Part shown: one piece after another, positions 1-64,000 of the stretch
How the letters are laid out: the number at the start of each line of letters is the position of its first letter
How positions within the stretch are numbered: the first letter of the stretch is position 1
NCBI RefSeq assembly: GCF_030341905.1
Contig: NZ_JATAAF010000003.1
Coordinates: 62,001 to 126,000 of the forward strand
DNA: 64,000 nucleotides
From: Porticoccus sp. W117
GTDB taxonomy: Bacteria > Pseudomonadota > Gammaproteobacteria > Pseudomonadales > Porticoccaceae
Reading direction: 5' to 3'
Made by a program: the position numbers and the translations under genes
The notes under the pieces: model-generated
What the model was told of the DNA's origin: nothing
Databases searched by the model: none
The model's input: only the letters and a program-made list of their open reading frames with translations

Positions 1-1
1 C

Positions 2-232
2 TATTACCTGATGGTGCTGTTGCTGCTGGCTTCTGGCCTGGAATTTGTTACCGCCTGGTCGGCCACTGCCGCTTGCCTCAATAACCTGGGGCCAGGGCTC
101 GGTGAAGTAGCGGTGCATTACGGCGATATCAACAGTTTTGCCAAGTGGGTACTGTGTGGCGGCATGCTGCTGGGGCGCTTGGAAATCTTTACCTTGATTG
201 TCATGTGCCTGCCGACGTTCTGGCGGAAATAA
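2..232 (+). CDS. trkH: TrkH-family potassium uptake protein, C-terminal fragment
   Basis: The reading frame is already open at the left edge, so only the last 76 or so residues of a membrane protein are present. They contain the pattern typical of the last pore repeat of TrkH/TrkI potassium channels: AWSATAACLNNLGPGLGEV, followed by AKWVLCGGMLLGRLEIFTL and a short basic C-terminus. In the family, TrkH is the channel subunit and works with the cytoplasmic NAD-binding TrkA protein. The start, earlier membrane segments and operon partners lie outside the window. The family call rests on strong motif resemblance. TrkH versus its paralogue TrkI cannot be decided from this fragment. Confidence 0.85.
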   Translation, partial: YYLMVLLLLASGLEFVTAWSATAACLNNLGPGLGEVAVHYGDINSFAKWVLCGGMLLGRLEIFTLIVMCLPTFWRK

Positions 233-238
233 ATGCCC

Positions 239-280
239 CGTCATTGCGAACCCCGCAGGAGCGCGGCAATCCAGTGGCTT
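239..280. repeat. REP-like intergenic repeat (TCATTGCGA ... GCGGCAATCC type), partial copy
   Basis: A copy of the GTCATTGCGA...GCGGCAATCC sequence also found at 31666-31760, 34431-34527 and, in part, at 50694-50721. It directly follows the trkH stop codon. The rest of the gap to position 510 holds a short hairpin (GGCCAGC at 366-372 with GCTGGCC at 379-385) and no supportable gene. Confidence 0.6.
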
Positions 281-510
281 CGATTTTTGCCAGGCGTAAG
301 CCGGGTTTTTGCTGCTGTCACACGCCACTTTCTTTAATTATGAGGGGCCATCCCTGGGGGCTCGAGGCCAGCTTCCATGCTGGCCACGGTCACAGCAGCA
401 AGTATCCGACTTATGCTCTTCAAATTAAGGCGTAACGGTTGGGGGAGTGCATGTGAGGAACTTTTACCCACTCCACCAGCCGAAAACCTACTATCAAACA
501 GGAGTGCCTT

Positions 511-987
511 ATGAGCAGCGATCAACCGCGCCCGCCGCTACCACCTTTTACAAGAGAAACCGCCATGCAAAAAGTACGTATGGCGGAAGATGGCTGGAAC
601 AACCGCGACCCGGAAAAGGTAGCGTTGGCTTACACCGCCGACAGTCAGTGGCGCAATCGCGCGGAATTTCCCAAAGGCCGGGAGCAGATTATCGAATTCC
701 TCAAACGCAAGTGGGCCAAAGAACAGGAGTACCGCCTGATAAAAGAATTGTGGGCCTTTGAGGGCAATCGCATCGCGGTGCGTTTTGCCTACGAGTGGCA
801 CGATGATGCGGGCAACTGGTATCGTTCCTACGGCAACGAAAACTGGGAGTTTGATGAAAATGGTTTAATGGCAAAGCGTTATGCCAGTATTAATGATTTG
901 CCCATTGATAAAGATGACCGAAAATTTCATTGGCCCCAGGGCAGGCGCCCGGATGATCATCCGGGGTTGAGCGAACTGGGGTTGTAA
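511..987 (+). CDS. DUF1348 / SnoaL-like NTF2-fold protein
   Basis: A 158-residue soluble protein preceded by AGGAG at about 500. The length and sequence match the DUF1348 branch of the NTF2/SnoaL fold: [22 protein letters not shown] near the N-terminus, [13 protein letters not shown] in the middle, and a W/Y/F-rich core ([19 protein letters not shown]). Proteins of this fold are small cone-shaped hydrolases, isomerases or ligand binders. DUF1348 members have no established reaction. There is no signal peptide, so it is probably cytoplasmic. It stands alone between trkH and a MITE-like element, and context gives no substrate. Confidence 0.8.
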
Positions 988-989
988 GC

Positions 990-1259
990 TAGGGGGTGTT
1001 AACAACTAATTGGTCACTACTGTTGCCTCTGAAAAGGCGCCTATCTAGGCGCAAGGAGAGTAGTTTGGTCATTTCAAATGAGCGACGAGCAACAACGAGG
1101 GGCGCCTTTTCAGGGGCAACCCGAAGGGCTGGGCTCCTTTTTCGCCCCAGCGGCGTTATCGGTCGCTTATGTAGAATAACTACACTGCACTCCCTCTGCC
1201 TTGCTGGAGCAAAAAATGAACTCCAGCAGTAGCGATCAATTAGTTGTTAACACCCCCTA
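990..1259. mobile_element. MITE-like element with about 31-bp terminal inverted repeats and a TA target duplication
   Basis: The left end (991-1021, starting AGGGGGTGTTAACAACTAAT) and right end (1228-1258, ending ATTAGTTGTTAACACCCCCT) are inverted copies matching at 29 of 31 positions. The outermost 22 bp are perfect. Taking the ends as GGGGG/CCCCC, the element is flanked by TA at 990-991 and 1258-1259, which is the target duplication of IS630/Tc1-mariner transposons. A second inverted repeat lies inside (1022-1041 against 1101-1120, 19 of 20 matching), and a small hairpin at 1203-1227 (GCTGGAG...CTCCAGC). No transposase frame is present. Assigning it to IS630 rests only on the TA and the size. 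Confidence 0.8.
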
Positions 1260-1284
1260 ACCCTGCAAAACCGTCGGAGGGTAA

Positions 1285-1719
1285 ATGCAACTCACGCCAT
1301 TTCATATAGCTGTTCAGGTGCGCGATATTGCCGAAGCGCGGGATTTCTATGGGGTAAAAATGGGGCTGGCGGAGGGGCGTAGCTGTGATAGCTGGATTGA
1401 CTTCAATATGTTCGGCCATCAGTTTGTTACTCACCTGAACCCGGCCATTGGCAAAACAGGTTGTGTGCCTAACGTGTCGAATGGCGTAGATGGCCACGGG
1501 GTGCCAGTGCCCCACTGCGGAGTCATTATGCCGTTTGACCATTGGCAGGATTTTGCCCGCAGAGTTGAGGGTTTTATCGATAAGTTTATTGTTGAACCCT
1601 ATATTCGCTTTGAGGGCCAGCCCGGTGAGCAGGGCACCCTATTTTTTCTCGATCCATCCGGCAACGCCCTGGAGTTCAAAGGCTTTAAAGATATCGAATC
1701 CGATCTGTTTGCTACATAA
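1285..1719 (+). CDS. VOC-family (glyoxalase/dioxygenase-fold) protein
   Basis: A 144-residue protein with a good ribosome site (GGAGG at about 1276) just after the MITE-like element. It begins LTPFHIAVQVRDIAEARDFY, the first beta strand and helix of a vicinal-oxygen-chelate module. It contains FGHQFVTHLNP in the middle and ends with FFLDPSGNALEFKGF, in which Glu is the usual last metal ligand. VOC proteins use a metal to rearrange or cleave small molecules (glyoxalase I, ring-cleavage dioxygenases, resistance proteins). The substrate cannot be read from the sequence. The next gene starts 8 bp downstream and is probably cotranscribed. Confidence 0.82.
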   Translation: MQLTPFHIAVQVRDIAEARDFYGVKMGLAEGRSCDSWIDFNMFGHQFVTHLNPAIGKTGCVPNVSNGVDGHGVPVPHCGVIMPFDHWQDFARRVEGFIDKFIVEPYIRFEGQPGEQGTLFFLDPSGNALEFKGFKDIESDLFAT

Positions 1720-1726
1720 TGGCTGA

Positions 1727-2665
1727 ATGAATCAGCTGCTTATCCTTTCAAATGACGCTGACGAATACGCGGAAAAACTGCGCTGCAGAAATCTTCCTGA
1801 CCTGGAAATTTTCACTGCCAGTCACAGCGATCAAGCACAGCAATTCGCCAGCCACGCAAATATTATTCTGGGCACACCAGCGTTAATTGCCCCTCTTCTC
1901 CACCGTGCGCCAAACCTTCAATGGGTGCAATCTTCATTTGCCGGGGTCGAGCCATTTTGCGCGCCCGAGCTGCGCAGGGATTACCTGCTGACAGGCGTAA
2001 AGGGAATTTTCGGCCCGTTGATGAGCGAGTATGTTTTTGCCTACATACTGGCGTTTGAACGCAACCTGTTTGCCACTCGAAAAAACCAGTGTGAAAAGCG
2101 CTGGCACAGTATTCCCTATCGTTCGCTGGGTTCACTGACTATCGGCATTTGCGGGCTTGGTTCCATCGGTCAGCACATTGCGAAAACGGCGGCACATTTC
2201 AACATGACGGTGTTGGGGCTAAGTCGTTCTGCAAAACAGATTGTTGGTGTAGAAAAAGTGTTTCCGCCAGAGGTGATTTGCGATTTGTCTCAGCAGGTGG
2301 ATTACCTGGTTTCTGCGCTGCCCAATACCTCAGAAACCCAGGGTATTATCAACGATGAGGTATTTAAGGCTCTCGGCCCTTCAGCTGTATTTATAAATGT
2401 GGGGCGCGGGGCGACGGTGGATGAACCTGCATTGATCGACGCGCTTCACAGAAAAGTCATTCGTGGTGCGGTTTTGGATGTATTCCAAACCGAACCCCTG
2501 CCGCAAGACAATCCGCTCTGGTGCCTGGATAGTGCATTTGTTACTCCCCATAATTCGGCAGTTACTTTTCCCGCGGACATAACCGAACTGTTTTTCGAAA
2601 ACTATAAACGCTTTCAGGCAGGACAGCGATTGCAGCATGTAATCGATTTTTCCAGAGAATATTAA
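1727..2665 (+). CDS. D-2-hydroxyacid dehydrogenase
   Basis: A 312-residue NAD(P)-dependent oxidoreductase that interconverts D-2-hydroxyacids and 2-ketoacids. The Rossmann motif GLGSIG is at residues 143-148. The catalytic triad of the family is in place: Arg228 in INVGRGA, Glu256 in FQTEPLP and His275 in VTPHNSA. The length is that of the short glyoxylate/hydroxypyruvate-reductase-like (GhrA) branch, without the ACT domain of SerA. It lies 8 bp after the VOC gene and 20 bp before the Nramp-like gene, suggesting one transcript. The substrate is undetermined. Confidence 0.88.
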   Translation: MNQLLILSNDADEYAEKLRCRNLPDLEIFTASHSDQAQQFASHANIILGTPALIAPLLHRAPNLQWVQSSFAGVEPFCAPELRRDYLLTGVKGIFGPLMSEYVFAYILAFERNLFATRKNQCEKRWHSIPYRSLGSLTIGICGLGSIGQHIAKTAAHFNMTVLGLSRSAKQIVGVEKVFPPEVICDLSQQVDYLVSALPNTSETQGIINDEVFKALGPSAVFINVGRGATVDEPALIDALHRKVIRGAVLDVFQTEPLPQDNPLWCLDSAFVTPHNSAVTFPADITELFFENYKRFQAGQRLQHVIDFSREY

Positions 2666-2685
2666 GAATAAAAACAAGGATTGCC

Positions 2686-3903
2686 ATGTTTAACAAACTT
2701 CGCAACCTGGGCCCCGGCGTTCTGGTGACTGCCGCCTTTATTGGGCCCGGCACCGTTGCCGCCTGTACGGTCGCAGGCGCCAGCTTTGGCTACGTACTAT
2801 TGTGGGCGCTGCTGTTCGCGACCCTGGCTACTATTATTCTGCAGGAAATGTCGGCGCGCCTTGGCACCATTACCCAAAAAGGCATGGGCGAGGTACTGCT
2901 CCACAGTCTGCAACATTCACCGCTCAAATGGCCGTTGTTTATTTTGGTGTTGCTCGCCCTGTACGCCGGTAATTCCGCTTACGAAGGCGGTAATCTGGCG
3001 GGAGCGGCGTTGGGTCTCGAAGCCATTTTTGGCAGTTCGCCGCTGGTGTTTAACAGTGCGGTGGTTGCACTGACACTGCTAGGGGGAACGCTGCTGTTGC
3101 GAGGCAGCTATCGGCAGATTGAACACGTGCTGATTGCCTTGGTGTTGCTGATGGGTATTGCCTTTATTGTCACCTTCTTTGTGGTTGGCCCGTCGTTGGC
3201 GGATATAGCCAAAGGGTTATTTTCACCGCAGATTCCAGAAGGCAGTTTGCTGGCAGTGATCGCACTGATCGGTACTACCGTAGTGCCCTACAATTTATTT
3301 CTGCATGCCTCCGCTGCCAAGGCGCGTTGGCAGGGGCAAAAAGATTTGACCGAAGCCCGCAGTGACGCGGTGATATCCATCGGCCTCGGTGGTCTGATTG
3401 CCATACTGATTGTATCCACTGCTGCTGCCAGCCTGTTTGCCAACCAGATCAGCGTTAACAGTGCCGCCGATATGGCGGTGCAGTTCGAACCGCTGTTCGG
3501 GCCTTTCTCAAAATACCTGCTGGGTATTGGCCTGTTTGCCGCTGGATTAAGCAGCACCATCACCGCGCCCCTGGCTACCGGATATGCGGTGGCAGAAATT
3601 CTGCAATTAAAAGGTGGCGCCAGTGGCAAGGGCTTCCGTGTTATTGCTATCAGTGTGTTAGTGATTGGAGCGGCTCTGGCACTTACTGGCATTAAGCCCA
3701 TTAAAATTATCCTGCTGGCGCAATTTGCCAATGGACTGTTATTACCCATTGTTGCCGGTTTCCTGCTCTACGCCATGAATCGCAAACAACTGCTGGGGGA
3801 ATACGCCAATGGTTGGCCGGCCAATACCCTGGGTATTGGGGTGGTATTGCTGACCGCTGGCTTGGGGGCAAGGATGATTGCCAAGGGGTTGGGGGTGATG
3901 TGA
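2686..3903 (+). CDS. Nramp-family metal transporter with a non-canonical metal site
   Basis: A 405-residue integral membrane protein with about 11 hydrophobic helices in the Nramp (LeuT-fold) pattern. It starts at ATG with an AAGGA site. In classical Mn/Fe Nramp proteins the metal is held by Asp and Asn of the helix-1 motif DPGN and by Met of the helix-6 motif MPH. Here helix 1 reads GPGT (residues 20-23) and helix 6 reads VPYN (200-203), so all three side-chain ligands are replaced. The surrounding scaffold is intact (PGVLVTAAFI, GNLAGAALGLE, LFLHASAAKARW). The fold assignment is firm. The transported ion is unknown and probably not that of MntH. Confidence 0.85.
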   Translation: MFNKLRNLGPGVLVTAAFIGPGTVAACTVAGASFGYVLLWALLFATLATIILQEMSARLGTITQKGMGEVLLHSLQHSPLKWPLFILVLLALYAGNSAYEGGNLAGAALGLEAIFGSSPLVFNSAVVALTLLGGTLLLRGSYRQIEHVLIALVLLMGIAFIVTFFVVGPSLADIAKGLFSPQIPEGSLLAVIALIGTTVVPYNLFLHASAAKARWQGQKDLTEARSDAVISIGLGGLIAILIVSTAAASLFANQISVNSAADMAVQFEPLFGPFSKYLLGIGLFAAGLSSTITAPLATGYAVAEILQLKGGASGKGFRVIAISVLVIGAALALTGIKPIKIILLAQFANGLLLPIVAGFLLYAMNRKQLLGEYANGWPANTLGIGVVLLTAGLGARMIAKGLGVM

Positions 3904-3935
3904 ATATGGACAATTTTATCTAGAGCAGTTTGCCT

Positions 3936-4100
3936 ATGTACCATTGGGATGATCGTGGACTAATCTTTATCGTGGCTGCCGCTATTTTGTGGGTATTGCT
4001 AAATAGGGTTGATAAAGACTACCACAAAAGAAAAAAGGATATTATCAAACGTCGATTCCAGAAAAAGTCCAAGTCAGAATCAGGCAATAGTGATTCTTAG
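3936..4100 (+). CDS. Small single-helix membrane protein, unrecognised
   Basis: An open frame of 54 codons starting at ATG 3936, with a weak AGAG ribosome site about 10 bp upstream. It encodes one hydrophobic segment (LIFIVAAAILWVLL, residues 9-22) followed by a highly basic, charged tail (KDYHKRKKDIIKRRFQKKSK). That layout suggests a small inner-membrane protein with a cytoplasmic basic tail. It begins 33 bp after the Nramp-like gene. No family recognised. The composition looks coding, but the frame is short. Confidence 0.4.
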   Translation: MYHWDDRGLIFIVAAAILWVLLNRVDKDYHKRKKDIIKRRFQKKSKSESGNSDS

Positions 4101-4366
4101 TAGTGGCTGAAAGTAGAAATTCCTCATCTTAAACTGATAAGCCTTTGTTTTTACTTGGCATAATCATGTATTAAGATTTTCCCCGCCATAACCCAAGGCG
4201 CCATCCCTGATTGAGTCAACAGTCGTCACGTGATGGCGACTATCTTTGTGCTATAACTTTTTCGTACTCACGCCCTATTGCCGGTAAAAAAACCGGGGGT
4301 AGATGCCTCCTTGGCGTGTCTAGTGTTTACACGTAGTTTATTTTTGCCCGGGAAGCGCTCACATCC
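4101..4366. other. Intergenic region upstream of the sigma-factor gene
   Basis: A 266-bp AT-rich stretch between the small membrane ORF and the ECF sigma gene. It has no convincing frame. It contains a short inverted repeat (CCGGT...ACCGG near 4280-4295) with no T run, and presumably the promoter of the sigma/FecR cassette. No clear -35/-10 pair could be assigned. Confidence 0.4.
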
Positions 4367-4951
4367 ATGTATCAGAGGACAAAGTTGGCCAAGTTCCTGT
4401 CCAAACCGTCGGAGGCAAAACAGCGCATGCTGGATCGCCTTTATGCTGACCACGGAGCGGCATTGCGCTCATTTGTTGGTTTGCGGATGGGTGGTGGTCA
4501 TAGCGATGTCGATGACGTTGTTCAGGATGTTTTCACCAAGCTGGCCCAGATGGATGATCTGAAAGGGCGCCTGCCGTCTGCGGAGCGGTCAGTAAGAGCC
4601 TACATCTTTCAGATGGCCAGCAACCACATCGTTAATATGTACCGCTATAAGCGCGTACGCCGGCAGCATCTCGAGCGGGAGCAGCCCCACGCCCTGGAAT
4701 CTTCCGGAGATGAACAGAGCCCGGAACGCATCGTATTGGCGCAAAGGGAGCTGGAGAGTATTCGTGAGACGATCGAGAAGCTGCCGCTGCCGTGCCGCCA
4801 GGCGTTTGTTCTCAACCGTTTTAAACAAAAGACTTATGTTGAGGTGGCGGAGTATATGGGTGTTTCCGTCAAGCAGGTAGAAAAGTATATGCAAAAATCG
4901 CTGATTGCGATTCGTCGAGCCGTCAAGCGGCTCAGGGAGGCAGAAAAGTGA
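4367..4951 (+). CDS. ECF RNA polymerase sigma factor, FecI-like
   Basis: A 194-residue sigma-70 family protein of ECF size. Region 2 covers roughly residues 20-95 (HSDVDDVVQDVFTKLAQMDD, then AYIFQMASNHIVNMYR, matching the core-binding and -10 recognition helices). Region 4 covers about 125-182 (LPLPCRQAFVLNRFKQKTY with the helix-turn-helix VEVAEYMGVSVKQVEKYMQ). The gene directly precedes fecR, with GTGA overlapping its stop. This is the organisation of iron-starvation-type surface signalling, in which the sigma factor is released when a TonB receptor binds its ligand. The target is most likely the receptor gene at 6120. A second in-frame ATG at 4430 would cut into the N-terminus and is less likely. 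Confidence 0.92.
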   Translation: MYQRTKLAKFLSKPSEAKQRMLDRLYADHGAALRSFVGLRMGGGHSDVDDVVQDVFTKLAQMDDLKGRLPSAERSVRAYIFQMASNHIVNMYRYKRVRRQHLEREQPHALESSGDEQSPERIVLAQRELESIRETIEKLPLPCRQAFVLNRFKQKTYVEVAEYMGVSVKQVEKYMQKSLIAIRRAVKRLREAEK

Positions 4952-6024
4952 TTGCCAGGTATGAAGAGCGCCGTGCAGCGGCGGATGCGGGCCTGCTGTT
5001 GTACGGAGCCCCCAGTGACGCTGATCTCGCCCGAATGGAAAAGGCCAAGTCAGAATCTGAAGAGTACGCCATGTACTTGCAGCAGTTCCTGGATGTGAGT
5101 GATGCATTGCAATCAGAAGAACTGCTGTTGCCGCAGTTGGATGAGGGCATCAAAGAAGACGCTCAAACCGCCCGACATGTAGGTCGCGCTGCAAAAGGTT
5201 GGCTCAAATACGCATCGGTCGCCGCTGTTCTGTTGGTAATGGTTGCGGTTCTGCAGTGGCCTGCTGGTACCGGAAGCGATGCAGATATGGCGCGCTATGT
5301 CACTCGCATAGGCGAGCAAAAATCGGTCGAGCTGAAGGATGGATCCCTGGTAACTCTCAATACGGGTACTGAGTTGATCGCCGCCATGGCCGATGATCAG
5401 CGACACATTACTCTCAATCGGGGTGAGGCTTTCTTCTCGGTGGCAGAAGATTCCTCCAGGCCCTTCACGGTAACGGTGGGTGGCCGTTCAGTCACGGTTC
5501 TCGGTACGGCATTTAATGTCAGGAAGGGCAATGACGGTTTTGTGTTGGCGGTGAGTGAGGGTCAAGTGGTTGTTCACTCTGAGTATGAACCGGTCAGTTT
5601 CAAAGCCGAGGAAATGAACCTGACTGTTGGCGAAATCGCCACAGTGAGTGGCATGCAGCAGCGGCGCTTTAAAGCTGGAATGGCGGCAGAGTTTAATGCC
5701 AGCGAACAGCAACTGATTGCCTACCGGCCGGAAGATATGAAAGACCTGACTAATTGGCAGTCGGGCGTGCTGCGCTTTGAGGGCGTGCCGCTGTCAAAGG
5801 TTGTCAAAGAACTGAATCGCTACTCCGCCAAAAAAATATTGGTTTATGATCGCGAGCTCCTCGCAATTGAAGTGTTTGCTTCAGTAAGGGTTGACGATTT
5901 ATCAGGCGCCCTGAATGTGCTGGATGCGGCCTTTCCCATTGATGTTATTCACCAATTTGATCAGATCGTGCTGGTTTCGTCGAAAGGCGACAGAGCTTCC
6001 ACAAGAAAAAATAAAAAATTGTAG
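4948..6024 (+). CDS. FecR-type anti-sigma / signal transducer
   Basis: A 358-residue inner-membrane protein starting at GTG, preceded by GGGAGG and overlapping the sigma stop by 4 bp. The N-terminal cytoplasmic part (1-85) should bind the sigma factor. A single helix (about 87-105, ASVAAVLLVMVAVLQW) crosses the membrane. The periplasmic FecR domain follows (about 112-215: EQKSVELKDGSLVTLNTGTE, ITLNRGEAFFSV, GTAFNVRK). The C-terminus (about 280-345) has the secretin/TonB short-domain-like fold expected to contact the receptor. FecR relays occupancy of the TonB receptor to the sigma factor. The order sigma-FecR-receptor supports this strongly. Confidence 0.92.
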   Translation: MIARYEERRAAADAGLLLYGAPSDADLARMEKAKSESEEYAMYLQQFLDVSDALQSEELLLPQLDEGIKEDAQTARHVGRAAKGWLKYASVAAVLLVMVAVLQWPAGTGSDADMARYVTRIGEQKSVELKDGSLVTLNTGTELIAAMADDQRHITLNRGEAFFSVAEDSSRPFTVTVGGRSVTVLGTAFNVRKGNDGFVLAVSEGQVVVHSEYEPVSFKAEEMNLTVGEIATVSGMQQRRFKAGMAAEFNASEQQLIAYRPEDMKDLTNWQSGVLRFEGVPLSKVVKELNRYSAKKILVYDRELLAIEVFASVRVDDLSGALNVLDAAFPIDVIHQFDQIVLVSSKGDRASTRKNKKL

Positions 6025-6119
6025 GGTGAAATGAAGACCTGGCTGTTTAGTGTTGGAGGCTTGGCGACATCCAGGTATTCAAAACTAACACTCAATAATT
6101 ATAGGGTAGCGCAGGACTT

Positions 6120-8780
6120 ATGAAATTCACTTCTCAGACTCACAGAAAAAAGAAGCTCGGCGCCTGTATAAGTGGTGTGCTGGCCATGCTGGTGACAGCG
6201 GGTGCCCATGCCGAAATGCGGGAAGTTGCGGTAAGCATTGACAGTAAAAGTGCCAGCAAGGCCATTCTGGATCTCGCCGAACAAACCGGCAGCAACATTG
6301 CGTTCCCACCAGAAGTGGCCAGAAAACTTGTATTTCCAAAAGTTGAGGGGCAGTACACCGTTGTTGAAGCGCTTGAGGTAATGCTTGAGGGCACAAATCT
6401 GGTGTTCAGAGTATTGTCCGACAGCTCCATTGTTGTTGAAGAAGGCAATAGTGGCGAGGTATCAACAGGAGCCGACGAAGAGGCAGAGGAAGAAATTGTT
6501 ATTTTCGGTGAGCGCATCGTCACCCGAAACCGCACCGATAATATAGAACCAACACTGTCTTACGATTCCGGCTATTTTGAACGCTTCGAGCCACTTACCT
6601 TGAACGACATGCTCAAACGTGTGCCCGGTGTATTTTTTAACCGCTTGTTTAATTTGCCTTCAAACCCCCAGGCTTCATCAAACGCAGTTCCAGACAACAC
6701 TTTGCCAAGGTTCCGAAATTTGGACGAAGAGTTTTCACAGATTCTGATCAACGGCCGTCGCATCGCCGGTATCGATTTTGGTAGTGGCCAGAGCTTTTTG
6801 GCCAATATTCCCGCTGAGTCTGTGGATGAAATTCAGGTTATTCGCAGCCCTTCGGCAGATATCGACAGTTCTGGTGTAGGCCTGACTCTGAATGTGATCC
6901 TTAAAGATGGCTTTAGCTTAAACAACAGAACCTGGCGTTTGGGTGCGATTTCTTACGATGGTGAATTGAAGGGACTTGGTTCTGTCAATATCGCAGGCAC
7001 TAACAATTTGTTTAACTACAATCTCAGTGCAACTTACCAGGACAGACTCAGGGGCGGTACTGTCAATGATTTTACGGAATCAAATGATGATGATCTGGGC
7101 ATTACATCATTTACCGACAGCGTGACAAACTCTGAAGAGCTGAGTAAAGATAAAAACCTGCTTGCAAGTATTGACTTTGCTGTTAGCGAGAATTCTATCT
7201 TAAAAATTGACGGTAGATACTTTTTGACGGATGAACGTTCCTTTGCAGATGAAAGAGGAAGCAACTTAGACGGCGATGGTGAATTTGAGAGTTTTATAGG
7301 GAATACAAGCGCTTCTGATAGATCGTCAAAAAACACCGCTTTGACCCTTACATATCTTTATGAGGGTACTGATTTTACTTGGGAATCTGTCGCCGGCATT
7401 GATGAAACCGACTTTACCAACTCAAACAATTCCACCACATTAAGCTTTATTAGTGGTGAATCCTATACGGACAGCATTGATAACGTAAACGGCGAGGGCC
7501 GCGATATACTGTTTAATAACCATTTCTCCTGGGACTTAAGTGATGCTCAGCAGCTGAGATTTGGCGCTGATATCAGCAAAATATCCCAAGATGCCTTTAA
7601 TGCCACCCAGTTCTTTGCTGACCCAGCTGATGACGAAGATTTTGGTTTCAATTCTAACGCTCTAGACGATTCACGAGATACGGATCGAGTGGACTTCTTT
7701 GCGGTTTACGAGCTAAACCTGGCGGACAATATCAACTTGCAGCTGGGCGGCCGTTATGAAACTACAGAGTATCAAGCCAGTTCGCCAACTTCCCTGGCCA
7801 TTGACGGCGCCGTGGATTTTGATTTTGACGTTTTCAGTGATGGTGTGCCAAGAAATTTTACAGCTAAAGTAACGGGCTTTAATCCAAATGCCCACCTGAG
7901 ATGGTCGTTTGCCGAAGGGCATGATCTGCGATTCTCTGTAGCGCAAACGGTGCGTCGGCCAACTCTGGATGAACTGGATCCTCAAATTCAAATCTCATTT
8001 TTCGACAGACTTTTCCCCGATGACCCTACTGAGCCGGTTGACGTAATTTTTGGAAACGAAAATCTTGAAAATGAAGAATCCTTGGGCTTCGATATTGGTT
8101 ATGACTGGCGCTTCGAAGGTGGCAATTTAGGATTGAATGTTTACAGTCGAAAAATTGATAACGCTATCTTCGATCGGACTCAGAATGTAGATCAATTTCT
8201 GCAGATATTGACTCCTGATGAGCGCGATGAATTCCAAAGGTTTCGTACTTTTCTTTCTGAAAATGATTTCACCGATGATATCCGGGTCAGCACTTCTGCA
8301 AATACTGAGGCAGAAACTACAGCCCGGGGCGTTGAAATGGATTTAAGTGTGCCGGTCACCTTTATCAGTGATACCGCCAATTTTTACGTCAATGCCACCT
8401 ATGCCAGAAACGAAACCACCAATGAGGCTATATCACGGTCTGCAGCCATCAATATTTCCTACGATCAGGTGATTCCGTCGATAGGTTTGACCTATGGCTT
8501 TAGTATCAACAAAGTCACTAAAGTTGAGTTGCAACGTATAAACCCTGTCAACTTGGATTTTGAAAGTGAAGATGCAGATCTGGATCCGAATCTTGAAGTG
8601 TTTGTGGAAAAAACCTTCAGTGAAGACTTGCTTGCCCGCCTGACAGTTGAAAACTTGCTGGATGCGAAAGAGGATCGCGTGGATATAGATAATATTCCTG
8701 ACTTTGGCCTTAGAACGCGTTCTGTAAGTACATCCGATACTTCACCAAGAATCCTATTAACCCTGCGAGGCCAGTTTTAA
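6120..8780 (+). CDS. TonB-dependent receptor with N-terminal signalling (STN) domain
   Basis: An 886-residue outer-membrane transporter with AGGA just upstream. The signal peptide ends near AHA (residue 31). An STN domain follows (about 35-108: VAVSIDSKSASKAILDLAEQ, later YTVVEALEVMLEGTNL), which marks receptors that signal through FecR. A Glu-rich linker precedes the plug (about 140-260: LNDMLKRVPGVFFNRL, ILINGRRIAGIDFGS, ESVDEIQVIRSPSADI). The rest is a 22-strand barrel ending in Phe (LTLRGQF). The plug/barrel family is not one I can link to a substrate. It differs from typical siderophore receptors in its Asp-rich barrel loops. A T-rich hairpin terminator follows. Confidence 0.9.
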   Translation: MKFTSQTHRKKKLGACISGVLAMLVTAGAHAEMREVAVSIDSKSASKAILDLAEQTGSNIAFPPEVARKLVFPKVEGQYTVVEALEVMLEGTNLVFRVLSDSSIVVEEGNSGEVSTGADEEAEEEIVIFGERIVTRNRTDNIEPTLSYDSGYFERFEPLTLNDMLKRVPGVFFNRLFNLPSNPQASSNAVPDNTLPRFRNLDEEFSQILINGRRIAGIDFGSGQSFLANIPAESVDEIQVIRSPSADIDSSGVGLTLNVILKDGFSLNNRTWRLGAISYDGELKGLGSVNIAGTNNLFNYNLSATYQDRLRGGTVNDFTESNDDDLGITSFTDSVTNSEELSKDKNLLASIDFAVSENSILKIDGRYFLTDERSFADERGSNLDGDGEFESFIGNTSASDRSSKNTALTLTYLYEGTDFTWESVAGIDETDFTNSNNSTTLSFISGESYTDSIDNVNGEGRDILFNNHFSWDLSDAQQLRFGADISKISQDAFNATQFFADPADDEDFGFNSNALDDSRDTDRVDFFAVYELNLADNINLQLGGRYETTEYQASSPTSLAIDGAVDFDFDVFSDGVPRNFTAKVTGFNPNAHLRWSFAEGHDLRFSVAQTVRRPTLDELDPQIQISFFDRLFPDDPTEPVDVIFGNENLENEESLGFDIGYDWRFEGGNLGLNVYSRKIDNAIFDRTQNVDQFLQILTPDERDEFQRFRTFLSENDFTDDIRVSTSANTEAETTARGVEMDLSVPVTFISDTANFYVNATYARNETTNEAISRSAAINISYDQVIPSIGLTYGFSINKVTKVELQRINPVNLDFESEDADLDPNLEVFVEKTFSEDLLARLTVENLLDAKEDRVDIDNIPDFGLRTRSVSTSDTSPRILLTLRGQF

Positions 8781-8795
8781 TATTTTTTAAGTATG

Positions 8796-8837
8796 GCTCC
8801 CGATAGCTATATCGGGAGCTATTTTTTTATTTTTTTT
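8796..8837 (+). terminator. Rho-independent terminator after the TonB receptor gene
   Basis: GCTCCCGATA (8796-8805) pairs with TATCGGGAGC (8810-8819) around a GCTA loop, followed by a long T-rich run to 8837. It ends the sigma/FecR/receptor transcript, partly or fully, just before the thioredoxin gene. Confidence 0.85.
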
Positions 8838-8850
8838 GGAGGGATTTATT

Positions 8851-10101
8851 ATGAAAATTTTTTGTTCGTTACTGATGTTGTTAATCGGTACGCCAGCGAT
8901 GGCCGGTGGTATCAACTTTTTCCAGGGCAGTTTTGATGAAGCGCTGGAAGAGGCCAAAAAATCCAACAAGCTACTGTTTGTTGACGCCTATGCCGACTGG
9001 TGTGGTCCCTGTAAGACTATGGAAAAAACCGTCTTTGTTCGTGAAGAAGTAGGCGAATTGTTTAACGACCTGTTTATCAACTACAAGCTGGATATTGAAG
9101 ACGAGGATCAAAACGGCCCTGAGATTTCTGATAAGTACGGTGTTGAAGTTTTGCCAACATACTTGTTTGTTGACAGTTCGGGCGATCTGGTTAGCAAAAA
9201 AGTCGGTGCCATGAGTACAGATACTTTTATGGCGACTGCCGGTGCGGTGGTTGGCAGGGGTGGCAGTGAGCAGCTATGTAAAGCCTACGAAAGTGGTGAT
9301 CGCAGCATTGACTCTTTCCTTAGTTGTCATGCAAAGAAGACGATCGATGCACAAGCACTTATGGAGCAAGGCGATGATTCCGCATTAGTTGCCCTCGACG
9401 AGGAATACAATAAGTACTACGACTCACTGTCGAAGGAGCAGCTGCTCAGCAAGGACGGCTTCCGCCTGATCACTAACCAGGCGATGCTTAGTCGGGGCAC
9501 AACACCAGTAGAGTTCATGGTGGATAACTACCAGCAATTTGCCAACCTTGTCGACCCCAAATTATTGGCTACCATTGCTGTTGAGGCTAATAAGAACGGT
9601 ATTCTTTTTGGCTCATTTCAAGATCAGGATAGCGCCAATCAGTGGGTAGAGGATATTCGTGGAACATTGGCTTCAGCCTATAAGTTGGCTGCGCCGAATG
9701 ATAAAACTATTTACCAGCGGTCGAAGCTCAGCGTTGACGCCTATGGAAGTATGATGGAAAAAAACTGGGGTGGTTTTGTCGACGCGAAAGTGGCCCAGGC
9801 GCAATTGCTGGAGGATAAAGCAGAGCAGCAGGCCGCATTGGAAGAAATTTCCAGAGAGATGCTGAGTTTCGGTTGCGAGGACAAAGAGGCCTTCAAATCA
9901 GTTTTGGTGTATGCCAAACAGGGCTGGCAGAATAGTGGAAACTTTGATTCGGCACTTCATTATGCCGGGCTACTGAAAGCGGTTGGGGATAGTGAGAAAT
10001 CGAAAAAAATGCTTTCAAAAGCGGAAAAAATGATTGAGCTGGAGTCAGATACAAAGCTGAAGGAAACCATGCAACAGCAGCTTGCTGAAGCCAATATTTG
10101 A
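8851..10101 (+). CDS. Secreted thioredoxin-fold protein with large C-terminal helical region
   Basis: 416 residues. The start is placed at ATG 8851 because GGAGGG sits 7 bp upstream and a signal peptide follows at once (MKIFCSLLMLLIGTPAMAGG). A thioredoxin domain covers about residues 25-135, with the redox motif WCGPC at 50-54 and the cis-Pro region VEVLPTYLFVDSSG. It resembles the C-terminal domain of DsbD and thioredoxin_7 proteins. The remaining 280 residues are charged and helical, with no recognised domain and four more Cys (two near 136-155). It probably acts as a periplasmic disulfide reductase or isomerase. It lies right after the receptor of the FecIR cassette, separated by a terminator that may be leaky. 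Confidence 0.82.
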   Translation: MKIFCSLLMLLIGTPAMAGGINFFQGSFDEALEEAKKSNKLLFVDAYADWCGPCKTMEKTVFVREEVGELFNDLFINYKLDIEDEDQNGPEISDKYGVEVLPTYLFVDSSGDLVSKKVGAMSTDTFMATAGAVVGRGGSEQLCKAYESGDRSIDSFLSCHAKKTIDAQALMEQGDDSALVALDEEYNKYYDSLSKEQLLSKDGFRLITNQAMLSRGTTPVEFMVDNYQQFANLVDPKLLATIAVEANKNGILFGSFQDQDSANQWVEDIRGTLASAYKLAAPNDKTIYQRSKLSVDAYGSMMEKNWGGFVDAKVAQAQLLEDKAEQQAALEEISREMLSFGCEDKEAFKSVLVYAKQGWQNSGNFDSALHYAGLLKAVGDSEKSKKMLSKAEKMIELESDTKLKETMQQQLAEANI

Positions 10102-10124
10102 TTGTCACTTATCTGTTTTTTGCG

Positions 10125-10167
10125 ATCAACCTTCATTTGCACCGTGCAAATGAAGGTTGATTTGTTT
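10125..10167 (+). terminator. Rho-independent terminator after the thioredoxin gene
   Basis: A perfect 18-bp inverted repeat (ATCAACCTTCATTTGCAC at 10125-10142 against 10144-10161) followed by TTGTTTT. It is strong enough to end the plus-strand transcript. Confidence 0.8.
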
Positions 10168-10234
10168 TATTAACCTGAAAATTATTTCTTTATGAAAGGA
10201 CGTAGTGATTCTTCGTGGAGTAACTCAGTTAGCT

Positions 10235-10319
10235 CGTCATTCCCGCGAAAGCGGGAATCCATAGCTCTCGGCAGTTTTGTTGCCACTAAGAATGGATCCC
10301 CGCTTTCGCGGGGATGACG
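10235..10319. repeat. REP-like repeat, CGTCATTCCCGCG...CGGGGATGACG type
   Basis: Two hairpins face each other: CGTCATTCCCGCGAAAGCGG at the left and a GATCCCCGCTTTCGCGGGG-containing half at the right, ending ATGACG at 10319. The whole unit is a loose inverted repeat. Near-identical units lie at 28204-28282 and 52933-53003, and a diverged one at 21270-21364. Confidence 0.8.
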
Positions 10320-10329
10320 AAATACCGCC

Positions 10330-11166
10330 TTAAAAAACAAACCCGACTCCAATCCGCAACACATCGCCTCTGGTCAAACCGATGCCGTTGCTTGATGGAA
10401 AGTAAGTTTCCGCTTTGAGTTCCTTTTTGTATTCGATGCGGGCCAATATGGTGTCGTTAAAGTTCCACGCCAGAATCGGCCCGCTGCCCAGCCACAGATA
10501 TTTGTTGGGGTCTTTTTTGTAGTCGGTTTCCCAGCGCAATGAGCCGCGCTCGTGGAAATTCCAGCCCACTTCTGTGTGCAAACTCCAGTCGTCTTTTTTG
10601 CCGGCGGCACTTTCAAACCAGTAGCCAGCGCCAAAGCCCAGTACCAAGTCAGTGGTTTCGTGTTCCCAGCTCAGTGAGGCGCCGAAGTCGGTGCTGCCAT
10701 CGCTGATGCGGTAGGGGTCGTTGTCGTCACCACCAAAGCGCACCTGTGGGGTAAAGCTGAAGTTTCCAGAGCTGCGAGGACGGTTCATGTAGTACTTCAG
10801 CGGCAGCGCCAGGGTGATGTCATCGTTGCCGGTGCCGCGCTGAGTGATGACATTGCCCTGGCTATCCAGCACGGTGCGGGTTTGATCCACCAGGGGAATT
10901 TTCAGGGTGGCACGGATCCATTTTTTCCAGGTGTACACGCCCTCAATGTGAGTGATGTTTTTTTCGTAATTGAGGCCGTTAGGGTTGGCCAGTTCAAAGC
11001 TGCCGTTCATTAGCTGGCTGGATTCCCGGCGCTCCTGAAATACCTGGTAACCGTAGCCGCCATCCCAGCGGGGCACTTCGCTCATCACCGGTTGGCCTGC
11101 GTAGCTACTAAATACCGGGGTCAGTAACATCGCCCCCAACAGCAGAGGTTTAATAGAAGAGTTCAT
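10330..11166 (-). CDS. Outer-membrane beta-barrel protein (phenol-meta-pathway/transporter-like fold)
   Basis: 278 residues with a signal peptide (cleavage near SSYA, residue 23). The rest is made of alternating aromatic beta strands (YGYQVFQERRE, THIEGVYTWKKWIRATLKIPL, FSFTPQVRFGGDD, DLVLGFGAGYWFES, GVGFVF) and ends in Phe, which marks an outer-membrane barrel. The pattern resembles the barrel family once named for phenol-degradation gene clusters. The substrate is unknown. It starts 5 bp after the HMA-domain gene upstream on the same strand, so the two are one operon, and a role in metal or cofactor handling is inferred from that partner only. Confidence 0.75.
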   Translation of the reverse strand: MNSSIKPLLLGAMLLTPVFSSYAGQPVMSEVPRWDGGYGYQVFQERRESSQLMNGSFELANPNGLNYEKNITHIEGVYTWKKWIRATLKIPLVDQTRTVLDSQGNVITQRGTGNDDITLALPLKYYMNRPRSSGNFSFTPQVRFGGDDNDPYRISDGSTDFGASLSWEHETTDLVLGFGAGYWFESAAGKKDDWSLHTEVGWNFHERGSLRWETDYKKDPNKYLWLGSGPILAWNFNDTILARIEYKKELKAETYFPSSNGIGLTRGDVLRIGVGFVF

Positions 11167-11171
11167 GAAAC

Positions 11172-11576
11172 TTAGCTCTCCTTGGCGACAATATGAACTT
11201 GTGGACCTTGCTCACTGTACTGGTAGACCCGCACCGGGCTGTAACCGGCTTTGCGGATGGCGGCTACGATGGCGTCGGCATCAGCGCTGTGGCCGTCTTT
11301 CAGGGTGATCAACGCCATGGCGTTTTCCACATCCAGCTTTACGCCTTTTTTGGCGACGAATTTGAGTTTCTGGACCTTCTTTTTCACACCGATGCCGCAG
11401 GTGGCGCAGCACAGGCCGTCTACCGCCACAGCCACCTTGTTGCTGGTTGCCAGCCAGGTTGTGGCCACTTGTTGTTGATCGGCTCGCAGTTCTTCGCTTT
11501 CCGGGCGTGGCTCCGGTGCCGCGACAACAGAGATCGTTGTAAGCAGGGCACAAATAAAAACAGTCATTTTTTTCAT
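11172..11576 (-). CDS. Secreted heavy-metal-associated (HMA) domain protein
   Basis: 134 residues from the ATG at 11576, chosen because AGGAA lies just before it and a signal peptide follows (MKKMTVFICALLTTISVVAA). The HMA fold covers about 47-120. It has a metal-binding loop variant, GLCCATC (Cys56, Cys57, Cys60), instead of the usual GMTCxxC, and the second half GVKLDVENAMALITLKDG and ADAIVAAIRKAGY is typical. Such domains bind Cu, Zn, Hg or Cd. A free periplasmic HMA domain suggests a metal carrier. Its neighbours are a barrel (downstream, 5 bp) and a Cys-rich secreted protein (upstream). Confidence 0.85.
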   Translation of the reverse strand: MKKMTVFICALLTTISVVAAPEPRPESEELRADQQQVATTWLATSNKVAVAVDGLCCATCGIGVKKKVQKLKFVAKKGVKLDVENAMALITLKDGHSADADAIVAAIRKAGYSPVRVYQYSEQGPQVHIVAKES

Positions 11577-11601
11577 GGGGGATTCCTTTTTCAGTATCAA
11601 C

Positions 11602-11629
11602 TGAGATCCTTCGCTGCGCTCAGGATGAA
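11602..11629. repeat. Half copy of the CTTCGCTGCGCTCAGGATGA repeat
   Basis: TGAGATCCTTCGCTGCGCTC matches one arm of the palindromic repeat at 54827-54898. It sits in the 105-bp gap between the HMA gene and the Cys-rich gene. Confidence 0.55.
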
Positions 11630-11705
11630 AGTGAGGGGCGCTGAGGACGCCATCATTTATTTAACGCCCACAAACATACTTATGGGCTAAATAGCAGAAA
11701 AGGAA

Positions 11706-12104
11706 TCAGGCGCTGGGAGGTCGCAGCAAGCCTTGTTGTTCGGGAGGAACGTAGAGGTAGTGATCCAAAAAACCGCGCTCGATCAGCGGCGAGGGAAGGG
11801 TAACCACCACCAGTGGTGGGGTAATGCCCAGGACAACGCAGAGGTCATTGCACAGGCACTTGTCATAGCAAAAGCCATTGCAGTCGGAACTGTCGCAATC
11901 GCTGTTAACGGGAGCGTCGCAACAACTGTCCTGGCACAGGGCAGTTTCTGTCGATTGCTGTGTGTCACAGTCATTGGCAAACACCGCCATGCTTTGCCCC
12001 AGCACCAGCATGCTAAGCAGGGCAGCAAGCCACAGTCGAGCTATGGATCGAGCTATGGGCTGAGAGAGTAGCCGGAATGTTTGTTTTGTGAAACTGACCT
12101 TCAT
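11706..12104 (-). CDS. Cysteine-rich secreted protein, unrecognised
   Basis: 132 residues. A long N-terminal signal (about 1-43, RLWLAALLSMLVLGQSMAVFA) is followed by a 50-residue segment with ten Cys in pairs and singles (DSCCDAP, DSSDCNGFCYDKCLCNDLC). A Pro-rich, Cys-free tail ends at the stop. The Cys spacing does not match a family I know. It could be a metal-chelating periplasmic protein, which would agree with the adjacent HMA and barrel genes on the same strand, or a disulfide-knotted surface protein. Function unknown. Confidence 0.6.
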   Translation of the reverse strand: MKVSFTKQTFRLLSQPIARSIARLWLAALLSMLVLGQSMAVFANDCDTQQSTETALCQDSCCDAPVNSDCDSSDCNGFCYDKCLCNDLCVVLGITPPLVVVTLPSPLIERGFLDHYLYVPPEQQGLLRPPSA

Positions 12105-12186
12105 GGAAGGCTTTATTTCATAGTGTGGTGGTGCTTTGCAAGCAAAGGCCTGTTAAGAAGTGTTGCGCGGGTGTTTTAAGGTGACG

Positions 12187-12222
12187 AAAAAAAGCCCCGG
12201 CAGAAAATTCTGTCGGGGCTTT
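12187..12222 (-). terminator. Rho-independent terminator of the BNR-repeat gene
   Basis: Read on the minus strand: AGCCCCGACAGAA pairs with TTCTGCCGGGGCT (one mismatch), then a run of seven T. It lies 16 bp after the stop of the gene at 12238-15489. A shorter T run on the plus-strand side means it may also act in the other direction. Confidence 0.85.
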
Positions 12223-12237
12223 TGCTGGTTGCAGGGT

Positions 12238-15200
12238 TTACAGGTCGCGTCCCGGTGTCCAGGGAGCGTCCACTTTATCCAGCGCTTTTTCCAGCTCCAC
12301 CAGTTTACTGTCGCTGGCTTTCAGCATCGCCGCCAATTGCCGGTATTGTTTTTCGGCAATTTGGTAGGCACTGCGGTGGGTACCCATAGGGGCTGCCTGT
12401 GAATCCCAGTGGCTGCCGGGAATGGAACCGATGCGTTCACTCAGACTCATGGGAGCCTTCTCGTTGGCGCCGGTTTTGATGCTGTCGCCATTCAGCAGTC
12501 GCTTGGCGACACGCAGCTCTGCCTGAATGGCACGCGCTTGCTGGGCCAATGTCTCGCCAGCTGCCGGAGTCAGGTCGATGGTTTTCAGCACGTGTTTGAG
12601 GCGGTTATCCATCTCGTTCAGGTATTTGCCCGCCGCAATAATATCGCTGTGCAGCTCGGCGGTCTGTTTCTGGAAGGCCTGCAGTGCCGGACGGTCATTG
12701 GTGGTCAACACGCCCACATTAAGCTCGGTAAGGTTAAAGCTCTGTGGTTGGGACAGTGTGCTGACGCTACCTTTGTGGCGCTGCATCAACTGCACCTGGT
12801 AGCTGCCGGTGGTGGCCAGTGGCGCATCCGGTGTATGACCCCAGGGGCTGCCGGGGCCAGGTTGCAGTTCCACCGGTTTGCGGGATTCCAGGCGGAAGTC
12901 CCAGGCAACACGATGCAGTCCCTTGCCATTGTTGGCATTTACCCGGCGAATAACGTTGCCGTTGGCATCACTCACTTGCAGCCAAACACTGGGTGCTTCT
13001 TCGTCCGCTTCTGCTTGCAGGGCGCCCCAGCTGGGGTAGGGGGTGTCCACGCCGTCTTTTTGTTGTTTTTTCTCGTTCGCTTGACGGGTTGCCTTGGCGG
13101 TTTTCAGCCCATCACGCAGGTAGTAGCTGAAGATCACGCCGTAATCCGGGTTGGGGGCCACAAAGAAGTTGTCGCCCATCATACCCTTGTCGCTGGAATA
13201 GCCACCCCAGCGGCGGGTTTCGATGTAGATGGGCGTATCTTTGACCGGGAACAGAGTAGCGGCGTTGTTTTTCAGGTCGCTCTCTTGAGTGCGCAGCGGG
13301 CTGTAGTCGTCCAGCACATAGATGCCGCGGCCAAAGGTGCCCACCAGCAGGTCGCTTTCCCGGCGCTGGATTTCCACATCACGTACGGCGATGGTAGGAA
13401 TACCCTTCAGTTGCTTCCAGCTGCCGCCGCCATCCTGGCTAAAGAACAGGCCATACTCGGTGCCCACAAACAACAGATTGGGGTCAACGTGGTCTTCGAC
13501 AATGGTGTGTGCGGTACCGCGCTCCGGCAGGTTGGCGGAAATGGATTGCCAGCTCTTGCCGCGGTTGCTGGATTTCAGCACATAGGGTTTGGCGTCGCCG
13601 CGTTTGTGGTTGTCGAACACCGCGTAGAGCACGTCTTTGTTGTGGCGGGAGAACTGCAAATCTTCCACCAGGCTCATGCCCGGCACGCCTTTGAATTTGT
13701 TGTAGCGGGCCCAGTTTTCGCCGCCGTCGTTGGTGACGTGAATCAGGCCATCGTCGGTGCCAACAGCAATCAGACCTTCCTGCAACGTGCTTTCATCCAG
13801 TGCGATCAGTGAACCGTACACGGAAGTGGAATCGTTTTTGGCGATGGCGTCGATGCTCCACACCCGGTCCATTACTTCCAGCTTGTTGCGGTCGAGGCCG
13901 CGAGACAGGTCGCCGGATACTGCAACCCAGCTTTCGCCACGGTCGTCCGAACGGAACAGCTTCTCGGCGCCGTAATACAGGCGCTCGTGGTTGTGGGGGC
14001 TGATCAGCAGTGGCGAGTTCCAGTTCCAGCGCAGGGCGTTTTCCCCTTCTGCTGGTTGTGGCGTGATATAGACTTTTTCGCGGGTTTGGCGGTCGATGCG
14101 CGCCAGGCCGCCGTATTGGTATTGGGAGTAAACAATGTCCGGGTTGGTGGGGTCGATGGCTGGATCAAAACCGTCGCCGCCCAGGGTAACCCACCAGTCG
14201 GCATTGGTGATGCCTTCCACTGAGGTATTGCGCACGGCAGTGCCCAGGGTGTTGTTGTCTTGAGTACCGCCGTACACGTTGTAAAACGGCAGGTCGTTGT
14301 CGGTAGCGATGCGGTAGAACTGGGTGAGTGGCAGGTTGCGCAGGTGGTTCCAGTGTTGGCCGTTGTCGAAACTCTCGTAAATGCCGCCGTCGCCACCGAT
14401 GCGCAGATGGTTGCTGTGCTCAGGGTTGATCCACAGGGCGTGGTCATCCACGTGGCGCGCCTTGATGCCCAGTTGCGCAAAGGTTTTGCCGCCGTCCAGA
14501 GACACTGTGGTGAAAGTATCCAGCACAAACAGCTTGTTGGCGTTGTGCGGGTCCACCACTAATTCGTTGTAATACTGAGGGCTGCTGGCCAACTTGCTGG
14601 AACGCTTTTCCCAGCTTTCGCCAAAGTTGGTGGTGCGGTAGATGCCTTTATCCGCATCGTTGGCCTCGATAATGGCGTACACCGTTCCGGGTTCGCTGGG
14701 CGCTGCGATCAGGCCAATGCGACCCAGTTCACTGCCGGGCAAGCCGCCGCCCAGTTTGCGCCAGGTTTTGCCGCCGTCATTGGATTTGTGCACTCCAGAG
14801 CCGGGGCCGCCATTGATCAGCGTCCACACGTGACGGCGGCGCTGGTAGGAGGAGGCGATCATTTCGTCCGGGTTGTCAGTGTTGATCACCACTTCGTTGA
14901 TGCCGGTGTATTGGTCGATGTCCAACACCCGCGTCCAGCTGTCGCCACCGTCTTCGGTCAGGTACAGGCCGCGATCACCGCCGTTGGACCATAACGGCCC
15001 CTGGGCGGCGACAAACACCCGGTCGCTGTTGCGAGGGTCGATGACAATCTGGCTGATGTGACCGGATTTTTTCAGGCCCAAATGCTTGAAGGTTTTGCCC
15101 CCGTCCACAGATTTGTACACGCCATCGCCATCGGCCACCGAGCGCTGGGAATTGTTCTCTCCGGTGCCCACCCAGATGACTTCGGGGTTTTTCGGATCCA

Positions 15201-15489
15201 GCTCCACCACGCCGATGGCGTAGGATCCGTAGTTGTCGAAAATAGGCGTCCAGGTAGTGCCGGCGTTTTCGGTTTTCCATACCCCGCCAGAGGCCACGCC
15301 CACGTAGTATTTGTGGGGTTGGCCCGGCACCACGGCCAGGTCGGAAATCCGCCCGCTGCTGTGCGCGGAGCCGATATTGCGCAGCTTGAGGCCGGAATAG
15401 GCAGACGATTCGCCCCCCTTATCCGCCACTGCGGTGGTTGCCAGGCCCAGTGACATACCAAATGCCAGGGCAGTAATCAGTGTTTTCAT
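12238..15489 (-). CDS. Secreted BNR/Asp-box beta-propeller protein (sortilin/VPS10-like, glycosyl-hydrolase-like)
   Basis: 1083 residues with GGAGG before the ATG and a signal peptide (MKTLITALAFGMSLGLATTAVA). At least eleven Asp-box motifs of the form S/T-x-D-x-G-x-x-W/F are visible between about residues 70 and 710: KTENAGTTW, KSVDGGKTF, LTEDGGDSW, KSNDGGKTW, RTTNFGESW, VSLDGGKTF, ESFDNGQHW, RSDDRGESW, VTNDGGENW, KSSNRGKSW, FSQDGGGSW. This predicts one or two large propellers like those of sortilin and sialidases. The C-terminal third (about 760-1083) is a separate helical and beta region found in the same bacterial family. These proteins are often annotated as glycosyl hydrolases, but the reaction is not established. 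Its own terminator follows, so it is probably monocistronic. Confidence 0.85.
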   Translation of the reverse strand: MKTLITALAFGMSLGLATTAVADKGGESSAYSGLKLRNIGSAHSSGRISDLAVVPGQPHKYYVGVASGGVWKTENAGTTWTPIFDNYGSYAIGVVELDPKNPEVIWVGTGENNSQRSVADGDGVYKSVDGGKTFKHLGLKKSGHISQIVIDPRNSDRVFVAAQGPLWSNGGDRGLYLTEDGGDSWTRVLDIDQYTGINEVVINTDNPDEMIASSYQRRRHVWTLINGGPGSGVHKSNDGGKTWRKLGGGLPGSELGRIGLIAAPSEPGTVYAIIEANDADKGIYRTTNFGESWEKRSSKLASSPQYYNELVVDPHNANKLFVLDTFTTVSLDGGKTFAQLGIKARHVDDHALWINPEHSNHLRIGGDGGIYESFDNGQHWNHLRNLPLTQFYRIATDNDLPFYNVYGGTQDNNTLGTAVRNTSVEGITNADWWVTLGGDGFDPAIDPTNPDIVYSQYQYGGLARIDRQTREKVYITPQPAEGENALRWNWNSPLLISPHNHERLYYGAEKLFRSDDRGESWVAVSGDLSRGLDRNKLEVMDRVWSIDAIAKNDSTSVYGSLIALDESTLQEGLIAVGTDDGLIHVTNDGGENWARYNKFKGVPGMSLVEDLQFSRHNKDVLYAVFDNHKRGDAKPYVLKSSNRGKSWQSISANLPERGTAHTIVEDHVDPNLLFVGTEYGLFFSQDGGGSWKQLKGIPTIAVRDVEIQRRESDLLVGTFGRGIYVLDDYSPLRTQESDLKNNAATLFPVKDTPIYIETRRWGGYSSDKGMMGDNFFVAPNPDYGVIFSYYLRDGLKTAKATRQANEKKQQKDGVDTPYPSWGALQAEADEEAPSVWLQVSDANGNVIRRVNANNGKGLHRVAWDFRLESRKPVELQPGPGSPWGHTPDAPLATTGSYQVQLMQRHKGSVSTLSQPQSFNLTELNVGVLTTNDRPALQAFQKQTAELHSDIIAAGKYLNEMDNRLKHVLKTIDLTPAAGETLAQQARAIQAELRVAKRLLNGDSIKTGANEKAPMSLSERIGSIPGSHWDSQAAPMGTHRSAYQIAEKQYRQLAAMLKASDSKLVELEKALDKVDAPWTPGRDL

Positions 15490-15549
15490 TTTTTCCCTCC
15501 AGCTCCTAATAAACGTTTTCTTGAACTAATACCTTGTTGAAGCAGTACC

Positions 15550-16083
15550 TTATTGCACCTTAGCCGCCAGCCGCTTGTGTTTTTGCCAGCGTTTGTAGTG
15601 CATTAATGCGAACAGATAAATCCCGGTGAGCCACAACACCAGCAACACAATGCCGGAAGGCAGGAACAGCCCCAACTTGGCCCAGTCCGCAAACCAGCTG
15701 CCATCGTGAATGGCTTCGATCACATCGGAGCGGCGCTTGGCCAACAGCAACAGTTCGCCGCTGTGGGTATCGATTTGTGCTTCCCAGTTGTTGGCGGCGA
15801 CAAACTTCACCACCCCTTTGCCGGGTTTTACATCCACCCGCTCTAATTCAGACCAGTGCTGCAGCTCCATCTCGGGAATGGCTTTCGCAATGGCGAATAG
15901 TTGATCAAAACTTTGTGTGGGAATGGCGTCTCTGTGTTCGCCTTGTTGGGTGGCAGGCTGTATCCATTCGATCTCTTTTTTCAGCATCAGCAAAATGCCG
16001 GTGCCAATGGTCGCCAGCAGTGGCAGGGCGATAATGATCGACCCCCAGTGGTGGATTTTGCGGTAGAGAATTTGTGACTTCAT
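15550..16083 (-). CDS. PepSY-associated membrane protein
   Basis: 177 residues with a membrane helix near each end (about 14-35, GSIIIALPLLATIGTGILLM; about 140-163, PSGIVLLVLWLTGIYLFAL) and a periplasmic PepSY-like region between them (VKFVAANNWEAQIDTHSGELL). It starts YRKIHHWGSII, the His pair typical of PepSY-TM proteins, many of which carry haem or take part in iron reduction. It is a short version of the family. It lies upstream of the BNR gene on the same strand (60-bp gap) and divergent from the HDOD gene. Confidence 0.8.
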   Translation of the reverse strand: MKSQILYRKIHHWGSIIIALPLLATIGTGILLMLKKEIEWIQPATQQGEHRDAIPTQSFDQLFAIAKAIPEMELQHWSELERVDVKPGKGVVKFVAANNWEAQIDTHSGELLLLAKRRSDVIEAIHDGSWFADWAKLGLFLPSGIVLLVLWLTGIYLFALMHYKRWQKHKRLAAKVQ

Positions 16084-16220
16084 ACAGACTTGATTTGGAC
16101 AAAGACGCTATCCTACAGGCAGGGCAATTGGCGATACAATCGCCAACGACAAATGACTGTTAATAAAAATTGACAGGCGCCGATATAAATAACAATAAAT
16201 GTTTTGGAGAGACAACGATA

Positions 16221-17057
16221 ATGGACAATCAGCCCCTGGCCGAGGCCATGGAAGACATTATTCAACAGGGCGCTTTGGAGTTGCCCATGCTGCCTGCGGT
16301 CGCCAATCAGGTTATCCAGCTGACCATGAACCCGGAATCCTCCAGCGAGCAGTTGGCGGAATTACTGCAGCGGGATCAGGCTCTGGCTGGCCACGCCATG
16401 CGCATTGCCAACTCTGCCGCCTATTCGCCCGTCAATAAAATGGATTCCCTGCAGCAGGCCATCACCCGTCTGGGGATGCGCAGTATCGCCGAGATTGCCC
16501 TGGCCTCCACCCTCAGTGCCAAGTTATTCAAAGTGCCCGGCTACGAGTGGCGCGCCATTGAAATCTGGAAGCACTCACTGGCCACGGCACTGTGGAGCAA
16601 GGAAATTGCCCGCTTGCTGCGCCTCGGTACAGAGGCGACCTTTTTGGCAGGCCTGCTGCACTCTATCGGTCGGCCAGTGGTATTGCAGGCGGCGTTGAAG
16701 TTAACAGATAGTCTGGGGGTCGACCCCATGCCCAATCTGGTGCTGCAACTGGAAGACCACTACCAACAGCAAGTGGGCCTGAAAGTGTGCCAGGAATGGC
16801 AGATGCCAACACTCGTCATTGATACCATCAGTCAGCTGGAAAACAGCGAAGCCGCCAACCGCAGCAAAGACCCGGTTACAGTAATCCGTGCTGCCACCCT
16901 GTTTGCCCAGCTCACCGTTACCCCGGAACTGATGGATCAGGAACAATTGCGCAGCCACCAGGTAATGGAGCAGTTGGGATTATCTGAAGACCAACTTGAT
17001 GAGTTGTTGGAAAAGGCCGAGGCGCTGGAAGGAACGTTGGCAACGATTGCCGGCTAG
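16221..17057 (+). CDS. HDOD-domain protein
   Basis: 278 residues from ATG 16221 (GGAGAGA about 10 bp upstream). A longer frame back to 16170 lacks a ribosome site. The HDOD domain covers about 15-210: LPMLPAVANQVIQLTMNPES, LLQRDQALAGHAMRIANSAA, AITRLGMRSIAEIALAS, LHSIGRPVVLQ. HDOD domains are HD-fold modules that have usually lost catalysis and act in signalling, motility or stress control. No attached GGDEF, EAL or receiver domain is present. Partner unknown. Confidence 0.88.
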   Translation: MDNQPLAEAMEDIIQQGALELPMLPAVANQVIQLTMNPESSSEQLAELLQRDQALAGHAMRIANSAAYSPVNKMDSLQQAITRLGMRSIAEIALASTLSAKLFKVPGYEWRAIEIWKHSLATALWSKEIARLLRLGTEATFLAGLLHSIGRPVVLQAALKLTDSLGVDPMPNLVLQLEDHYQQQVGLKVCQEWQMPTLVIDTISQLENSEAANRSKDPVTVIRAATLFAQLTVTPELMDQEQLRSHQVMEQLGLSEDQLDELLEKAEALEGTLATIAG

Positions 17058-17065
17058 CTCTTGCT

Positions 17066-17083
17066 TTTTGGTCTACACCAAAA
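17066..17083 (+). promoter_or_regulatory. Candidate GntR/UTRA operator, site 1
   Basis: TTTTGGTCTACACCAAAA, a palindrome with one asymmetric position. It lies 35 bp before the HAD phosphatase start. It shares the core TGGTCTANACCA with the sites at 18682, 18751 and 24424. This type of core is known for HutC-subfamily GntR regulators such as PhnF, NagR and DasR. Confidence 0.75.
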
Positions 17084-17118
17084 CATAATCCCCGCGACTT
17101 CACCTAAGCGGTTTGAAT

Positions 17119-17856
17119 ATGACTTCGCTAGCCCAACCCGGCGTTCCGCCGACCATGGAAAATGTTGCTCAAACTACCCCGCCAATCGCTGCGTTTGACC
17201 TGGATGAAACCCTGGTTAATGGCGATTGCGCGCAGCTGTGGTTGGAGTTTTTAATGGAAGAAGGCTGGCAAATCGCTTCGGTCCATGACCAGTGTTGCCA
17301 GTTGATGGCGAATTACGACAACGGCTATATGGATATGGAGCGCTATATGGCGCTTTGGCTACAGCCGTTGCTGGGCAAGTCCATTGATGAGTTGTCGCCG
17401 CTGCTGAAAAAGTTTGTTGACCAGTGGATTGCGCCACGCATTTTTGCCGAGGCCCGCGATGAGTTGGAACATCATCGCGCCCAGGGGCATTTGCCGCTGA
17501 TTATCTCTGCCAGCCCGGACTTTCTTGTTCAAGCCATTGGCCGCTTGCTGGATGTGTCCGATTGTATTGCCATCAAGGTGGCCCTTGAGAATGGGGTGAT
17601 TGCCGGGCATTGTCATTACCCGATGAGTTACCGCGAAGGGAAAATTGACTGCCTGCAACAATGGCTGCAAATGCAGGATTACCCACAATTGAGCAAATCC
17701 GTGCGTTACTTCTACTCCGACTCCCACAACGATTTGCCGTTGCTGAAACAGGTGGCCAACCCTTGCGTGGTTAACCCGGATGCTCGCCTTGCCGAGGCCG
17801 CCGGGGGGCGTGGCTGGCGGGTTGCTCGTTGGGGGGTGAGTGCAGAGGTTTTCTAA
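17119..17856 (+). CDS. HAD-superfamily (subfamily IB) phosphatase
   Basis: About 245 residues. Starts at ATG 17119 or 17155 are both possible because no clear ribosome site separates them. HAD motifs are complete: motif I DLDETLVNGD (nucleophile and acid Asp), motif II IISASPDFL, motif III Lys near AIKVALENG, motif IV YFYSDSHNDLPLL. The sequence falls with subfamily IB (phosphoserine phosphatase, phosphocholine phosphatase, PgpC-like enzymes), which removes phosphate from small or lipid phosphomonoesters. There is no signal peptide at 17155, so it should be cytoplasmic. It carries a GntR operator upstream and meets the regulator gene tail to tail with a 4-bp overlap. Confidence 0.88.
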   Translation: MTSLAQPGVPPTMENVAQTTPPIAAFDLDETLVNGDCAQLWLEFLMEEGWQIASVHDQCCQLMANYDNGYMDMERYMALWLQPLLGKSIDELSPLLKKFVDQWIAPRIFAEARDELEHHRAQGHLPLIISASPDFLVQAIGRLLDVSDCIAIKVALENGVIAGHCHYPMSYREGKIDCLQQWLQMQDYPQLSKSVRYFYSDSHNDLPLLKQVANPCVVNPDARLAEAAGGRGWRVARWGVSAEVF

Positions 17857-18584
17857 GTAAAAGCCAGCGTCGCCTGGTTTTCAATTTGCAGGGCATCGTG
17901 GCGCCAGTATTCCTCGTCGTACTCAAATACCTGACCTTTGTTATCACTGATCACTCTCACCAGTTTCAACCCAAGCGCCCCTTCGTTGGTTTCCAGGCAG
18001 GCGGCATGGGGATTCAGCAGACAGGTGGTATCTACAGTGACATCGAACACCAGACTCTTCAGGTGAAAGTCGTTTTTCAAAATTCCAGTGATTGAGCTGG
18101 ACAAGTCTTTCTGCTCCATGTCGGGCATGGTTTTGGGGTTAAACCACAGGCGCTCCACCAGCACCGGGCGCTCATCCACGGAGCGTACCCGAGTCAAGTG
18201 TACGGCGTGGGCTCGCGGATCCATTTGCAGAGCTTCGGCGATGTGCTGTGGTGGCTTGAGCTTTTCCTGGCTGACCACTTTGGTTTGCGGCTGAAAACCC
18301 TGCTCCGCTGCATATTGCAGAAAAGAAATGTGGCGCATGGGGTTGTAACGCAGCTTGCGCAGGCAAACAAACCAGCCGATGCGGTTCTGGCGGAAAATTA
18401 ACCCTTCGTTTTCCAGTTGCGCCAGGGCTTGCCGCAGAGTGGGCCGGGTAATGGCGAAACGTTCACAGAGTTCTCTTTCCGTTGGCAGCTGTGCACCCGC
18501 CGCCAGCTCTGCGGAGCGGATCTGTTCGGTGAGCACATCGCGAACATAAGCATAGGCAAAGTGGCTGTTGGCATTTTTGGTCAT
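17853..18584 (-). CDS. GntR-family regulator with UTRA ligand domain (HutC subfamily)
   Basis: 243 residues. The winged helix-turn-helix is at about 10-75 (YVRDVLTEQIRSAELAAGAQ, LPTERELCERFAITRPTLRQ, ALAQLENEGLIFRQNRIGWF). The UTRA domain is at about 95-238 (HISFLQYAAEQGFQPQTKVV, RSVDERPVLVERLWF, EYDEEYWRHDAL). UTRA domains bind small effectors such as sugar phosphates, phosphonates or urocanate. HutC-type regulators typically bind TGGTNTANACCA. That palindrome occurs four times nearby and, read by eye, not elsewhere in the window, so this protein is the likely regulator of the phosphatase, TonB receptor and PhoD genes. The effector is unknown. Confidence 0.9.
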   Translation of the reverse strand: MTKNANSHFAYAYVRDVLTEQIRSAELAAGAQLPTERELCERFAITRPTLRQALAQLENEGLIFRQNRIGWFVCLRKLRYNPMRHISFLQYAAEQGFQPQTKVVSQEKLKPPQHIAEALQMDPRAHAVHLTRVRSVDERPVLVERLWFNPKTMPDMEQKDLSSSITGILKNDFHLKSLVFDVTVDTTCLLNPHAACLETNEGALGLKLVRVISDNKGQVFEYDEEYWRHDALQIENQATLAFT

Positions 18585-18681
18585 CGGGCACCTGCATGTC
18601 CGTATTGGTTTGGTAACAATATATTTGCATTATGGGTTATCTGCTGTGTGGCTTAAACAATTTACTGGCAAAACACATCTT

Positions 18682-18695
18682 TTGGTCTAAACCAA
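18682..18695 (+). promoter_or_regulatory. Candidate GntR/UTRA operator, site 2
   Basis: TTGGTCTAAACCAA, about 98 bp from the regulator start and 87 bp from the receptor start, in their divergent gap. Its position allows control of the regulator itself as well as the receptor. Confidence 0.78.
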
Positions 18696-18750
18696 GGCAA
18701 AAAACTATCATCATATTGTCATATACAAGGCTTACTATCCTCTCAGTTTA

Positions 18751-18764
18751 TTGGTCTAGACCAA
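18751..18764 (+). promoter_or_regulatory. Candidate GntR/UTRA operator, site 3 (perfect palindrome)
   Basis: TTGGTCTAGACCAA is perfectly symmetric and lies 17 bp before the receptor ATG, just upstream of the ribosome site. A repressor bound here would block the receptor transcript. Confidence 0.82.
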
Positions 18765-18781
18765 ACTTAAGGGGAAAACTC

Positions 18782-21175
18782 ATGTTCAATCAAATTCAAT
18801 CCAGAGACGTTAACAAAAAGCTGCTGGTAGTTGCCATTGCTTCTACCGTTTGCGGTTACGCTGTTGCCGACAGCAGCAGTGATTCCAATATTGAGGAAGA
18901 AATTGTCACCACTGCCCGTGCACAATTGCTGGGCTTTGGTGAATCTCACGCCAACAACACCATTCGCCTGGAAGACATCAAGTCGCAAACACCGGCCAAT
19001 GACGTGCTGAACTTTATCAACCGCCTGCCCGGTGTAAATGTGACCCAGGGCGACGCCATCGGCAGTAACGACTGGTCTACCCGTGTGTCTATCCGCGGCA
19101 TGACCAATGGCCGCAGCGACAGCCAGGTTGGCTACATGGTTGACGGCATGCCCAACGGTGCTTCCAACTACGGTGGTGGCCAGAAGCCCAACCGTTATAT
19201 CGACAGTGAAAACGTTGCTCGCATCAACGTGGGCCAAAACGCTTCTGATATCAGCAGCGCCTCCAACTCTGCACTGGGCGGCACTGTACGCTACTACACC
19301 GCTGACCCGAGCGAAGAGTTTGGTGTTAAGACGCAATTTACCGGTGGTGATGACGATCTGCAGCGCGGCTTTTTCCGCATCGACAGCGGCGAGATTGCCG
19401 ACGGTCTGACCTCTTACCTGAGCTACTCCGAATCTTCGGTTTCTTCCTGGATTGGTGCAGGCTCTGGTGACTTCGATCGCCAGCACGCTGACCTGAAAAT
19501 AGTGCGTGATTACGACGATGGCCTGACCATCAAGTTCAAGGGCTCTTACAACTACCGCAACGAGAACGATTTCGATTCCGTCAGCTTGCAGGACTTCCGC
19601 GATGATCCCACTACCGACGGTTTGGTGGATGTATTTGACTACGCGACCGTTGGCGATTTCCGCCCGGCCTGGGGTGGTACTCGTCGCGACAATGCCTTCT
19701 CTCTGGAAATCACCAAAGACAATGGCGACAGTGGCAAATTCACCATGACACCGTACTACCACCACCAGGCTGGTTCCGGTTGGTGGGCACCTCCCTACAT
19801 CTGGTCCAAGCCCGACGGCCAGATTGAAGGCGAGCGCGGCCCCCGTGAATATTTCGCTAACACCTTTGCGCGCAATGCTGACGGCGTAATGACTGCGGCG
19901 GCTTCTCCGGTTGACGTTTCCGGAATTCCTTGTCTGGCGGGTCGTTACGATGGTGATGAAGTTGGCTTTGAGCTGAATCCAGCCTTTGATTGTGCCACTG
20001 CTGAGCGCGTTGCCACCCGCCGTCGCTCTGGTTATGCAACGGATCGCCTGGGCTTTACCGCCGAAAACGAAATGTATTTCGGCAATCACAAAGTGACCGT
20101 TGGCGCTTGGTACGAATATCAGGATCGCGACAACAGCCGCGAGTGGTTCCTGCTGGATCCCAACAATCCCGGCACCATCAACCCGTCGCAGGATGATCTG
20201 TTCCACCGGGACTTCGATCGCAACTTCGAAAGCGCCACTACTCGCTTGTACGTTGAAGATCGCATTGACCTGGACAAATTCGAAGTTACCGCCGGCCTGG
20301 TATGGCATCGACTGGATACCGAATATGTTGAGCGTTTGGAAAGCGAATCCCGCGAGCAAACCAGAGACGAACTGCTGCCCAAACTGGGTGTGGTGTACAA
20401 CATGAGCGACAGCTCCGAGTTCTTCGCCTCTTACTCGCGCAACGTAAAAATGTTGTCAGAGGGTGTACTGGCTGCCGGTGATACTCGCCTGTTGAGCCCG
20501 GAGACGTCCGACAACCTGGATATTGGCTATCGCTGGAATGGCGACAACATGGGTATGGTTGTTCAGGTGTTCTCCCAACGCTTCCAGGATCGCCTGGGCG
20601 TGGTGAATATCGCGGCCCTTGGCGGTGACCAGTTTGCGGAAACAGCGGCTAATTTCCTCAACATCGGCGGTGTCGAAAATAACGGTCTGGAATTCGCCCT
20701 GTCCTACGACATTTCCGACTCTCTGAGCACGTACGGCTCCTACTCTTACCTGAGTGCCAAGTACAGCGAAACCGAAGGTATGGGCGAGAGCATTCGCGAA
20801 GGCGACCGCATCCTCAACGTACCGGAAAACCAGCTGTTTGGTGAAGTGACCTGGAGCCCGGAAGCGCTGAACAACAACCTGCGCTTGAGCCTCAACGTCA
20901 AGCACGTTGGCGAAGTGGTTGGCCTCAACGAGCAACGTAACGAAAATCAGCAAGTGCTGCGCGCAGAAGAAGTTCTGGATGCCTACACCCTGGTTGGTTT
21001 GTCGGCCACTTACGCGATGCAGGATGTGATCGGTCTGGAAGACCTGGAGTTCCAGCTCAACGCCGTTAACCTGCTGGACGAGCAATACCTGTCCGGCACC
21101 GACGGCGATCAGGGTGGGCGTTACTTCCTGGGTGCTCCGCAAACCCTGAGCCTGACCGTTCGCGCCAACTTTTAA
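18782..21175 (+). CDS. TonB-dependent receptor of the GntR-controlled locus
   Basis: 797 residues. The start is set at ATG 18782 because AAGGGGAAAA precedes it and a signal peptide follows (KLLVVAIASTVCGYAVA). A TonB-box-like EEEIVTTARA comes right after cleavage, with no STN domain, so it transports without FecR signalling. The plug is at about 50-165 (NDVLNFINRLPGVNVTQGDA, RVSIRGMTNGRSDSQVGYMV, GGTVRYYTAD). The barrel ends LSLTVRANF. The substrate is unknown. The locus (GntR/UTRA, HAD phosphatase, PhoD, phytase-like esterase) suggests a phosphorylated organic compound. A terminator follows at 21205. Confidence 0.9.
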   Translation: MFNQIQSRDVNKKLLVVAIASTVCGYAVADSSSDSNIEEEIVTTARAQLLGFGESHANNTIRLEDIKSQTPANDVLNFINRLPGVNVTQGDAIGSNDWSTRVSIRGMTNGRSDSQVGYMVDGMPNGASNYGGGQKPNRYIDSENVARINVGQNASDISSASNSALGGTVRYYTADPSEEFGVKTQFTGGDDDLQRGFFRIDSGEIADGLTSYLSYSESSVSSWIGAGSGDFDRQHADLKIVRDYDDGLTIKFKGSYNYRNENDFDSVSLQDFRDDPTTDGLVDVFDYATVGDFRPAWGGTRRDNAFSLEITKDNGDSGKFTMTPYYHHQAGSGWWAPPYIWSKPDGQIEGERGPREYFANTFARNADGVMTAAASPVDVSGIPCLAGRYDGDEVGFELNPAFDCATAERVATRRRSGYATDRLGFTAENEMYFGNHKVTVGAWYEYQDRDNSREWFLLDPNNPGTINPSQDDLFHRDFDRNFESATTRLYVEDRIDLDKFEVTAGLVWHRLDTEYVERLESESREQTRDELLPKLGVVYNMSDSSEFFASYSRNVKMLSEGVLAAGDTRLLSPETSDNLDIGYRWNGDNMGMVVQVFSQRFQDRLGVVNIAALGGDQFAETAANFLNIGGVENNGLEFALSYDISDSLSTYGSYSYLSAKYSETEGMGESIREGDRILNVPENQLFGEVTWSPEALNNNLRLSLNVKHVGEVVGLNEQRNENQQVLRAEEVLDAYTLVGLSATYAMQDVIGLEDLEFQLNAVNLLDEQYLSGTDGDQGGRYFLGAPQTLSLTVRANF

Positions 21176-21204
21176 ATAAAAATATAACCCCCCTCGGACG
21201 ACTT

Positions 21205-21232
21205 GCCCGGCAGGAAGCTGCCGGGCTTTTTT
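21205..21232 (+). terminator. Rho-independent terminator of the TonB receptor gene
   Basis: GCCCGGCAG (21205-21213), GAAG loop, CTGCCGGGC (21218-21226), then six T. Confidence 0.92.
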
Positions 21233-21269
21233 GTGGTTGGGAAATGGGAGGCAGTGAGCCTGAAAAAAA

Positions 21270-21364
21270 CGTCATCTCCGCGAAGGCGGAGATCCATGGT
21301 GGGAAAATACGGGAGTCCAAATAACCACTGCGGTCTATGGATACACGCCTACGCGGGTATGACG
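21270..21364. repeat. Diverged REP-like repeat (CGTCATCTCCGCG...GACGG)
   Basis: It starts CGTCATCTCCGCGAAGGCGG and ends CGGGTATGACGG. It has the same architecture as the repeats at 10235, 28204 and 52933 with more mismatches. Confidence 0.6.
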
Positions 21365-21388
21365 GCGGAGAGTTTTCCGGGCAGTGGG

Positions 21389-22723
21389 CTACAGAGAAAT
21401 TTCTCCGAGCGGCGTCGGGAAAAACAGTGTAATGATTTCCGTATCATCGGGCACACCAGCAGTGCGGCCATCTTCGGAAGGGAAGTTAGTGTCTATGGCA
21501 ACGGCGAGGGTGTGCGGGTTGATAAGCGTCAGACATTCAATGGAATCAAACGGCATTGCAAAACGTTGCTGCTTTGCTCGGTTATAGCCGCCAATATTGT
21601 TGGGGTCGTTGATATTGAGCAGATCAACCAATAGCTTTTTCTTTAGCACACCGGTTTTATCCTTAGCGGAAAAGTCCACCAGATAGAGGCGTTTGATCTT
21701 TGCATTTGCGCCAAACTTACTGTCCCGTTCGATCAATACAAAACGCTTGTTGCCGACATTAACCATGTCCCCAATCACCACGTGATTGCTTTTTTGCGGG
21801 CCATCCTTGCGGTAGTGGTGAATTACATCGGTATAGGTTTGGCTGGCCGTATCAAACTGGTAGATACTGACCACTCGCTCATCTCCGGGGACCGGGCGAA
21901 TAGTATCCACTTGCGGTGCTGCTTCCGGCACCACATACAGCATCCGTTGCTCATTGTCGAAGGCGATACTTTCAAAGCCCCGGCTGCTGCCGTGGTTGGC
22001 GGTGTCTGGCATGGCCAGAGCCATTGGGTGGTTGGGGCTGATTAATTGCGGGTGTGGTACGGGCTCATTCAGCAGCGTACCCTGTTGATCGAAGTGCAAC
22101 AAAAATGGCCCAAACTCTTCCCCTACCCAATAGCTGCCATCGCTGGCTTGTGCGATGGATTCCACATCAAAATCGTACCCGGTAAGCAGGCGCTGGTTTC
22201 TGATATTGTGGTGTACTGCAATACCGGAGTCGCGGCCAACGCCGTCGCCAGATCGGTAATTTTGAAAATCTGCCGTGATTGGAAAATCAATGCCTCGGCC
22301 ATTGCTCAACATCTTGTGGCGATCATTAAACGAGGTAAATGACAGGTTGGATACGGTGCCCGCTTGCCGGGAGCCATCGCCCTCGGTTTTGAAATTTACT
22401 TCAACTCGATAAAAGCCGAGCACATAGTCCGCTGAGTTGCCTTTGCTGCCATAGCCATTGTCGGGCATAGCAGTAAACGTTCCATCTTGATTCAGCAACA
22501 GGCCTGACCAGCCGGGAACCGGCTGGCTGCTAATAAAGGGGGGTTGTATGCCAAGCTGCGGGCTAATAAATTGCCCTGAGGTATGACCGGCAAGGCGCAC
22601 GGTATGGCTCAAACTTGCCCAACCGGACAGTTGATGTACAACGGGGTATTCCGGCTGGGCGATGGCGTTATGGCTGCAGGCACAGGCAGCCACCAGTGCT
22701 CGCAAACAGGTTTTTAGCGCCAT
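21389..22723 (-). CDS. Esterase-like/phytase-like beta-propeller protein
   Basis: 444 residues of the family named esterase-like activity of phytase. Recognisable parts are GWSGLLLNQDGTFTAMPDNG, a DVESIAQASDGSYWVGEEFG block, the HGSSRGFESIAFDNEQRMLY block and DSIECLTLINPHTLAVAIDT near the end. The N-terminus is an export signal with a possible lipobox (VAAC, residues 11-14), so it may be a periplasmic or outer-membrane lipoprotein. The start follows the PhoD stop by 3 bp, with the ribosome site (GGATAA) inside the end of phoD, so the two are translationally coupled. A phosphate-ester role is inferred from PhoD. The family reaction itself is poorly defined. Confidence 0.82.
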   Translation of the reverse strand: MALKTCLRALVAACACSHNAIAQPEYPVVHQLSGWASLSHTVRLAGHTSGQFISPQLGIQPPFISSQPVPGWSGLLLNQDGTFTAMPDNGYGSKGNSADYVLGFYRVEVNFKTEGDGSRQAGTVSNLSFTSFNDRHKMLSNGRGIDFPITADFQNYRSGDGVGRDSGIAVHHNIRNQRLLTGYDFDVESIAQASDGSYWVGEEFGPFLLHFDQQGTLLNEPVPHPQLISPNHPMALAMPDTANHGSSRGFESIAFDNEQRMLYVVPEAAPQVDTIRPVPGDERVVSIYQFDTASQTYTDVIHHYRKDGPQKSNHVVIGDMVNVGNKRFVLIERDSKFGANAKIKRLYLVDFSAKDKTGVLKKKLLVDLLNINDPNNIGGYNRAKQQRFAMPFDSIECLTLINPHTLAVAIDTNFPSEDGRTAGVPDDTEIITLFFPTPLGEISL

Positions 22724-22726
22724 GAG

Positions 22727-24400
22727 TTATCCGTAAGTCAAACTGCCGTTTTTACGGGCAATACTCATTTGCCTGAGAATTTTTGCCTTGAAGCGGCGGT
22801 CTTTGACGTTATCGACAGTGACAAAGTCCACCTGAGCGCTTTCTCTGCTCAGCATCAATTTGACAAAGCCCCGGTGCAGGCAGTCGGTCCACACCACTTC
22901 GCGATTGTGGTCGGCCATCATCTGGTCGAGCTTGCGGGCGGCCTCCGGGCTGTAGGGCTCAAAATCCCCCGGCGAGGTAATGCCGGGGGCTCCCAACTCC
23001 ACACCCATGGCGCGGCCACTGGCATCGAACAACTGATTGGCCCAAAAGGCGTGACTGTCGCCGGTAAGCACCAGAAAGTCGGAGACGCCCTGGTGTTGGG
23101 CGAGCTGATAAAGTCGCTCGCGAGCGGCGGGGTAGCCGTCCCAGGTATCCAGGAACAACGGCAGGTCTTGGGCGCCCACATCAATGTAGTAATCCAGTTC
23201 TTTCAGAATCTCGGCGGGCAGGTTGGCGGTGCCGGGCACTTTGCCGCGTATGTCGGGCATGTGGGTGCGCGCCATGGGGATCTGGTTGCCGATCAATTTC
23301 CAGGGCCGCTGCTGCGTGGCAGAGTCCGCCATGCTGTCGGCAAAAAATAGTTCCATCTCTGCGGAAATCATATTGCGCTTGGGGTTGCCGAGAATGTTCT
23401 TCAAAAATTCATCCCGTTGCTCGGCATTGTGAATATTGGGCAGGTGCTCGCCGTATTCAATTTGCTTGTCGCGACCCGTGTGGCGGGTTTCCAAAGTAGT
23501 CAACGAAGCCAGATCGCCAAAGGTAAAATGGCGCCACAGTTGTTCGCGCTTCATACCTTTGCCGGGCTCCCTGATTGGCATCCACTCGTAGTAAGCATTC
23601 ACCGACGCCTCTTTCCTGGCAGACCAGTCTCCTTCAGCATCCGGTTGGTGATTCTGGGCGCCGTGCATATAGGGATTGTTGGCGCTTTCGTGGTCGTCCC
23701 AGGTGGGGATCAGCGGGTGGGATGCGTGCATCAGGCGAGAGCCGTGATCGCTTTTGTACTGACCGTGGCGGAGGCGGTAATCCTCAAGGGTGACAATTTC
23801 GTGGGGCGGAACATGCTCGCGCCCCAGCTGCCGACCGGTTTCTGCACTCCAGGCATTCTCCCCGCCGTACTCGTAAATGTAATCCCCCAAATGCAACACG
23901 AAATCCACATCCGGGTCGGCGGCGATCACTTCATAGCCGTTGAAATAGCCGAAGGAGTAATTGGAGCAGGAGGCGATGGCCAGGGTCAGTTTGTCCAAAG
24001 AACCACTGGGCAGAGTGCGGGTGCGCCCTGGCTCGGAACTGACGCCATTGCAGTGAAAACGGTAGTAGTAGGTGTTTCCCGGCTGCAGGTTTTGTACATC
24101 AATCTTGACGGTGTGATCTCGGGAAGCATTGGTTATCGCCGAACCTCTTTGAATCGACTGCTGCATGGCCTTGTCTTTAAACAGCTCCCAGGAAACTGGC
24201 GTGTCCCCCTGTGCAGACACCCGCGTCCAGATCACCACACTGTTGTGAGTCGGGTCGCCACTGGCTACTCCGTGAGAAAAAAGTTGGTTGCGCACAGGCT
24301 CCACCAGTGCCGCCAATACCTGGCTGCTCCAGCCTCCCAATACAACGCCGGAAGTAGTGGCGGCCCGCAAAAAGTGCCGTCGGGAAAGAGAAAATGTCAT
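22727..24400 (-). CDS. phoD: PhoD-type alkaline phosphatase/phosphodiesterase, Tat-exported
   Basis: 557 residues. The N-terminus carries a twin-arginine signal (SLSRRHFLRA, residues 4-13, then a hydrophobic stretch and VLA). The N-terminal PhoD domain (about 35-130: SHGVASGDPTHNSVVIWTRV, GNTYYYRFHCNG) is followed by the metallophosphatase core (LHLGDYIYEYGGENAW, IPTWDDHESANNPYMH, LVLTGDSHAFWANQLF), with the metal-ligand Asp, Asn and His residues seen in the family. PhoD enzymes use Fe and Ca and hydrolyse phosphomonoesters and diesters outside the cytoplasm. A GntR operator lies 24 bp upstream. It is the first gene of a two-gene operon. Confidence 0.92.
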   Translation of the reverse strand: MTFSLSRRHFLRAATTSGVVLGGWSSQVLAALVEPVRNQLFSHGVASGDPTHNSVVIWTRVSAQGDTPVSWELFKDKAMQQSIQRGSAITNASRDHTVKIDVQNLQPGNTYYYRFHCNGVSSEPGRTRTLPSGSLDKLTLAIASCSNYSFGYFNGYEVIAADPDVDFVLHLGDYIYEYGGENAWSAETGRQLGREHVPPHEIVTLEDYRLRHGQYKSDHGSRLMHASHPLIPTWDDHESANNPYMHGAQNHQPDAEGDWSARKEASVNAYYEWMPIREPGKGMKREQLWRHFTFGDLASLTTLETRHTGRDKQIEYGEHLPNIHNAEQRDEFLKNILGNPKRNMISAEMELFFADSMADSATQQRPWKLIGNQIPMARTHMPDIRGKVPGTANLPAEILKELDYYIDVGAQDLPLFLDTWDGYPAARERLYQLAQHQGVSDFLVLTGDSHAFWANQLFDASGRAMGVELGAPGITSPGDFEPYSPEAARKLDQMMADHNREVVWTDCLHRGFVKLMLSRESAQVDFVTVDNVKDRRFKAKILRQMSIARKNGSLTYG

Positions 24401-24423
24401 CGATAGTTATCCAATGATAGTTT

Positions 24424-24437
24424 TTGGTGTAGACCAA
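24424..24437 (-). promoter_or_regulatory. Candidate GntR/UTRA operator, site 4
   Basis: On the minus strand it reads TTGGTCTACACCAA, the same 14 bp as the centre of site 1. It lies 24 bp upstream of the phoD start. Confidence 0.8.
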
Positions 24438-24520
24438 GATAGAGGCGGAGGGTGGCAGTTTTGTGACAGTCAGCTATTCAGTTGACCAAATGCTTTAACG
24501 TTCTATATCTGTGTTTTCGT

Positions 24521-24541
24521 ATAGCATGGAGTCCGTGCTAT
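24521..24541 (+). promoter_or_regulatory. Candidate HigA operator upstream of higBA
   Basis: ATAGCATGGA, a central G, then TCCGTGCTAT form a 21-bp palindrome with a single mismatched pair, ending 10 bp before the higB start. HigA antitoxins repress their own operon by binding such sites. Confidence 0.7.
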
Positions 24542-24550
24542 CATGATCCT

Positions 24551-24844
24551 ATGATCGTCTCGTTTAAGGACAAAGGAAGCGAAGATGTTTTTAATGGTAC
24601 TGCCTCCAGGCAGGCCAGAAACATATGTCCTCAGTCTATTTGGAAGGTTGCGGGTCGCAAGCTCGATCAACTGGATTCAGTGACTCGTCTGGATGAACTG
24701 AAGATCCCTCCCGGTAATAATCTGGAACCATTAACCGGTGATCGCAAAGGGCAGCACAGTATCCGAATCAATCAGCAGTATCGCATCTGTTTTATCTGGA
24801 CAGATTTTGGCCCGCAAGACGTGGAGATAACCGATTACCACTAA
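24551..24844 (+). CDS. higB: HigB-like mRNA interferase toxin (RelE/ParE superfamily)
   Basis: 97 residues from ATG 24551. It has the HigB pattern: MIVSFKDKGSEDVFNG at the start, WKVAGRKLDQLDSVTRLDEL, the loop PPGNNLEPLTGDRKGQ and the end HSIRINQQYRICFIW...VEITDYH. HigB is a ribosome-dependent endoribonuclease. The toxin gene comes before the antitoxin gene, the reverse of most type II systems and characteristic of higBA. The frame extends further upstream, but the palindromic operator and conserved N-terminus favour this start. Confidence 0.93.
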   Translation: MIVSFKDKGSEDVFNGTASRQARNICPQSIWKVAGRKLDQLDSVTRLDELKIPPGNNLEPLTGDRKGQHSIRINQQYRICFIWTDFGPQDVEITDYH

Positions 24845-24868
24845 GTGGTTTTTTATTTAGGTGACACT

Positions 24869-25186
24869 ATGGTTCACGTACCGACAAACAGAGAGCCCAC
24901 CCACCCCGGTGAGATGCTTCTTGAAGAGTTTCTTTTGCCGATGGGCATTAGTCAGCGTGAGCTGGCGGATGCTATTCATGTTCCCTACCAGCGTATTAAC
25001 GAATTGATTAATAAAAAGCGTGGGGTGACGCCAAGTACTGCACTGCGTTTGGCACGTTTTTTTGATATGTCCGCCGATTTTTGGCTCAGCCTGCAAATGC
25101 GTTGGGATTTGTATAAAGCACTGAAAACTGAGAAAGGCAGTTTGAAGGCTATCCAGAGTTGTCAGTACATTAAAAAAAGTGCTTGA
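24869..25186 (+). CDS. higA: HigA-like antitoxin, XRE family
   Basis: 105 residues from ATG 24869, 24 bp after higB. The sequence is typical HigA/VapI: THPGEMLLEEFLLPMGISQR, then the helix-turn-helix ELADAIHVPYQRINELINKK, RGVTPSTALRLARFFDMSAD and FWLSLQMRWDLYKA. It neutralises HigB and, through its DNA-binding domain, should repress the operon at the palindrome at 24521. The C-terminus is slightly longer than in many homologues. Confidence 0.93.
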   Translation: MVHVPTNREPTHPGEMLLEEFLLPMGISQRELADAIHVPYQRINELINKKRGVTPSTALRLARFFDMSADFWLSLQMRWDLYKALKTEKGSLKAIQSCQYIKKSA

Positions 25187-25206
25187 GATAGAAAAAATAC
25201 TAATTT

Positions 25207-25857
25207 ATGGATGAACTGTATCGAGCTCCCAAGGCAGATCTGTTAGACCCTTCCAAGTTTGAAAGCCCAAGCTATAACCCCTGGCTTTCTATCTGGCTCC
25301 AGCCTCGGGCTACCATGCGTTTTGTTCTGCGAACCAAGTCTATCTATTGGGCATGGTTTTTGTTGTTGATTACTTGTATTCCCTCAGTGTTATGGGGGCT
25401 TGAAAGGCGGGACATACCATTAAATTACGCTGTGGTAGCGATTGTGGGTGTTGTTTTTTTTATCCTGTATTTTCTCTTATTTACCAGCATTATGTATGCT
25501 ACCCGCGGCTGGGTTAAAGGTGGTGGTAATTGGAGAGGATTGTTTATTGCCGTTGGTTGGTCGAGCGTGCCTTTTATGTGGGGTATATTGATTGATCTGC
25601 CATACTGGGTTCTTTATAGCGGCACTGTGACACTTGATGAGGCGCTTTCTGAGAGCATTTTCTATGGGCTTGATGGCTTGACCTCTGTGATCAGTGTTTG
25701 GGGTACAGCAACATTGATATTTTGCGTAGCAGAAGTGCACAAAATATCTTTTTGGAAAAGTTTGCTGCACACACTTTTATCTACCATCTTTGCATTAATT
25801 CCAGTGGGTGGCTTGGCGTATTGGTTGTTTTTTCAGTATTTTATGTTCGCTGCGTAG
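25207..25857 (+). CDS. Yip1-like multi-pass membrane protein
   Basis: 216 residues with a soluble start (YNPWLSIWLQPRATMRFVLR) and about five membrane helices (WAWFLLLITCIPSVLWGL, YAVVAIVGVVFFILYFLLFT, LFIAVGWSSVPFMWGILI, ISVWGTATLIFCVAEV, LLSTIFALIPVGGLAYWL). The N-terminal P-x-x-x-x-W-x-x-I-W-x-x-P-R motif and helix layout match the bacterial Yip1 domain. Function unknown. It lies 20 bp after higA and may be read from the same transcript. Confidence 0.65.
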   Translation: MDELYRAPKADLLDPSKFESPSYNPWLSIWLQPRATMRFVLRTKSIYWAWFLLLITCIPSVLWGLERRDIPLNYAVVAIVGVVFFILYFLLFTSIMYATRGWVKGGGNWRGLFIAVGWSSVPFMWGILIDLPYWVLYSGTVTLDEALSESIFYGLDGLTSVISVWGTATLIFCVAEVHKISFWKSLLHTLLSTIFALIPVGGLAYWLFFQYFMFAA

Positions 25858-25860
25858 CCA

Positions 25861-27333
25861 TTATTTTTCTTTCCAAAACTCCGCATTTTTTATTCCCAGT
25901 TTTTCCGGTGAAAACTTAATCTCAGCCTCACCAGATTTTTTCTGCCTTTCATAATCCCGCAGCGCCTTAATCGCCGGGCGGCCGATAAAGAAAATAATAA
26001 TCATGGCAATAACATTGACCCAGGCCATCAGGCCAACGCCGATATCCCCCAGCCCCCAAGCCAGGTTGGCGGCTTTGATGGTGCCGTAGAACACCATGGC
26101 GACCAGGCCGATTTTCAGTAACGTCATGGCGTGGGGGATTTTCAGGGTGCGTTCCATATAAGCCACATTACTTTCGGCGATGTAGTAATAGGCGAGCAAG
26201 GTGGTGAATGAGAAGAAAAACAGCGCCACGGCCACAAAGGGGTTGCCCACGCCGGGGGCCACGCTTTCGATAGCCAGTTGGGTAAAGGCGGGGCTATTGG
26301 CGTCTACTGAGGCGGCCAGGTTTTGAATCAGAAAGCCGCCGTCCGGGTTGTGTACGTTGTAAGCGCCGGTAATCAAGATCATAAAGGCGGTGGCACTGCA
26401 CACAAACAGGGTATCGATGTATACCGAAAACGCCTGCACCAGTCCCTGCTGCGCCGGGTGTTTTACCTCGGCGGCAGCGGCGGCGTGGGGGGCAGTACCT
26501 TGCCCTGCTTCATTGGAGTAAACGCCCCGTTTTACGCCCCAGCCAATGGCAGCGCCCACTCCTGCCATGGGGCTCATGGCATCGCCAACAATCAGTGACA
26601 CCATGGCGGGCACTTGGTCTATATGCATAACAATGATCACACAGGCGGCGAGGATATAAGCCAGCGCCATAAAGGGCACAACCACCTGGGTGAAATGAGC
26701 GATACGCTTAACGCCGCCAAACACAATGATTCCCAGCAGGGTGATTACGCACAACCCGGTGATCAGTTTTGTGGTGGTGATTTGCCCTAAAAACGTATCC
26801 AGTGTTGCCCCGGCTCCTACCGCCTGTTCCACCGCATTGCCAATAGCGTTGGACTGCACTGTGGGCAGTAAAAAGCCGCAGGCGACGATGGTGGCAATGG
26901 CAAATACCCAGGCGTACCACTTCTGGCCCATGGCTTTTTCGATGTAATAGGCGGGGCCGCCGCGGTACTGGCCGTGTTGCACTTCTTTATAAATCTGCGC
27001 CAGCGTGGCTTCCACAAACGCGGTGGCGGCACCAAAAAACGCCACCACCCACATCCAGAACACCGCACCGGGCCCGCCAAAACCGATAGCGGCAGCAACC
27101 CCGGCGATGTTACCGGTACCCACTCGGCCAGACAGGGACATGGTTAATGCCTGGAACGAAGAAATGCCTCTTTTGGAATCTTTGTTATTGACCAGCAGGC
27201 GGATCATCTCGCGAAACTGGCGCACTTGCACAAAACGAGTAGCGATGGAGTAAAACAAACCGGCAGCGAGAAACAGACCAATAAAGGCAGGGCTCCAGAT
27301 AATGCCGTTAAGGGTGTCGACGATGTTTTGCAT
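25861..27333 (-). CDS. AGCS-family alanine/glycine:cation symporter
   Basis: 490 residues, about 11 membrane helices. The family signature is clear: SGRVGTGNIAGVAAAIGFGG, GAVFWMWVVAFFGAATAFVE, GGPAYYIEKAMG, and GAAIGWGVKRGVYSNEAGQG. AGCS proteins import alanine or glycine with sodium. The gene runs convergent to the Yip1-like gene with a 3-bp gap. It lies on the same strand as the downstream end of the aromatic cluster but faces no obvious partner. Confidence 0.93.
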   Translation of the reverse strand: MQNIVDTLNGIIWSPAFIGLFLAAGLFYSIATRFVQVRQFREMIRLLVNNKDSKRGISSFQALTMSLSGRVGTGNIAGVAAAIGFGGPGAVFWMWVVAFFGAATAFVEATLAQIYKEVQHGQYRGGPAYYIEKAMGQKWYAWVFAIATIVACGFLLPTVQSNAIGNAVEQAVGAGATLDTFLGQITTTKLITGLCVITLLGIIVFGGVKRIAHFTQVVVPFMALAYILAACVIIVMHIDQVPAMVSLIVGDAMSPMAGVGAAIGWGVKRGVYSNEAGQGTAPHAAAAAEVKHPAQQGLVQAFSVYIDTLFVCSATAFMILITGAYNVHNPDGGFLIQNLAASVDANSPAFTQLAIESVAPGVGNPFVAVALFFFSFTTLLAYYYIAESNVAYMERTLKIPHAMTLLKIGLVAMVFYGTIKAANLAWGLGDIGVGLMAWVNVIAMIIIFFIGRPAIKALRDYERQKKSGEAEIKFSPEKLGIKNAEFWKEK

Positions 27334-27404
27334 AATGGCCCGCCTTGGGTTAATTATTTTTGTTGGTCGAGCATAAAGAAGTGAAGTGCGGCGGGCAAGG
27401 TGGC

Positions 27405-28184
27405 CTACATTACTTCACCGCCCGCCACAGAAATACCCTGCCCGGTGATTGATGCCGCCTGTTCCCCACATAGCCAGAGCACTGTGTCGGCCACTTCTTG
27501 CGGTTGAATCAGGCGGCCCTGGGGATTGGTTTTGGTGAGTTCGGCTCGCGCTTCGGTTTCGCTGCGGCCGGTTTTTCCCATGATGTTTTTAATAGCGTCT
27601 TTGACAATATCGGTTTCTGTGTAACCGGGGCAGATGGCGTTAACGGTAATGCCTTTGGTGGCAAATTCCAGCGCCAGAGCGCGGGTTAATCCGAGTACTC
27701 CGTGTTTGGCAGCGGTGTAGGCGGCTACATAGGCGTAACCTTTTTGAGCGGCGGTGCTGGCGATGTTAATAATGCGGCCAGCGCCTTGTTCCACCATATC
27801 GGGCAGGGCGGCCCGGGTGCAGTAGTGTACGCCGTTAAGGTTGACCGCCAGGCAGTTATGCCAGTCGTCGTGGCTGGTTTTCAGGTAGGGCCTGGCTTCG
27901 GCGGCGCCGGCGTTGTTGACCAGAATATCTACCGGGCCAAAAGCGGCTTTGGCCTTTTCAAAGGCGGTGATCACAGCGTCGCTATTGGTAACATCAACGG
28001 CAACCGCCTGGCTGTTGTTGCCCAGCTTTCCATTTAGTTCTGCAACTCGCTCGTTCAGGTGGCTTTCAGTGCGGCCCATTAAAGTGACTTTGTAGCCTTG
28101 GCGGTGCAGGGTGCTTGCAATCGCCGCCCCAATACCACGGCCTGCGCCGGTTACGATGGCGTGTTTGTTTTGGAGTGATGTCAT
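27405..28184 (-). CDS. Short-chain dehydrogenase/reductase, 3-hydroxyacyl-CoA type
   Basis: 259 residues of classical SDR. The NAD(P) motif TGAGRGIG is at 12-19, NNAG at 90-93, and the catalytic Ser143, Tyr156 and Lys160 lie in IASTAAQKGYAYVAAYTAAK. The closest resemblance is to 3-hydroxyacyl-CoA or cyclohexanol-CoA type dehydrogenases. It lies downstream of the monooxygenase/reductase fusion on the same strand, separated by a REP-like repeat, and probably oxidises a hydroxyl group of the CoA-bound ring product. Confidence 0.88.
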   Translation of the reverse strand: MTSLQNKHAIVTGAGRGIGAAIASTLHRQGYKVTLMGRTESHLNERVAELNGKLGNNSQAVAVDVTNSDAVITAFEKAKAAFGPVDILVNNAGAAEARPYLKTSHDDWHNCLAVNLNGVHYCTRAALPDMVEQGAGRIINIASTAAQKGYAYVAAYTAAKHGVLGLTRALALEFATKGITVNAICPGYTETDIVKDAIKNIMGKTGRSETEARAELTKTNPQGRLIQPQEVADTVLWLCGEQAASITGQGISVAGGEVM

Positions 28185-28203
28185 TATTTGGTGCTCTTCT
28201 TTC

Positions 28204-28282
28204 CGTCATTCCCGCGAAGGCGGGAATCCATTTTGATGTGTTGCACTGAACTTCATGGATCCCCGCTTTCGCGAGGATGACG
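28204..28282. repeat. REP-like repeat, CGTCATTCCCGCG...GAGGATGACG type
   Basis: It lies between the SDR gene and the monooxygenase fusion. The left hairpin starts CGTCATTCCCGCGAAGGCGG, and the right half ends GCGAGGATGACG. Same family as the unit at 10235-10319. Confidence 0.8.
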
Positions 28283-28313
28283 GTAGTGTAGTTTTTCGCG
28301 TAGTCCGTGGCGG

Positions 28314-30632
28314 TTACACATTAATCGCCATATCTGCCGCCCGCTGCAGATTGCGTTCCAGTTGATCAAAGCCCGATTCATACTGTACCGGCACTTGTAC
28401 TGCATCGCCACGGTAGTGTTGTTCGGCAGCGGCGCGAATGGTCCAGTTGGGGTCTGTCAGGTGGGGGCGGGCCAGGCAGCAAAGGTCGGCGCGGCCGGCG
28501 GCGAGAATGCTGTTGACGTGATCCACTTCGAAAATATTGCCCACCGCCATGGTGGCGATGTTGGCTTCATTGCGGATCTGATCGGAGAACGGTGTCTGGA
28601 ACATGCGCCCGTAAACCGGGTTGGCGTCGGTAGTGGTCTGGCCTGCAGAGACATCAATAATATCGACGCCCGCGGCTTTAAATGCCTTGGCGATTTCCAC
28701 GGATTCTGCCGGCGTAACACCCAGATCGCCCACCCAGTCGTTGGAGGAGATGCGCACAGAAACGGGTTTGTTCTCCGGCCATACTGCGCGCACGGCGTGG
28801 AACACTTCCAGTGGGAAGCGCAGGCGGTTTTCCAGCGAACCGCCGTATTCGTCGTCGCGCTTGTTGAGTACCGGGGTGATAAAGGCACTCATCAGGTAGC
28901 CGTGGGCGTAGTGCATCTCCAGCATGTCGAAGCCGGCACGCTCGGCCCGTTCAGCGGCGGCCACAAACTGGTCGCGCACGGTGTCCATATCCGCGCGGGT
29001 CATGGCGCGGGGTATCTGGTTGATTTTTGAATAGGGCACCGCAGAAGCGGACATGGCTTGCCAGTTGCCGTGATCCAGCGGTTGGTCCATGCCCTCCCAC
29101 AACACTTTGGTAGAGGCTTTGGGGCCCGCGTGGCCCAGCTGCATACAGATTTTTGCCTGGCTGTGGTTGTGGGTGAAGTCGACAATGCGCTTCCAGGCGG
29201 CTTCTTGCTCGTCTGTGTACAGGCCGGCACAACCGGGGGTGATGCGCCCCTCTTCAGAGACATCGGTCATCTCGGTGTAAACCAACCCGGCGCCGCCTTT
29301 GGCCAGTGCGCCGTAGTGCACCAGATGCCAGTCGTCGGGCACTCCGTCTTTGGCGCTGTACATGGACATGGGGGATACCACAACGCGGTTTGCCAAGGTC
29401 ATGTCGCGCAATTTGAACGGGGTAAACATGGGGGGTACTGGCTCGCTGGGTGCGGTTTTTCCCGCCGCCTGACAGGCCTTGTCGGCAAAGTCTTTTTCCA
29501 CGCTTTCCAGCCAGGCTTTGTCCCGCAGGCGCAGATTTTCATGGCTCACCCGCTGGCTGCGGGTCAGCAATGCGTAGGCGAATTGTTTGGTATCGTAGTT
29601 CAGGTATCGACCAACTTCTTCAAACCAGCTCATGGAATTGCGCGCGGCGCTTTGCAGTTTCAGGGCTTCCAGCTCGCGTTCGTCCTGGTAGTTTTTCAGG
29701 GCTTCCTGTAACGACTCCTCTGAGTTGAGGTGCTCAGCCAGACAGATAGCGTCTTCAAAACCCAGCTTCGTGCCGGAGCCGATGGAAAAGTGGGCAGTGT
29801 GGGCGGCGTCACCGATCAATACCACATTGCCTTTCACCCAGTTGTGGCACAGCACCCTGGGGAAGTTGATCCAGGCAGAACCGCGAATGTGGTTGGAATT
29901 GGTCAGTAATTCGTGGCCATTTAGGTGCTTTTCGAAGATTTTGCGGCAGGTTTCCGCGCTTTCTTCCTGACTCATGTGCGCGAAGCCCCACTTGTCGTAG
30001 GTGTCTGGTGCGCACTCCACAATAAAGGTCGAGGTTTCGTTGTCGAACTGGTAGGCGTGCACCCACAGCCAGCCGTGCTCGGTTTCCTCAAAGATAAAGG
30101 TAAAGGCGTCGTCAAAGCGGTGTTTGGTGCCCAGCCAGACGAATTTGTTGGGGCGCATTTCGATATCGCAATCAAAGCCGACGTGGTCGGAATTGCGCAC
30201 TTTTGAATTGAGTCCATCGGCGGCGACAATCAAATCCGCATCGGCGAATTTGGTGGTCAGGTCTTCCAACTCCACCACGGTGGAAAATACTTGTTTAATG
30301 CCCAATTCCTCGGCCCGCTGGCTGAGTATCTGCAGCATGCGCTTGCGGCCAATGCCGATAAAACCGTGGCCATCAGAGCGCTCGGTCTGGCCGTTGATGG
30401 TGACGTCGATCAAGTCCCAGTGAATCAGCTCGCTGGTCATGGCCTGGGCGCTCACCGGGTCGTTGGCCTGCAGGTTGTCCATGGTCTGGTCGGAGAACAC
30501 CACTCCCCAGCCAAAGGTATCTCCGGGCTGATTGCGCTCGTACACAGTGATGTCGTGCTCGGGATTGCGCAGTTTCATGGAGATGGCGAGGTAGAGGCCA
30601 GAGGGGCCACCGCCCAGGCAGACAATTTTCAT
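28314..30632 (-). CDS. Bifunctional FAD monooxygenase / old-yellow-enzyme reductase (2-aminobenzoyl-CoA monooxygenase/reductase-like)
   Basis: 772 residues with two fused enzymes. Residues 1 to about 375 are a flavin hydroxylase (FAD motif [15 protein letters not shown]; second FAD motif [20 protein letters not shown]). Residues about 388-765 are an FMN old-yellow-enzyme TIM barrel ([49 protein letters not shown]). This fusion is known from 2-aminobenzoyl-CoA monooxygenase/reductase, which hydroxylates and then reduces the ring, and from salicylyl-CoA 5-hydroxylase-type annotations. Neighbouring hydratase, acyl-CoA dehydrogenase, SDR, RidA and MarR genes support a CoA-bound aromatic pathway. 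Anthranilate as substrate is an inference. Confidence 0.9.
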
Positions 30633-30663
30633 GGTTGGCTCCAGAGGGTAATGAGCTATATGC

Positions 30664-30675
30664 TTTACATGTAAA
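30664..30675. promoter_or_regulatory. Candidate MarR operator in the divergent promoter
   Basis: The perfect palindrome TTTACATGTAAA, with a weaker related copy (TTTATGTGTAAA) at 30695-30706. Both lie between the divergent monooxygenase and enoyl-CoA hydratase genes. The MarR protein at 33489 is the obvious candidate to bind here. Confidence 0.55.
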
Positions 30676-30723
30676 CTATATTAGATGTGTTCTATTTATG
30701 TGTAAAGTATTATTGTGGTGGTA

Positions 30724-30811
30724 TGTGAGACGAGAGATGGGAGATGAGAGACGGGCGACTTCGCAACTGAGCCGGAGTAACCCGTCTCTCATCTTTCATC
30801 TCACATCTCTC
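30724..30811. repeat. Palindromic GAGACGAGAGATG...CATCTCACATCTCTCG repeat
   Basis: The left arm is rich in GAGACG/GAGATG, the right arm in CGTCTC/CATCTC. The two arms pair over about 30 bp. Copies at 32922-33010 and 53713-53790 share the arms but differ in the centre. It ends about 20 bp before the hydratase start. Confidence 0.75.
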
Positions 30812-30831
30812 GCGACCAACAGGAGCCACAA

Positions 30832-31659
30832 ATGAGACCGCGCAATCGCTTCAATCCTGAAACCTATCAACCAGAGCATTTCCTGTGGGCGTTCGACAGT
30901 GGCGTAGCGACGGTCACCCTTAACATTCCTGACCGCAAAAATCCGCTGACGTTTGATTCCTACGCCGAGCTGCGGGACACCTTTCGCGATCTGGTGTATG
31001 TGGACGACGTCAAAGCGGTGGTGATTACCGGTGCGGAGGGCAACTTCTGTTCCGGCGGTGACGTGCACGACATCATCGGCCCGCTGGTGAATATGGACAT
31101 GCGCGAGCTGCTGGACTTTACCCGCATGACCGGCGACTTGGTAAAAGCCATGCGCGCCTGTCCGCAGCCGATCCTGGCGGCAGTGGATGGCATCAGCATG
31201 GGCGCCGGCGCCATCATCGCCATGGCCTCCGACTTCCGTTACGGAACGCCCGAATGCAAAACCGCCTTCCTGTTTTCCCGCGTGGGTCTTGCCGGTTGTG
31301 ACATGGGTGCCTGCGCTATTTTGCCGCGCATTATCGGCCAGGGCCGTGCCTCTGAACTGCTCTACACCGGTCGCACCATGAGTGCTGAAGAGGGAGAGCG
31401 TTGGGGCTACTTTAATAAGCTGGTGGATCGCGACAACCTGCTGATCGAAACCCAGGCCATGGCCAAGCGCCTGCTGCAAGGCCCAACTTTCGCCCACGGT
31501 ATTACCAAAACCATGCTCCACCAGGAGTGGAATATGACCATCGACCAGGCCATTGAAGCGGAAGCTCAAGCCCAGGCAATCTGTATGCAGACTCAGGATT
31601 TTGAACGGGCGTATAAGGCTTTTGTGGCGAAAGAGAAGCCGGGTTTTGAGGGGAATTAA
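30832..31659 (+). CDS. Enoyl-CoA hydratase/isomerase family protein
   Basis: 275 residues, AGGAG upstream. The crotonase fold is clear: [20 protein letters not shown], the oxyanion-hole segment [13 protein letters not shown], and [21 protein letters not shown] longer N-terminus (about 25 residues) than typical FadB-type hydratases matches the badK-like group found in aromatic CoA pathways. It should hydrate or hydrolytically open a CoA-bound alicyclic ring. It is the first gene of the plus-strand operon facing the monooxygenase fusion. Confidence 0.88.
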
Positions 31660-31665
31660 TGACAG

Positions 31666-31760
31666 GTCATTGCGAGGAGCCTTTCGTTTAAAGAAAGGCG
31701 ACGCGGCAATCCAGCGGCTTTAGTAAGACACTAGATTGCTTCGCTGCGCTCGCAATGACG
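31666..31760. repeat. GTCATTGCGAGGAGC...GCTCGCAATGAC palindromic repeat
   Basis: It begins GTCATTGCGAGGAGC and ends GCTGCGCTCGCAATGACG, with an inner hairpin (CCTTTCGTTTAAAGAAAGG). It fills the gap between the hydratase and acyl-CoA dehydrogenase genes. Same family as 34431-34527 and the fragments at 239 and 50694. Confidence 0.75.
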
Positions 31761-31774
31761 GTAGCGAGAAAAAT

Positions 31775-32923
31775 ATGAGCGATAAAACTTTCCTGGATTG
31801 GCCCTTTCTGGAGCCGCGCCACAAACAACTGGCCGCCGATCTCGATCAATGGGCGGGTAAAAATATATCAACCGACCACGGCCACAGCATCGCGGAAGTA
31901 GACGATGCCTGCCGCCGTACCGTAAAGGCGTTGGCGGAAGGCGGCTGGTTAACGCACTCTGTGGCGATAAACAGCGAGGGCGGCAAGCTGGATGTGCGCA
32001 GCTTGTGTCTGATTCGCGAAACCCTGGCGCGCCATTCTGGTCTGGCGGATTTTGCCTTTGCCATGCAGGGGCTGGGCAGCGGGCCGATCTCGTTGTTTGG
32101 CAATGACGAGCAGCAGCAACAGTATTTACCAGCAGTGCGCAGCGGTGACAAAATCGCCGCCTTTGCCCTCACCGAACCGGAGGCGGGTTCTGACGTAGCC
32201 GCCTGTTCCACGTCGGCGGTAGAGGAGGGAGATCATTTCGTTCTTAACGGCGAAAAAACTTTTATTTCCAACGGTGGTATCGCTGACTTTTACGTGGTGT
32301 TTGCCCGTACTAGCGATGAGGGCGCCCGTGGTCTGAGTGCTTTTATTGTTGAGGCCAGCGACCTTGAAATTGCGGAGCGTATTGAAGTGATCGCCCCTCA
32401 CCCATTGGCAAAATTGCGCTTTAACAATCTGCGAGTACCCAAAACCAATTTGCTGGGCGAGATCGGCCAGGGCTTTAAAATTGCCATGGCCACGCTGGAT
32501 GTATTTCGCACCACAGTGGGTGCGGCGGCACTGGGTTTTGCCCGTCGCGCACTGGATGAGGCGCTGGCCCGCACCACCGATCGGCAGCTATTTGGTGCAC
32601 CCATGGCCGACCTGCCGGGTGTTCAAACCCAGCTGGCAGAAATGGCACTGGATATTGATGCCAGCGCATTGCTGATCTATCGCTCTGCCTGGACCAAAGA
32701 CTGTGTCGCTGACCGCGTCACCCGTGAAGCCTCCATGGCCAAACTCTACGCCACCGAAGCAGCGCAACGGGTGGTCGATAAGGCGGTGCAATTGTTTGGC
32801 GGCCTCGGTGTGACCAGCGGCGTTATGGTGGAGCAGCTCTACCGGGAAGTGCGGGCGTTGCGGATTTATGAAGGGGCGTCGGAAGTGCAGAAGTTGGTGA
32901 TAGCGAGGCAGATATTGACGTGA
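31775..32923 (+). CDS. Acyl-CoA dehydrogenase
   Basis: 382 residues from ATG 31775; an open stretch upstream is repeat sequence. Typical acyl-CoA dehydrogenase parts: [17 protein letters not shown] (FAD/substrate loop), [19 protein letters not shown], and the C-terminal [17 protein letters not shown] and [17 protein letters not shown], in which the Glu of YEGASE is at the position of the usual catalytic base. It should introduce a double bond into an acyl-CoA of the pathway. It is separated from the upstream hydratase by a palindromic repeat and from ridA by another. Confidence 0.9.
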
Positions 32924-33010
32924 GATGTTAGACGAGAGATGGGAGACGTGTTACTTCGTTGTGCGTTTGGAGTGTAACTCGTCTCTCATCTCACATCTCC
33001 CGTCTCTCAC
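32922..33010. repeat. Palindromic GAGACGAGAGATG...CATCTCCCGTCTCTCAC repeat
   Basis: It overlaps the acyl-CoA dehydrogenase stop and shares both arms with 30724-30811 and 53713-53790. Confidence 0.7.
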
Positions 33011-33076
33011 AACAATCGAATAACGAACGAATTAACTACAGCGCACTTAACGCGCGAAAATCAGGAAAGTACAAAC

Positions 33077-33472
33077 ATGCAATTCATCAACCCCGAAGGT
33101 TGGCCTCGCCCCCGCGGTTACTCCAACGGCATTCTCGCCGAGGGCAAAACCCTGTACGTGGGTGGCCAGATTGGTTGGGATGAGAACGAGCAATTTCACA
33201 GCGACGATTTTATTGAGCAGATTGCCCAGGCGTTAAAAAATACCGTGGCTATTCTGGATGCCGGTGGCGCCAGGCCGGAGCATATCGTGCGTATGACCTG
33301 GTATATCACCGACCGCGATGAATACCTGTCGCGGCTCAAAGAGATGGGGGAAGTGTATCGGCAGATCATTGGCCGCCACTTCCCGGTGATGGCCATGGTA
33401 CAAGTGGCGGGCTTGATGGAAGCCCGCGCCAAGGTGGAGGTGGAAACCACCGCCGTGATTCCAAATTCATAA
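33077..33472 (+). CDS. RidA-family (YjgF/L-PSP) protein
   Basis: 131 residues. RidA features: GWPRPRGYSNGILAEGKTLY, VGGQIGWDENEQF, QALKNTVAILDAGGARPEHI, and the C-terminal EARAKVEVETTAVIP. Family members hydrolyse reactive enamines and imines to ketones plus ammonia. In a 2-aminobenzoyl-CoA-type pathway this would release the ring nitrogen after reduction, which makes its presence here informative. That link is an inference. Confidence 0.9.
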   Translation: MQFINPEGWPRPRGYSNGILAEGKTLYVGGQIGWDENEQFHSDDFIEQIAQALKNTVAILDAGGARPEHIVRMTWYITDRDEYLSRLKEMGEVYRQIIGRHFPVMAMVQVAGLMEARAKVEVETTAVIPNS

Positions 33473-33488
33473 CGATTGAGAACTAGCG

Positions 33489-33950
33489 ATGCCGTCAAAT
33501 TTCGCCGATACCCACAGCAAAAACGCCTTGCGCGCCTGGCTGCAGTTAACCAAGTGCGCCAAGGGGATTGAAGGCCGGGTCAACAGTTGTTTTGTGAATG
33601 ATCACAACAGCTCCCTGTCCCGTTTCGATGTGTTGGCCAATCTGGATCGCATGCCCGAAGGCCGTGCCTCCACCAGCCAGTTGGCGAAAATGCTGTTGGC
33701 ATCGAAGGGCAATATCACCCGTTTACTGGATCGCATGGAAGGTGACGGTTTGATCGAACGAAAGCCCAGTGAAGTGGATCGTCGGGTCAGTGATATTCAT
33801 TTGGCGGATAAGGGCAAGCAGCTTTTCGCCGCTATGGCTGCAGATCACGAACGCTGGGCAGATGATATTTTCGGCGCGCTCAGCAACGACGAAATCAAGA
33901 CGTTGATTGAATTGATCGGCAAACTGCGGGGCCGTCTCGACGAGGCCTGA
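33489..33950 (+). CDS. MarR-family transcriptional regulator
   Basis: 153 residues, 16 bp after ridA. The winged helix core is evident: LSRFDVLANLDRMPEGRAST, SQLAKMLLASKGNITRLLDR, MEGDGLIERKPSEVDRRVSD, IHLADKGKQLF. It is the last gene of the plus-strand cluster and the likely ligand-responsive repressor, possibly sensing the aromatic CoA ester. Its 3' end overlaps the convergent membrane-protein gene by 56 bp. Confidence 0.92.
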   Translation: MPSNFADTHSKNALRAWLQLTKCAKGIEGRVNSCFVNDHNSSLSRFDVLANLDRMPEGRASTSQLAKMLLASKGNITRLLDRMEGDGLIERKPSEVDRRVSDIHLADKGKQLFAAMAADHERWADDIFGALSNDEIKTLIELIGKLRGRLDEA

Positions 33951-34386
33951 CATTTTTGCGCCGCGCCCGTTGAATATGAATAGCCAACAACACGGGCAAC
34001 AGCAGACCTAAGGATGCATGAATATTGGCCACCCAGGCGCGCACGTCTTCGTTGGCCAGGTAGTACAGCAACCAGGCGCTGATCACCATCAGTGCCACCA
34101 CAATGGCCATAGCCACCCCCATGGGATGACGCTTTTTGGCTGGCCAGGTATGGGCTACGTGGCCGACAAACAACGCTCCCAGAAACATCATCATCACAAA
34201 GGCCGCGCCACCGTGCAGTTGCAGCAGGGGAAACTGCAACGGATGGCGTTCCGGACCGAAGTCTCCTTCAATGCGCACCCAGCGACTGAGAATAAAAAAA
34301 CCGATGCCGCTGCACCAGCTAGTGGCCAGCGCCCCGTACAGGGCGCGACGCCAGGGCTTGCGGATTTTGATGTGAATGCCTGCCAT
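33895..34386 (-). CDS. Four-helix His-rich membrane protein (cytochrome-b/DUF4405-like)
   Basis: 163 residues with four hydrophobic helices. His residues sit where a four-helix haem-b bundle would need them: His58 (LQLHGG), His76 and His79 (VGHVAH), His123 (NIHASLG) and His137 (AIHIQ). The likely fold is a small ferric-reductase-like or DUF4405 cytochrome b. The same-strand neighbours are an FMN-binding secreted protein and a barrel, and a divergent TonB receptor shares a Fur-like palindrome, so transfer of electrons across the inner membrane for iron reduction is a reasonable inference. The 3' end overlaps the end of marR. Confidence 0.65.
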   Translation of the reverse strand: MAGIHIKIRKPWRRALYGALATSWCSGIGFFILSRWVRIEGDFGPERHPLQFPLLQLHGGAAFVMMMFLGALFVGHVAHTWPAKKRHPMGVAMAIVVALMVISAWLLYYLANEDVRAWVANIHASLGLLLPVLLAIHIQRARRKNVRPRRDGPAVCRSIQSTS

Positions 34387-34430
34387 GATCGATGTTGATT
34401 GCGGTGGGTAGAGGGTTGAAAAATATTTCT

Positions 34431-34527
34431 GTCATTGCGAGGAGCCTTCTTATTGATAAAGAAGGGTGACGCGGCAATCTCCTGATATCGAAACGTCCAG
34501 ATGGAGATCGCCGCGCTCGCGATGACG
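34431..34527. repeat. GTCATTGCGAGGAGC...GCTCGCGATGACG palindromic repeat
   Basis: It fills most of the 149-bp gap between the cytochrome-like and FMN-binding genes. The inner hairpin CCTTCTTATTGATAAAGAAGG resembles that at 31680 but differs in sequence. Confidence 0.75.
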
Positions 34528-34535
34528 GGCGTTTG

Positions 34536-35102
34536 CTACAAATGCCGCAGCACCAACTCCCAGGTATGCGTCAGGCGGTTAATGCCGTCGGTAAGGTGGC
34601 GGCAGGAGAGGGTGGCGCCAGAGATATTTTGAATATCCCGCCGCAACTTCAGGTAATCCGGCGACGTGCCTTGCGGGGTTTTCGCCCCCGGCTTCCAGTT
34701 GGTGAACTGGGCCCGCCACTTGGGGTTGCGCACTTCGTGACCGTAGGTTTCCCGGTAGGTAAGCACCTCGATGCCACGTACGGAACCGTCGGCGTTCAGG
34801 CCTACCGCCAGGTCAATGTTTTCGTGTTTGCCGATCACCTGGTCGAGAATAAACCAGCCGCCGTCAGCGGTGCGCCAGGCGTTTATGTCCAGGTTGCGCA
34901 CCCGCACCTTGCTGGCTTTTCGAATGGCCTTGGCCTGATCTTTGGTCAGTGTCACCTTGGCCGGCTTTACCTGTTGATCACCCCAGATAATGCCTCTGGC
35001 CTGATCCACAGTAAGGAAGGTTTCTGCCTGCGCAAACAGTGTGGGTAGCAGCAAGCCGGTTGCCAGAATAATCGCCTTTATGAAGTGGCTGCGGTTCATC
35101 AC
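34536..35102 (-). CDS. Secreted FMN-binding domain protein
   Basis: 188 residues with a signal peptide (cleavage near AQA, residue 26). The C-terminal half is an FMN_bind domain (IDLAVGLNADGSVRGIEVLT, YRETYGHEV) with the flavinylation-type motif SGATLS at 161-166, where ApbE enzymes attach FMN to the last Ser/Thr. This makes it a periplasmic one-electron flavin carrier like RnfG or NqrC domains. Together with the four-helix protein downstream it could form a reductase. It starts 6 bp after the barrel gene upstream. Confidence 0.85.
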   Translation of the reverse strand: MMNRSHFIKAIILATGLLLPTLFAQAETFLTVDQARGIIWGDQQVKPAKVTLTKDQAKAIRKASKVRVRNLDINAWRTADGGWFILDQVIGKHENIDLAVGLNADGSVRGIEVLTYRETYGHEVRNPKWRAQFTNWKPGAKTPQGTSPDYLKLRRDIQNISGATLSCRHLTDGINRLTHTWELVLRHL

Positions 35103-35108
35103 AACTCC

Positions 35109-36107
35109 TTAAAACTGGCGGGCAAAGGTAAGGCCAACGTGCACTTTTTCGTGCTCGTCCAGGTTGCGACCGCCGCGGTTAAAGGCAGCGAAAGAACCGC
35201 CGCCTTTGAACTGCCACAGAGCACCCAGAGTGGCCCACCAGTCTTTTGTGCCGTAGTGGATGCTGGGGCCAAAGTAGGAACCGTACTGGTGGCGACTGCC
35301 GATGCGGAAATCGCCAATATCAAAATTGGAACGCTCAAGGTCCGGGTCGAACTCCCCACCTTCCAGGGGATTGAGGAAGTCGGACTGCTGGCGCCATTCC
35401 AGGCCCACGTACCACTTGGGGGCAAAACGGTAGGAAATACCGGCGCTCAGGTCGTAGGCAAATTCTTCTTCGAGCACACTGTCTTCGGCACCCGGCACGT
35501 AACCCGGGTTTTTGCGGCGCTCAAACTCCAGCTTGGTGTTAAAAACGATGGCCAGGGTGTCGTCGAGGAAGTTCTTTTGCAGTAGCACGTTGGCGACGTA
35601 GGAATTCTGGTTAATGTCGGCACCGTCCAGGCGGTAAACATCGCGGCGCTCGAAGGCCAGGCCCAGGGTCAGGCCGATGGGGTCGGCGTAGGGGCTGAGG
35701 ATGTTGTATTTGGCGCCAATCTCGTAACCGGCAAACTGAGTGTCGTTAAATCCGGGGCCGCGGTCGATAACGCCGGTTTCGTCTTCAGTACAGGTACCGC
35801 CCTGGGTTTCGATCATGGGGCCGATGCAGTCGGCAACGTTGTAGTTGTGGTCGAAAAACATCAGCTCGGCACTCAGAGTCAGGCGGTCGGTGAGGCCGTA
35901 CTCAATTTCCGGGCGAATGTCGTTGAAGGTGTAGTTGCCGGAATCTTTGCCGCGGCGTGAAATGGTGTTGAGCTTAACCTCGTACTTGCCTTCCGGCAGG
36001 GTATCGGTGCCTTTGGCGTAAACCCACAGGCTCTCATCGGCTGTGGCTCCGGTTGAGCAAAGTAGTGCGGATAAGGTGGCCGCGGTGGCCAGCGAACGGT
36101 TGGTCAT
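35109..36107 (-). CDS. Outer-membrane beta-barrel protein, unrecognised
   Basis: 332 residues, AAGGGAA before the start and a signal peptide ending near ATA (residue 23). The mature part is an amphipathic beta barrel (GKYEVKLNTISRRGKD, IRPEIEYGLTDRLTLSAELM, FGPSIHYGTKDWWATLGALW) ending VGLTFARQF. An extracellular loop holds a Cys pair (ADCIGPMIETQGGTCTEDE). No transport family recognised. It is the first gene of a three-gene minus-strand group under the Fur-like palindrome and divergent from a TonB receptor. Confidence 0.72.
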   Translation of the reverse strand: MTNRSLATAATLSALLCSTGATADESLWVYAKGTDTLPEGKYEVKLNTISRRGKDSGNYTFNDIRPEIEYGLTDRLTLSAELMFFDHNYNVADCIGPMIETQGGTCTEDETGVIDRGPGFNDTQFAGYEIGAKYNILSPYADPIGLTLGLAFERRDVYRLDGADINQNSYVANVLLQKNFLDDTLAIVFNTKLEFERRKNPGYVPGAEDSVLEEEFAYDLSAGISYRFAPKWYVGLEWRQQSDFLNPLEGGEFDPDLERSNFDIGDFRIGSRHQYGSYFGPSIHYGTKDWWATLGALWQFKGGGSFAAFNRGGRNLDEHEKVHVGLTFARQF

Positions 36108-36143
36108 GTAAATTCCCTTGATGATTGTGGTGTTATTTGAATT

Positions 36144-36196
36144 GCGCAGATGATATTGCTATTGATAACAATTATCAATAGCAATATCATCTGCGC
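36144..36196. promoter_or_regulatory. 53-bp perfect palindrome containing a Fur-box-like core
   Basis: Two perfect 25-bp arms (36144-36168 and 36172-36196) are separated by CAA. The centre, ATTGATAACAATTATCAAT, resembles the Fur consensus GATAATGATAATCATTATC. It lies between the divergent barrel (starts 36107) and TonB receptor (starts 36254) genes, so one site could control both. The palindrome is a direct observation. Fur binding is inferred. Confidence 0.8.
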
Positions 36197-36253
36197 CTGT
36201 AAACTTTTGTTGGTCAGCTTCTTATCCCCACCCTCACCACATACAATGGCGCC

Positions 36254-38380
36254 ATGAATTCCCGCAGTACTTTCCTTTACGCTTGCTCTTTTCTGGCTCT
36301 TATTCCCAGCGCATTCACTGCCAAGGCATCCAGCGATACGGTGTTGGAAGAAGTGGTGGTTACCGTTACCCGCAGTGGTGCCCAACAGAGCACTGCACCC
36401 TACGCTATAGAAACCGTCAGTGCCCAGAGTATGTCCAACAACTTTGCTCGCAGCCTGCCGGAAGCCCTGCAACAGGTGCCAGGCGTAGCCGTTCAGAAAA
36501 CCGCCAACGGCCAGGGTTCGCCCTTTATCCGCGGCTTTACCGGTTATCGCACCTTGGCCTTGATTGACGGTGTGCGCTACAACAACTCGGTGTATCGCGA
36601 CGGCCCCAATGAATATTTCTCGCTGATTGATTTTGCTGCGCTGGAGCGCCTGGAGGTGCTTAATGGCCCCGCCGCCAGCGCCTACGGCAGCGACGCCATT
36701 GGTGGCGCCCTCAACCTGTACACCCGCAATGCCGGGGCGTCGCGACAGCCTCTTGGAGAGCGCTTTCTATCCGGTCGCCAGAGCTATCGCTTTTCCGGGG
36801 CAGAAAACAGCCATATCTCCCGTTCGGAAGTCGCTCTTGGCCGCGGCGGTGAGTGGGGTTTGTTGCTTGGATACAGCCACAAAAATTTTGGTGATGTGGA
36901 GGCGGCGGACTTAGGCACGCTGCCGCGCACTGGCTATGACGAAGCCGCGTATGACAGCCGCCTGGATTTGGCGCTGTCCGATCGCTGGAATCTCACAGCG
37001 GTCTATCAGGGCTTGCAGCAAGATGATGTGTGGCGCACTCATTCGACGATCTTCTCGCGCTCGTTTGCCGGTACCGAAGTGGGCACAGACTTGCGCCGAT
37101 TGAAAGACCAGCGCCGTTATCTCAGCTATGTACGCCTGTCGGCAACGGACGTCAGCCCAAACATCGATCGCGCCCTGATCACCTTATCTCAGCAGGGCTG
37201 GGCAGAAGATGGCGAGCGTGTACGGGGCAGTGGTCGTTCCCTGACAGAGAGTTTCGACTCGCGTATGCGTGGCCTTGAAGTGCAATTCACCAGCACCACT
37301 GATGTGGCGGAACTGGTGTACGGCGTGGATGTTTATCGGGATCGTGTAACCAGTGCGCGCACCGATTTCAATGCCGATGGCAGCGTAGACCGAGTGCGCA
37401 TTCAGGGGCCGGTGGGTGACGATGCCCGCTATGACCTAGCGGGAATCTATCTACAGGCAGAGCTGTCTATTAGTGATCGCAGCGCGCTTACCCTGGGTAG
37501 TCGATACTCTTACACCGCTGCAGATATTGGCCGTTTTGAAGACCCTGCCAGTGGCCAGGCGGTTTCTTTTAACAATAGTTGGGGGGCGCTGGTGAGTTCC
37601 CTGCGCATCAGTCATCAACTGAGCTCTGGCGACAATAGCAGTCGCTTGTTATGGGCGGGTTTGAGTCAATCATTTCGCGCCCCCAACGTCGCCGATCTGA
37701 GTCGCTTTGGTGGCAGCCGCAGCAACGAAACCGAAGTCGCTGCCACCGGACTCGATGCGGAAAATTTCCTGACGGCGGAACTGGGTATCAAGGCAGAGAG
37801 CGAAAGGTACAGATTGTCTGCCAGTATCTATCACACGGATATTTCTGACTTTGTGGCCAGTACTCCTACCGGTCGTATCGTCGATGGGCTGGTGGAAGTG
37901 AGCAAACAAAACAGCGCTGGCGGATTTATTCGCGGTGCGGAAATCAACACCCGCTGGCGTTTGGTTGGTGGCTTGTCTCTGGACGGCAATATCACCTGGC
38001 TGCAAGGTGAGCTGGATGCTGCACCTGTCTTGGGCGCAGCCACTTTTCGAGAGCCCTTTAGCCGCATCACCCCGCTTACCACTAACCTGGGGCTGCGCTG
38101 GGACAGCGAAGGAGGACGTTACTGGGCATCTGCCAATATCACCATCGCGAGCAAAGCTGATCGTTTGAGCAGCGGTGATCTAGGCGACACCCAACGGATT
38201 CCCCCCGGAGGCACACCGGGCTATACCCTGATCAACCTGCAGGCGGGTGTGCAGTTTAACGACTCTATCAACGGTACTCTGGGGGTGGGCAACTTACTGG
38301 ACGAGGCCTACCGCAGCCACGGCTCCGGCAATAACGAGCCGGGGCGGGGAATGCGTTTGGGGGTGGAGGCCAGCTTCTAA
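36254..38380 (+). CDS. TonB-dependent receptor, probably iron-related
   Basis: 708 residues with a signal peptide (cleavage near AKA, residue 25), a TonB-box region (LEEVVVTVTRSGA) and a plug at about 45-160 (LPEALQQVPGVAVQKTANGQ, SPFIRGFTGYRTLALIDGVR, ERLEVLNGPAASAYGSDAIG). The barrel contains a FRAP box (SQSFRAPNVADLS), as in many haem and siderophore receptors, but no NPNL motif was seen. It ends LGVEASF. No STN domain. The upstream Fur-like palindrome supports iron, siderophore or haem as cargo, without deciding which. Confidence 0.88.
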   Translation: MNSRSTFLYACSFLALIPSAFTAKASSDTVLEEVVVTVTRSGAQQSTAPYAIETVSAQSMSNNFARSLPEALQQVPGVAVQKTANGQGSPFIRGFTGYRTLALIDGVRYNNSVYRDGPNEYFSLIDFAALERLEVLNGPAASAYGSDAIGGALNLYTRNAGASRQPLGERFLSGRQSYRFSGAENSHISRSEVALGRGGEWGLLLGYSHKNFGDVEAADLGTLPRTGYDEAAYDSRLDLALSDRWNLTAVYQGLQQDDVWRTHSTIFSRSFAGTEVGTDLRRLKDQRRYLSYVRLSATDVSPNIDRALITLSQQGWAEDGERVRGSGRSLTESFDSRMRGLEVQFTSTTDVAELVYGVDVYRDRVTSARTDFNADGSVDRVRIQGPVGDDARYDLAGIYLQAELSISDRSALTLGSRYSYTAADIGRFEDPASGQAVSFNNSWGALVSSLRISHQLSSGDNSSRLLWAGLSQSFRAPNVADLSRFGGSRSNETEVAATGLDAENFLTAELGIKAESERYRLSASIYHTDISDFVASTPTGRIVDGLVEVSKQNSAGGFIRGAEINTRWRLVGGLSLDGNITWLQGELDAAPVLGAATFREPFSRITPLTTNLGLRWDSEGGRYWASANITIASKADRLSSGDLGDTQRIPPGGTPGYTLINLQAGVQFNDSINGTLGVGNLLDEAYRSHGSGNNEPGRGMRLGVEASF

Positions 38381-38448
38381 TTTTCGATGAACCCGGTCAA
38401 TGCGAGGAGCTTGCAGGGTGACCCGCCCAGAATAAACGGTAAGTGAGC

Positions 38449-38910
38449 CTATTGATTAGCCTGTTGTTTCGCCATTTCTTCAGCAACCATTTGCTGTAGC
38501 TCTTGCATATGAAATTGCACTTTTTGCATACCGAGTTGACCGCCCTGGATCATAAGCTGAGGCATCAACTTTGCCGCTTTTTGGCCGGTTGGTGAGTTGT
38601 TGAACGCAATCATGTCTTCCATTTCAGTTACGCTAAAGGCTTCTGCGTAAATGGAAACCAAATCCGGCTTTAACGATTCGTAACTCATGTATTTCCGAAA
38701 AAACTCCAGCATCACACCGCGAAAAGGTGCCATTGCGGGTTGCTGTTGAAGTTGCATGTCGAGGGTTTGCGAAATGGATGTTTCCAGCAGTTCCTGCATG
38801 TCCATGGAGTTCATCAGTCGCTCGGCGGTTTCGTAACGCGCTTGGTCGGCGGCAACGGAAATTTGCGCAGAGAACAGTAGGAAGGCGAATGCAAACAGAG
38901 ATTTTTTCAT
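38449..38910 (-). CDS. DUF2059 secreted protein
   Basis: 153 residues from ATG 38910 (AAGGA upstream). Signal peptide MKKSLFAFAFLLFSAQISVA, then a helical, Met- and Gln-rich domain with the DUF2059 pattern (YMSYESLKPDLVSIYAEAFS, EMEDMIAFNNSPTGQKAA, KLMPQLMIQGGQLGMQK). Members are periplasmic proteins of unknown role. It stands alone between the TonB receptor and the adenosine kinase gene. Confidence 0.82.
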   Translation of the reverse strand: MKKSLFAFAFLLFSAQISVAADQARYETAERLMNSMDMQELLETSISQTLDMQLQQQPAMAPFRGVMLEFFRKYMSYESLKPDLVSIYAEAFSVTEMEDMIAFNNSPTGQKAAKLMPQLMIQGGQLGMQKVQFHMQELQQMVAEEMAKQQANQ

Positions 38911-39006
38911 GGTCAATCCTTGATCGTTCAGGTTAAGGAAGCCGCAGTGTAATGCAGTGGTGAAGGTGTCGCTATAACATATTTCGTCATTGCAATGACG
39001 GCACTG

Positions 39007-39993
39007 TTAGGTCAACAGCTCTCGATGCTGCTCCGCTCGTAACCTCGGCCCATACTGGCTCACCACCTGTGCCGCTGCGCGGCAGGCAAAACTGCCGGAC
39101 TTGGGGTAGTCCCAGCCCTGGCTCAGGCCATACAAAAATGCTCCGGCGAACATATCGCCAGCGCCGTTGGTGTCGATGGCGTCTGCTGCCACACCGTCTA
39201 CTTTGTGCAGTTCGTTGCCGTCGTATACCAGCGCGCCATCGGCGCCCAAGGTAACGGCAAAGCAGTCGGCGCTTTTCTTGAGTTGCTCGCAGGCGCTGTC
39301 GATATCGTCGCTACCGGTCCAGCCCAGGGCTTCGTCGCGGTTGGCGAACAGCAGGTTAACCCGCTCGCCAATCATCTCTTGCAAGCCCTCTTTGAAGAAC
39401 TGCACCATGGCCGGGTCCGACAGACTGATGGCGGTTTTGACGCCTGCCTGTTCGGCAATCTGGCGGGCGGCTACCGCTGCGGGGCGGCCGCTTTCCGATG
39501 TCACCAGGTAGCCTTCCATATAAAGGTAGTCGGAATTGGCAATGGCATCGGCATCCAGATTATCGCTGCCGATGGTTTCACTAATACCCAGGAAGGTATT
39601 CATGCTGCGCTCGGCATCCGGGGTGATCAGCACCAGGCATTTGCCGGTGGTACCCGCTGGCAATGAGCCGTTGCGGTGGTGGGTGACACCGGCGTCGCTC
39701 AGGTCTTGCAGGTAGAACTGGCCGTTGTCGTCATCGGCGACCTTGCAGGCGTAGCAGGTGTTGGCGCCAAAATAGCTGGCGGCAATAATAGTATTGGCGG
39801 CGGAGCCTCCGCTGGCTCGTTTGGAGGTGACAAGGTGATCGCTGAGGTGGTCGATCAGCTGTTGTTGGCGGGCTTCGTCCACCAGGGTCATCAGCCCCTT
39901 TTCAACCCCCAGCGATTCCAGGTCGCTGTCGCTTACTTCCAGTTCGGTATCTACCAGGGCAGCGCCCAAGCCGTAAATGTGAAATTTTGCCAT
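39007..39993 (-). CDS. PfkB-family adenosine (nucleoside/sugar) kinase
   Basis: 328 residues, GGAGAT before ATG. The ribokinase fold is complete: GGSAANTIIAASYFGANTCY (substrate loop), SLPAGTTGKCLVLITPDAER, and the catalytic signature DTNGAGDMFAGAFLYGLSQG, in which Asp of GAGD is the base. It resembles the adenosine-kinase-like branch of PfkB seen across gammaproteobacteria. It phosphorylates a nucleoside or sugar with ATP. It is divergent from the PBP1B gene. Confidence 0.88.
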   Translation of the reverse strand: MAKFHIYGLGAALVDTELEVSDSDLESLGVEKGLMTLVDEARQQQLIDHLSDHLVTSKRASGGSAANTIIAASYFGANTCYACKVADDDNGQFYLQDLSDAGVTHHRNGSLPAGTTGKCLVLITPDAERSMNTFLGISETIGSDNLDADAIANSDYLYMEGYLVTSESGRPAAVAARQIAEQAGVKTAISLSDPAMVQFFKEGLQEMIGERVNLLFANRDEALGWTGSDDIDSACEQLKKSADCFAVTLGADGALVYDGNELHKVDGVAADAIDTNGAGDMFAGAFLYGLSQGWDYPKSGSFACRAAAQVVSQYGPRLRAEQHRELLT

Positions 39994-40052
39994 ATCTCCA
40001 CAATTCTCTGTGTTCGTTTGCCAGTAGGGTCGCTATTATCCGGGCTGGATCA

Positions 40053-42401
40053 ATGACTGCAAGTGAGCCCCCCTTGGCCAGGCGAAAAAACACCATCAGA
40101 AGTAAAAAATTCCGCGGCAAAAGCGCCCAGCGCAAGCGGGGTTTTTGGGGCGCTTTCTGGCGTTTGGCTTGGAAAGGAGCGCTCTGGTTTCTGGTGTTGC
40201 TGATTCCAGTCACTCTGGTGCTGGATTTTATGGTGCGCGCCAAGTTCGAGGGCAGCAAATGGGCGTTGCCTGCCCATGTATACAGTCGCGCGCTGGATCT
40301 TTACGAAGGGCTGCAACTCGACGCCACAGAGTTGGTGTGGGAACTGGATAAACTGGGTTATCGCGCCAGCGCTACATTGAGTGCACCGGGCCAGTATCGC
40401 CGCAGTGGCAATCGGGTGGAATTCTACAGCCGAGGATTTCGTTTCTGGGACAGCGATGAACCTGCCCAGCGTTTGCAGGTTCGTTTTGATGGCGATCAGG
40501 TGTCTGGCTTGCGCGCCAGTGGTGAGTCGGCCGCGGTAGCGCGGCTGGAGCCCCTGCGTATCGGCGGTATTTTCCCGGAACACCTGGAAGATCGCGAGCT
40601 GGTGCGCTTGGAGGCATTGCCCCCCTACCTGATCGACGGCCTGTTGGCGGTGGAAGATCAAAACTTTGAGCAGCACTATGGCGTGTCTCCCCGTGGTATT
40701 GCCCGAGCCTTTTTGGCTAATGTTAAAGCCGGTGAACTGACCCAGGGGGGCAGTACCATTACCCAGCAGTTGGTGAAGAATTTCTATCTCACCAGTGAGC
40801 GCAGCCTGTGGCGCAAGCTGGTGGAAATCCCCATGGCGCTGTTGCTGGAACTGCATTACGACAAAGCGGAAATACTGGAAGCCTATATCAACGAGGTCTA
40901 TCTCGGTCAGGCGGGCAAGCGCGCCATCCACGGCTTTGGTCTGGCCAGTCGCCACTATTTCCGCCAGCCGGTGGGAGAGCTGGATTTACATCAGGTGGCG
41001 TTGCTGGTAGCGCTGGTGAAAGGGGCTTCCTACTACGACCCCTGGCGCCGCCCGGAGCGGGCATTAAAGCGCCGCAACCTGGTGCTGGATGTGATGGCCA
41101 GCCACCAGCTGATCGACAAAACCACCGCCCGGCAAGCCAAAGCCAAAGGACTCGGTGTGGTGGCCAAACGGGGCACCGCCTTTAACGATTACCCTGCGTA
41201 TCTGGATTTGGTAAAGCGCCAGCTGCGTCGCGATTACAGCGGTGACGATCTGCGTCGCGAAGGGCTGCGTATCTTTACCAATTTCGACCCCCAGGCCCAG
41301 CGGCAGTTGGAAAAGAGCATCACTAACCGCCTTAAAAACCTGGAACAGGGCTATCGGGTGGATAAGGGTCAGCTGCAGGCAGGTGCAGTGGTAGCCCGTG
41401 TGGGTTCTGGTGAAGTGCTGGCAGTGGCCGGTAGTCGCCAGCCCCGTTACGCGGGGTTTAATCGTGCCCTGGATGCCCAGCGCCCGGTGGGTTCCACCAT
41501 CAAGCCGGCGGTGTATCTGACGGCACTGCAACAGGGCTATAACCTGGCGACGCTGATTCCCGACCGGGAGTTTGAGATCACCACGGACGATGGCACTTTG
41601 TGGCGGCCGCGCAATTTCAATCGCGAAAGCCATGGCGATGTGCCGCTCTACCAGGCCTTGGGGCATTCTTACAATCTGGCCACTGCACAACTGGGCCTGG
41701 AACTGGGGGTGCCAGCGGTGGCCAACACCGTGGAGCGCCTCGGCCTGGAGCGCTCGGTGCCGCAGGTGCCTGCCATGTTGCTGGGCGCCAGCGCCATGTC
41801 GCCTATGGAAGTGGCGGGTATTTACCACACAATTGCTGCCGACGGCTTCTACACACCACTGCGCGCTATTCGGGCTATCTACAGTGCCGATAACCAGCCA
41901 CTGCGGCGCTACCCCTATCAAGTGGAACAGCGTTTCTCTGCGGATAACGTCCACCTGTTGCAGTACGCCATGCAGGTGGTGGTACGGGAAGGTACTGGGC
42001 GCGGGGTTTACCGCCAGTTACCATCGCAGTTGGCGGTGGCGGGCAAAACCGGCACTTCCAACGGTCAGCGCGACAGCTGGTTCGCTGGTTTCACTGGCAA
42101 CTACCTGAGTGTGGTGTGGCTGGGGCGTGACGATAACGGCAAAATGCCCCTCACCGGTGCCACCGGTGCCCTGCGGGTGTGGGGCGATATTATGAAAGGG
42201 ATGGATAACCAGTCTTTGGATTTCCAGAAACCACAGCGGGTCAGCTATTTGTGGGTAGATCCACAGGGGCGGCTCAGTGGCGAACGTTGTCGCGATGCCC
42301 GTTACCTGCCATTTACCGAAGGCACGGAGCCCCGCGAGAAGGGGCCTTGTTACGACAGTGGCCGCTCGGTGGTGGATTGGTTCAGGAAGTTGTTTGATTA
42401 A
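40053..42401 (+). CDS. mrcB: Penicillin-binding protein 1B
   Basis: 782 residues from ATG 40053; longer frames run into the adenosine kinase promoter. A basic cytoplasmic tail, a helix at about 43-60 and a UB2H-like region come first. The GT51 glycosyltransferase follows (VEDQNFEQHYG with catalytic Glu near 202; QGGSTITQQLVKNFYL). The class A transpeptidase has SxxK in GSTIKPAVYL (about 481), SYN in GHSYNLAT (about 539) and KTGT (about 665). It polymerises and crosslinks peptidoglycan in the periplasm. The downstream lipoprotein gene is probably its activator. Confidence 0.95.
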   Translation: MTASEPPLARRKNTIRSKKFRGKSAQRKRGFWGAFWRLAWKGALWFLVLLIPVTLVLDFMVRAKFEGSKWALPAHVYSRALDLYEGLQLDATELVWELDKLGYRASATLSAPGQYRRSGNRVEFYSRGFRFWDSDEPAQRLQVRFDGDQVSGLRASGESAAVARLEPLRIGGIFPEHLEDRELVRLEALPPYLIDGLLAVEDQNFEQHYGVSPRGIARAFLANVKAGELTQGGSTITQQLVKNFYLTSERSLWRKLVEIPMALLLELHYDKAEILEAYINEVYLGQAGKRAIHGFGLASRHYFRQPVGELDLHQVALLVALVKGASYYDPWRRPERALKRRNLVLDVMASHQLIDKTTARQAKAKGLGVVAKRGTAFNDYPAYLDLVKRQLRRDYSGDDLRREGLRIFTNFDPQAQRQLEKSITNRLKNLEQGYRVDKGQLQAGAVVARVGSGEVLAVAGSRQPRYAGFNRALDAQRPVGSTIKPAVYLTALQQGYNLATLIPDREFEITTDDGTLWRPRNFNRESHGDVPLYQALGHSYNLATAQLGLELGVPAVANTVERLGLERSVPQVPAMLLGASAMSPMEVAGIYHTIAADGFYTPLRAIRAIYSADNQPLRRYPYQVEQRFSADNVHLLQYAMQVVVREGTGRGVYRQLPSQLAVAGKTGTSNGQRDSWFAGFTGNYLSVVWLGRDDNGKMPLTGATGALRVWGDIMKGMDNQSLDFQKPQRVSYLWVDPQGRLSGERCRDARYLPFTEGTEPREKGPCYDSGRSVVDWFRKLFD

Positions 42402-42445
42402 ATCGATTTCGGGTTTCGGGCGATAGAGTGGATTAAGTGGAAATT

Positions 42446-42967
42446 ATGTTTGTGAGAAAGTATCTGTTGCGTGCTTCTCTGCCTCTGGCAGCGTTGCTAC
42501 TGAGCGCTTGTGTTAATCCCTACCGTGCTCCGGCACCGGTCAGCAGTGTGCCGCCGCCGTCCAATGGCCCTGACCGATCAGCTCCAGGGTATCCTCAGCC
42601 CCAGTCTCAACCCCAAACTCAACCCGACTATGAGGAGCCCCAAGTTGCTCCGCCAGCGGTAGTAATTGCCCCCGGCGAACGCCGCGACAGCAGCGCCAGC
42701 AGTGCAGTGGATAATCTGCTGGATGAGGGCTGGCATCTCTACGGTCAGCAGCGCTATGACGCGTCCATCAGCGTCGCCGAGCGGGGATTGCGCATCGACC
42801 GTCACCGGGCGGAGCTATACCAGTTGCTTTCCCGCAACTATCTGGCCACACTGCAATTGCAACAGGCAGAACAGTTGGCCCGCCAGGGGTTGTCTATCCC
42901 CTCCGCCAGCGGAGCGCAGCGCGCCGCTCTGGAAGATTTGCTGCGCGAGATCGAGGCAATAAAATAA
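42446..42967 (+). CDS. lpoP: TPR lipoprotein, LpoP-like PBP1B activator
   Basis: 173 residues from ATG 42446. Lipobox LSAC with the lipidated Cys at 22, then a Pro/Gln-rich linker (about 25-75) and a tetratricopeptide region (about 85-165: NLLDEGWHLYGQQRYDASIS, AERGLRIDRHRAELYQLLSR). In Pseudomonas aeruginosa a TPR lipoprotein, LpoP, activates PBP1B and is encoded beside it. The same architecture and position apply here (44 bp downstream). The symbol is given on that basis. Confidence 0.78.
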   Translation: MFVRKYLLRASLPLAALLLSACVNPYRAPAPVSSVPPPSNGPDRSAPGYPQPQSQPQTQPDYEEPQVAPPAVVIAPGERRDSSASSAVDNLLDEGWHLYGQQRYDASISVAERGLRIDRHRAELYQLLSRNYLATLQLQQAEQLARQGLSIPSASGAQRAALEDLLREIEAIK

Positions 42968-43022
42968 GCTCAAACACGTTATAATTTTAAAAAGCTGAGC
43001 AATCAGAGAAGGGGAGACTCTG

Positions 43023-45461
43023 GTGTCACCGAATGCATTACAACTCAAGCGCAGGGGACTAAAAGCAGCGCAGGACGCAGTGCTGGATTATTCCCGCGAT
43101 AACCTGCCGGAATTTTTTTCCAACTTGATGGACGAGCTCATCGACCTCACTGAGCAGGGGGCGTTTGTTGGCTCCAAACACGAATACTTCTACGCCGGCT
43201 CCAAAATCAAGGATTCCGCCGGCGCCATAACCGACAGTTTTGTCGAGCACTTTAAGACCACGTTCAAAAAATTCGCGGCCCGCTCTCTGGAAGACGCTGA
43301 AGCGCTGTTGGATAAAGAGCAGGAGTCGTCCCTCGCCCTGATCGAGGAAGAAGACCTGGAAGAACGGGTCACGCTCACCACCATCAAGCAGCGCGCCGAA
43401 GGGCGTTTTCGCGATGCGCTGTGGGCACTCAATCAGCGGGTGTCGATACTCAATGACGGCATCCCGGTGGATGAGAAGCTCAACCCGCTGGCGCCGGGGC
43501 GCTTTTGCCTGGCAATTCGCGACAGTCTGCGCCAGATCGATATTTCCACCGATACCCGCATCGAAGTGTACCGGGTGTTTGATCGCCTGGTGATGGATCG
43601 TCTGGGGCGCATCTACCAACAGGCCAACGACGAACTGGCGCAGCTTCATGTGTTGCCCAACTTGCGTCATTCGGTGGTGAAAGCGCCAGAACGGGGCTTC
43701 TCGCCCCCAAGTGGCGGTGCTATGCCGGGTGCAGATGGAGGAGAATTACCCGACGAGTCGGCTGAAGGCTGGCTGAGCGGAGCAGTACAACACCATATGC
43801 CGCCTCACCCCGGAGTGGCGCCACAGCCGACCTACCACGGTCAGCTGTTTGCCAATATTTCTGCTTTGCAGGACCAAGTGCAATGGGTGGTAGACCCCAC
43901 TGGCCAGGTGGCTGCGGATGGTCAGGCTCACGTAGTGCCTCAAGTAACCTTTGGTGGCGGCGTGGGGCTGGATGCTGGCGGCGTTGGCGGTGGCACTATC
44001 GGCCTCAGTGGCCTGCCGGTGATGAATTATTCCGGAACCGACTTCAGCCAGGCTTTGCACAGCCTGCAACAACGAGACCTTCAGATAGCCCAGCAAGGAT
44101 TTGCCGATGCCAGCGGCGTGATGATGCCGCGAGCGGTGGCCCCGGTTGGCAACAATATTGTCAAGCAGCTCAGGGAGTTACTGGGCCATGACAAGCACGA
44201 AGAAACTGATATTAAAGTGGCGGACCAGAAAACCATCGACCTGGTGGGCATGGTGTTCCGCTACATGCTCAACGACGATCTGGTTCCCCACGAAATAAAG
44301 ACCCTGCTCAGCTATCTGCATATGCCCTTCCTGAAAGTGGCCTGTGCTGACCGCGAGTTGTTCGCCAAGTCTGAACACCCGGCGCGGCAACTGCTTAACC
44401 GCCTGGCGGAAGCGGGCACCCGCTGGACCGGTGAGGGCAAAAAAGACAGCCATAACGTTTTTGGCCATATCAAGGAAATCGTTGAGCGCTTGCTGGAGTA
44501 CACCGGTGAAGATGTACAACCGTTTGAAAACGAGTTAATCGCCTTCAACCAGTTCCTCAAGCGCATGGAGGCGAAAGCGGAGTTGATGGAAAAACGGGTG
44601 GCGGAGCAGGCGCAAGGTGAGGCGCGCCTGCAAAAAGCCAAGGATAAAGTGCGCGTCAAGGTCAAGGAGATGATCGACAAGCGCGATCTGCCGTCGCCAT
44701 TGTTGGTATTCCTGTTGCAGCCCTGGACCGACTACCTGGTGTTCCTGTTGGTGCGTCACGGCGGTGACTCTCAGGAACTGAAATTGGGCGTGAAAGTGAT
44801 TCGCGACCTGTTTAAGGGGCTCGAAACCGAAGGCGACGAGCGCAAGATCAAACGCTGGAAAAGTGGTTACTCAAGGCTCAAAGAGCGCATTGAACAGGGC
44901 TTTGAAGCCATTGGCTATGACGAGAAAAGTCGCAAGGAATTGATTGCAGAAATGGAACAGGTGTTTGATAAATCCCTGCAGAAAAAGCGCGTGCGCCCGG
45001 CCACCAAGAAAGAGAAAAAACGCCTGGTGGAAGAGTACGAGGAAGATATGTTCAATCTCTTCCAGCAGCAGAACCAGCTGTCGGACAACGAAAAGCAGTA
45101 TCTCGATCAGTTGCAGAATGTTTCCATCGGTACCTGGTTTGAAGGTGCCGAAGGCAAACGGGAAAAAGTCTCCTGGTTTAACCTGGACACCATGCAATTC
45201 CTGTTTGTGGATCACCGCGGCCACCGCACCGGATTGCGCTCCGGCGTGGAATTGGCGCAGATGCTGGCAGCCGGTGAATTGAGCGTGATAGAAATGGACG
45301 ACCGCCCACTGATCGACCGCTCGCTGGAGCAGATATACGCCGATCTGTGCGGTGCTCAGGATCAGCTGAAAGGCGCTGAAGAGGAAGAGTCCGAACTGCA
45401 AGAACTGAACTCCGAAGGTTCTGATGAAGATAACAGCAATTCTCAAGAGAAGGCCAGCTGA
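43023..45461 (+). CDS. DUF1631 protein, paralogue A
   Basis: 812 residues starting at GTG with GGGGAG upstream; a TATAAT hexamer lies at 42980. The N-terminal region (1-220) holds helices and EEEDLEERVTLTTIKQRAEG. A Gly/Pro-rich low-complexity linker follows (about 222-345). Then the conserved core: DLVGMVFRYMLNDDLVPHEI, KTLLSYLHMPFLKVACADRE, HPARQLLNRLAEAGTRW. A charged coiled-coil region leads to the C-terminal block GTWFEGAEGKREKVSWFNLD, QFLFVDHRGHRTGLRSGVEL. DUF1631 has no established activity. In databases it has been misnamed thymidine phosphorylase. No signal peptide, so cytoplasmic. First gene of a five-gene array. Confidence 0.88.
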   Translation: MSPNALQLKRRGLKAAQDAVLDYSRDNLPEFFSNLMDELIDLTEQGAFVGSKHEYFYAGSKIKDSAGAITDSFVEHFKTTFKKFAARSLEDAEALLDKEQESSLALIEEEDLEERVTLTTIKQRAEGRFRDALWALNQRVSILNDGIPVDEKLNPLAPGRFCLAIRDSLRQIDISTDTRIEVYRVFDRLVMDRLGRIYQQANDELAQLHVLPNLRHSVVKAPERGFSPPSGGAMPGADGGELPDESAEGWLSGAVQHHMPPHPGVAPQPTYHGQLFANISALQDQVQWVVDPTGQVAADGQAHVVPQVTFGGGVGLDAGGVGGGTIGLSGLPVMNYSGTDFSQALHSLQQRDLQIAQQGFADASGVMMPRAVAPVGNNIVKQLRELLGHDKHEETDIKVADQKTIDLVGMVFRYMLNDDLVPHEIKTLLSYLHMPFLKVACADRELFAKSEHPARQLLNRLAEAGTRWTGEGKKDSHNVFGHIKEIVERLLEYTGEDVQPFENELIAFNQFLKRMEAKAELMEKRVAEQAQGEARLQKAKDKVRVKVKEMIDKRDLPSPLLVFLLQPWTDYLVFLLVRHGGDSQELKLGVKVIRDLFKGLETEGDERKIKRWKSGYSRLKERIEQGFEAIGYDEKSRKELIAEMEQVFDKSLQKKRVRPATKKEKKRLVEEYEEDMFNLFQQQNQLSDNEKQYLDQLQNVSIGTWFEGAEGKREKVSWFNLDTMQFLFVDHRGHRTGLRSGVELAQMLAAGELSVIEMDDRPLIDRSLEQIYADLCGAQDQLKGAEEEESELQELNSEGSDEDNSNSQEKAS

Positions 45462-45486
45462 CGCCGATACAACACCATGAACCGAA

Positions 45487-47529
45487 ATGGCTAAACCAAC
45501 TGACGAGCAAGCAAACCCGGCCACTGCCGTAGCGGAAAACGGCATGGCAGTGCTGCGCCTGCTCGCCAGCCAGCGGCCGAGGGAGCTGTTCACCGGCTTT
45601 CAAAAGCAGCTGCTTGGCCAGATATCTCAGGCCATGGGTCAGGCGGAGCCACGCCGCCGCGCCATTTTGGAGCGAGTCTATCGGGCGCTCAGCGCTATGC
45701 CCAACCAGCTGCTGCAAGACATCTACCACTACCTGCACAGTGCCCTGGATCAGTTCGCCAATAATTGCCTGGTGAGCAGTGATGCCGCTCTGCGTGCCAA
45801 TGTCTCCTCTGAAAGCACTCCCCTCGAAAACAAGAGCTTGAGCCTGGTAAGCCCGGAACTGTCGGAGGAGCAGGCGCTGATCACCAGCTTGCGACAGCGT
45901 GCCGACAGCCGCTACCAGGAGTTGTTGTGGGCGCTGAACAAACAGATGGCGCAGATTTCCGGGGGCAGTGCCTATCCGGACGGCAACCCGCTGGCGCCGG
46001 TGCGTTTTTGCCTGGCGTTGCGCCACGGTCTCGATAAAGCCGGTGTTGAGCTGCCGGTGAAAAAAATCATCTACCGCCTGTTTGACGACGCGGTGCTGGC
46101 ACAGCTGGAACCGTTTTATCAGCAAATGAGCGATGGCCTGAAAGTGGTGGGCATTACGGCGGAACAGCATTTTGATGTGGTGAAAGCACCGCTTCATCAG
46201 GATGATCCTCGACAGCCCCCCATACACAACAGTCAGAACGAATTCATATCCGACCAGCCAGCTTTTAGCACTCCTGAGCCACTTACCTCTGTTCCTCCTG
46301 CAGTGGACCACAGCGGCGACAATCTGTTGCAGCAACTCACCACGCTGCTGGGTAACGGCCAGATGGTGCTGCACGAAAGTCACCGCCATACCATAGAGAT
46401 AGTGGATGGGGTGATGGCGGAGTTTTCCCGCAACAGCCGCCTTGGCACAGAAGTAAAGGCATTGTTCAGCCTGTTGCATATGCCGCTGCTCAAAGTGGCA
46501 CTGGTGGACCCGGAGCAATTCCAGCAAATGAACCACCCGGCGCGACAGTTGCTGGTGGACATGGTGGAAGCAGCCACCGACTGGCTGCAGGGGGAGCAGC
46601 GGGAAGTAGCAGTGTTTCACCATATTCGTGGCGCTGTAGAGCGCCTGCTGCGCAATACCAGCGTAGACAGCAATGCCTTTGCCGAAGAGCGCGACAACCT
46701 CCGCCAGCAGATCAGCCAGTTGCATCGCAAAAAACGCCAACAGGCCCGGCGCAGTGGCGACCGAAAATATCGGTCAGGTGCCAGGAATGAAGCCAGAGGT
46801 GAATCCGTTGCCGCAGCGCTGCGTCGCCGCATTGGCAAACAGGCATTGCCAGAAGCCATCAGCGAATTGCTCCATGGTCATTGGACCGACTACCTGAAAT
46901 CCCTGGCCATCGAACTGGGCAGCGAATGCCATCAGAACAGCCGTTGGCAAGACGCCCTCAGCGTGGTGGATGACTTGCTTTGGGGATTGCAGATTAACCC
47001 GCAAAACCGCAAAGAAAGTCAGCGCTGGCGCCAGAATTACCTGTGGCTGGAAGCGGTGCTGGCCAGCGGCCTGGATCACCTGAGCCTGGACAGCGGCCAG
47101 TGCCAACGGCTGCTGTCGGCGGTGCGTGGCGAGTACAGAGGCTTGTTGGAAAGTCGCCGTGCTGTGGAACGTGCCAGTGCGGACGTCACCCCCTTGCCGG
47201 ACAAGCCGTTACAGGAGCCTCAAGCGCAAGAGTCGGATTCGGCCATGAGCGCTGAGCAGTGGCGTGAGAAGTTATCGGACATAGAGCTCGACAGCTGGCT
47301 GAATTTTGCCAGTGGCCGCCGTGAGCAACTGGTATGGCGCAACCTGCGTACGTTGCAGTTTGAATTCCGCGATCCGGACAGCGGCAAAAGCAGCATCCGC
47401 ACCGGCGATGACTTGGCGCGCTTGCTGGCTGAGCAAACCGCCACTTTGGAACCTGCGGGAGAAACCGCAGAAACGCAACAAACCCGTTCTGCGAAAGTTG
47501 TACGGGGCGTTAACTACATCGCCAAATAG
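45487..47529 (+). CDS. DUF1631 protein, paralogue B (shorter, diverged)
   Basis: 680 residues, 25 bp after paralogue A. It aligns with A and C throughout (EQALITSLRQRADSRYQELL; EVKALFSLLHMPLLKVALVD; HPARQLLVDMVEAATDW; C-terminal LDSWLNFASGRREQLVWRNL) but lacks the Gly/Pro-rich linker and has many substitutions. The central D-L-V-G-M block of A and C becomes E-I-V-D-G. A basic patch (HRKKRQQARRSGDRKYR) follows the core. It may be a partner subunit rather than a redundant copy. Function unknown. Confidence 0.85.
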   Translation: MAKPTDEQANPATAVAENGMAVLRLLASQRPRELFTGFQKQLLGQISQAMGQAEPRRRAILERVYRALSAMPNQLLQDIYHYLHSALDQFANNCLVSSDAALRANVSSESTPLENKSLSLVSPELSEEQALITSLRQRADSRYQELLWALNKQMAQISGGSAYPDGNPLAPVRFCLALRHGLDKAGVELPVKKIIYRLFDDAVLAQLEPFYQQMSDGLKVVGITAEQHFDVVKAPLHQDDPRQPPIHNSQNEFISDQPAFSTPEPLTSVPPAVDHSGDNLLQQLTTLLGNGQMVLHESHRHTIEIVDGVMAEFSRNSRLGTEVKALFSLLHMPLLKVALVDPEQFQQMNHPARQLLVDMVEAATDWLQGEQREVAVFHHIRGAVERLLRNTSVDSNAFAEERDNLRQQISQLHRKKRQQARRSGDRKYRSGARNEARGESVAAALRRRIGKQALPEAISELLHGHWTDYLKSLAIELGSECHQNSRWQDALSVVDDLLWGLQINPQNRKESQRWRQNYLWLEAVLASGLDHLSLDSGQCQRLLSAVRGEYRGLLESRRAVERASADVTPLPDKPLQEPQAQESDSAMSAEQWREKLSDIELDSWLNFASGRREQLVWRNLRTLQFEFRDPDSGKSSIRTGDDLARLLAEQTATLEPAGETAETQQTRSAKVVRGVNYIAK

Positions 47530-47546
47530 TGGAGGCGGAGCGGTAC

Positions 47547-47873
47547 ATGAATCAGCAAAACGACCAGCGCCGCTACCATCGTCACGAGATCAGCGGCGAA
47601 ATAGAGGCGTACTTGCAGGGAAGTAACACGAAAGTCGGCAAATTGGTGAATGTGCACCGGGAGGGGCTGTTGCTGGAATGCCCCAGGGCGCTTATTCCGG
47701 AGCAGATATACAACTTGCGCTTTACCATGACCGGCGAGGTCACTATGCCGTGGATTGAACTGGACGCCAAATGCCTGTGGATGGCGCGTGAGGATAATGG
47801 TTTCCGTTGCGGTTGCCTTATAGTAGACATTGAACGGCAAGCGCTGACAGTGCTTCGGCAGCTTGATCTGTGA
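47547..47873 (+). CDS. PilZ-like domain protein A, degenerate motifs
   Basis: 108 residues from ATG 47547 (GGAGG upstream; the gene almost touches the DUF1631-B stop). It has the PilZ outline: basic NDQRRYHRHEISGEIEAYL at the start, GKLVNVHREGLLLECP, then beta strands to the end. PilZ domains bind cyclic di-GMP through RxxxR and D/NxSxxG. Here the first is present (RRYHR), but the second reads NVHREG, with His in place of Ser. Binding may be weak or altered. The neighbouring DUF1631 genes are the evident partners. Confidence 0.8.
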   Translation: MNQQNDQRRYHRHEISGEIEAYLQGSNTKVGKLVNVHREGLLLECPRALIPEQIYNLRFTMTGEVTMPWIELDAKCLWMAREDNGFRCGCLIVDIERQALTVLRQLDL

Positions 47874-48005
47874 GTCGGTCGATGTTTGTTAGCAGTACAG
47901 TGGGTTAGGCTGGATGCCGAATAGAGTATAGGGTGGGGTCGCGAAGCGTCACCCACCATCGGGTTGAATGAATACCAAAATCATAGAGCCGTAAGGCCGG
48001 AAGAT

Positions 48006-50303
48006 ATGCAAGCACAGCAGATAACAAGCAAAGGGGTGGATGCAGCGCTGGGGGTTGTGCGCCAGCATTCCATTGAATTGCTGGACAAATACTTCGAGAA
48101 ACTGCTCAACGAGCTGATTGAGTGCTCCCAGAGCAGCACCTTTGTTGGCAGTCAGCACGAATATTTCTACGCCCGTGCCAAAATCAGTCAGTCCCGCAAA
48201 GAAATTGCCAAGCGTTTTGTGGACTACCTGGAAACCACCTTCCAGCAATTCGCCAACCGCTCTCTGGTAAATGCAGACGAGTTGTTGGGGGCGGGCAATC
48301 CCAGCCTGTCACTGGTGGAAGAAGACGCGCTGGAAGAACGGGTTATTCTCACCACCATTCGCCAGCGGGCGGAATCCCGTTACAGCGACGTCATGTGGTC
48401 ACTTAACCGGCGCTTTTCCGTGCTCAATGGTGGCCGCGAAGTCACCGACCAGACCAACCCGGTCGCCCCTTGCCGTTTCTGCTTTGCCCTCAAGCAAGGG
48501 TTGCAGAGCATTGATGTGTCCGCCGCTGCCAGAGCGGAAATCTACCGCATGTTCGAACGGGTGTTTGTGGATCACGTGGGCCGCATCTACAGCGAAGTGA
48601 ACAGTGCGCTTACCGACCTTGGCGTGTTGCCCAATCTGCGTCACGAAGTGGTTAAGGGCCGCGACGGTGGCGCGGCGATGGGTTCCGGGGCTGCTGCCCG
48701 GGCGTCTCATGTGCCGCCAAACATGTCGCCTAATGCAGACCCCAATATGCAGCCCCAGGCGGCGCCTGTTCAACCCGCTGCGGGTGCCTCCGCCGGTTGG
48801 TTGGGGGGTGGAGGTCGCACCAACCTCAATTACCACCAGCAGGTGTACCAGGATATATCGTCACTGCAAGATCAGTTGGCGGGCGTGCCAGCCGGTGCAC
48901 CGGCTGGCGCTGTTGCCGCAACACCAGGGGTTGCGGTTGGCGGAGTCAACTACAGCGTCAACGACCTGACCGCTGCCATCAACCAGATTCAGATGTCGGA
49001 TTGGGAAACGGCGCAACAGATACCCAGCAAACCAGCGGGCGGTGAAAACCTGCAGCCACGCCTGATCGCCCAAGTTACCGAGCTTTTGCTGCACCACCTC
49101 ACTGAATTGTTGGGTAGCGAAAAGGAACCGGCGTTCAAGGCCCCGGATCGCAAAACCATCGACCTGGTGGGCATGATCTTCGAATACATGCTCAACGACG
49201 ACCAGCTTCCGGACTCAGTGAAGGCATTGCTCAGCTACCTGCACACTCCGTTCCTGAAATTGGCTTTTGCCGATAGCGACTTTTTTGAGCAGAACGAACA
49301 CCCGGCACGGCAACTCCTCAACCGCCTTGCGGAAGCTGGTACCCGCTGGGTAAACCGCGATGGCACCAGTGAATACGGCGTATACGGTCGCATTCGCGAA
49401 GCAGTGGAGCGACTGCTCAAAGATGTGAGTGAAGATACCCGCCCGTTCACCGAAGAACTGCTGTCATTCAACACCTTTATCAAACGGGTGGAGCTGAAAA
49501 TCACCACCCGCGAAAAACGCGCTACCGAACAGGCCAAGGGCGAAGACCGCATGCAAGAGGTCAAAGACCAGGTGCATGACACCGTGCAGCAGGCCATTGG
49601 CAAACGCGACCTGCCCAGCGCCATTTTGATGTTCCTGTTGCAGCCCTGGTCCGATTACATGGCCTTTGTACTGCTGCGCTTTGGCGACGAGTCGGAGCAA
49701 TGGCAGGAGGCCCAGGATGTGATTGACGACCTGCTCTGGGGCTTGGCCCTGGGTGAGGACGAAGAACAGAAGCGCAAGTGGAAAGAACATTACCCGGAGC
49801 TGGAAGCGAACATCGCCAAAGGCTTTGACTGCATTGGCTACGATGAAGGCCGACGCCGTAAAATGACCTCTGCCATGGACTATGTGTACGAGCTTTACTT
49901 ACAGGGCCTGGCAGCGCGCCCGGCACCGGCAGAAGTGCGCAAAAAACTCACCGACAGCAGCGAGCGCGGCAAAACGCCGGAACAGCAAACCGCTGACCTC
50001 AACGATGCCGAGCGTCAGCACCTGGACGTACTGGAAAAAATATCCTTTGGAACCTGGTTCGATATGGGCGACGGCAAGCGGGAAAAAGTGGTGTGGTACA
50101 ACCTGCGCACCATGCAATTCCTGTTCGTCAACCAGAGTGGCCACCGCACCGGCATGCGCACCGGTGAAGAACTGGCGCGGCTGATGGACGCCGGCACTAT
50201 TCGCATTGTCGACAGCGAAGAAGACAAACCACTCGTGGACAGAACTCTGGAACAGATACGCGCCGACCTCAGCGCCAGTGCCCAACAGGCCAACGCTGGC
50301 TGA
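48006..50303 (+). CDS. DUF1631 protein, paralogue C
   Basis: 765 residues from ATG 48006, with GGAAG close upstream. An in-frame TTG at 47964 could extend it to 779, so the start is uncertain. It is closest to paralogue A: EEDALEERVILTTIRQRAES, DLVGMIFEYMLNDDQLPDSV, KALLSYLHTPFLKLAFADSD, HPARQLLNRLAEAGTRW, and C-terminal GTWFDMGDGKREKVVWYNLR and QFLFVNQSGHRTGMRTGEEL. An Ala/Pro/Gly-rich linker sits at about 225-310. The charged region before the C-terminal block is predicted to coil. Cytoplasmic, function unknown. Confidence 0.87.
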   Translation: MQAQQITSKGVDAALGVVRQHSIELLDKYFEKLLNELIECSQSSTFVGSQHEYFYARAKISQSRKEIAKRFVDYLETTFQQFANRSLVNADELLGAGNPSLSLVEEDALEERVILTTIRQRAESRYSDVMWSLNRRFSVLNGGREVTDQTNPVAPCRFCFALKQGLQSIDVSAAARAEIYRMFERVFVDHVGRIYSEVNSALTDLGVLPNLRHEVVKGRDGGAAMGSGAAARASHVPPNMSPNADPNMQPQAAPVQPAAGASAGWLGGGGRTNLNYHQQVYQDISSLQDQLAGVPAGAPAGAVAATPGVAVGGVNYSVNDLTAAINQIQMSDWETAQQIPSKPAGGENLQPRLIAQVTELLLHHLTELLGSEKEPAFKAPDRKTIDLVGMIFEYMLNDDQLPDSVKALLSYLHTPFLKLAFADSDFFEQNEHPARQLLNRLAEAGTRWVNRDGTSEYGVYGRIREAVERLLKDVSEDTRPFTEELLSFNTFIKRVELKITTREKRATEQAKGEDRMQEVKDQVHDTVQQAIGKRDLPSAILMFLLQPWSDYMAFVLLRFGDESEQWQEAQDVIDDLLWGLALGEDEEQKRKWKEHYPELEANIAKGFDCIGYDEGRRRKMTSAMDYVYELYLQGLAARPAPAEVRKKLTDSSERGKTPEQQTADLNDAERQHLDVLEKISFGTWFDMGDGKREKVVWYNLRTMQFLFVNQSGHRTGMRTGEELARLMDAGTIRIVDSEEDKPLVDRTLEQIRADLSASAQQANAG

Positions 50304-50336
50304 CACCCAAACACCAACAAATAATAAGATACAAAT

Positions 50337-50678
50337 ATGACTACCGAAGAAAGCCAAAACCAAGAACGCCGCCGCCTTGAGCGCCACGAAGTCACCAGCC
50401 AGGTGGATGCGGTGGACAGCATTACCGGCCAATCCGTAGGCCGCCTTGTAGATATTCACAGTGAAGGTCTGATGCTGATTACCGGCGACCAGGTGGAAGT
50501 GGGCAATATCTACCAGCTCAGCCTGAAAAAAGACGGCAGCATTTGGCTGCAAGTGGGCGTCGACTGCCTGTGGAAAAACCCCGCCAATGGCGAAGGCCGC
50601 TACTGGGCGGGCTTTCGGGTAATTGATGCCAGCGACGAAGCGCTGGCGGAGTTGGAGAATTTGGGCATGGCGGTGTAA
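50337..50678 (+). CDS. PilZ-like domain protein B
   Basis: 113 residues, 33 bp after DUF1631-C. It starts with charged residues and RRRLERHEVTSQVDAVD, then VGRLVDIHSEGLMLITGDQV, where the usual DxSxxG reads DIHSEG. The pattern D/N-x-H-x-x-G is shared with PilZ-like A at 47547. The end is a typical PilZ beta half (WLQVGVDCLWKNPANGEG, YWAGFRVIDASDEAL). Probably a c-di-GMP-related or PilZ-derived adaptor serving DUF1631-C. Confidence 0.82.
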   Translation: MTTEESQNQERRRLERHEVTSQVDAVDSITGQSVGRLVDIHSEGLMLITGDQVEVGNIYQLSLKKDGSIWLQVGVDCLWKNPANGEGRYWAGFRVIDASDEALAELENLGMAV

Positions 50679-50693
50679 CTCCGCCATTCCCGT

Positions 50694-50775
50694 CATTGCG
50701 AGCGCAGCGAAGCAATCTCCTGCGCTTATAATTTTTCTATATTAAATACGCTGTTCCCGCGCAGGCGGGGCTCCA
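50694..50775. repeat. Composite of two repeat fragments
   Basis: GTCATTGCGAGCGCAGCGAA (from 50694) belongs to the 31666 repeat family. TTCCCGCGCAGGCGGGGCTC (near 50755-50774) belongs to the 10235 family. They lie together between the PilZ gene and the next lipoprotein gene. Confidence 0.55.
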
Positions 50776-50794
50776 TAAAAACAAGGACGTTTCC

Positions 50795-51295
50795 ATGAAA
50801 ATCCTGAATTCAACCCCTTCCATTGTTCCTGGGCTGCTTCCCCTGTTGCGAGCTATCGCGGTGGGCTGCCTATGCGCGCTTTTTGTCGGCTGTGCTGACA
50901 ATAGCAACCGAGAGAAAAATTACGCGGAAGCCAGAGTGAAAATCAAACAGGGCAGCCACAATATAGAAATGGTGGCAATCGTCGAACGATACAAAGATCT
51001 CGAATGTAAGCCGGATGAGATATATCTGAAGTTGATTGAAATGTGCGACGGTTTGGAAAATTGCACTACCCTAAAATACGAATGCAAAGATCAGCTGAAT
51101 AAACGATATACAAAAATGTTTGCTAAGCAACCGACTACCAGCAAGTACCTTCATATGACCCATAACAAGACAGAGTTAAATGGTGTGGCCATATTTTGGG
51201 GGCTGACAGCGGATGAGTCTGCGCAGGTGTGCCAGATGACTAAGCAGCAGATTCTTAATAAGGGTGGTCGTGAAATTGATGCGGTTTGTATTTAA
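50795..51295 (+). CDS. Predicted lipoprotein, unrecognised
   Basis: 166 residues. Hydrophobic N-terminus with a lipobox (FVGC, Cys33), then a charged, mostly helical domain with six further Cys (LECKPDEIYLKLIEMCDGLE, NCTTLKYECKDQL, AQVCQMTKQQ, DAVCI at the end), suggesting disulfides in the periplasm. No family recognised. It starts a lower-G+C patch that runs to about 51840. Confidence 0.55.
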   Translation: MKILNSTPSIVPGLLPLLRAIAVGCLCALFVGCADNSNREKNYAEARVKIKQGSHNIEMVAIVERYKDLECKPDEIYLKLIEMCDGLENCTTLKYECKDQLNKRYTKMFAKQPTTSKYLHMTHNKTELNGVAIFWGLTADESAQVCQMTKQQILNKGGREIDAVCI

Positions 51296-51306
51296 AAAAA
51301 TGATAA

Positions 51307-51468
51307 CTTTTTCTAGTAATATCCTGTTCCTTTTATAAAAAGGAAGGCGGAGGCTGGTTGCTTAATGAAAAGCTATATGTAGTGCCCTATGGTCGAAAAG
51401 CTATTTGGGGAATTAAGCGTCCGTATCCAGAGATGGATATACTTATATTAAACCACGTCGCCTTATAA
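51307..51468 (+). pseudogene. Open stretch with protein-like sequence but no proper start; possible gene remnant
   Basis: A frame of 53 codons between two stops encodes WLLNEKLYVVPYGRKAIWG and continues KRPYPEMDILILNHVAL to the stop. It reads like the end of a real protein, but the only ATG lies about ten codons before the stop, and the upstream part is AT-rich noise after a stop at 51304. It may be the 3' end of a lost gene, for example a toxin C-terminus paired with the next ORF. Weak evidence. Confidence 0.25.
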
Positions 51469-51482
51469 GGTTATTGGATACG

Positions 51483-51836
51483 ATGGAAGTTGAAATAGAG
51501 CTAGGTGAGTTCGATACTGGGTTATATTCAGGATATGAATTCAATCAATCTGAAGGACGTGCTTGGTTAACAATCCATGTAGATGAAGTTGGTAACAAAA
51601 CAATCGAATTTGAAGGGGTAAGATACCACCAGTTTACAGAGCTTTACGCGTGTTCTTTTGAAATGGTAGATGCATATTTCAAATTAGTGAATCTTGGTCA
51701 AACACAGCAGTTAGTAAATTATTTGAAAATTATCGAATCAAGATGTGATAGTGCTCGAGACGTTACTCATTTCCGAATATTTTTAGATGAATCGGGCTGT
51801 TTTGATATATATGCTAGTAGCGCATCAAGTGCCTAA
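51483..51836 (+). CDS. Small acidic protein, unrecognised (possibly immunity-like)
   Basis: 117 residues from ATG 51483 (an in-frame TTG at 51474 is possible; AAGG lies upstream). Acidic and beta-rich at the start (VEIELGEFDTGLYSGYEF, AWLTIHVDEVGNKTIEFEGV), helical in the middle (EMVDAYFKLVNLG, QLVNYLKIIESR), with the end FRIFLDESGCFDIYAS. The composition is lower in G+C than its neighbours. Size, acidity and position after a gene remnant resemble immunity proteins of contact-dependent toxins, but no motif proves it. Confidence 0.5.
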   Translation: MEVEIELGEFDTGLYSGYEFNQSEGRAWLTIHVDEVGNKTIEFEGVRYHQFTELYACSFEMVDAYFKLVNLGQTQQLVNYLKIIESRCDSARDVTHFRIFLDESGCFDIYASSASSA

Positions 51837-51900
51837 CAGGTCAGTATGCACGCCCGCGAAGTAGGCTGGATTCGCAACGAGTTGCCCGCCGGTTTTGTGG

Positions 51901-52926
51901 TTAAGAGATGGCCACCAATTTGAAACTCTGATTCTCCGCAATCACCTCCACTGAATCAAATATCTTTGCCGCTTTCTGCGGCAATGGCACAAAGCCATTG
52001 ACTACAAATAGCCCTTTCCCGCCGCGGCGCAGTACGCGCTTGGTGGTAGCAAGAAATTTGTCAGTTAGCCTGCCGTCGGTGGCGAACCCCTGATGAAAAG
52101 GCGGGTTGCAGAGCACTATGTTAAAGCGCTCTTGGATATTGCTGCCAGCATCTCCAGCAATCACTTCTCCGGAAATATTCAATTCTTCAAAATTTCGTTG
52201 GCAGGCGGTCAGTGCGGCGGCGTTGTTGTCGGTAGCGACAATTCGGTTAAAGCCGTATTCGATGGCACAAGCGGCGATATAGCCGTAGCCGCAACCCAGA
52301 TCTAACAAGCTGGCATTTTCCGGCAAGTGTTTTAAAAACTGCGGCAGGTGTTCCACCAGAAAGGCGCTGCCTCGGTCGATTTTATTCCAGCCAAATACGC
52401 CGGGCTTGCTGAATAGGTTTTTATCGTCCAACTGGATGGTGGGGCGGAGTTGTCGATAGTTTTTGTCGTCCAGTGTGTCAATACAGTTGTCGGAGTCTTT
52501 GCGAATATAGGCGGTGTAATTGTTGCCGTTTTTCTCGATATGGCTGTCGGTTTGAAAATAGCTCCCTGCTTTTTTGGCGTAGGTTTTCAAGCCGTCGTTT
52601 TTTTCGCCACTAAGAATAAGTTCTCCACCTTGTGCCAGTAGCTCAAAAGCTGAATTTATCAGGTGGTGAACAATGGGTTTTTCTTTGGATACACGGTAGG
52701 CGATTTTTTCAAAATGGCCAGAGGGAAAAATGCTGGTATCGAAGTCATTAAAATGGACATTCAATCCGGCGGCTTGTGCCTGTTGCCAGATATCGTAGCG
52801 GTTGGTAAGTAAGGTGACGTTTGCACTGGCTAGTGAAGCAAAGGGTGCGTCCGGCAGGTTTTCGTCGGCGATCAGTAGGGTAGGGCCGGTGTTTTGGCGA
52901 AGTTCGTTAAATAGCTGGTTTGTCAT
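51901..52926 (-). CDS. rsmC: 16S rRNA (guanine-1207-N2)-methyltransferase
   Basis: 341 residues from ATG 52926. A further ATG at 52938 lies within a REP-like repeat and is less likely. The protein has the RsmC double-domain layout: a degenerate N-terminal methyltransferase-like half, then the catalytic half with SAM motif I (LLDLGCGYGYIAACAI), VATDNNAAALTACQRN and the N2-guanine motif CNPPFHQG. It methylates G1207 of 16S rRNA. Slightly diverged in the N-terminal half, as is usual. Confidence 0.9.
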   Translation of the reverse strand: MTNQLFNELRQNTGPTLLIADENLPDAPFASLASANVTLLTNRYDIWQQAQAAGLNVHFNDFDTSIFPSGHFEKIAYRVSKEKPIVHHLINSAFELLAQGGELILSGEKNDGLKTYAKKAGSYFQTDSHIEKNGNNYTAYIRKDSDNCIDTLDDKNYRQLRPTIQLDDKNLFSKPGVFGWNKIDRGSAFLVEHLPQFLKHLPENASLLDLGCGYGYIAACAIEYGFNRIVATDNNAAALTACQRNFEELNISGEVIAGDAGSNIQERFNIVLCNPPFHQGFATDGRLTDKFLATTKRVLRRGGKGLFVVNGFVPLPQKAAKIFDSVEVIAENQSFKLVAIS

Positions 52927-52932
52927 TTTATT

Positions 52933-53003
52933 CGTCATTCCCGCGAAAGCGGGAATCTATTTATTTGGGTGGTATATGGATCCCCGCCTGCGCGGGGATG
53001 ACG
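52933..53003. repeat. REP-like repeat, CGTCATTCCCGCG...CGGGGATGACG type
   Basis: CGTCATTCCCGCGAAAGCGG at the left and GCCTGCGCGGGGATGACG at the right, between rsuA and rsmC. It overlaps the farther possible start of rsmC. Same family as 10235 and 28204. Confidence 0.8.
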
Positions 53004-53007
53004 GGGT

Positions 53008-53706
53008 TTAGACGTTGTTAATTTCTTCTTCAGTTAACGGCCGGTAGTCGCCCGGTTCCATATCCGTATCCAGCACTATAGCGCCTATACGTTCACGGTG
53101 CAGCGCCGTTACCCGGTTTCCCATGGCGGCGAACATGCGTTTTACCTGGTGGTATTTGCCTTCGCTGATGGTGAGTTCGGCTTCTGTGGCGGAGTGCATT
53201 TTCAGTTGCGCCGGTTGGGTGCGGCGTTTTTCGTTATTGAGCCATACGCCGTCGGCAAACTTTCGAGCGACTTTTTCCGCATCTGCAAGGGGTTCTGCCA
53301 GTTGTACCCGGTAGGTTTTGTTGCACTGGCTTTTGGGTGAGGTCAGCGCATGGTTCCATTGTCCGTCGTCGGTGATCAGCAGCAGGCCGGTGGCGTCCAG
53401 ATCAAGGCGCCCGGCAATTTGCAGTTGTTCGCTGCGGGGTTCGTCCACCAGCAGGTCGATGGCGGTGGGGTGTTCGCTGTCTTTGGTAACGGACACATAG
53501 CCCGCCGGTTTGTAGAGCATAAAGTAGCGCGGCCGCGGCTGGCTGACGCTGGCGCCGTGAAGGATAACGTCGCTGTTTTCGTCAACCGCTTGTGCGGGAT
53601 TGCTGGCAATTGAACCACCCACTGTTACCTCTCCGGCCTTGATCTGTTTTTTGATCTCGGCGCGGGAGTAGTCGGTGGCGTTGGCGAGGTATTTGTCGAG
53701 GCGCAT
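53008..53706 (-). CDS. rsuA: 16S rRNA pseudouridine-516 synthase
   Basis: 232 residues. S4 RNA-binding domain at the start (MRLDKYLANATDYSRAEIKK), then the RsuA catalytic core: YKPAGYVSVTKDSEHPTAID, and motif GRLDLDATGLLLITDDG with the catalytic Asp. The C-terminus has SEGKYHQVKRMFAAMGNRVT. It modifies U516 of 16S rRNA. It is followed by rsmC on the same strand, so two 16S-modifying genes are adjacent, though split by a repeat. Confidence 0.93.
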   Translation of the reverse strand: MRLDKYLANATDYSRAEIKKQIKAGEVTVGGSIASNPAQAVDENSDVILHGASVSQPRPRYFMLYKPAGYVSVTKDSEHPTAIDLLVDEPRSEQLQIAGRLDLDATGLLLITDDGQWNHALTSPKSQCNKTYRVQLAEPLADAEKVARKFADGVWLNNEKRRTQPAQLKMHSATEAELTISEGKYHQVKRMFAAMGNRVTALHRERIGAIVLDTDMEPGDYRPLTEEEINNV

Positions 53707-53712
53707 TTTATT

Positions 53713-53790
53713 CGGGAGACGAGAGATGCGAGATGAGAGACGTGGGGCGGGAGCTTCAAGATTTGCGTCTCTCGTCTCCCGTTTTTCATC
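53713..53790. repeat. Palindromic GAGACGAGAGATG...CGTCTCCCG repeat
   Basis: The left arm CGGGAGACGAGAGATG and the right arm CGTCTCTCGTCTCCCG pair. Same family as 30724 and 32922. It ends at the hemB stop. Confidence 0.7.
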
Positions 53791-54898
<1,108 letters not shown>

Positions 54899-54918
54899 AG
54901 TAGTGATAGTGGTGCTGC

Positions 54919-56199
54919 TTACAGCGCCGCGAAAACCTTCTCCGCCGCATCCAGGGTAAATTGTACATCCTCATCGCTGATGGCTGCCGACATAAAGCCC
55001 GCTTCGTAGCTGGCCGGGGCCAGGTACACGCCATGCTCCAGCATGCCATGGAAGAATTTATTAAAGCGCTCGGTATCGCAGGCCATCACCTGTTGGTAGT
55101 TGCTGACGGTTTCCGCTTCAGTAAAAAACAGGCCGAACATGGTGCCGATATGGTTGCTGGTAAAGGGGATGTTGGCTGCCGCCGCTCGTTCCCGCAATCC
55201 GGCAACCAGTGTGTTAGTGCGAGTAAATAGCGGGCCGTGGAAGTCTGGCTGGCTCACCAGCTCCAATGTCGACAGGCCTGCGGCCATGGCCACCGGGTTA
55301 CCGGACAGAGTACCCGCCTGATACACCGGCCCCAAGGGCGCGATGTGTTCCATGATTTCCCGCTTGCCGCCAAAGGCACCTACCGGCATGCCGCCGCCGA
55401 TGACTTTGCCCAGGGTGATCAGGTCGGCGTCGATGTTGTAATGGCCGGTGGCGCCGGTGCGGCTGACCCGAAAGCCAGTCATTACTTCGTCAATAATCAA
55501 TACGCTGCCGCTGTTGGTGCACTGTTCGCGCAGGGCTTCCAGAAAGCCGGGTACTGGCGGAATACAGCTCATATTGCCCGCTACCGGTTCCAGAATCACA
55601 CAGGCCACTTGGTCGCCCAGTTCGGCGAATGCCTGTTTAACGCCGTCAATATCGTTGTAGGTCAGGGTGATGGTGTGCTCCGCCAGGGCGGCCGGTACGC
55701 CGGGGGAGGTAGGTACACCCATGGTCAGGGCGCCGGAGCCGGCTTTAATCAACAGGGAGTCGGAATGGCCGTGGTAGCAGCCCTCGAATTTGATGATTTT
55801 ATCGCGGCCGGTGTAGCCACGGGCCAGGCGGATGGCGCTCATGGTGGCTTCGGTGCCTGAGTTGACCATGCGCACCATGTCCATGCCCGGTACCAGCTCG
55901 CAGACTTTGTCCGCCAGTTGGGTTTCCAGCTCGGTGGGGGCACCAAAGGTGAGGCCTTTGTCCAGCTGTTGGCGAATGGCGTCCAACACTTGCGGGTGGC
56001 CGTGGCCGAGGATCATCGGCCCCCAGGATTGCACGTAGTCTACATAGCGGTTGCCATCGGCGTCGTACAGGTAGGCTCCGTCGGCGCGCTCAAAAAAAAC
56101 CGGGGTGCCGCCCACGGCGCGAAAGGCCCGAACCGGGGAGTTAACCCCGCCGGGTATGTGTTTCTGGGCGGCGTCGAACAGTTGTTGGGAGCGTTGCAT
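54919..56199 (-). CDS. hemL: Glutamate-1-semialdehyde 2,1-aminomutase
   Basis: 426 residues from ATG 56199 (the usual HemL start [20 protein letters not shown]). PLP-dependent class III aminotransferase fold: [59 protein letters not shown], and the PLP Lys in [19 protein letters not shown]. It converts glutamate-1-semialdehyde to 5-aminolevulinate, the substrate of the adjacent hemB. The pair gives two steps of the C5 haem pathway, although a palindromic repeat separates them. Confidence 0.96.
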
Positions 56200-56270
56200 G
56201 GCAAACCTTTCGATTGGTGGCTGAAAGGGCTGGATTATCGCAACTTGGCGGCGTAAAGGCCATGGCCACA

Positions 56271-56301
56271 AAAAAGCCCGCAGTGTTTAGCTGCGGGCTT
56301 T
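56271..56301 (-). terminator. Rho-independent terminator of the tricorn-like protease gene
   Basis: On the minus strand AGCCCGCAG and CTGCGGGCT pair around a seven-base loop, followed by TTTTTT. It lies 26 bp after the stop of the gene at 56327. Confidence 0.88.
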
Positions 56302-56326
56302 GTTATTGCGAACAATAACGAAGTGG

Positions 56327-59300
56327 TTACTTAACCGTTTCCAACAACACCTTAACCGCTTTTTCGATTTGCGGGTCGCGACCATTGGCAATGGAGTAGG
56401 GGTCGTTGTTGATCAGGTGGTCGGGCACCAAATCGCGGTTTTCCTGCAGGTTGCCGTTGGTGTCCAACATGCCTACTTGAGGAATGCCAAAGCGAACGTC
56501 ACCCATCATGGTTTCCCACCACACTGCGGTTCCGGTGGCCGGCACGGGCATGCCGATCACCGGGCCAATTCCCAGCAGCTGATAGCTGTGGGGGAACAGG
56601 TAGGCGTCGGAGTAGTTGCCTTCGCCGGCGATCACCGCAGAGGGTTTGTACCACTTGACGAGTGGCTCACTGCCGATACGGCGGCCACGGGGGAAGAAGT
56701 CGAAGTATTTCTTGCCAGACAACAGCGTATTGAGGTCGTCGTGCAGCCAGCCACCACCATTGAAGCGGGTGTCTACAATCAGGGCGTCTTTGTTCACGTG
56801 GCGGCCCAGTACATCCGAATAGGTGTTCTGGAACGATGGGGTGTTCATGCCTTGCACATGCACGTAGCCGAGTTTGCCTTTGGATAGTTTGTCCACCAGA
56901 GCGCGACGGTTTTCCACCCAACGCTGGTAGCGCAGCCCCGACTCGTCTTTGAAGGAAATGGCTTTTACCGATTGCTCAAAGTTGCTGGGCTCTTTTTTAC
57001 CCGCTTTGGGGTTGTTCACCGTCAGCAGTACACGCTTGCCCGCTTTGTGGTTGAGCATGGCGTAGTAGTTGCTATTGGTGTTGATCACTTCGCCATTGAT
57101 GGTGGTGATGATCATGCCGGGTTTGATTTTGTTGTCTTTGGTGAGCAACGGTCCTTTGTTGATAATTTCGGCGATTTTGATGCCGTTCCCGGTGTAGCTG
57201 TAGTCGGGAATAATACCCAGTGCAGCTGTGTTGTCACTCTGCGGGGTGGGCCTGGGGCGATAGGTGGCACCGGTGTGAGAAGCGTTCAGCTCCCCCAGCA
57301 TTTCGCTGAGTACATCGGCAAAGTCCTGATTGTTGCTCAGATTGTCCAGCTTGGGCAGGTATTCTTTTTTGTAGAAATCCCAGTCTACGCCGTGCATGTC
57401 TTTCACATAGAACTTTTCGCGGGTTTGACGCCAGGCGTGCTCGAACATTTCCCGGCGCTCGGCGGCGCCGTCTACTTCAATTTCTGCCTGGTATGCCACC
57501 GGCTTGGGTTTGCCATTGCCCAGGGTGATTTTTTGAATAGAGCCGTCAGCAATAACAAACAGCGACTTGCCGTCTTTGGTCATGGTCATCGCCGCGCTGC
57601 CAGCGTTCATCTTGCGCAGCAGCTTGGTGCTGTTTTCGTCGTAGTCCTGTACCCAGAGGTCGTAGCCTTTTTCAAATTTGGCCAGGTAGTACAGCTTGCG
57701 GCCATCTTTGCTGAGCGCACCACCTGCCAGGTCTGAGGCGTGGCGGGTAAGGCGGGCGCGGCGGTCTTCGATATTGGCCAGGTCGATATCAATGGTTTTT
57801 GTTTCTGGCTTTTTGTCTTTCTTGGCGCCTTTCTTTTTATCTTTTTTCTTATCGCCTTTGTCGTCCTTTTTATCGCCATTTTTGGCTTCTTTCTTCAGGG
57901 CGTACTCTTCTTTGGTCAGGCGGAATTTATCCCAGCTGTCCTGGTTGAGGAAGATGCCGTACAAGTCCATTTCAGAGCCCCAGCTGCCGTGATTGCGGCG
58001 GCCGTGGCGGGCACTGGCGTAAACGATGGCATTGCCATCCATTGCCCAGGTGGGGGCAGCGTCGGCGTAGCCAGAGACAGTGAGGTTGACCGGGTCTTTT
58101 TTGCCGGAAGCATCGACCAAGCCGATTTCTGTTATCCAGCGACCATCGATAAAGCTGGTGGCAATCCATTTGTTATCTGGGGACCAGGCAAAACGGATAT
58201 CGCCGTCTGAGTACGAATAGTTGTACTTCTCGGCCAGAACTGTGCGGCTCTTACCGCTTTTCAGGTTGAGTACCTTGAGTGTGTCACGATTGGACAGGTA
58301 CGCGATTTCCTTGCCATCTGGTGAATAGGTGGGCTGGAAGGTTTCCTCAGCATTGGCCAACAGAACTTTCTCTTGCAGCTTGAGGGCGTTGTTGAAGTAT
58401 TTCTGGTCTTTTTCCACCAGGCTGGTGGCGTACAGGTTCCAGCTGCCGTCCCGCTCGCCAGCGTAAAGCACACTGCGGCCATCCGGTGAGAACGATACCG
58501 AACGTTCCAGGCCGGGAGTATTGGTCAAACGTCGGGTAGTGGGGAATTCGGTGGAGGTTACGTACACATCGCCACGCAGTACCAGAGCCACTTCCTTGCC
58601 GTTGGGGGATACGGCAAATTCGCTGGCGCCGTTACCGGAAACTGCGCGTTGTACAGGATTTACCTGAAAGTCGTTTCGGATGCTGATATTCAGCTTTTGT
58701 GGCTCACTGTTACCGGTCAGGCGGTAGATGGAACCGTGGTATCCGTATACCAGATTGCCGTTGTTGTCCGCTGACAGGAAACGCACCGGGTGGTGTTTGT
58801 GGTCAGTCACTTGAGTGGCTTCACCGCTCGCCAGATTTTGCTGCCACACATTCATGGTGCCGCTGCGTTCGCTGGTGAAGAAGAAGCTCTGTTCGTCGTT
58901 GCTCCAGATGGGGTTGCGGTCTTCACCCAGCCAGTGGGTCTGCTGGCTGTACTTGCCGGATTTGGTGTCGTACAACCAGATATCGCGAGTTACCGAGGAG
59001 CGGTGGCGTTTGCGGAATTGATCCTCGTAGCCTTTTTTGTCCTGGTAGAGGAATTTGTCGCCAGCGCGGTTATAGCGCGCTTTCTCCGCCACGATAGTGG
59101 TTACTTGCCGGGGTGTGCCGCCAGCCAGATTAACGCTGTAGGTTTCTTCCAGTCGGCCGCTGGGGAACTGGGTGCTTTGTGCCGAATCCATGCGCAGGGA
59201 GGTAAACAGTACACTGCTGCCGTCGGCGCTGAAGTCGCTGGGGATATCATTAGAGGAGTGGAAGGTCAGGCGTGTTGGCTGACCACCGCTGGCGGGTACT

Positions 59301-59575
59301 GTAAAAATATCGTAATTGCCGTAGCGCTTGGAGGCAAAGGCCAGTTGCTTGCCATCGCGGGACCACACCGGGTAGCTGTCGTAGGCACTGTGGCTGGTAA
59401 GTGCAGTGGCTGTGCCACCGTTGCTGCTCACCACGTAAATATCGCCGTGGTGGCTAAACGCCACTTTGCTGCCGTCCGGGGATACCGCTGGGTTGCGGTA
59501 CCATTCGCTGTCGGCGGCCTGGGCGGATACTGCCCCCAATGCCAGGGCCGAAGCCAGAAGTGATTTCAATGTCAT
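56327..59575 (-). CDS. Tricorn-like S41 peptidase with TolB-type propeller
   Basis: 1082 residues from ATG 59575, with signal peptide MTLKSLLASALALGAVSAQA. The N-terminal half has WD/TolB-like repeats (NPAVSPDGSKVAFSHHGDIY, PVWSRDGKQLAFASKRYGNY, FAVSPNGKEVALVLRGDVYV, VSFSPDGRSVLYAGERDGSW). A Lys/Asp-rich insert lies at about 559-592. A PDZ-like part (GNGIKIAEIINKGPLL, KPGMIITTINGEVINTNSNY) leads to the S41 protease (IVDTRFNGGGWLHDDLNTLL; nucleophile Ser in GEGNYSDAYLFPHSY, about 987). It is a secreted peptidase of the archaeal tricorn type, probably trimming peptides in the periplasm. Confidence 0.9.
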   Translation of the reverse strand: MTLKSLLASALALGAVSAQAADSEWYRNPAVSPDGSKVAFSHHGDIYVVSSNGGTATALTSHSAYDSYPVWSRDGKQLAFASKRYGNYDIFTVPASGGQPTRLTFHSSNDIPSDFSADGSSVLFTSLRMDSAQSTQFPSGRLEETYSVNLAGGTPRQVTTIVAEKARYNRAGDKFLYQDKKGYEDQFRKRHRSSVTRDIWLYDTKSGKYSQQTHWLGEDRNPIWSNDEQSFFFTSERSGTMNVWQQNLASGEATQVTDHKHHPVRFLSADNNGNLVYGYHGSIYRLTGNSEPQKLNISIRNDFQVNPVQRAVSGNGASEFAVSPNGKEVALVLRGDVYVTSTEFPTTRRLTNTPGLERSVSFSPDGRSVLYAGERDGSWNLYATSLVEKDQKYFNNALKLQEKVLLANAEETFQPTYSPDGKEIAYLSNRDTLKVLNLKSGKSRTVLAEKYNYSYSDGDIRFAWSPDNKWIATSFIDGRWITEIGLVDASGKKDPVNLTVSGYADAAPTWAMDGNAIVYASARHGRRNHGSWGSEMDLYGIFLNQDSWDKFRLTKEEYALKKEAKNGDKKDDKGDKKKDKKKGAKKDKKPETKTIDIDLANIEDRRARLTRHASDLAGGALSKDGRKLYYLAKFEKGYDLWVQDYDENSTKLLRKMNAGSAAMTMTKDGKSLFVIADGSIQKITLGNGKPKPVAYQAEIEVDGAAERREMFEHAWRQTREKFYVKDMHGVDWDFYKKEYLPKLDNLSNNQDFADVLSEMLGELNASHTGATYRPRPTPQSDNTAALGIIPDYSYTGNGIKIAEIINKGPLLTKDNKIKPGMIITTINGEVINTNSNYYAMLNHKAGKRVLLTVNNPKAGKKEPSNFEQSVKAISFKDESGLRYQRWVENRRALVDKLSKGKLGYVHVQGMNTPSFQNTYSDVLGRHVNKDALIVDTRFNGGGWLHDDLNTLLSGKKYFDFFPRGRRIGSEPLVKWYKPSAVIAGEGNYSDAYLFPHSYQLLGIGPVIGMPVPATGTAVWWETMMGDVRFGIPQVGMLDTNGNLQENRDLVPDHLINNDPYSIANGRDPQIEKAVKVLLETVK

Positions 59576-59754
59576 GGGCCTACGTCTCCTTGCTGCCTTA
59601 TTTGGAAAGGCGTTAGTTTTTAAAGGCGTGAATTTTAAGGGTATAAGAATATAAACGGGCGAAACTGCCGAAGCCCCCGACAAAGATCAAACTATTTCGC
59701 ATAACTTTACACATAAATAGTTTTTCCGGTGACGGGCTTTGAGGGCAATATTTG

Positions 59755-60303
59755 CTATTGAGCGCCTGAGTATTTTTCGCAGCGCGGGTCAACTGGCTGG
59801 TCGGGGAGGTTTTTTGCCAGCCGTTCAAGGTTGCGATTGGCGCGGTCGTAATCGCCGTAGTCCGTATGATGAACCACCTTGTCGCCGTCAAACTTCAGTG
59901 CGGTAATCACCTTGATGGGGTTGCTGAGCACTTTGTTCGGATGGCCCAGGGTTACACCACAGGCGGTGACATGGGCAGTGTAGGTGACGATGACAAACGG
60001 CGCTTGCACGATCATGTCGTGGATTTCCGGCTTTACGTCTAAAACACCGTAGTCTCGATAAGAGCGCTGCCAAAAATCGATAATGGCGTCAGGGCCAACA
60101 TAGTGCCAGCGGGGGCCGAAAGACTCGGAGGTAATATCTTCAAAGATGGTCTCATCGGTGTAAAAGCTACGCTGCAAGTCGAAATCCACACTCAGGCTTT
60201 CCACATATTGTCGGGCATTTTCTTGCAGCTGCGATGAGCCGTCGTTGGCCAGGGTGACGTTGCAGGCCAATAAAACGATAAAAATGGCAATCAGTTGTTT
60301 CAC
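59755..60303 (-). CDS. Secreted SnoaL/NTF2-like protein
   Basis: 182 residues with a signal peptide (MKQLIAIFIVLLACNVTLA) and an NTF2-like fold (ENARQYVESLSVDFDLQRSF, WHYVGPDAIIDFWQRSYRDY, ITALKFDGDKVVHHTDYGDY). Export of such a domain is less common than the cytoplasmic form. The C-terminal Cys (PRCEKYSGAQ) and one central Cys could bond. Function unknown. It is divergent from uvrD. Confidence 0.75.
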   Translation of the reverse strand: MKQLIAIFIVLLACNVTLANDGSSQLQENARQYVESLSVDFDLQRSFYTDETIFEDITSESFGPRWHYVGPDAIIDFWQRSYRDYGVLDVKPEIHDMIVQAPFVIVTYTAHVTACGVTLGHPNKVLSNPIKVITALKFDGDKVVHHTDYGDYDRANRNLERLAKNLPDQPVDPRCEKYSGAQ

Positions 60304-60345
60304 TGTATATAAATCCAGTTTGATGGAGTGCTAGAATCCCTGCCC

Positions 60346-62526
60346 ATGGATGTTACCTCAATACTCGACGATCTCAATACGGCCCAGCGGGACGCGGTTT
60401 CCAGCAGCGATAAAAACCTGCTGGTGCTGGCGGGCGCGGGCTCTGGCAAAACCCGCGTGTTGGTGCACCGCATTGCCTGGCTGATTCAGGTGGAACACGT
60501 CTCCCCTTACGAAATCTTGGCGGTGACCTTTACCAACAAGGCGGCGCGGGAGATGCGCGAACGCATCGATGCCCTGTTGCCCATGCCTCCCAGCGGTATG
60601 TGGGTGGGCACCTTTCATGGCCTCGCTCACCGGCTGTTAAAAACCCACTGGCGCGAAGCCAACCTGCCGGAGAATTTTCAGATTCTCGACTCCGACGACC
60701 AGCAGCGTGTGGTCAAACGGGTAAGTGCGGCACTGGGGTTGGACGACAGCCGCTGGCCGGCGCGCCAAAGCCAATGGTTTATTAACAGCCAAAAAGATGA
60801 GGGTTTGCGCCCCCATCATATTCAGCAAACCGGCGACCCACACACCACCACTCTGGTAAAAATTTATACCGCCTACGAAGAGGCCTGCCAGCGCGGTGGC
60901 ATGGTGGATTTTGGTGAGCTGCTGCTACGCGCCCACGAGCTGTGGCTTAACCATCCGGAACTGCTGCAGCACTACCAGAATCGTTTTCGTCATATTCTGG
61001 TGGATGAATTCCAGGACACCAATGCCATTCAGTACGCCTGGCTGCGGTTGTTGGCTGGCGCCGGTAAAGACCAATGCGCCAGCGTCACGGCGGTCGGTGA
61101 CGACGACCAATCCATTTACGGTTGGCGCGGTGCGCGGGTGGAGAATATCCGCAACTTCAATCGAGATTTTGATGGCGCGGTCACCGTTAAGCTGGAGCAA
61201 AACTACCGCTCTACCGGCAATATCCTCAACGCTGCCAATGCAGTGATTGCCCGCAACAGTGAGCGATTGGGTAAAAACCTGTGGACCGACGGCGCCGATG
61301 GCGAGTTGATCTCACTGTATGCGGGTTTTAACGAACACGACGAAGCGCGCTTTATTGGCGACCGTATTCAGGGTTGGATAAAAGACGGCAACAGCCACAG
61401 CGATGCGGCGATTTTGTACCGCTCCAACGCCCAGTCACGGGTGCTGGAAGAAGCGCTGTTGCGAGCGAGTATTCCCTATCGTATCTACGGCGGTCAGAAA
61501 TTCTACGAGCGCCTGGAAATTCGCAACGCCCTGGCCTATTTGCGCTTGTTGCTTAACCGCCACGACGATGCGGCTTTTGAGCGGGTGGTGAATGTGCCCC
61601 CCAGGGCCATTGGTGATAAAACTGTTCAAGCGTTGCGGGATGCTGCTCGCGCCAGCGGCCAATCCCTGTGGCGCACCGCGCAAAAAGCCGTGGCAGAACG
61701 CCAACTCACCGCCCGTGCGGGCAATGCGGTGGCGGGCTTTTTGACCCTGATCGACCAGCTGGATGGTGACAGCGAAGAATTGCCCCTGCACGAAGTGGCG
61801 GATCATATCCTCGCGCAAAGTGGCCTGGTGGAATACCACGGTAAGGAGAAAGGCGAACGCGGCCAGGCAAGGGTGGATAACCTCAAAGAATTGATCAGCG
61901 CTTGCAAGGGCTTTCGTCCGCAAGACCCGGAAGGCTCGGCTCTGGGGCAGTTCCTGGATGAGGCTGCACTGGATGCCGGTGAACGCCAGGCCGATGATGG
62001 CCAGTCGGCAGTGCAGATGATGACCTTGCACTCCGCCAAAGGGCTCGAATTCCCCTTGGTATTTTTGGCAGGCATGGAAGAAAACCTGTTCCCTCACCGC
62101 ATGAGTATCGAAGAGCCGGGGCGTTTGGATGAAGAGCGTCGTTTGGCTTATGTGGGCATAACCCGCGCCATGGAAAAGCTGTACCTGACGTTTGCGGAAA
62201 GCCGCCAACTGTACGGCAGCGAGAGTTTTAATTCCGTATCGCGCTTTGTGCGCGATATTCCCAGCGAGTATCTGGAAGAAGTGCGCCTCAGCAGCCAGGT
62301 GCGCCGCCCCACCAGTTACGCCAAATCGGCAGGTACCTCGCGCTTTTCCGACAGTGGCGCCGATACCGGCCTCAGTTTAGGGCAACGGGTGCAGCACAAA
62401 ATTTTTGGCGAAGGCACTGTGCTGAACTTTGAAGGCAGTGGGGCGAGAGCCAGGGTGCACGTAAATTTCGATAGCGAAGGCCCTAAGATATTAATGTATG
62501 AGTCAGCCAATTTGCAGGCGGTTTGA
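60346..62526 (+). CDS. uvrD: DNA helicase II (UvrD)
   Basis: 726 residues from ATG 60346, which gives the standard UvrD N-terminus (MDVTSILDDLNTAQRDAVSS). SF1 helicase motifs in order: Walker A LVLAGAGSGKTRVLVHR, Ia AVTFTNKAAREMRERI, II VDEFQDTNAIQYAWL, III GDDDQSIYGWRGARVE, IV VKLEQNYRSTGNIL, V MTLHSAKGLEFPLVFLAGME, VI EERRLAYVGITRAMEKLYLT. The C-terminal domain is normal in length. It unwinds DNA in excision and mismatch repair. Monocistronic by position. Confidence 0.97.
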   Translation: MDVTSILDDLNTAQRDAVSSSDKNLLVLAGAGSGKTRVLVHRIAWLIQVEHVSPYEILAVTFTNKAAREMRERIDALLPMPPSGMWVGTFHGLAHRLLKTHWREANLPENFQILDSDDQQRVVKRVSAALGLDDSRWPARQSQWFINSQKDEGLRPHHIQQTGDPHTTTLVKIYTAYEEACQRGGMVDFGELLLRAHELWLNHPELLQHYQNRFRHILVDEFQDTNAIQYAWLRLLAGAGKDQCASVTAVGDDDQSIYGWRGARVENIRNFNRDFDGAVTVKLEQNYRSTGNILNAANAVIARNSERLGKNLWTDGADGELISLYAGFNEHDEARFIGDRIQGWIKDGNSHSDAAILYRSNAQSRVLEEALLRASIPYRIYGGQKFYERLEIRNALAYLRLLLNRHDDAAFERVVNVPPRAIGDKTVQALRDAARASGQSLWRTAQKAVAERQLTARAGNAVAGFLTLIDQLDGDSEELPLHEVADHILAQSGLVEYHGKEKGERGQARVDNLKELISACKGFRPQDPEGSALGQFLDEAALDAGERQADDGQSAVQMMTLHSAKGLEFPLVFLAGMEENLFPHRMSIEEPGRLDEERRLAYVGITRAMEKLYLTFAESRQLYGSESFNSVSRFVRDIPSEYLEEVRLSSQVRRPTSYAKSAGTSRFSDSGADTGLSLGQRVQHKIFGEGTVLNFEGSGARARVHVNFDSEGPKILMYESANLQAV

Positions 62527-62550
62527 CGTTCGGCCAAACATTCGCACTCA

Positions 62551-62612
62551 GTAGGTCGGGCTTTAGCCCGTCAATACTGCTAAGGCTTTTGACGGGCTAA
62601 AGTCCGACCTAC
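62551..62612. repeat. Long palindrome GTAGGTCGGGCTTTAGCCCG...CGGGCTAAAGTCCGACCTAC
   Basis: Arms of 23 bp (62551-62573 and 62590-62612) match at 22 positions. It lies between uvrD and the TRAP binding protein gene and could end the uvrD transcript as a hairpin without a T run. This sequence type is a common dispersed repeat in proteobacteria. Confidence 0.8.
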
Positions 62613-62657
62613 ACAATGCCGCAACAAATAAAACGATAGGACTAGGTACATTTAATA

Positions 62658-63767
62658 ATGAAATACGAAAAACTTATTTTTCTGCCAATGATTGTATTGG
62701 CTGCTCTGCTGACCAGCTGCGGTGGCAGTGATTCTTCAGGCGGCGATGCGGCTGCCGCCAAACCGCAAAAAGCCTACAAGTGGAAAATGGTTACCACCTG
62801 GCCAAAGAATTTCCCCGGCCTGGGTACAGCACCGGAAAAATTTGCCGAGATGGTGGACGACATGTCCAATGGCCGTCTGAAAATCAAAGTGTACGGTGCC
62901 GGTCAATTGGTGCCTGCGCTGGAAGTGTTTGATGCGGTGTCCAGTGGTACCGCAGAGATGGGCCACGGAGCGGCTTATTACTGGAAGGGCAAAATCCCCG
63001 CATCGGTGCTGTTTGCTGCCTACCCCTTTGGGCTCAACGCTCAGGAACTCAATGGCTGGCTCCACTACGGCGGCGGCCTGGAGCTGTGGCGGGAGTTGTA
63101 CGAGCCTTTCAACCTGGTGCCCTACGCCGGAGGCAATACCGGGGTGCAAATGGGGGGCTGGTACAACCGAGAAATCAATAGCCTGGAAGACCTAAAAGGC
63201 CTCAAAATCCGTATGCCGGGGCTGGGCGGTGAAGTGATCAAACGCGCCGGTGCTGAGGCGGTGAATATCCCCGGTGGTGAATTGTTTACCTCCATGCAGA
63301 CCGGCGTTATCGACGCCACTGAGTGGGTTGGGCCGGCCAACGACCTGGCGTTCAGCTTCCATCAGGTGGCCAAGTACTATTACTACCCCGGTTGGCAGGA
63401 GCCGGGCCCGGCGCTGGAAATTATCATTAACAAAGAAAAGCTGGAAACCTTGCCCGCTGACCTCCAGGCCATTGTGGAAGTAGCTTCCCGCGCAGCCAGT
63501 ACCGATATGCTGGATAACTACACCGCCACCAATGCCGGCGCCTTGGATAAACTCATTAATGAACACAATGTGGAAGTACGCCCGTTCCCCGACGATGTAT
63601 TGGCAGAAATTTATCGCATCAGCGAAGAAGTGCTACAGGAACAGGCCGCCGCTGACCCTGCGTTTGCCAAGGTCTACAAATCTATTAATGACTACCGCAC
63701 CCAGGTGCGCAAATACCACAAACTGACCGAGCAGGAATACTATCGGGTGAGGGATTTGGATAAATAA
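62658..63767 (+). CDS. TRAP transporter substrate-binding lipoprotein (TakP/DctP-like)
   Basis: 369 residues. Lipobox LTSC (Cys21), then the DctP fold: WKMVTTWPKNFPGLGTAPEK, FDAVSSGTAEMGHGAAYYWK, NSLEDLKGLKIRMPGLGGEV, GGELFTSMQTGVIDATEWVG. The sequence is close to the TakP group that binds 2-oxo acids, with the conserved Arg of LKIRMPG expected to hold a carboxylate. It delivers substrate to a TRAP permease. A membrane ORF follows, but its visible part does not look like a DctQ subunit, so the permease may be elsewhere. Ligand inferred, not proved. Confidence 0.9.
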   Translation: MKYEKLIFLPMIVLAALLTSCGGSDSSGGDAAAAKPQKAYKWKMVTTWPKNFPGLGTAPEKFAEMVDDMSNGRLKIKVYGAGQLVPALEVFDAVSSGTAEMGHGAAYYWKGKIPASVLFAAYPFGLNAQELNGWLHYGGGLELWRELYEPFNLVPYAGGNTGVQMGGWYNREINSLEDLKGLKIRMPGLGGEVIKRAGAEAVNIPGGELFTSMQTGVIDATEWVGPANDLAFSFHQVAKYYYYPGWQEPGPALEIIINKEKLETLPADLQAIVEVASRAASTDMLDNYTATNAGALDKLINEHNVEVRPFPDDVLAEIYRISEEVLQEQAAADPAFAKVYKSINDYRTQVRKYHKLTEQEYYRVRDLDK

Positions 63768-63833
63768 AGCGACGGGTTACGGGCTGCGGGTTGCACGCAG
63801 CCCTGGCGAGTAGTCTGGTAAGGAATGCTGTAG

Positions 63834-64000
63834 ATGGACGATTTTCTTTTTTGGTTGTGGGTCAGTGCCGCTTGGGTGATTGTTGCCGCAACCTCATACA
63901 CTGTTGTTTTCTTTCATGTGTTTTTTCAGGATTACCGCATAGCGCTACTGGTGCTTTCTGGAAAACTGTTGGCAGCTATGGCGTCATTTCACTCGTGGAC
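63834..64000 (+). CDS. Membrane protein, N-terminal fragment, unrecognised
   Basis: It starts at ATG 63834 with AAGGAA about 12 bp upstream and runs off the end (55 residues seen). It begins MDDFLFWLWVSAAWVIVAAT with an aromatic hydrophobic stretch and then VVFFHVFFQDYRIALLVLSG, at least two membrane segments. It lies 66 bp after the TRAP binding protein gene. It does not resemble TRAP small (DctQ) or large (DctM) subunits in the part visible. Confidence 0.5.
   Translation, partial: MDDFLFWLWVSAAWVIVAATSYTVVFFHVFFQDYRIALLVLSGKLLAAMASFHSW

Follow-up and report, generated by a model that had tools for sequence, protein, structure and literature searches.

A conserved GPGT/VPY site in an Nramp-like protein of Porticoccus sp. 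W117 and its proposed role in 5-oxoproline import

What does a transporter of the Nramp family carry when all four side chains of its metal site have been replaced? This question is raised by an open reading frame of the window, by which we mean the whole stretch of 64,000 nucleotides of Porticoccus sp. W117 DNA analysed here. The frame begins with ATG and encodes 405 amino acids. A first-pass annotation, made from the sequence alone, had read it as an Nramp scaffold without the canonical metal-binding residues, likely to serve a different ion or substrate. The gene and the motifs on which this question turns are the following:

2686..3903, + strand: Nramp-like transporter of the PF01566 'orphan outgroup' with GPGT/VPY motifs, proposed 5-oxoproline importer (Pfam, alignment, tree, model)
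2743-2754, + strand: TM1 break motif GPGT, residues 20-23, replacing DPGN (alignment, AlphaFold2 model, conservation)
2968..3015, + strand: TM3 stretch G95-Y99-G102-N103-G106-G110 (conservation in the 59-sequence alignment)
3277..3294, + strand: TM6 break motif T198-V-V200-P-Y202-N203, replacing A-x-M-P-H (alignment, model, conservation)

The Nramp profile of Pfam (PF01566) matches the protein with 292.8 bits against a gathering cut-off of 29.8, and query residues 24-376 cover profile positions 1-356 of 357. In the HMMER alignment to DraNramp (8e5s), D-P-G-N corresponds to G20-P-G-T23 and M-P-H to V200-P-Y202, the latter encoded at window positions 3283-3291. Gly, Thr, Val, and Tyr thus stand where DraNramp has the Asp, Asn, Met, and His that form its metal site, and the canonical Slc11/Nramp site, formed by DPGN in TM1 and MPH in TM6, is absent, with GPGT and VPY in its place. 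Both motif changes and the loss of Asp, Asn, and Met had been noted in the first-pass annotation; the alignment bears them out and adds the His to the list. The TM10 Gln of DraNramp is kept as Q346. Both MntH models score below their cut-offs (NF001923, 168.6 of 430 bits; TIGR01197, 117.1 of 272.5 bits), and the broader NF037982 model passes with 100.7 bits against 50.

The replaced motifs are a shared property of many relatives. Across an alignment of 59 sequences, the window protein included, G20, P21, G22, N103, V200, Y202, N203, H207, and Q346 occur in 59 of 59, as do the TM3 glycines G95, G102, G106, and G110. Position 23 is T in 56 sequences and S in 3, P201 is found in 57, and residue 99 is Y in 51 and F in 8. 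Because they are near-invariant across these sequences, GPGT and VPY reflect neither chance nor decay. A decayed Nramp or pseudogene is ruled out by the intact frame together with the motifs conserved among the 59 relatives.

An AlphaFold2 model of the protein, computed with the 59 aligned sequences as input (mean pLDDT 88.3, pTM 0.89), breaks TM1 at residues 19-20 and TM6 at 200-202, so that the predicted helix breaks fall at GPGT and VPY. The model superimposes on DraNramp 6c3i with a Z-score of 49.2 (2.3 Å over 378 residues), on EleNRMT 7qji with 48.5 (2.4 Å over 384 residues), and on BfraNramp with 46.7; in Foldseek, EleNRMT 7qia ranks first among the solved relatives. The protein therefore shares with canonical MntH/Nramp proteins the predicted fold, the TM10 Gln, and the general helix pattern, but has neither their DPGN nor their MPH. 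The APC carriers AdiC (Z 31.1, 4.0 Å over 366 residues) and ApcT are among the next neighbours after the Nramp chains, but share only about 11-16% identity with it and belong to another Pfam family. That the rest of the Nramp fold is preserved, as proposed in the first pass, is consistent with both the Pfam score and the model, the latter resembling an undamaged carrier of LeuT fold whose pocket is altered.

A group with such residues has been described before. In Cellier's division of PF01566 (PMC10606218), Slc11 stands beside NRMT and an 'orphan' outgroup, and this outgroup is also treated as separate from NRMT in PMC9606685. The outgroup residues introduced into Slc11 models in PMC10606218 comprise D to G and N to T in helix 1, A to T, M to V, and H to Y in helix 6, and A to Y and G to N in helix 3, where a six-mutation set reads GYGNGG. 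The window protein carries the corresponding G20, T23, T198, V200, Y202, Y99, and N103 and thus shares the named substitutions, with the helix-3 Y and N four residues apart. The letters of its TM3 stretch follow the outgroup order GYGNGG, a match in order rather than an alignment of the glycine positions to those of PMC10606218. A figure legend in PMC12873925 places B. subtilis MntG in a 'G-motif 3' group and calls the Nramp-related groups other than this and the NRMT-like one, among which the orphan outgroup would fall, entirely uncharacterised.

In a quick tree of 98 rows, rooted on the canonical rows, built without bootstrap, and with long branches that make its deep order untrustworthy, 61 rows with GPG[T/S] and V[P/T]Y lie on one side of a branch with an SH-aLRT value of 96. 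The remaining rows are 8 canonical, 12 NRMT-like, 5 DDDPSG, 4 GTGSV, 4 GAGD, and 2 PxpT/MumT-type sequences, together with the single rows L038 and L002. On grounds of its residues and of a branch apart from the canonical, NRMT-like, and PxpT/MumT-type rows, the window protein is a member of the already known orphan outgroup, a group that the first-pass annotation had missed. An NRMT-type Mg transporter was rejected, since the NRMT-like rows cluster apart in this 98-row tree. EleNRMT and the NRMT Mg transporters likewise do without DPGN and MPH, but the NRMT-like rows have motifs of the NDAGG/APWM kind. Row L038 (35% identity), with a GPGS / T-L-P-P-N variant, joins no main clade firmly and may represent a further substrate type.

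The passages on the orphan outgroup in these papers assign it no function; the substrate proposed here comes from gene context. Seven aligned members served as the query against 84,980 species genomes, and we analysed the best 80 of at least 591 confirmed stretches. Five of the 80 loci fell outside the motif filter in the clustering of neighbours and are included in the enzyme and distance counts; all distances refer to open frames taken from stop to stop, without start calls. Clustering of the neighbours in these best 80 of at least 591 loci gave PxpA, PxpB, and PxpC as the three dominant families. A 5-oxoprolinase-type enzyme is present in the fetched DNA of 62 of the best 80 loci (50 Pxp and 12 fusion enzymes), and lies within 250 bp of the transporter in 59. 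Of these close loci, 47 have PxpA downstream in the same orientation as the transporter, and 12 have the fusion enzyme (10 on the same strand, 2 divergent). In three further linked loci the enzyme is PxpA, lying 270 bp and 1,650 bp downstream in two and divergent at 2.9 kb in the third.

With one representative taken per cluster, PxpA (NF003814) and PxpB (TIGR00370) score above their cut-offs, and the PxpC-like representative stays below them (TIGR00724, 209.6 of 230.2 bits; NF045499, 178.4 of 500). The fusion enzyme, of about 1,200 residues, combines the Pfam domains Hydantoinase_A and Hydantoinase_B; members of its family open the rings of 5-oxoproline, hydantoin, or further lactams. The solved structure nearest to it carries the annotation N-methylhydantoinase, and its scores against the NCBIfam models for caprolactamase and acetophenone carboxylase fall far short of the cut-offs. 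Along the tree, at least five changes of enzyme type are needed to account for the 38 linked rows. In Shewanella ulleungensis, the source of the nearest relative among the best 80 of at least 591 (68% identity), the fusion enzyme is encoded 45 bp upstream of the transporter.

The same neighbourhood appears beyond these loci. An oxoprolinase sequence lies within 1.5 kb in 6 of 11 clade members from Actinomycetota, and on haloarchaeal plasmids HyuA-HyuB follows directly downstream in 7 of the 9 loci looked at; the pair is missing in Natrononativus and in Halobellus, where the locus is near the record end. The adjacency therefore spans two unrelated enzyme types of the 5-oxoprolinase families in bacteria and HyuA-HyuB in most of the haloarchaeal loci seen. 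The same 1.5 kb test, applied to 50 Nramp-related loci outside the clade, with canonical and NRMT-like proteins represented, gave no oxoprolinase. It gave none either in the window's family and class, where it covered 29 distinct clade loci, the window's own included (30 rows, of which L001 and L004 are both the window's own locus, and L028 is partial). On a Pseudoalteromonas plasmid, no gene annotated as oxoprolinase lies within 5 kb of a clade member of 45% identity. Among the best 80 of at least 591 loci, 18 are without a linked enzyme; 13 of these genomes encode PxpA at another place, and of the five left, 4 have a Hydantoinase_B gene. The resulting genome-level presence in 79 of the best 80 means little, because PxpA occurs in 79 and Hydantoinase_B in 74 of 112 family genomes anyway.

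Two further features of these loci may be recorded. The haloarchaeal operon (L228, L238-L242, L244) is conserved as a CopG-type regulator, the clade transporter, HyuA, and HyuB, followed in 4 of 7 cases (Halorussus, Haladaptatus, Halocatena, and Haloarcula litorea) by a gene of the Asp/Glu-racemase family. A gene for DUF2891 (PF11199) occurs at 25 of the 80 related loci (L063-L142; best 80 of at least 591), mostly from Flavobacteriaceae by record title and often directly upstream of the transporter. Since the copy read (L113:13773-14897) begins like a secreted protein, DUF2891 may supply substrate in the periplasm.

Because all four metal side chains are absent and oxoprolinase genes form the context, an organic substrate is favoured for the clade. 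5-Oxo-L-proline (pyroglutamate) is proposed since it is a substrate that the unrelated partners, PxpABC and the fusion enzyme, can have in common. We infer, with a probability of about 0.68, that the window protein, acting as a secondary transporter of Nramp/LeuT fold, brings in 5-oxo-L-proline for a PxpABC enzyme encoded elsewhere in the genome. The first-pass expectation of a different ion or substrate would then hold in its main sense: the site is replaced across a whole clade, and the commonest context is 5-oxoprolinase rather than metal homeostasis. As to whether the entire orphan outgroup, bacterial and haloarchaeal, forms a family of 5-oxoproline transporters, we lean slightly towards yes.

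According to this proposal, 5-oxo-L-proline would enter the cell through the window transporter and would be turned into glutamate by the cell's PxpABC, the genes of which are unlinked. The lactam acid would be held by G-P-G-T/S in helix 1, V-P-Y-N in TM6, and the Y/N pair of TM3, where Nramps hold their metal. In APC amino-acid transporters, a glycine-rich break in helix 1 binds carboxylates; by analogy, the carboxylate of 5-oxoproline may rest on the exposed helix-1 backbone, and the ring of the lactam may lie close to TM3 and TM6. Transport would presumably proceed by alternating access with some coupling ion.

The closest functional analogue appears to be PxpT of Corynebacterium glutamicum, a sequence-distinct protein reported, with complementation, to be needed for growth on 5-oxoproline, which PxpABC converts to glutamate by hydrolysis (PMC13274462). 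The same source reports YcsG of Bacillus subtilis (MntG) as necessary for the use of 5-oxoproline as nitrogen source. Within the open-licence PMC literature, as judged from search listings, we found no paper that links the orphan-outgroup clade to 5-oxoproline. Among the open-licence matches, a link between the Nramp family and 5-oxoproline appears only in PMC13274462 and PMC10448178; those on pyroglutamate transport also include a binding-protein system of Bordetella (PMC12344293) and a stress study in Sphingomonas (PMC4219479).

PxpT, YcsG, and MumT of Acinetobacter are also related to PF01566 and encoded beside pxpABC-type genes, and an integrative model of YcsG (9a52) matches the fold of the window protein with Z 41.1. 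In our comparison, two representatives chosen by gene context, L226 of L. plantarum and L224 of P. mirabilis, stood in for PxpT, YcsG, and MumT. Their TM1 reads AVGPGFLTQT or AIGPGFITQT and their TM6 GGTVGGYI, and they form a separate long branch with 26-28% identity to the window protein. The motif GPGF in TM1, which we take to be that of YcsG and PxpT, was seen here only in L226 and L224. Assignment of the window protein to the PxpT/YcsG type (TM1 [AV]-[IV]-GPGF) was rejected on account of this identity and the separate branch of the two representatives. The L. plantarum PxpT-like query returned nothing from 396 Actinomycetota genomes at E 1e-30, an uninformative result, and no match in a PDB sequence search.

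One alternative is that a related small cyclic amide, such as hydantoin, N-methylhydantoin, or D-5-oxoproline, is carried instead, or that the substrate varies by subclade and 5-oxoproline is one of several. The fusion enzyme aligns best with an N-methylhydantoinase structure and is the linked enzyme in the tree rows nearest to the window protein. Hydantoins or other lactams could also be carried because four of the seven haloarchaeal HyuA-HyuB operons add an Asp/Glu-racemase-family gene. However, PxpA, whose family is named for 5-oxoproline alone, is directly downstream in 47 of the 80 loci (best of at least 591), and the window's own genome encodes PxpABC and no Hydantoinase_B protein, so that we regard a different cyclic amide as unlikely.

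A divalent-metal importer for Mn or Mg with a non-canonical site would explain the oxoprolinase link through the metal need of ATP-dependent enzymes. Precedents exist: NRMT proteins are reported to carry Mg and Mn without DPGN or MPH (PMC12873925, PMC4072509), and Mn import has been reported for the distantly related MumT (PMC5050338) and argued for YcsG, the earlier 5-oxoproline result for which may be a polar effect (PMC10448178). These reports on YcsG and MumT conflict with the 5-oxoproline reports, and metal transport in those relatives is therefore contested. Residue 100 in TM3, an E in 50 of the 59 aligned sequences and a Q in 8, would also suit a metal, and the window's genome, lacking a canonical MntH, leaves room for such a Mn importer. 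Against this reading stand the exchange of all four metal-site residues for Gly, Thr, Val, and Tyr, the fact that the unrelated partner enzymes have a substrate class but no special metal in common, and the complete lack of oxoprolinase neighbours at the 50 non-clade Nramp-related loci. Furthermore, no metal riboswitch was found in window positions 1-9000, where a search for the M-box, a riboswitch that precedes some NRMT genes, gave nothing at E up to 0.5 and the riboswitch search returned only a sub-threshold ctRNA match. Taken together, metal import by this protein seems improbable to us.

Compared with the loci of its relatives, the immediate surroundings of the window gene offer little guidance. 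Three genes precede the transporter:

1727..2665, + strand: D-2-hydroxyacid dehydrogenase, ending 20 bp before the transporter ATG (open reading frame and domain search)
1285..1719, + strand: VOC/glyoxalase-superfamily protein, 7 bp ahead of the dehydrogenase (open reading frame and domain search)
511..987, + strand: DUF1348/SnoaL-like protein, kept with the VOC and dehydrogenase genes in a sibling species (open reading frame and domain search)

The transporter does lie downstream of the dehydrogenase, as stated in the first pass (2665 to the ATG at 2686), and because only 20 bp separate them the two genes are probably co-transcribed. The dehydrogenase had also been taken there as a functional hint, which turned out to be uninformative. 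In G095, a genome of the same genus in a single contig, the DUF1348-VOC-dehydrogenase trio stands in the same order with a dehydrogenase of 68% identity; no such transporter follows it, and a search of that whole genome gave only a distant, partial match (E 5.5e-11). Of 28 further clade loci from the same family and class, just 1 has a homologue of any of the four nearest window genes in its flanks (up to 1.5 kb), namely the VOC protein at L036, and 7 of 8 listed window neighbours are singletons in the clustering, the FecR gene being the exception. Since the trio occurs without the transporter and neighbours are rarely shared, the dehydrogenase is a poor guide to function and, judging from gene order, is incidental to that of the transporter. 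A hydroxyacid or glyoxylate substrate, suggested by this neighbour, was rejected because the neighbour is not conserved.

An organic-acid carrier tied to the dehydrogenase, for which the 20 bp spacing and probable co-transcription would speak, or an exporter or leak valve for excess 5-oxoproline, is very hard to sustain. The dehydrogenase context is absent in the relatives examined, the G095 trio has no transporter, and the analogous PxpT is reported to support growth on external 5-oxoproline (PMC13274462). Further downstream, positions 4367-10101 encode an ECF sigma factor, a FecR-like protein, a large TonB receptor, and a thioredoxin-like protein, and resemble a separate surface-signalling unit; the STN match of the receptor is weak and does not reach the cut-off.

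In the preferred reading, 5-oxoproline import, the enzyme is encoded elsewhere in the genome, and the window's own genome has pxpA, pxpB, and pxpC in a row on a different contig from the transporter. In this genome we found no Hydantoinase_B protein, no canonical MntH, and two PF01566 proteins, the strong match at 2686-3903 and a weak one at 51.7 bits. The weak protein, L002 (G000 C12, 1396-2718), is very divergent, with GSGE in TM1 and the longest end branch of the tree. The clade transporter is patchily distributed, being present by identity in 26 of 112 family genomes, two of them with partial genes (G025, G055), and in 5 of 369 genomes of the class sample. PxpA occurs in 23 of the 26 family genomes with the transporter versus 56 of the 86 without (Fisher p = 0.027). 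Within the main genus, PxpA shows no association with the transporter (20 of 23 genomes with it, 24 of 27 without, p = 1), and the co-occurrence lends weak support to 5-oxoproline.

The first-pass annotation had suggested a phylogeny and a structure prediction as checks; run here, these set the clade apart from both the canonical and the NRMT-like magnesium rows (98-row tree) and placed the predicted helix breaks at the altered motifs. The clade was already known as an outgroup, and what is added here is the proposed link to 5-oxoproline and a PxpT-like role outside the PxpT/MumT-type rows. Clade members in the plasmid records looked at are annotated 'Nramp family divalent metal transporter'. 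If pyroglutamate, which forms spontaneously from glutamine and glutamate (PMC13274462), is indeed what they carry, this name would mislead work on metal homeostasis and hide a widespread uptake route. The outgroup that roots Nramp evolution would then gain a functional identity, and the metal site may derive from a carboxylate-binding GPG[T/S]/VPY site through changes of Gly to Asp, Thr to Asn, Val to Met, and Tyr to His, an origin testable by few mutations. Together with the separate PxpT lineage, it would also imply that PF01566 proteins commonly carry amino-acid-like substrates other than metals.

A minor observation concerns the Proteus mirabilis representative L224. It lies in a mum-like operon together with a PxpA-like gene, a fused PxpB/PxpC-like protein, and a biotin carboxylase, and the naming of such mum-like operons after urea carboxylase and allophanate hydrolase may merit a re-reading in terms of 5-oxoproline.
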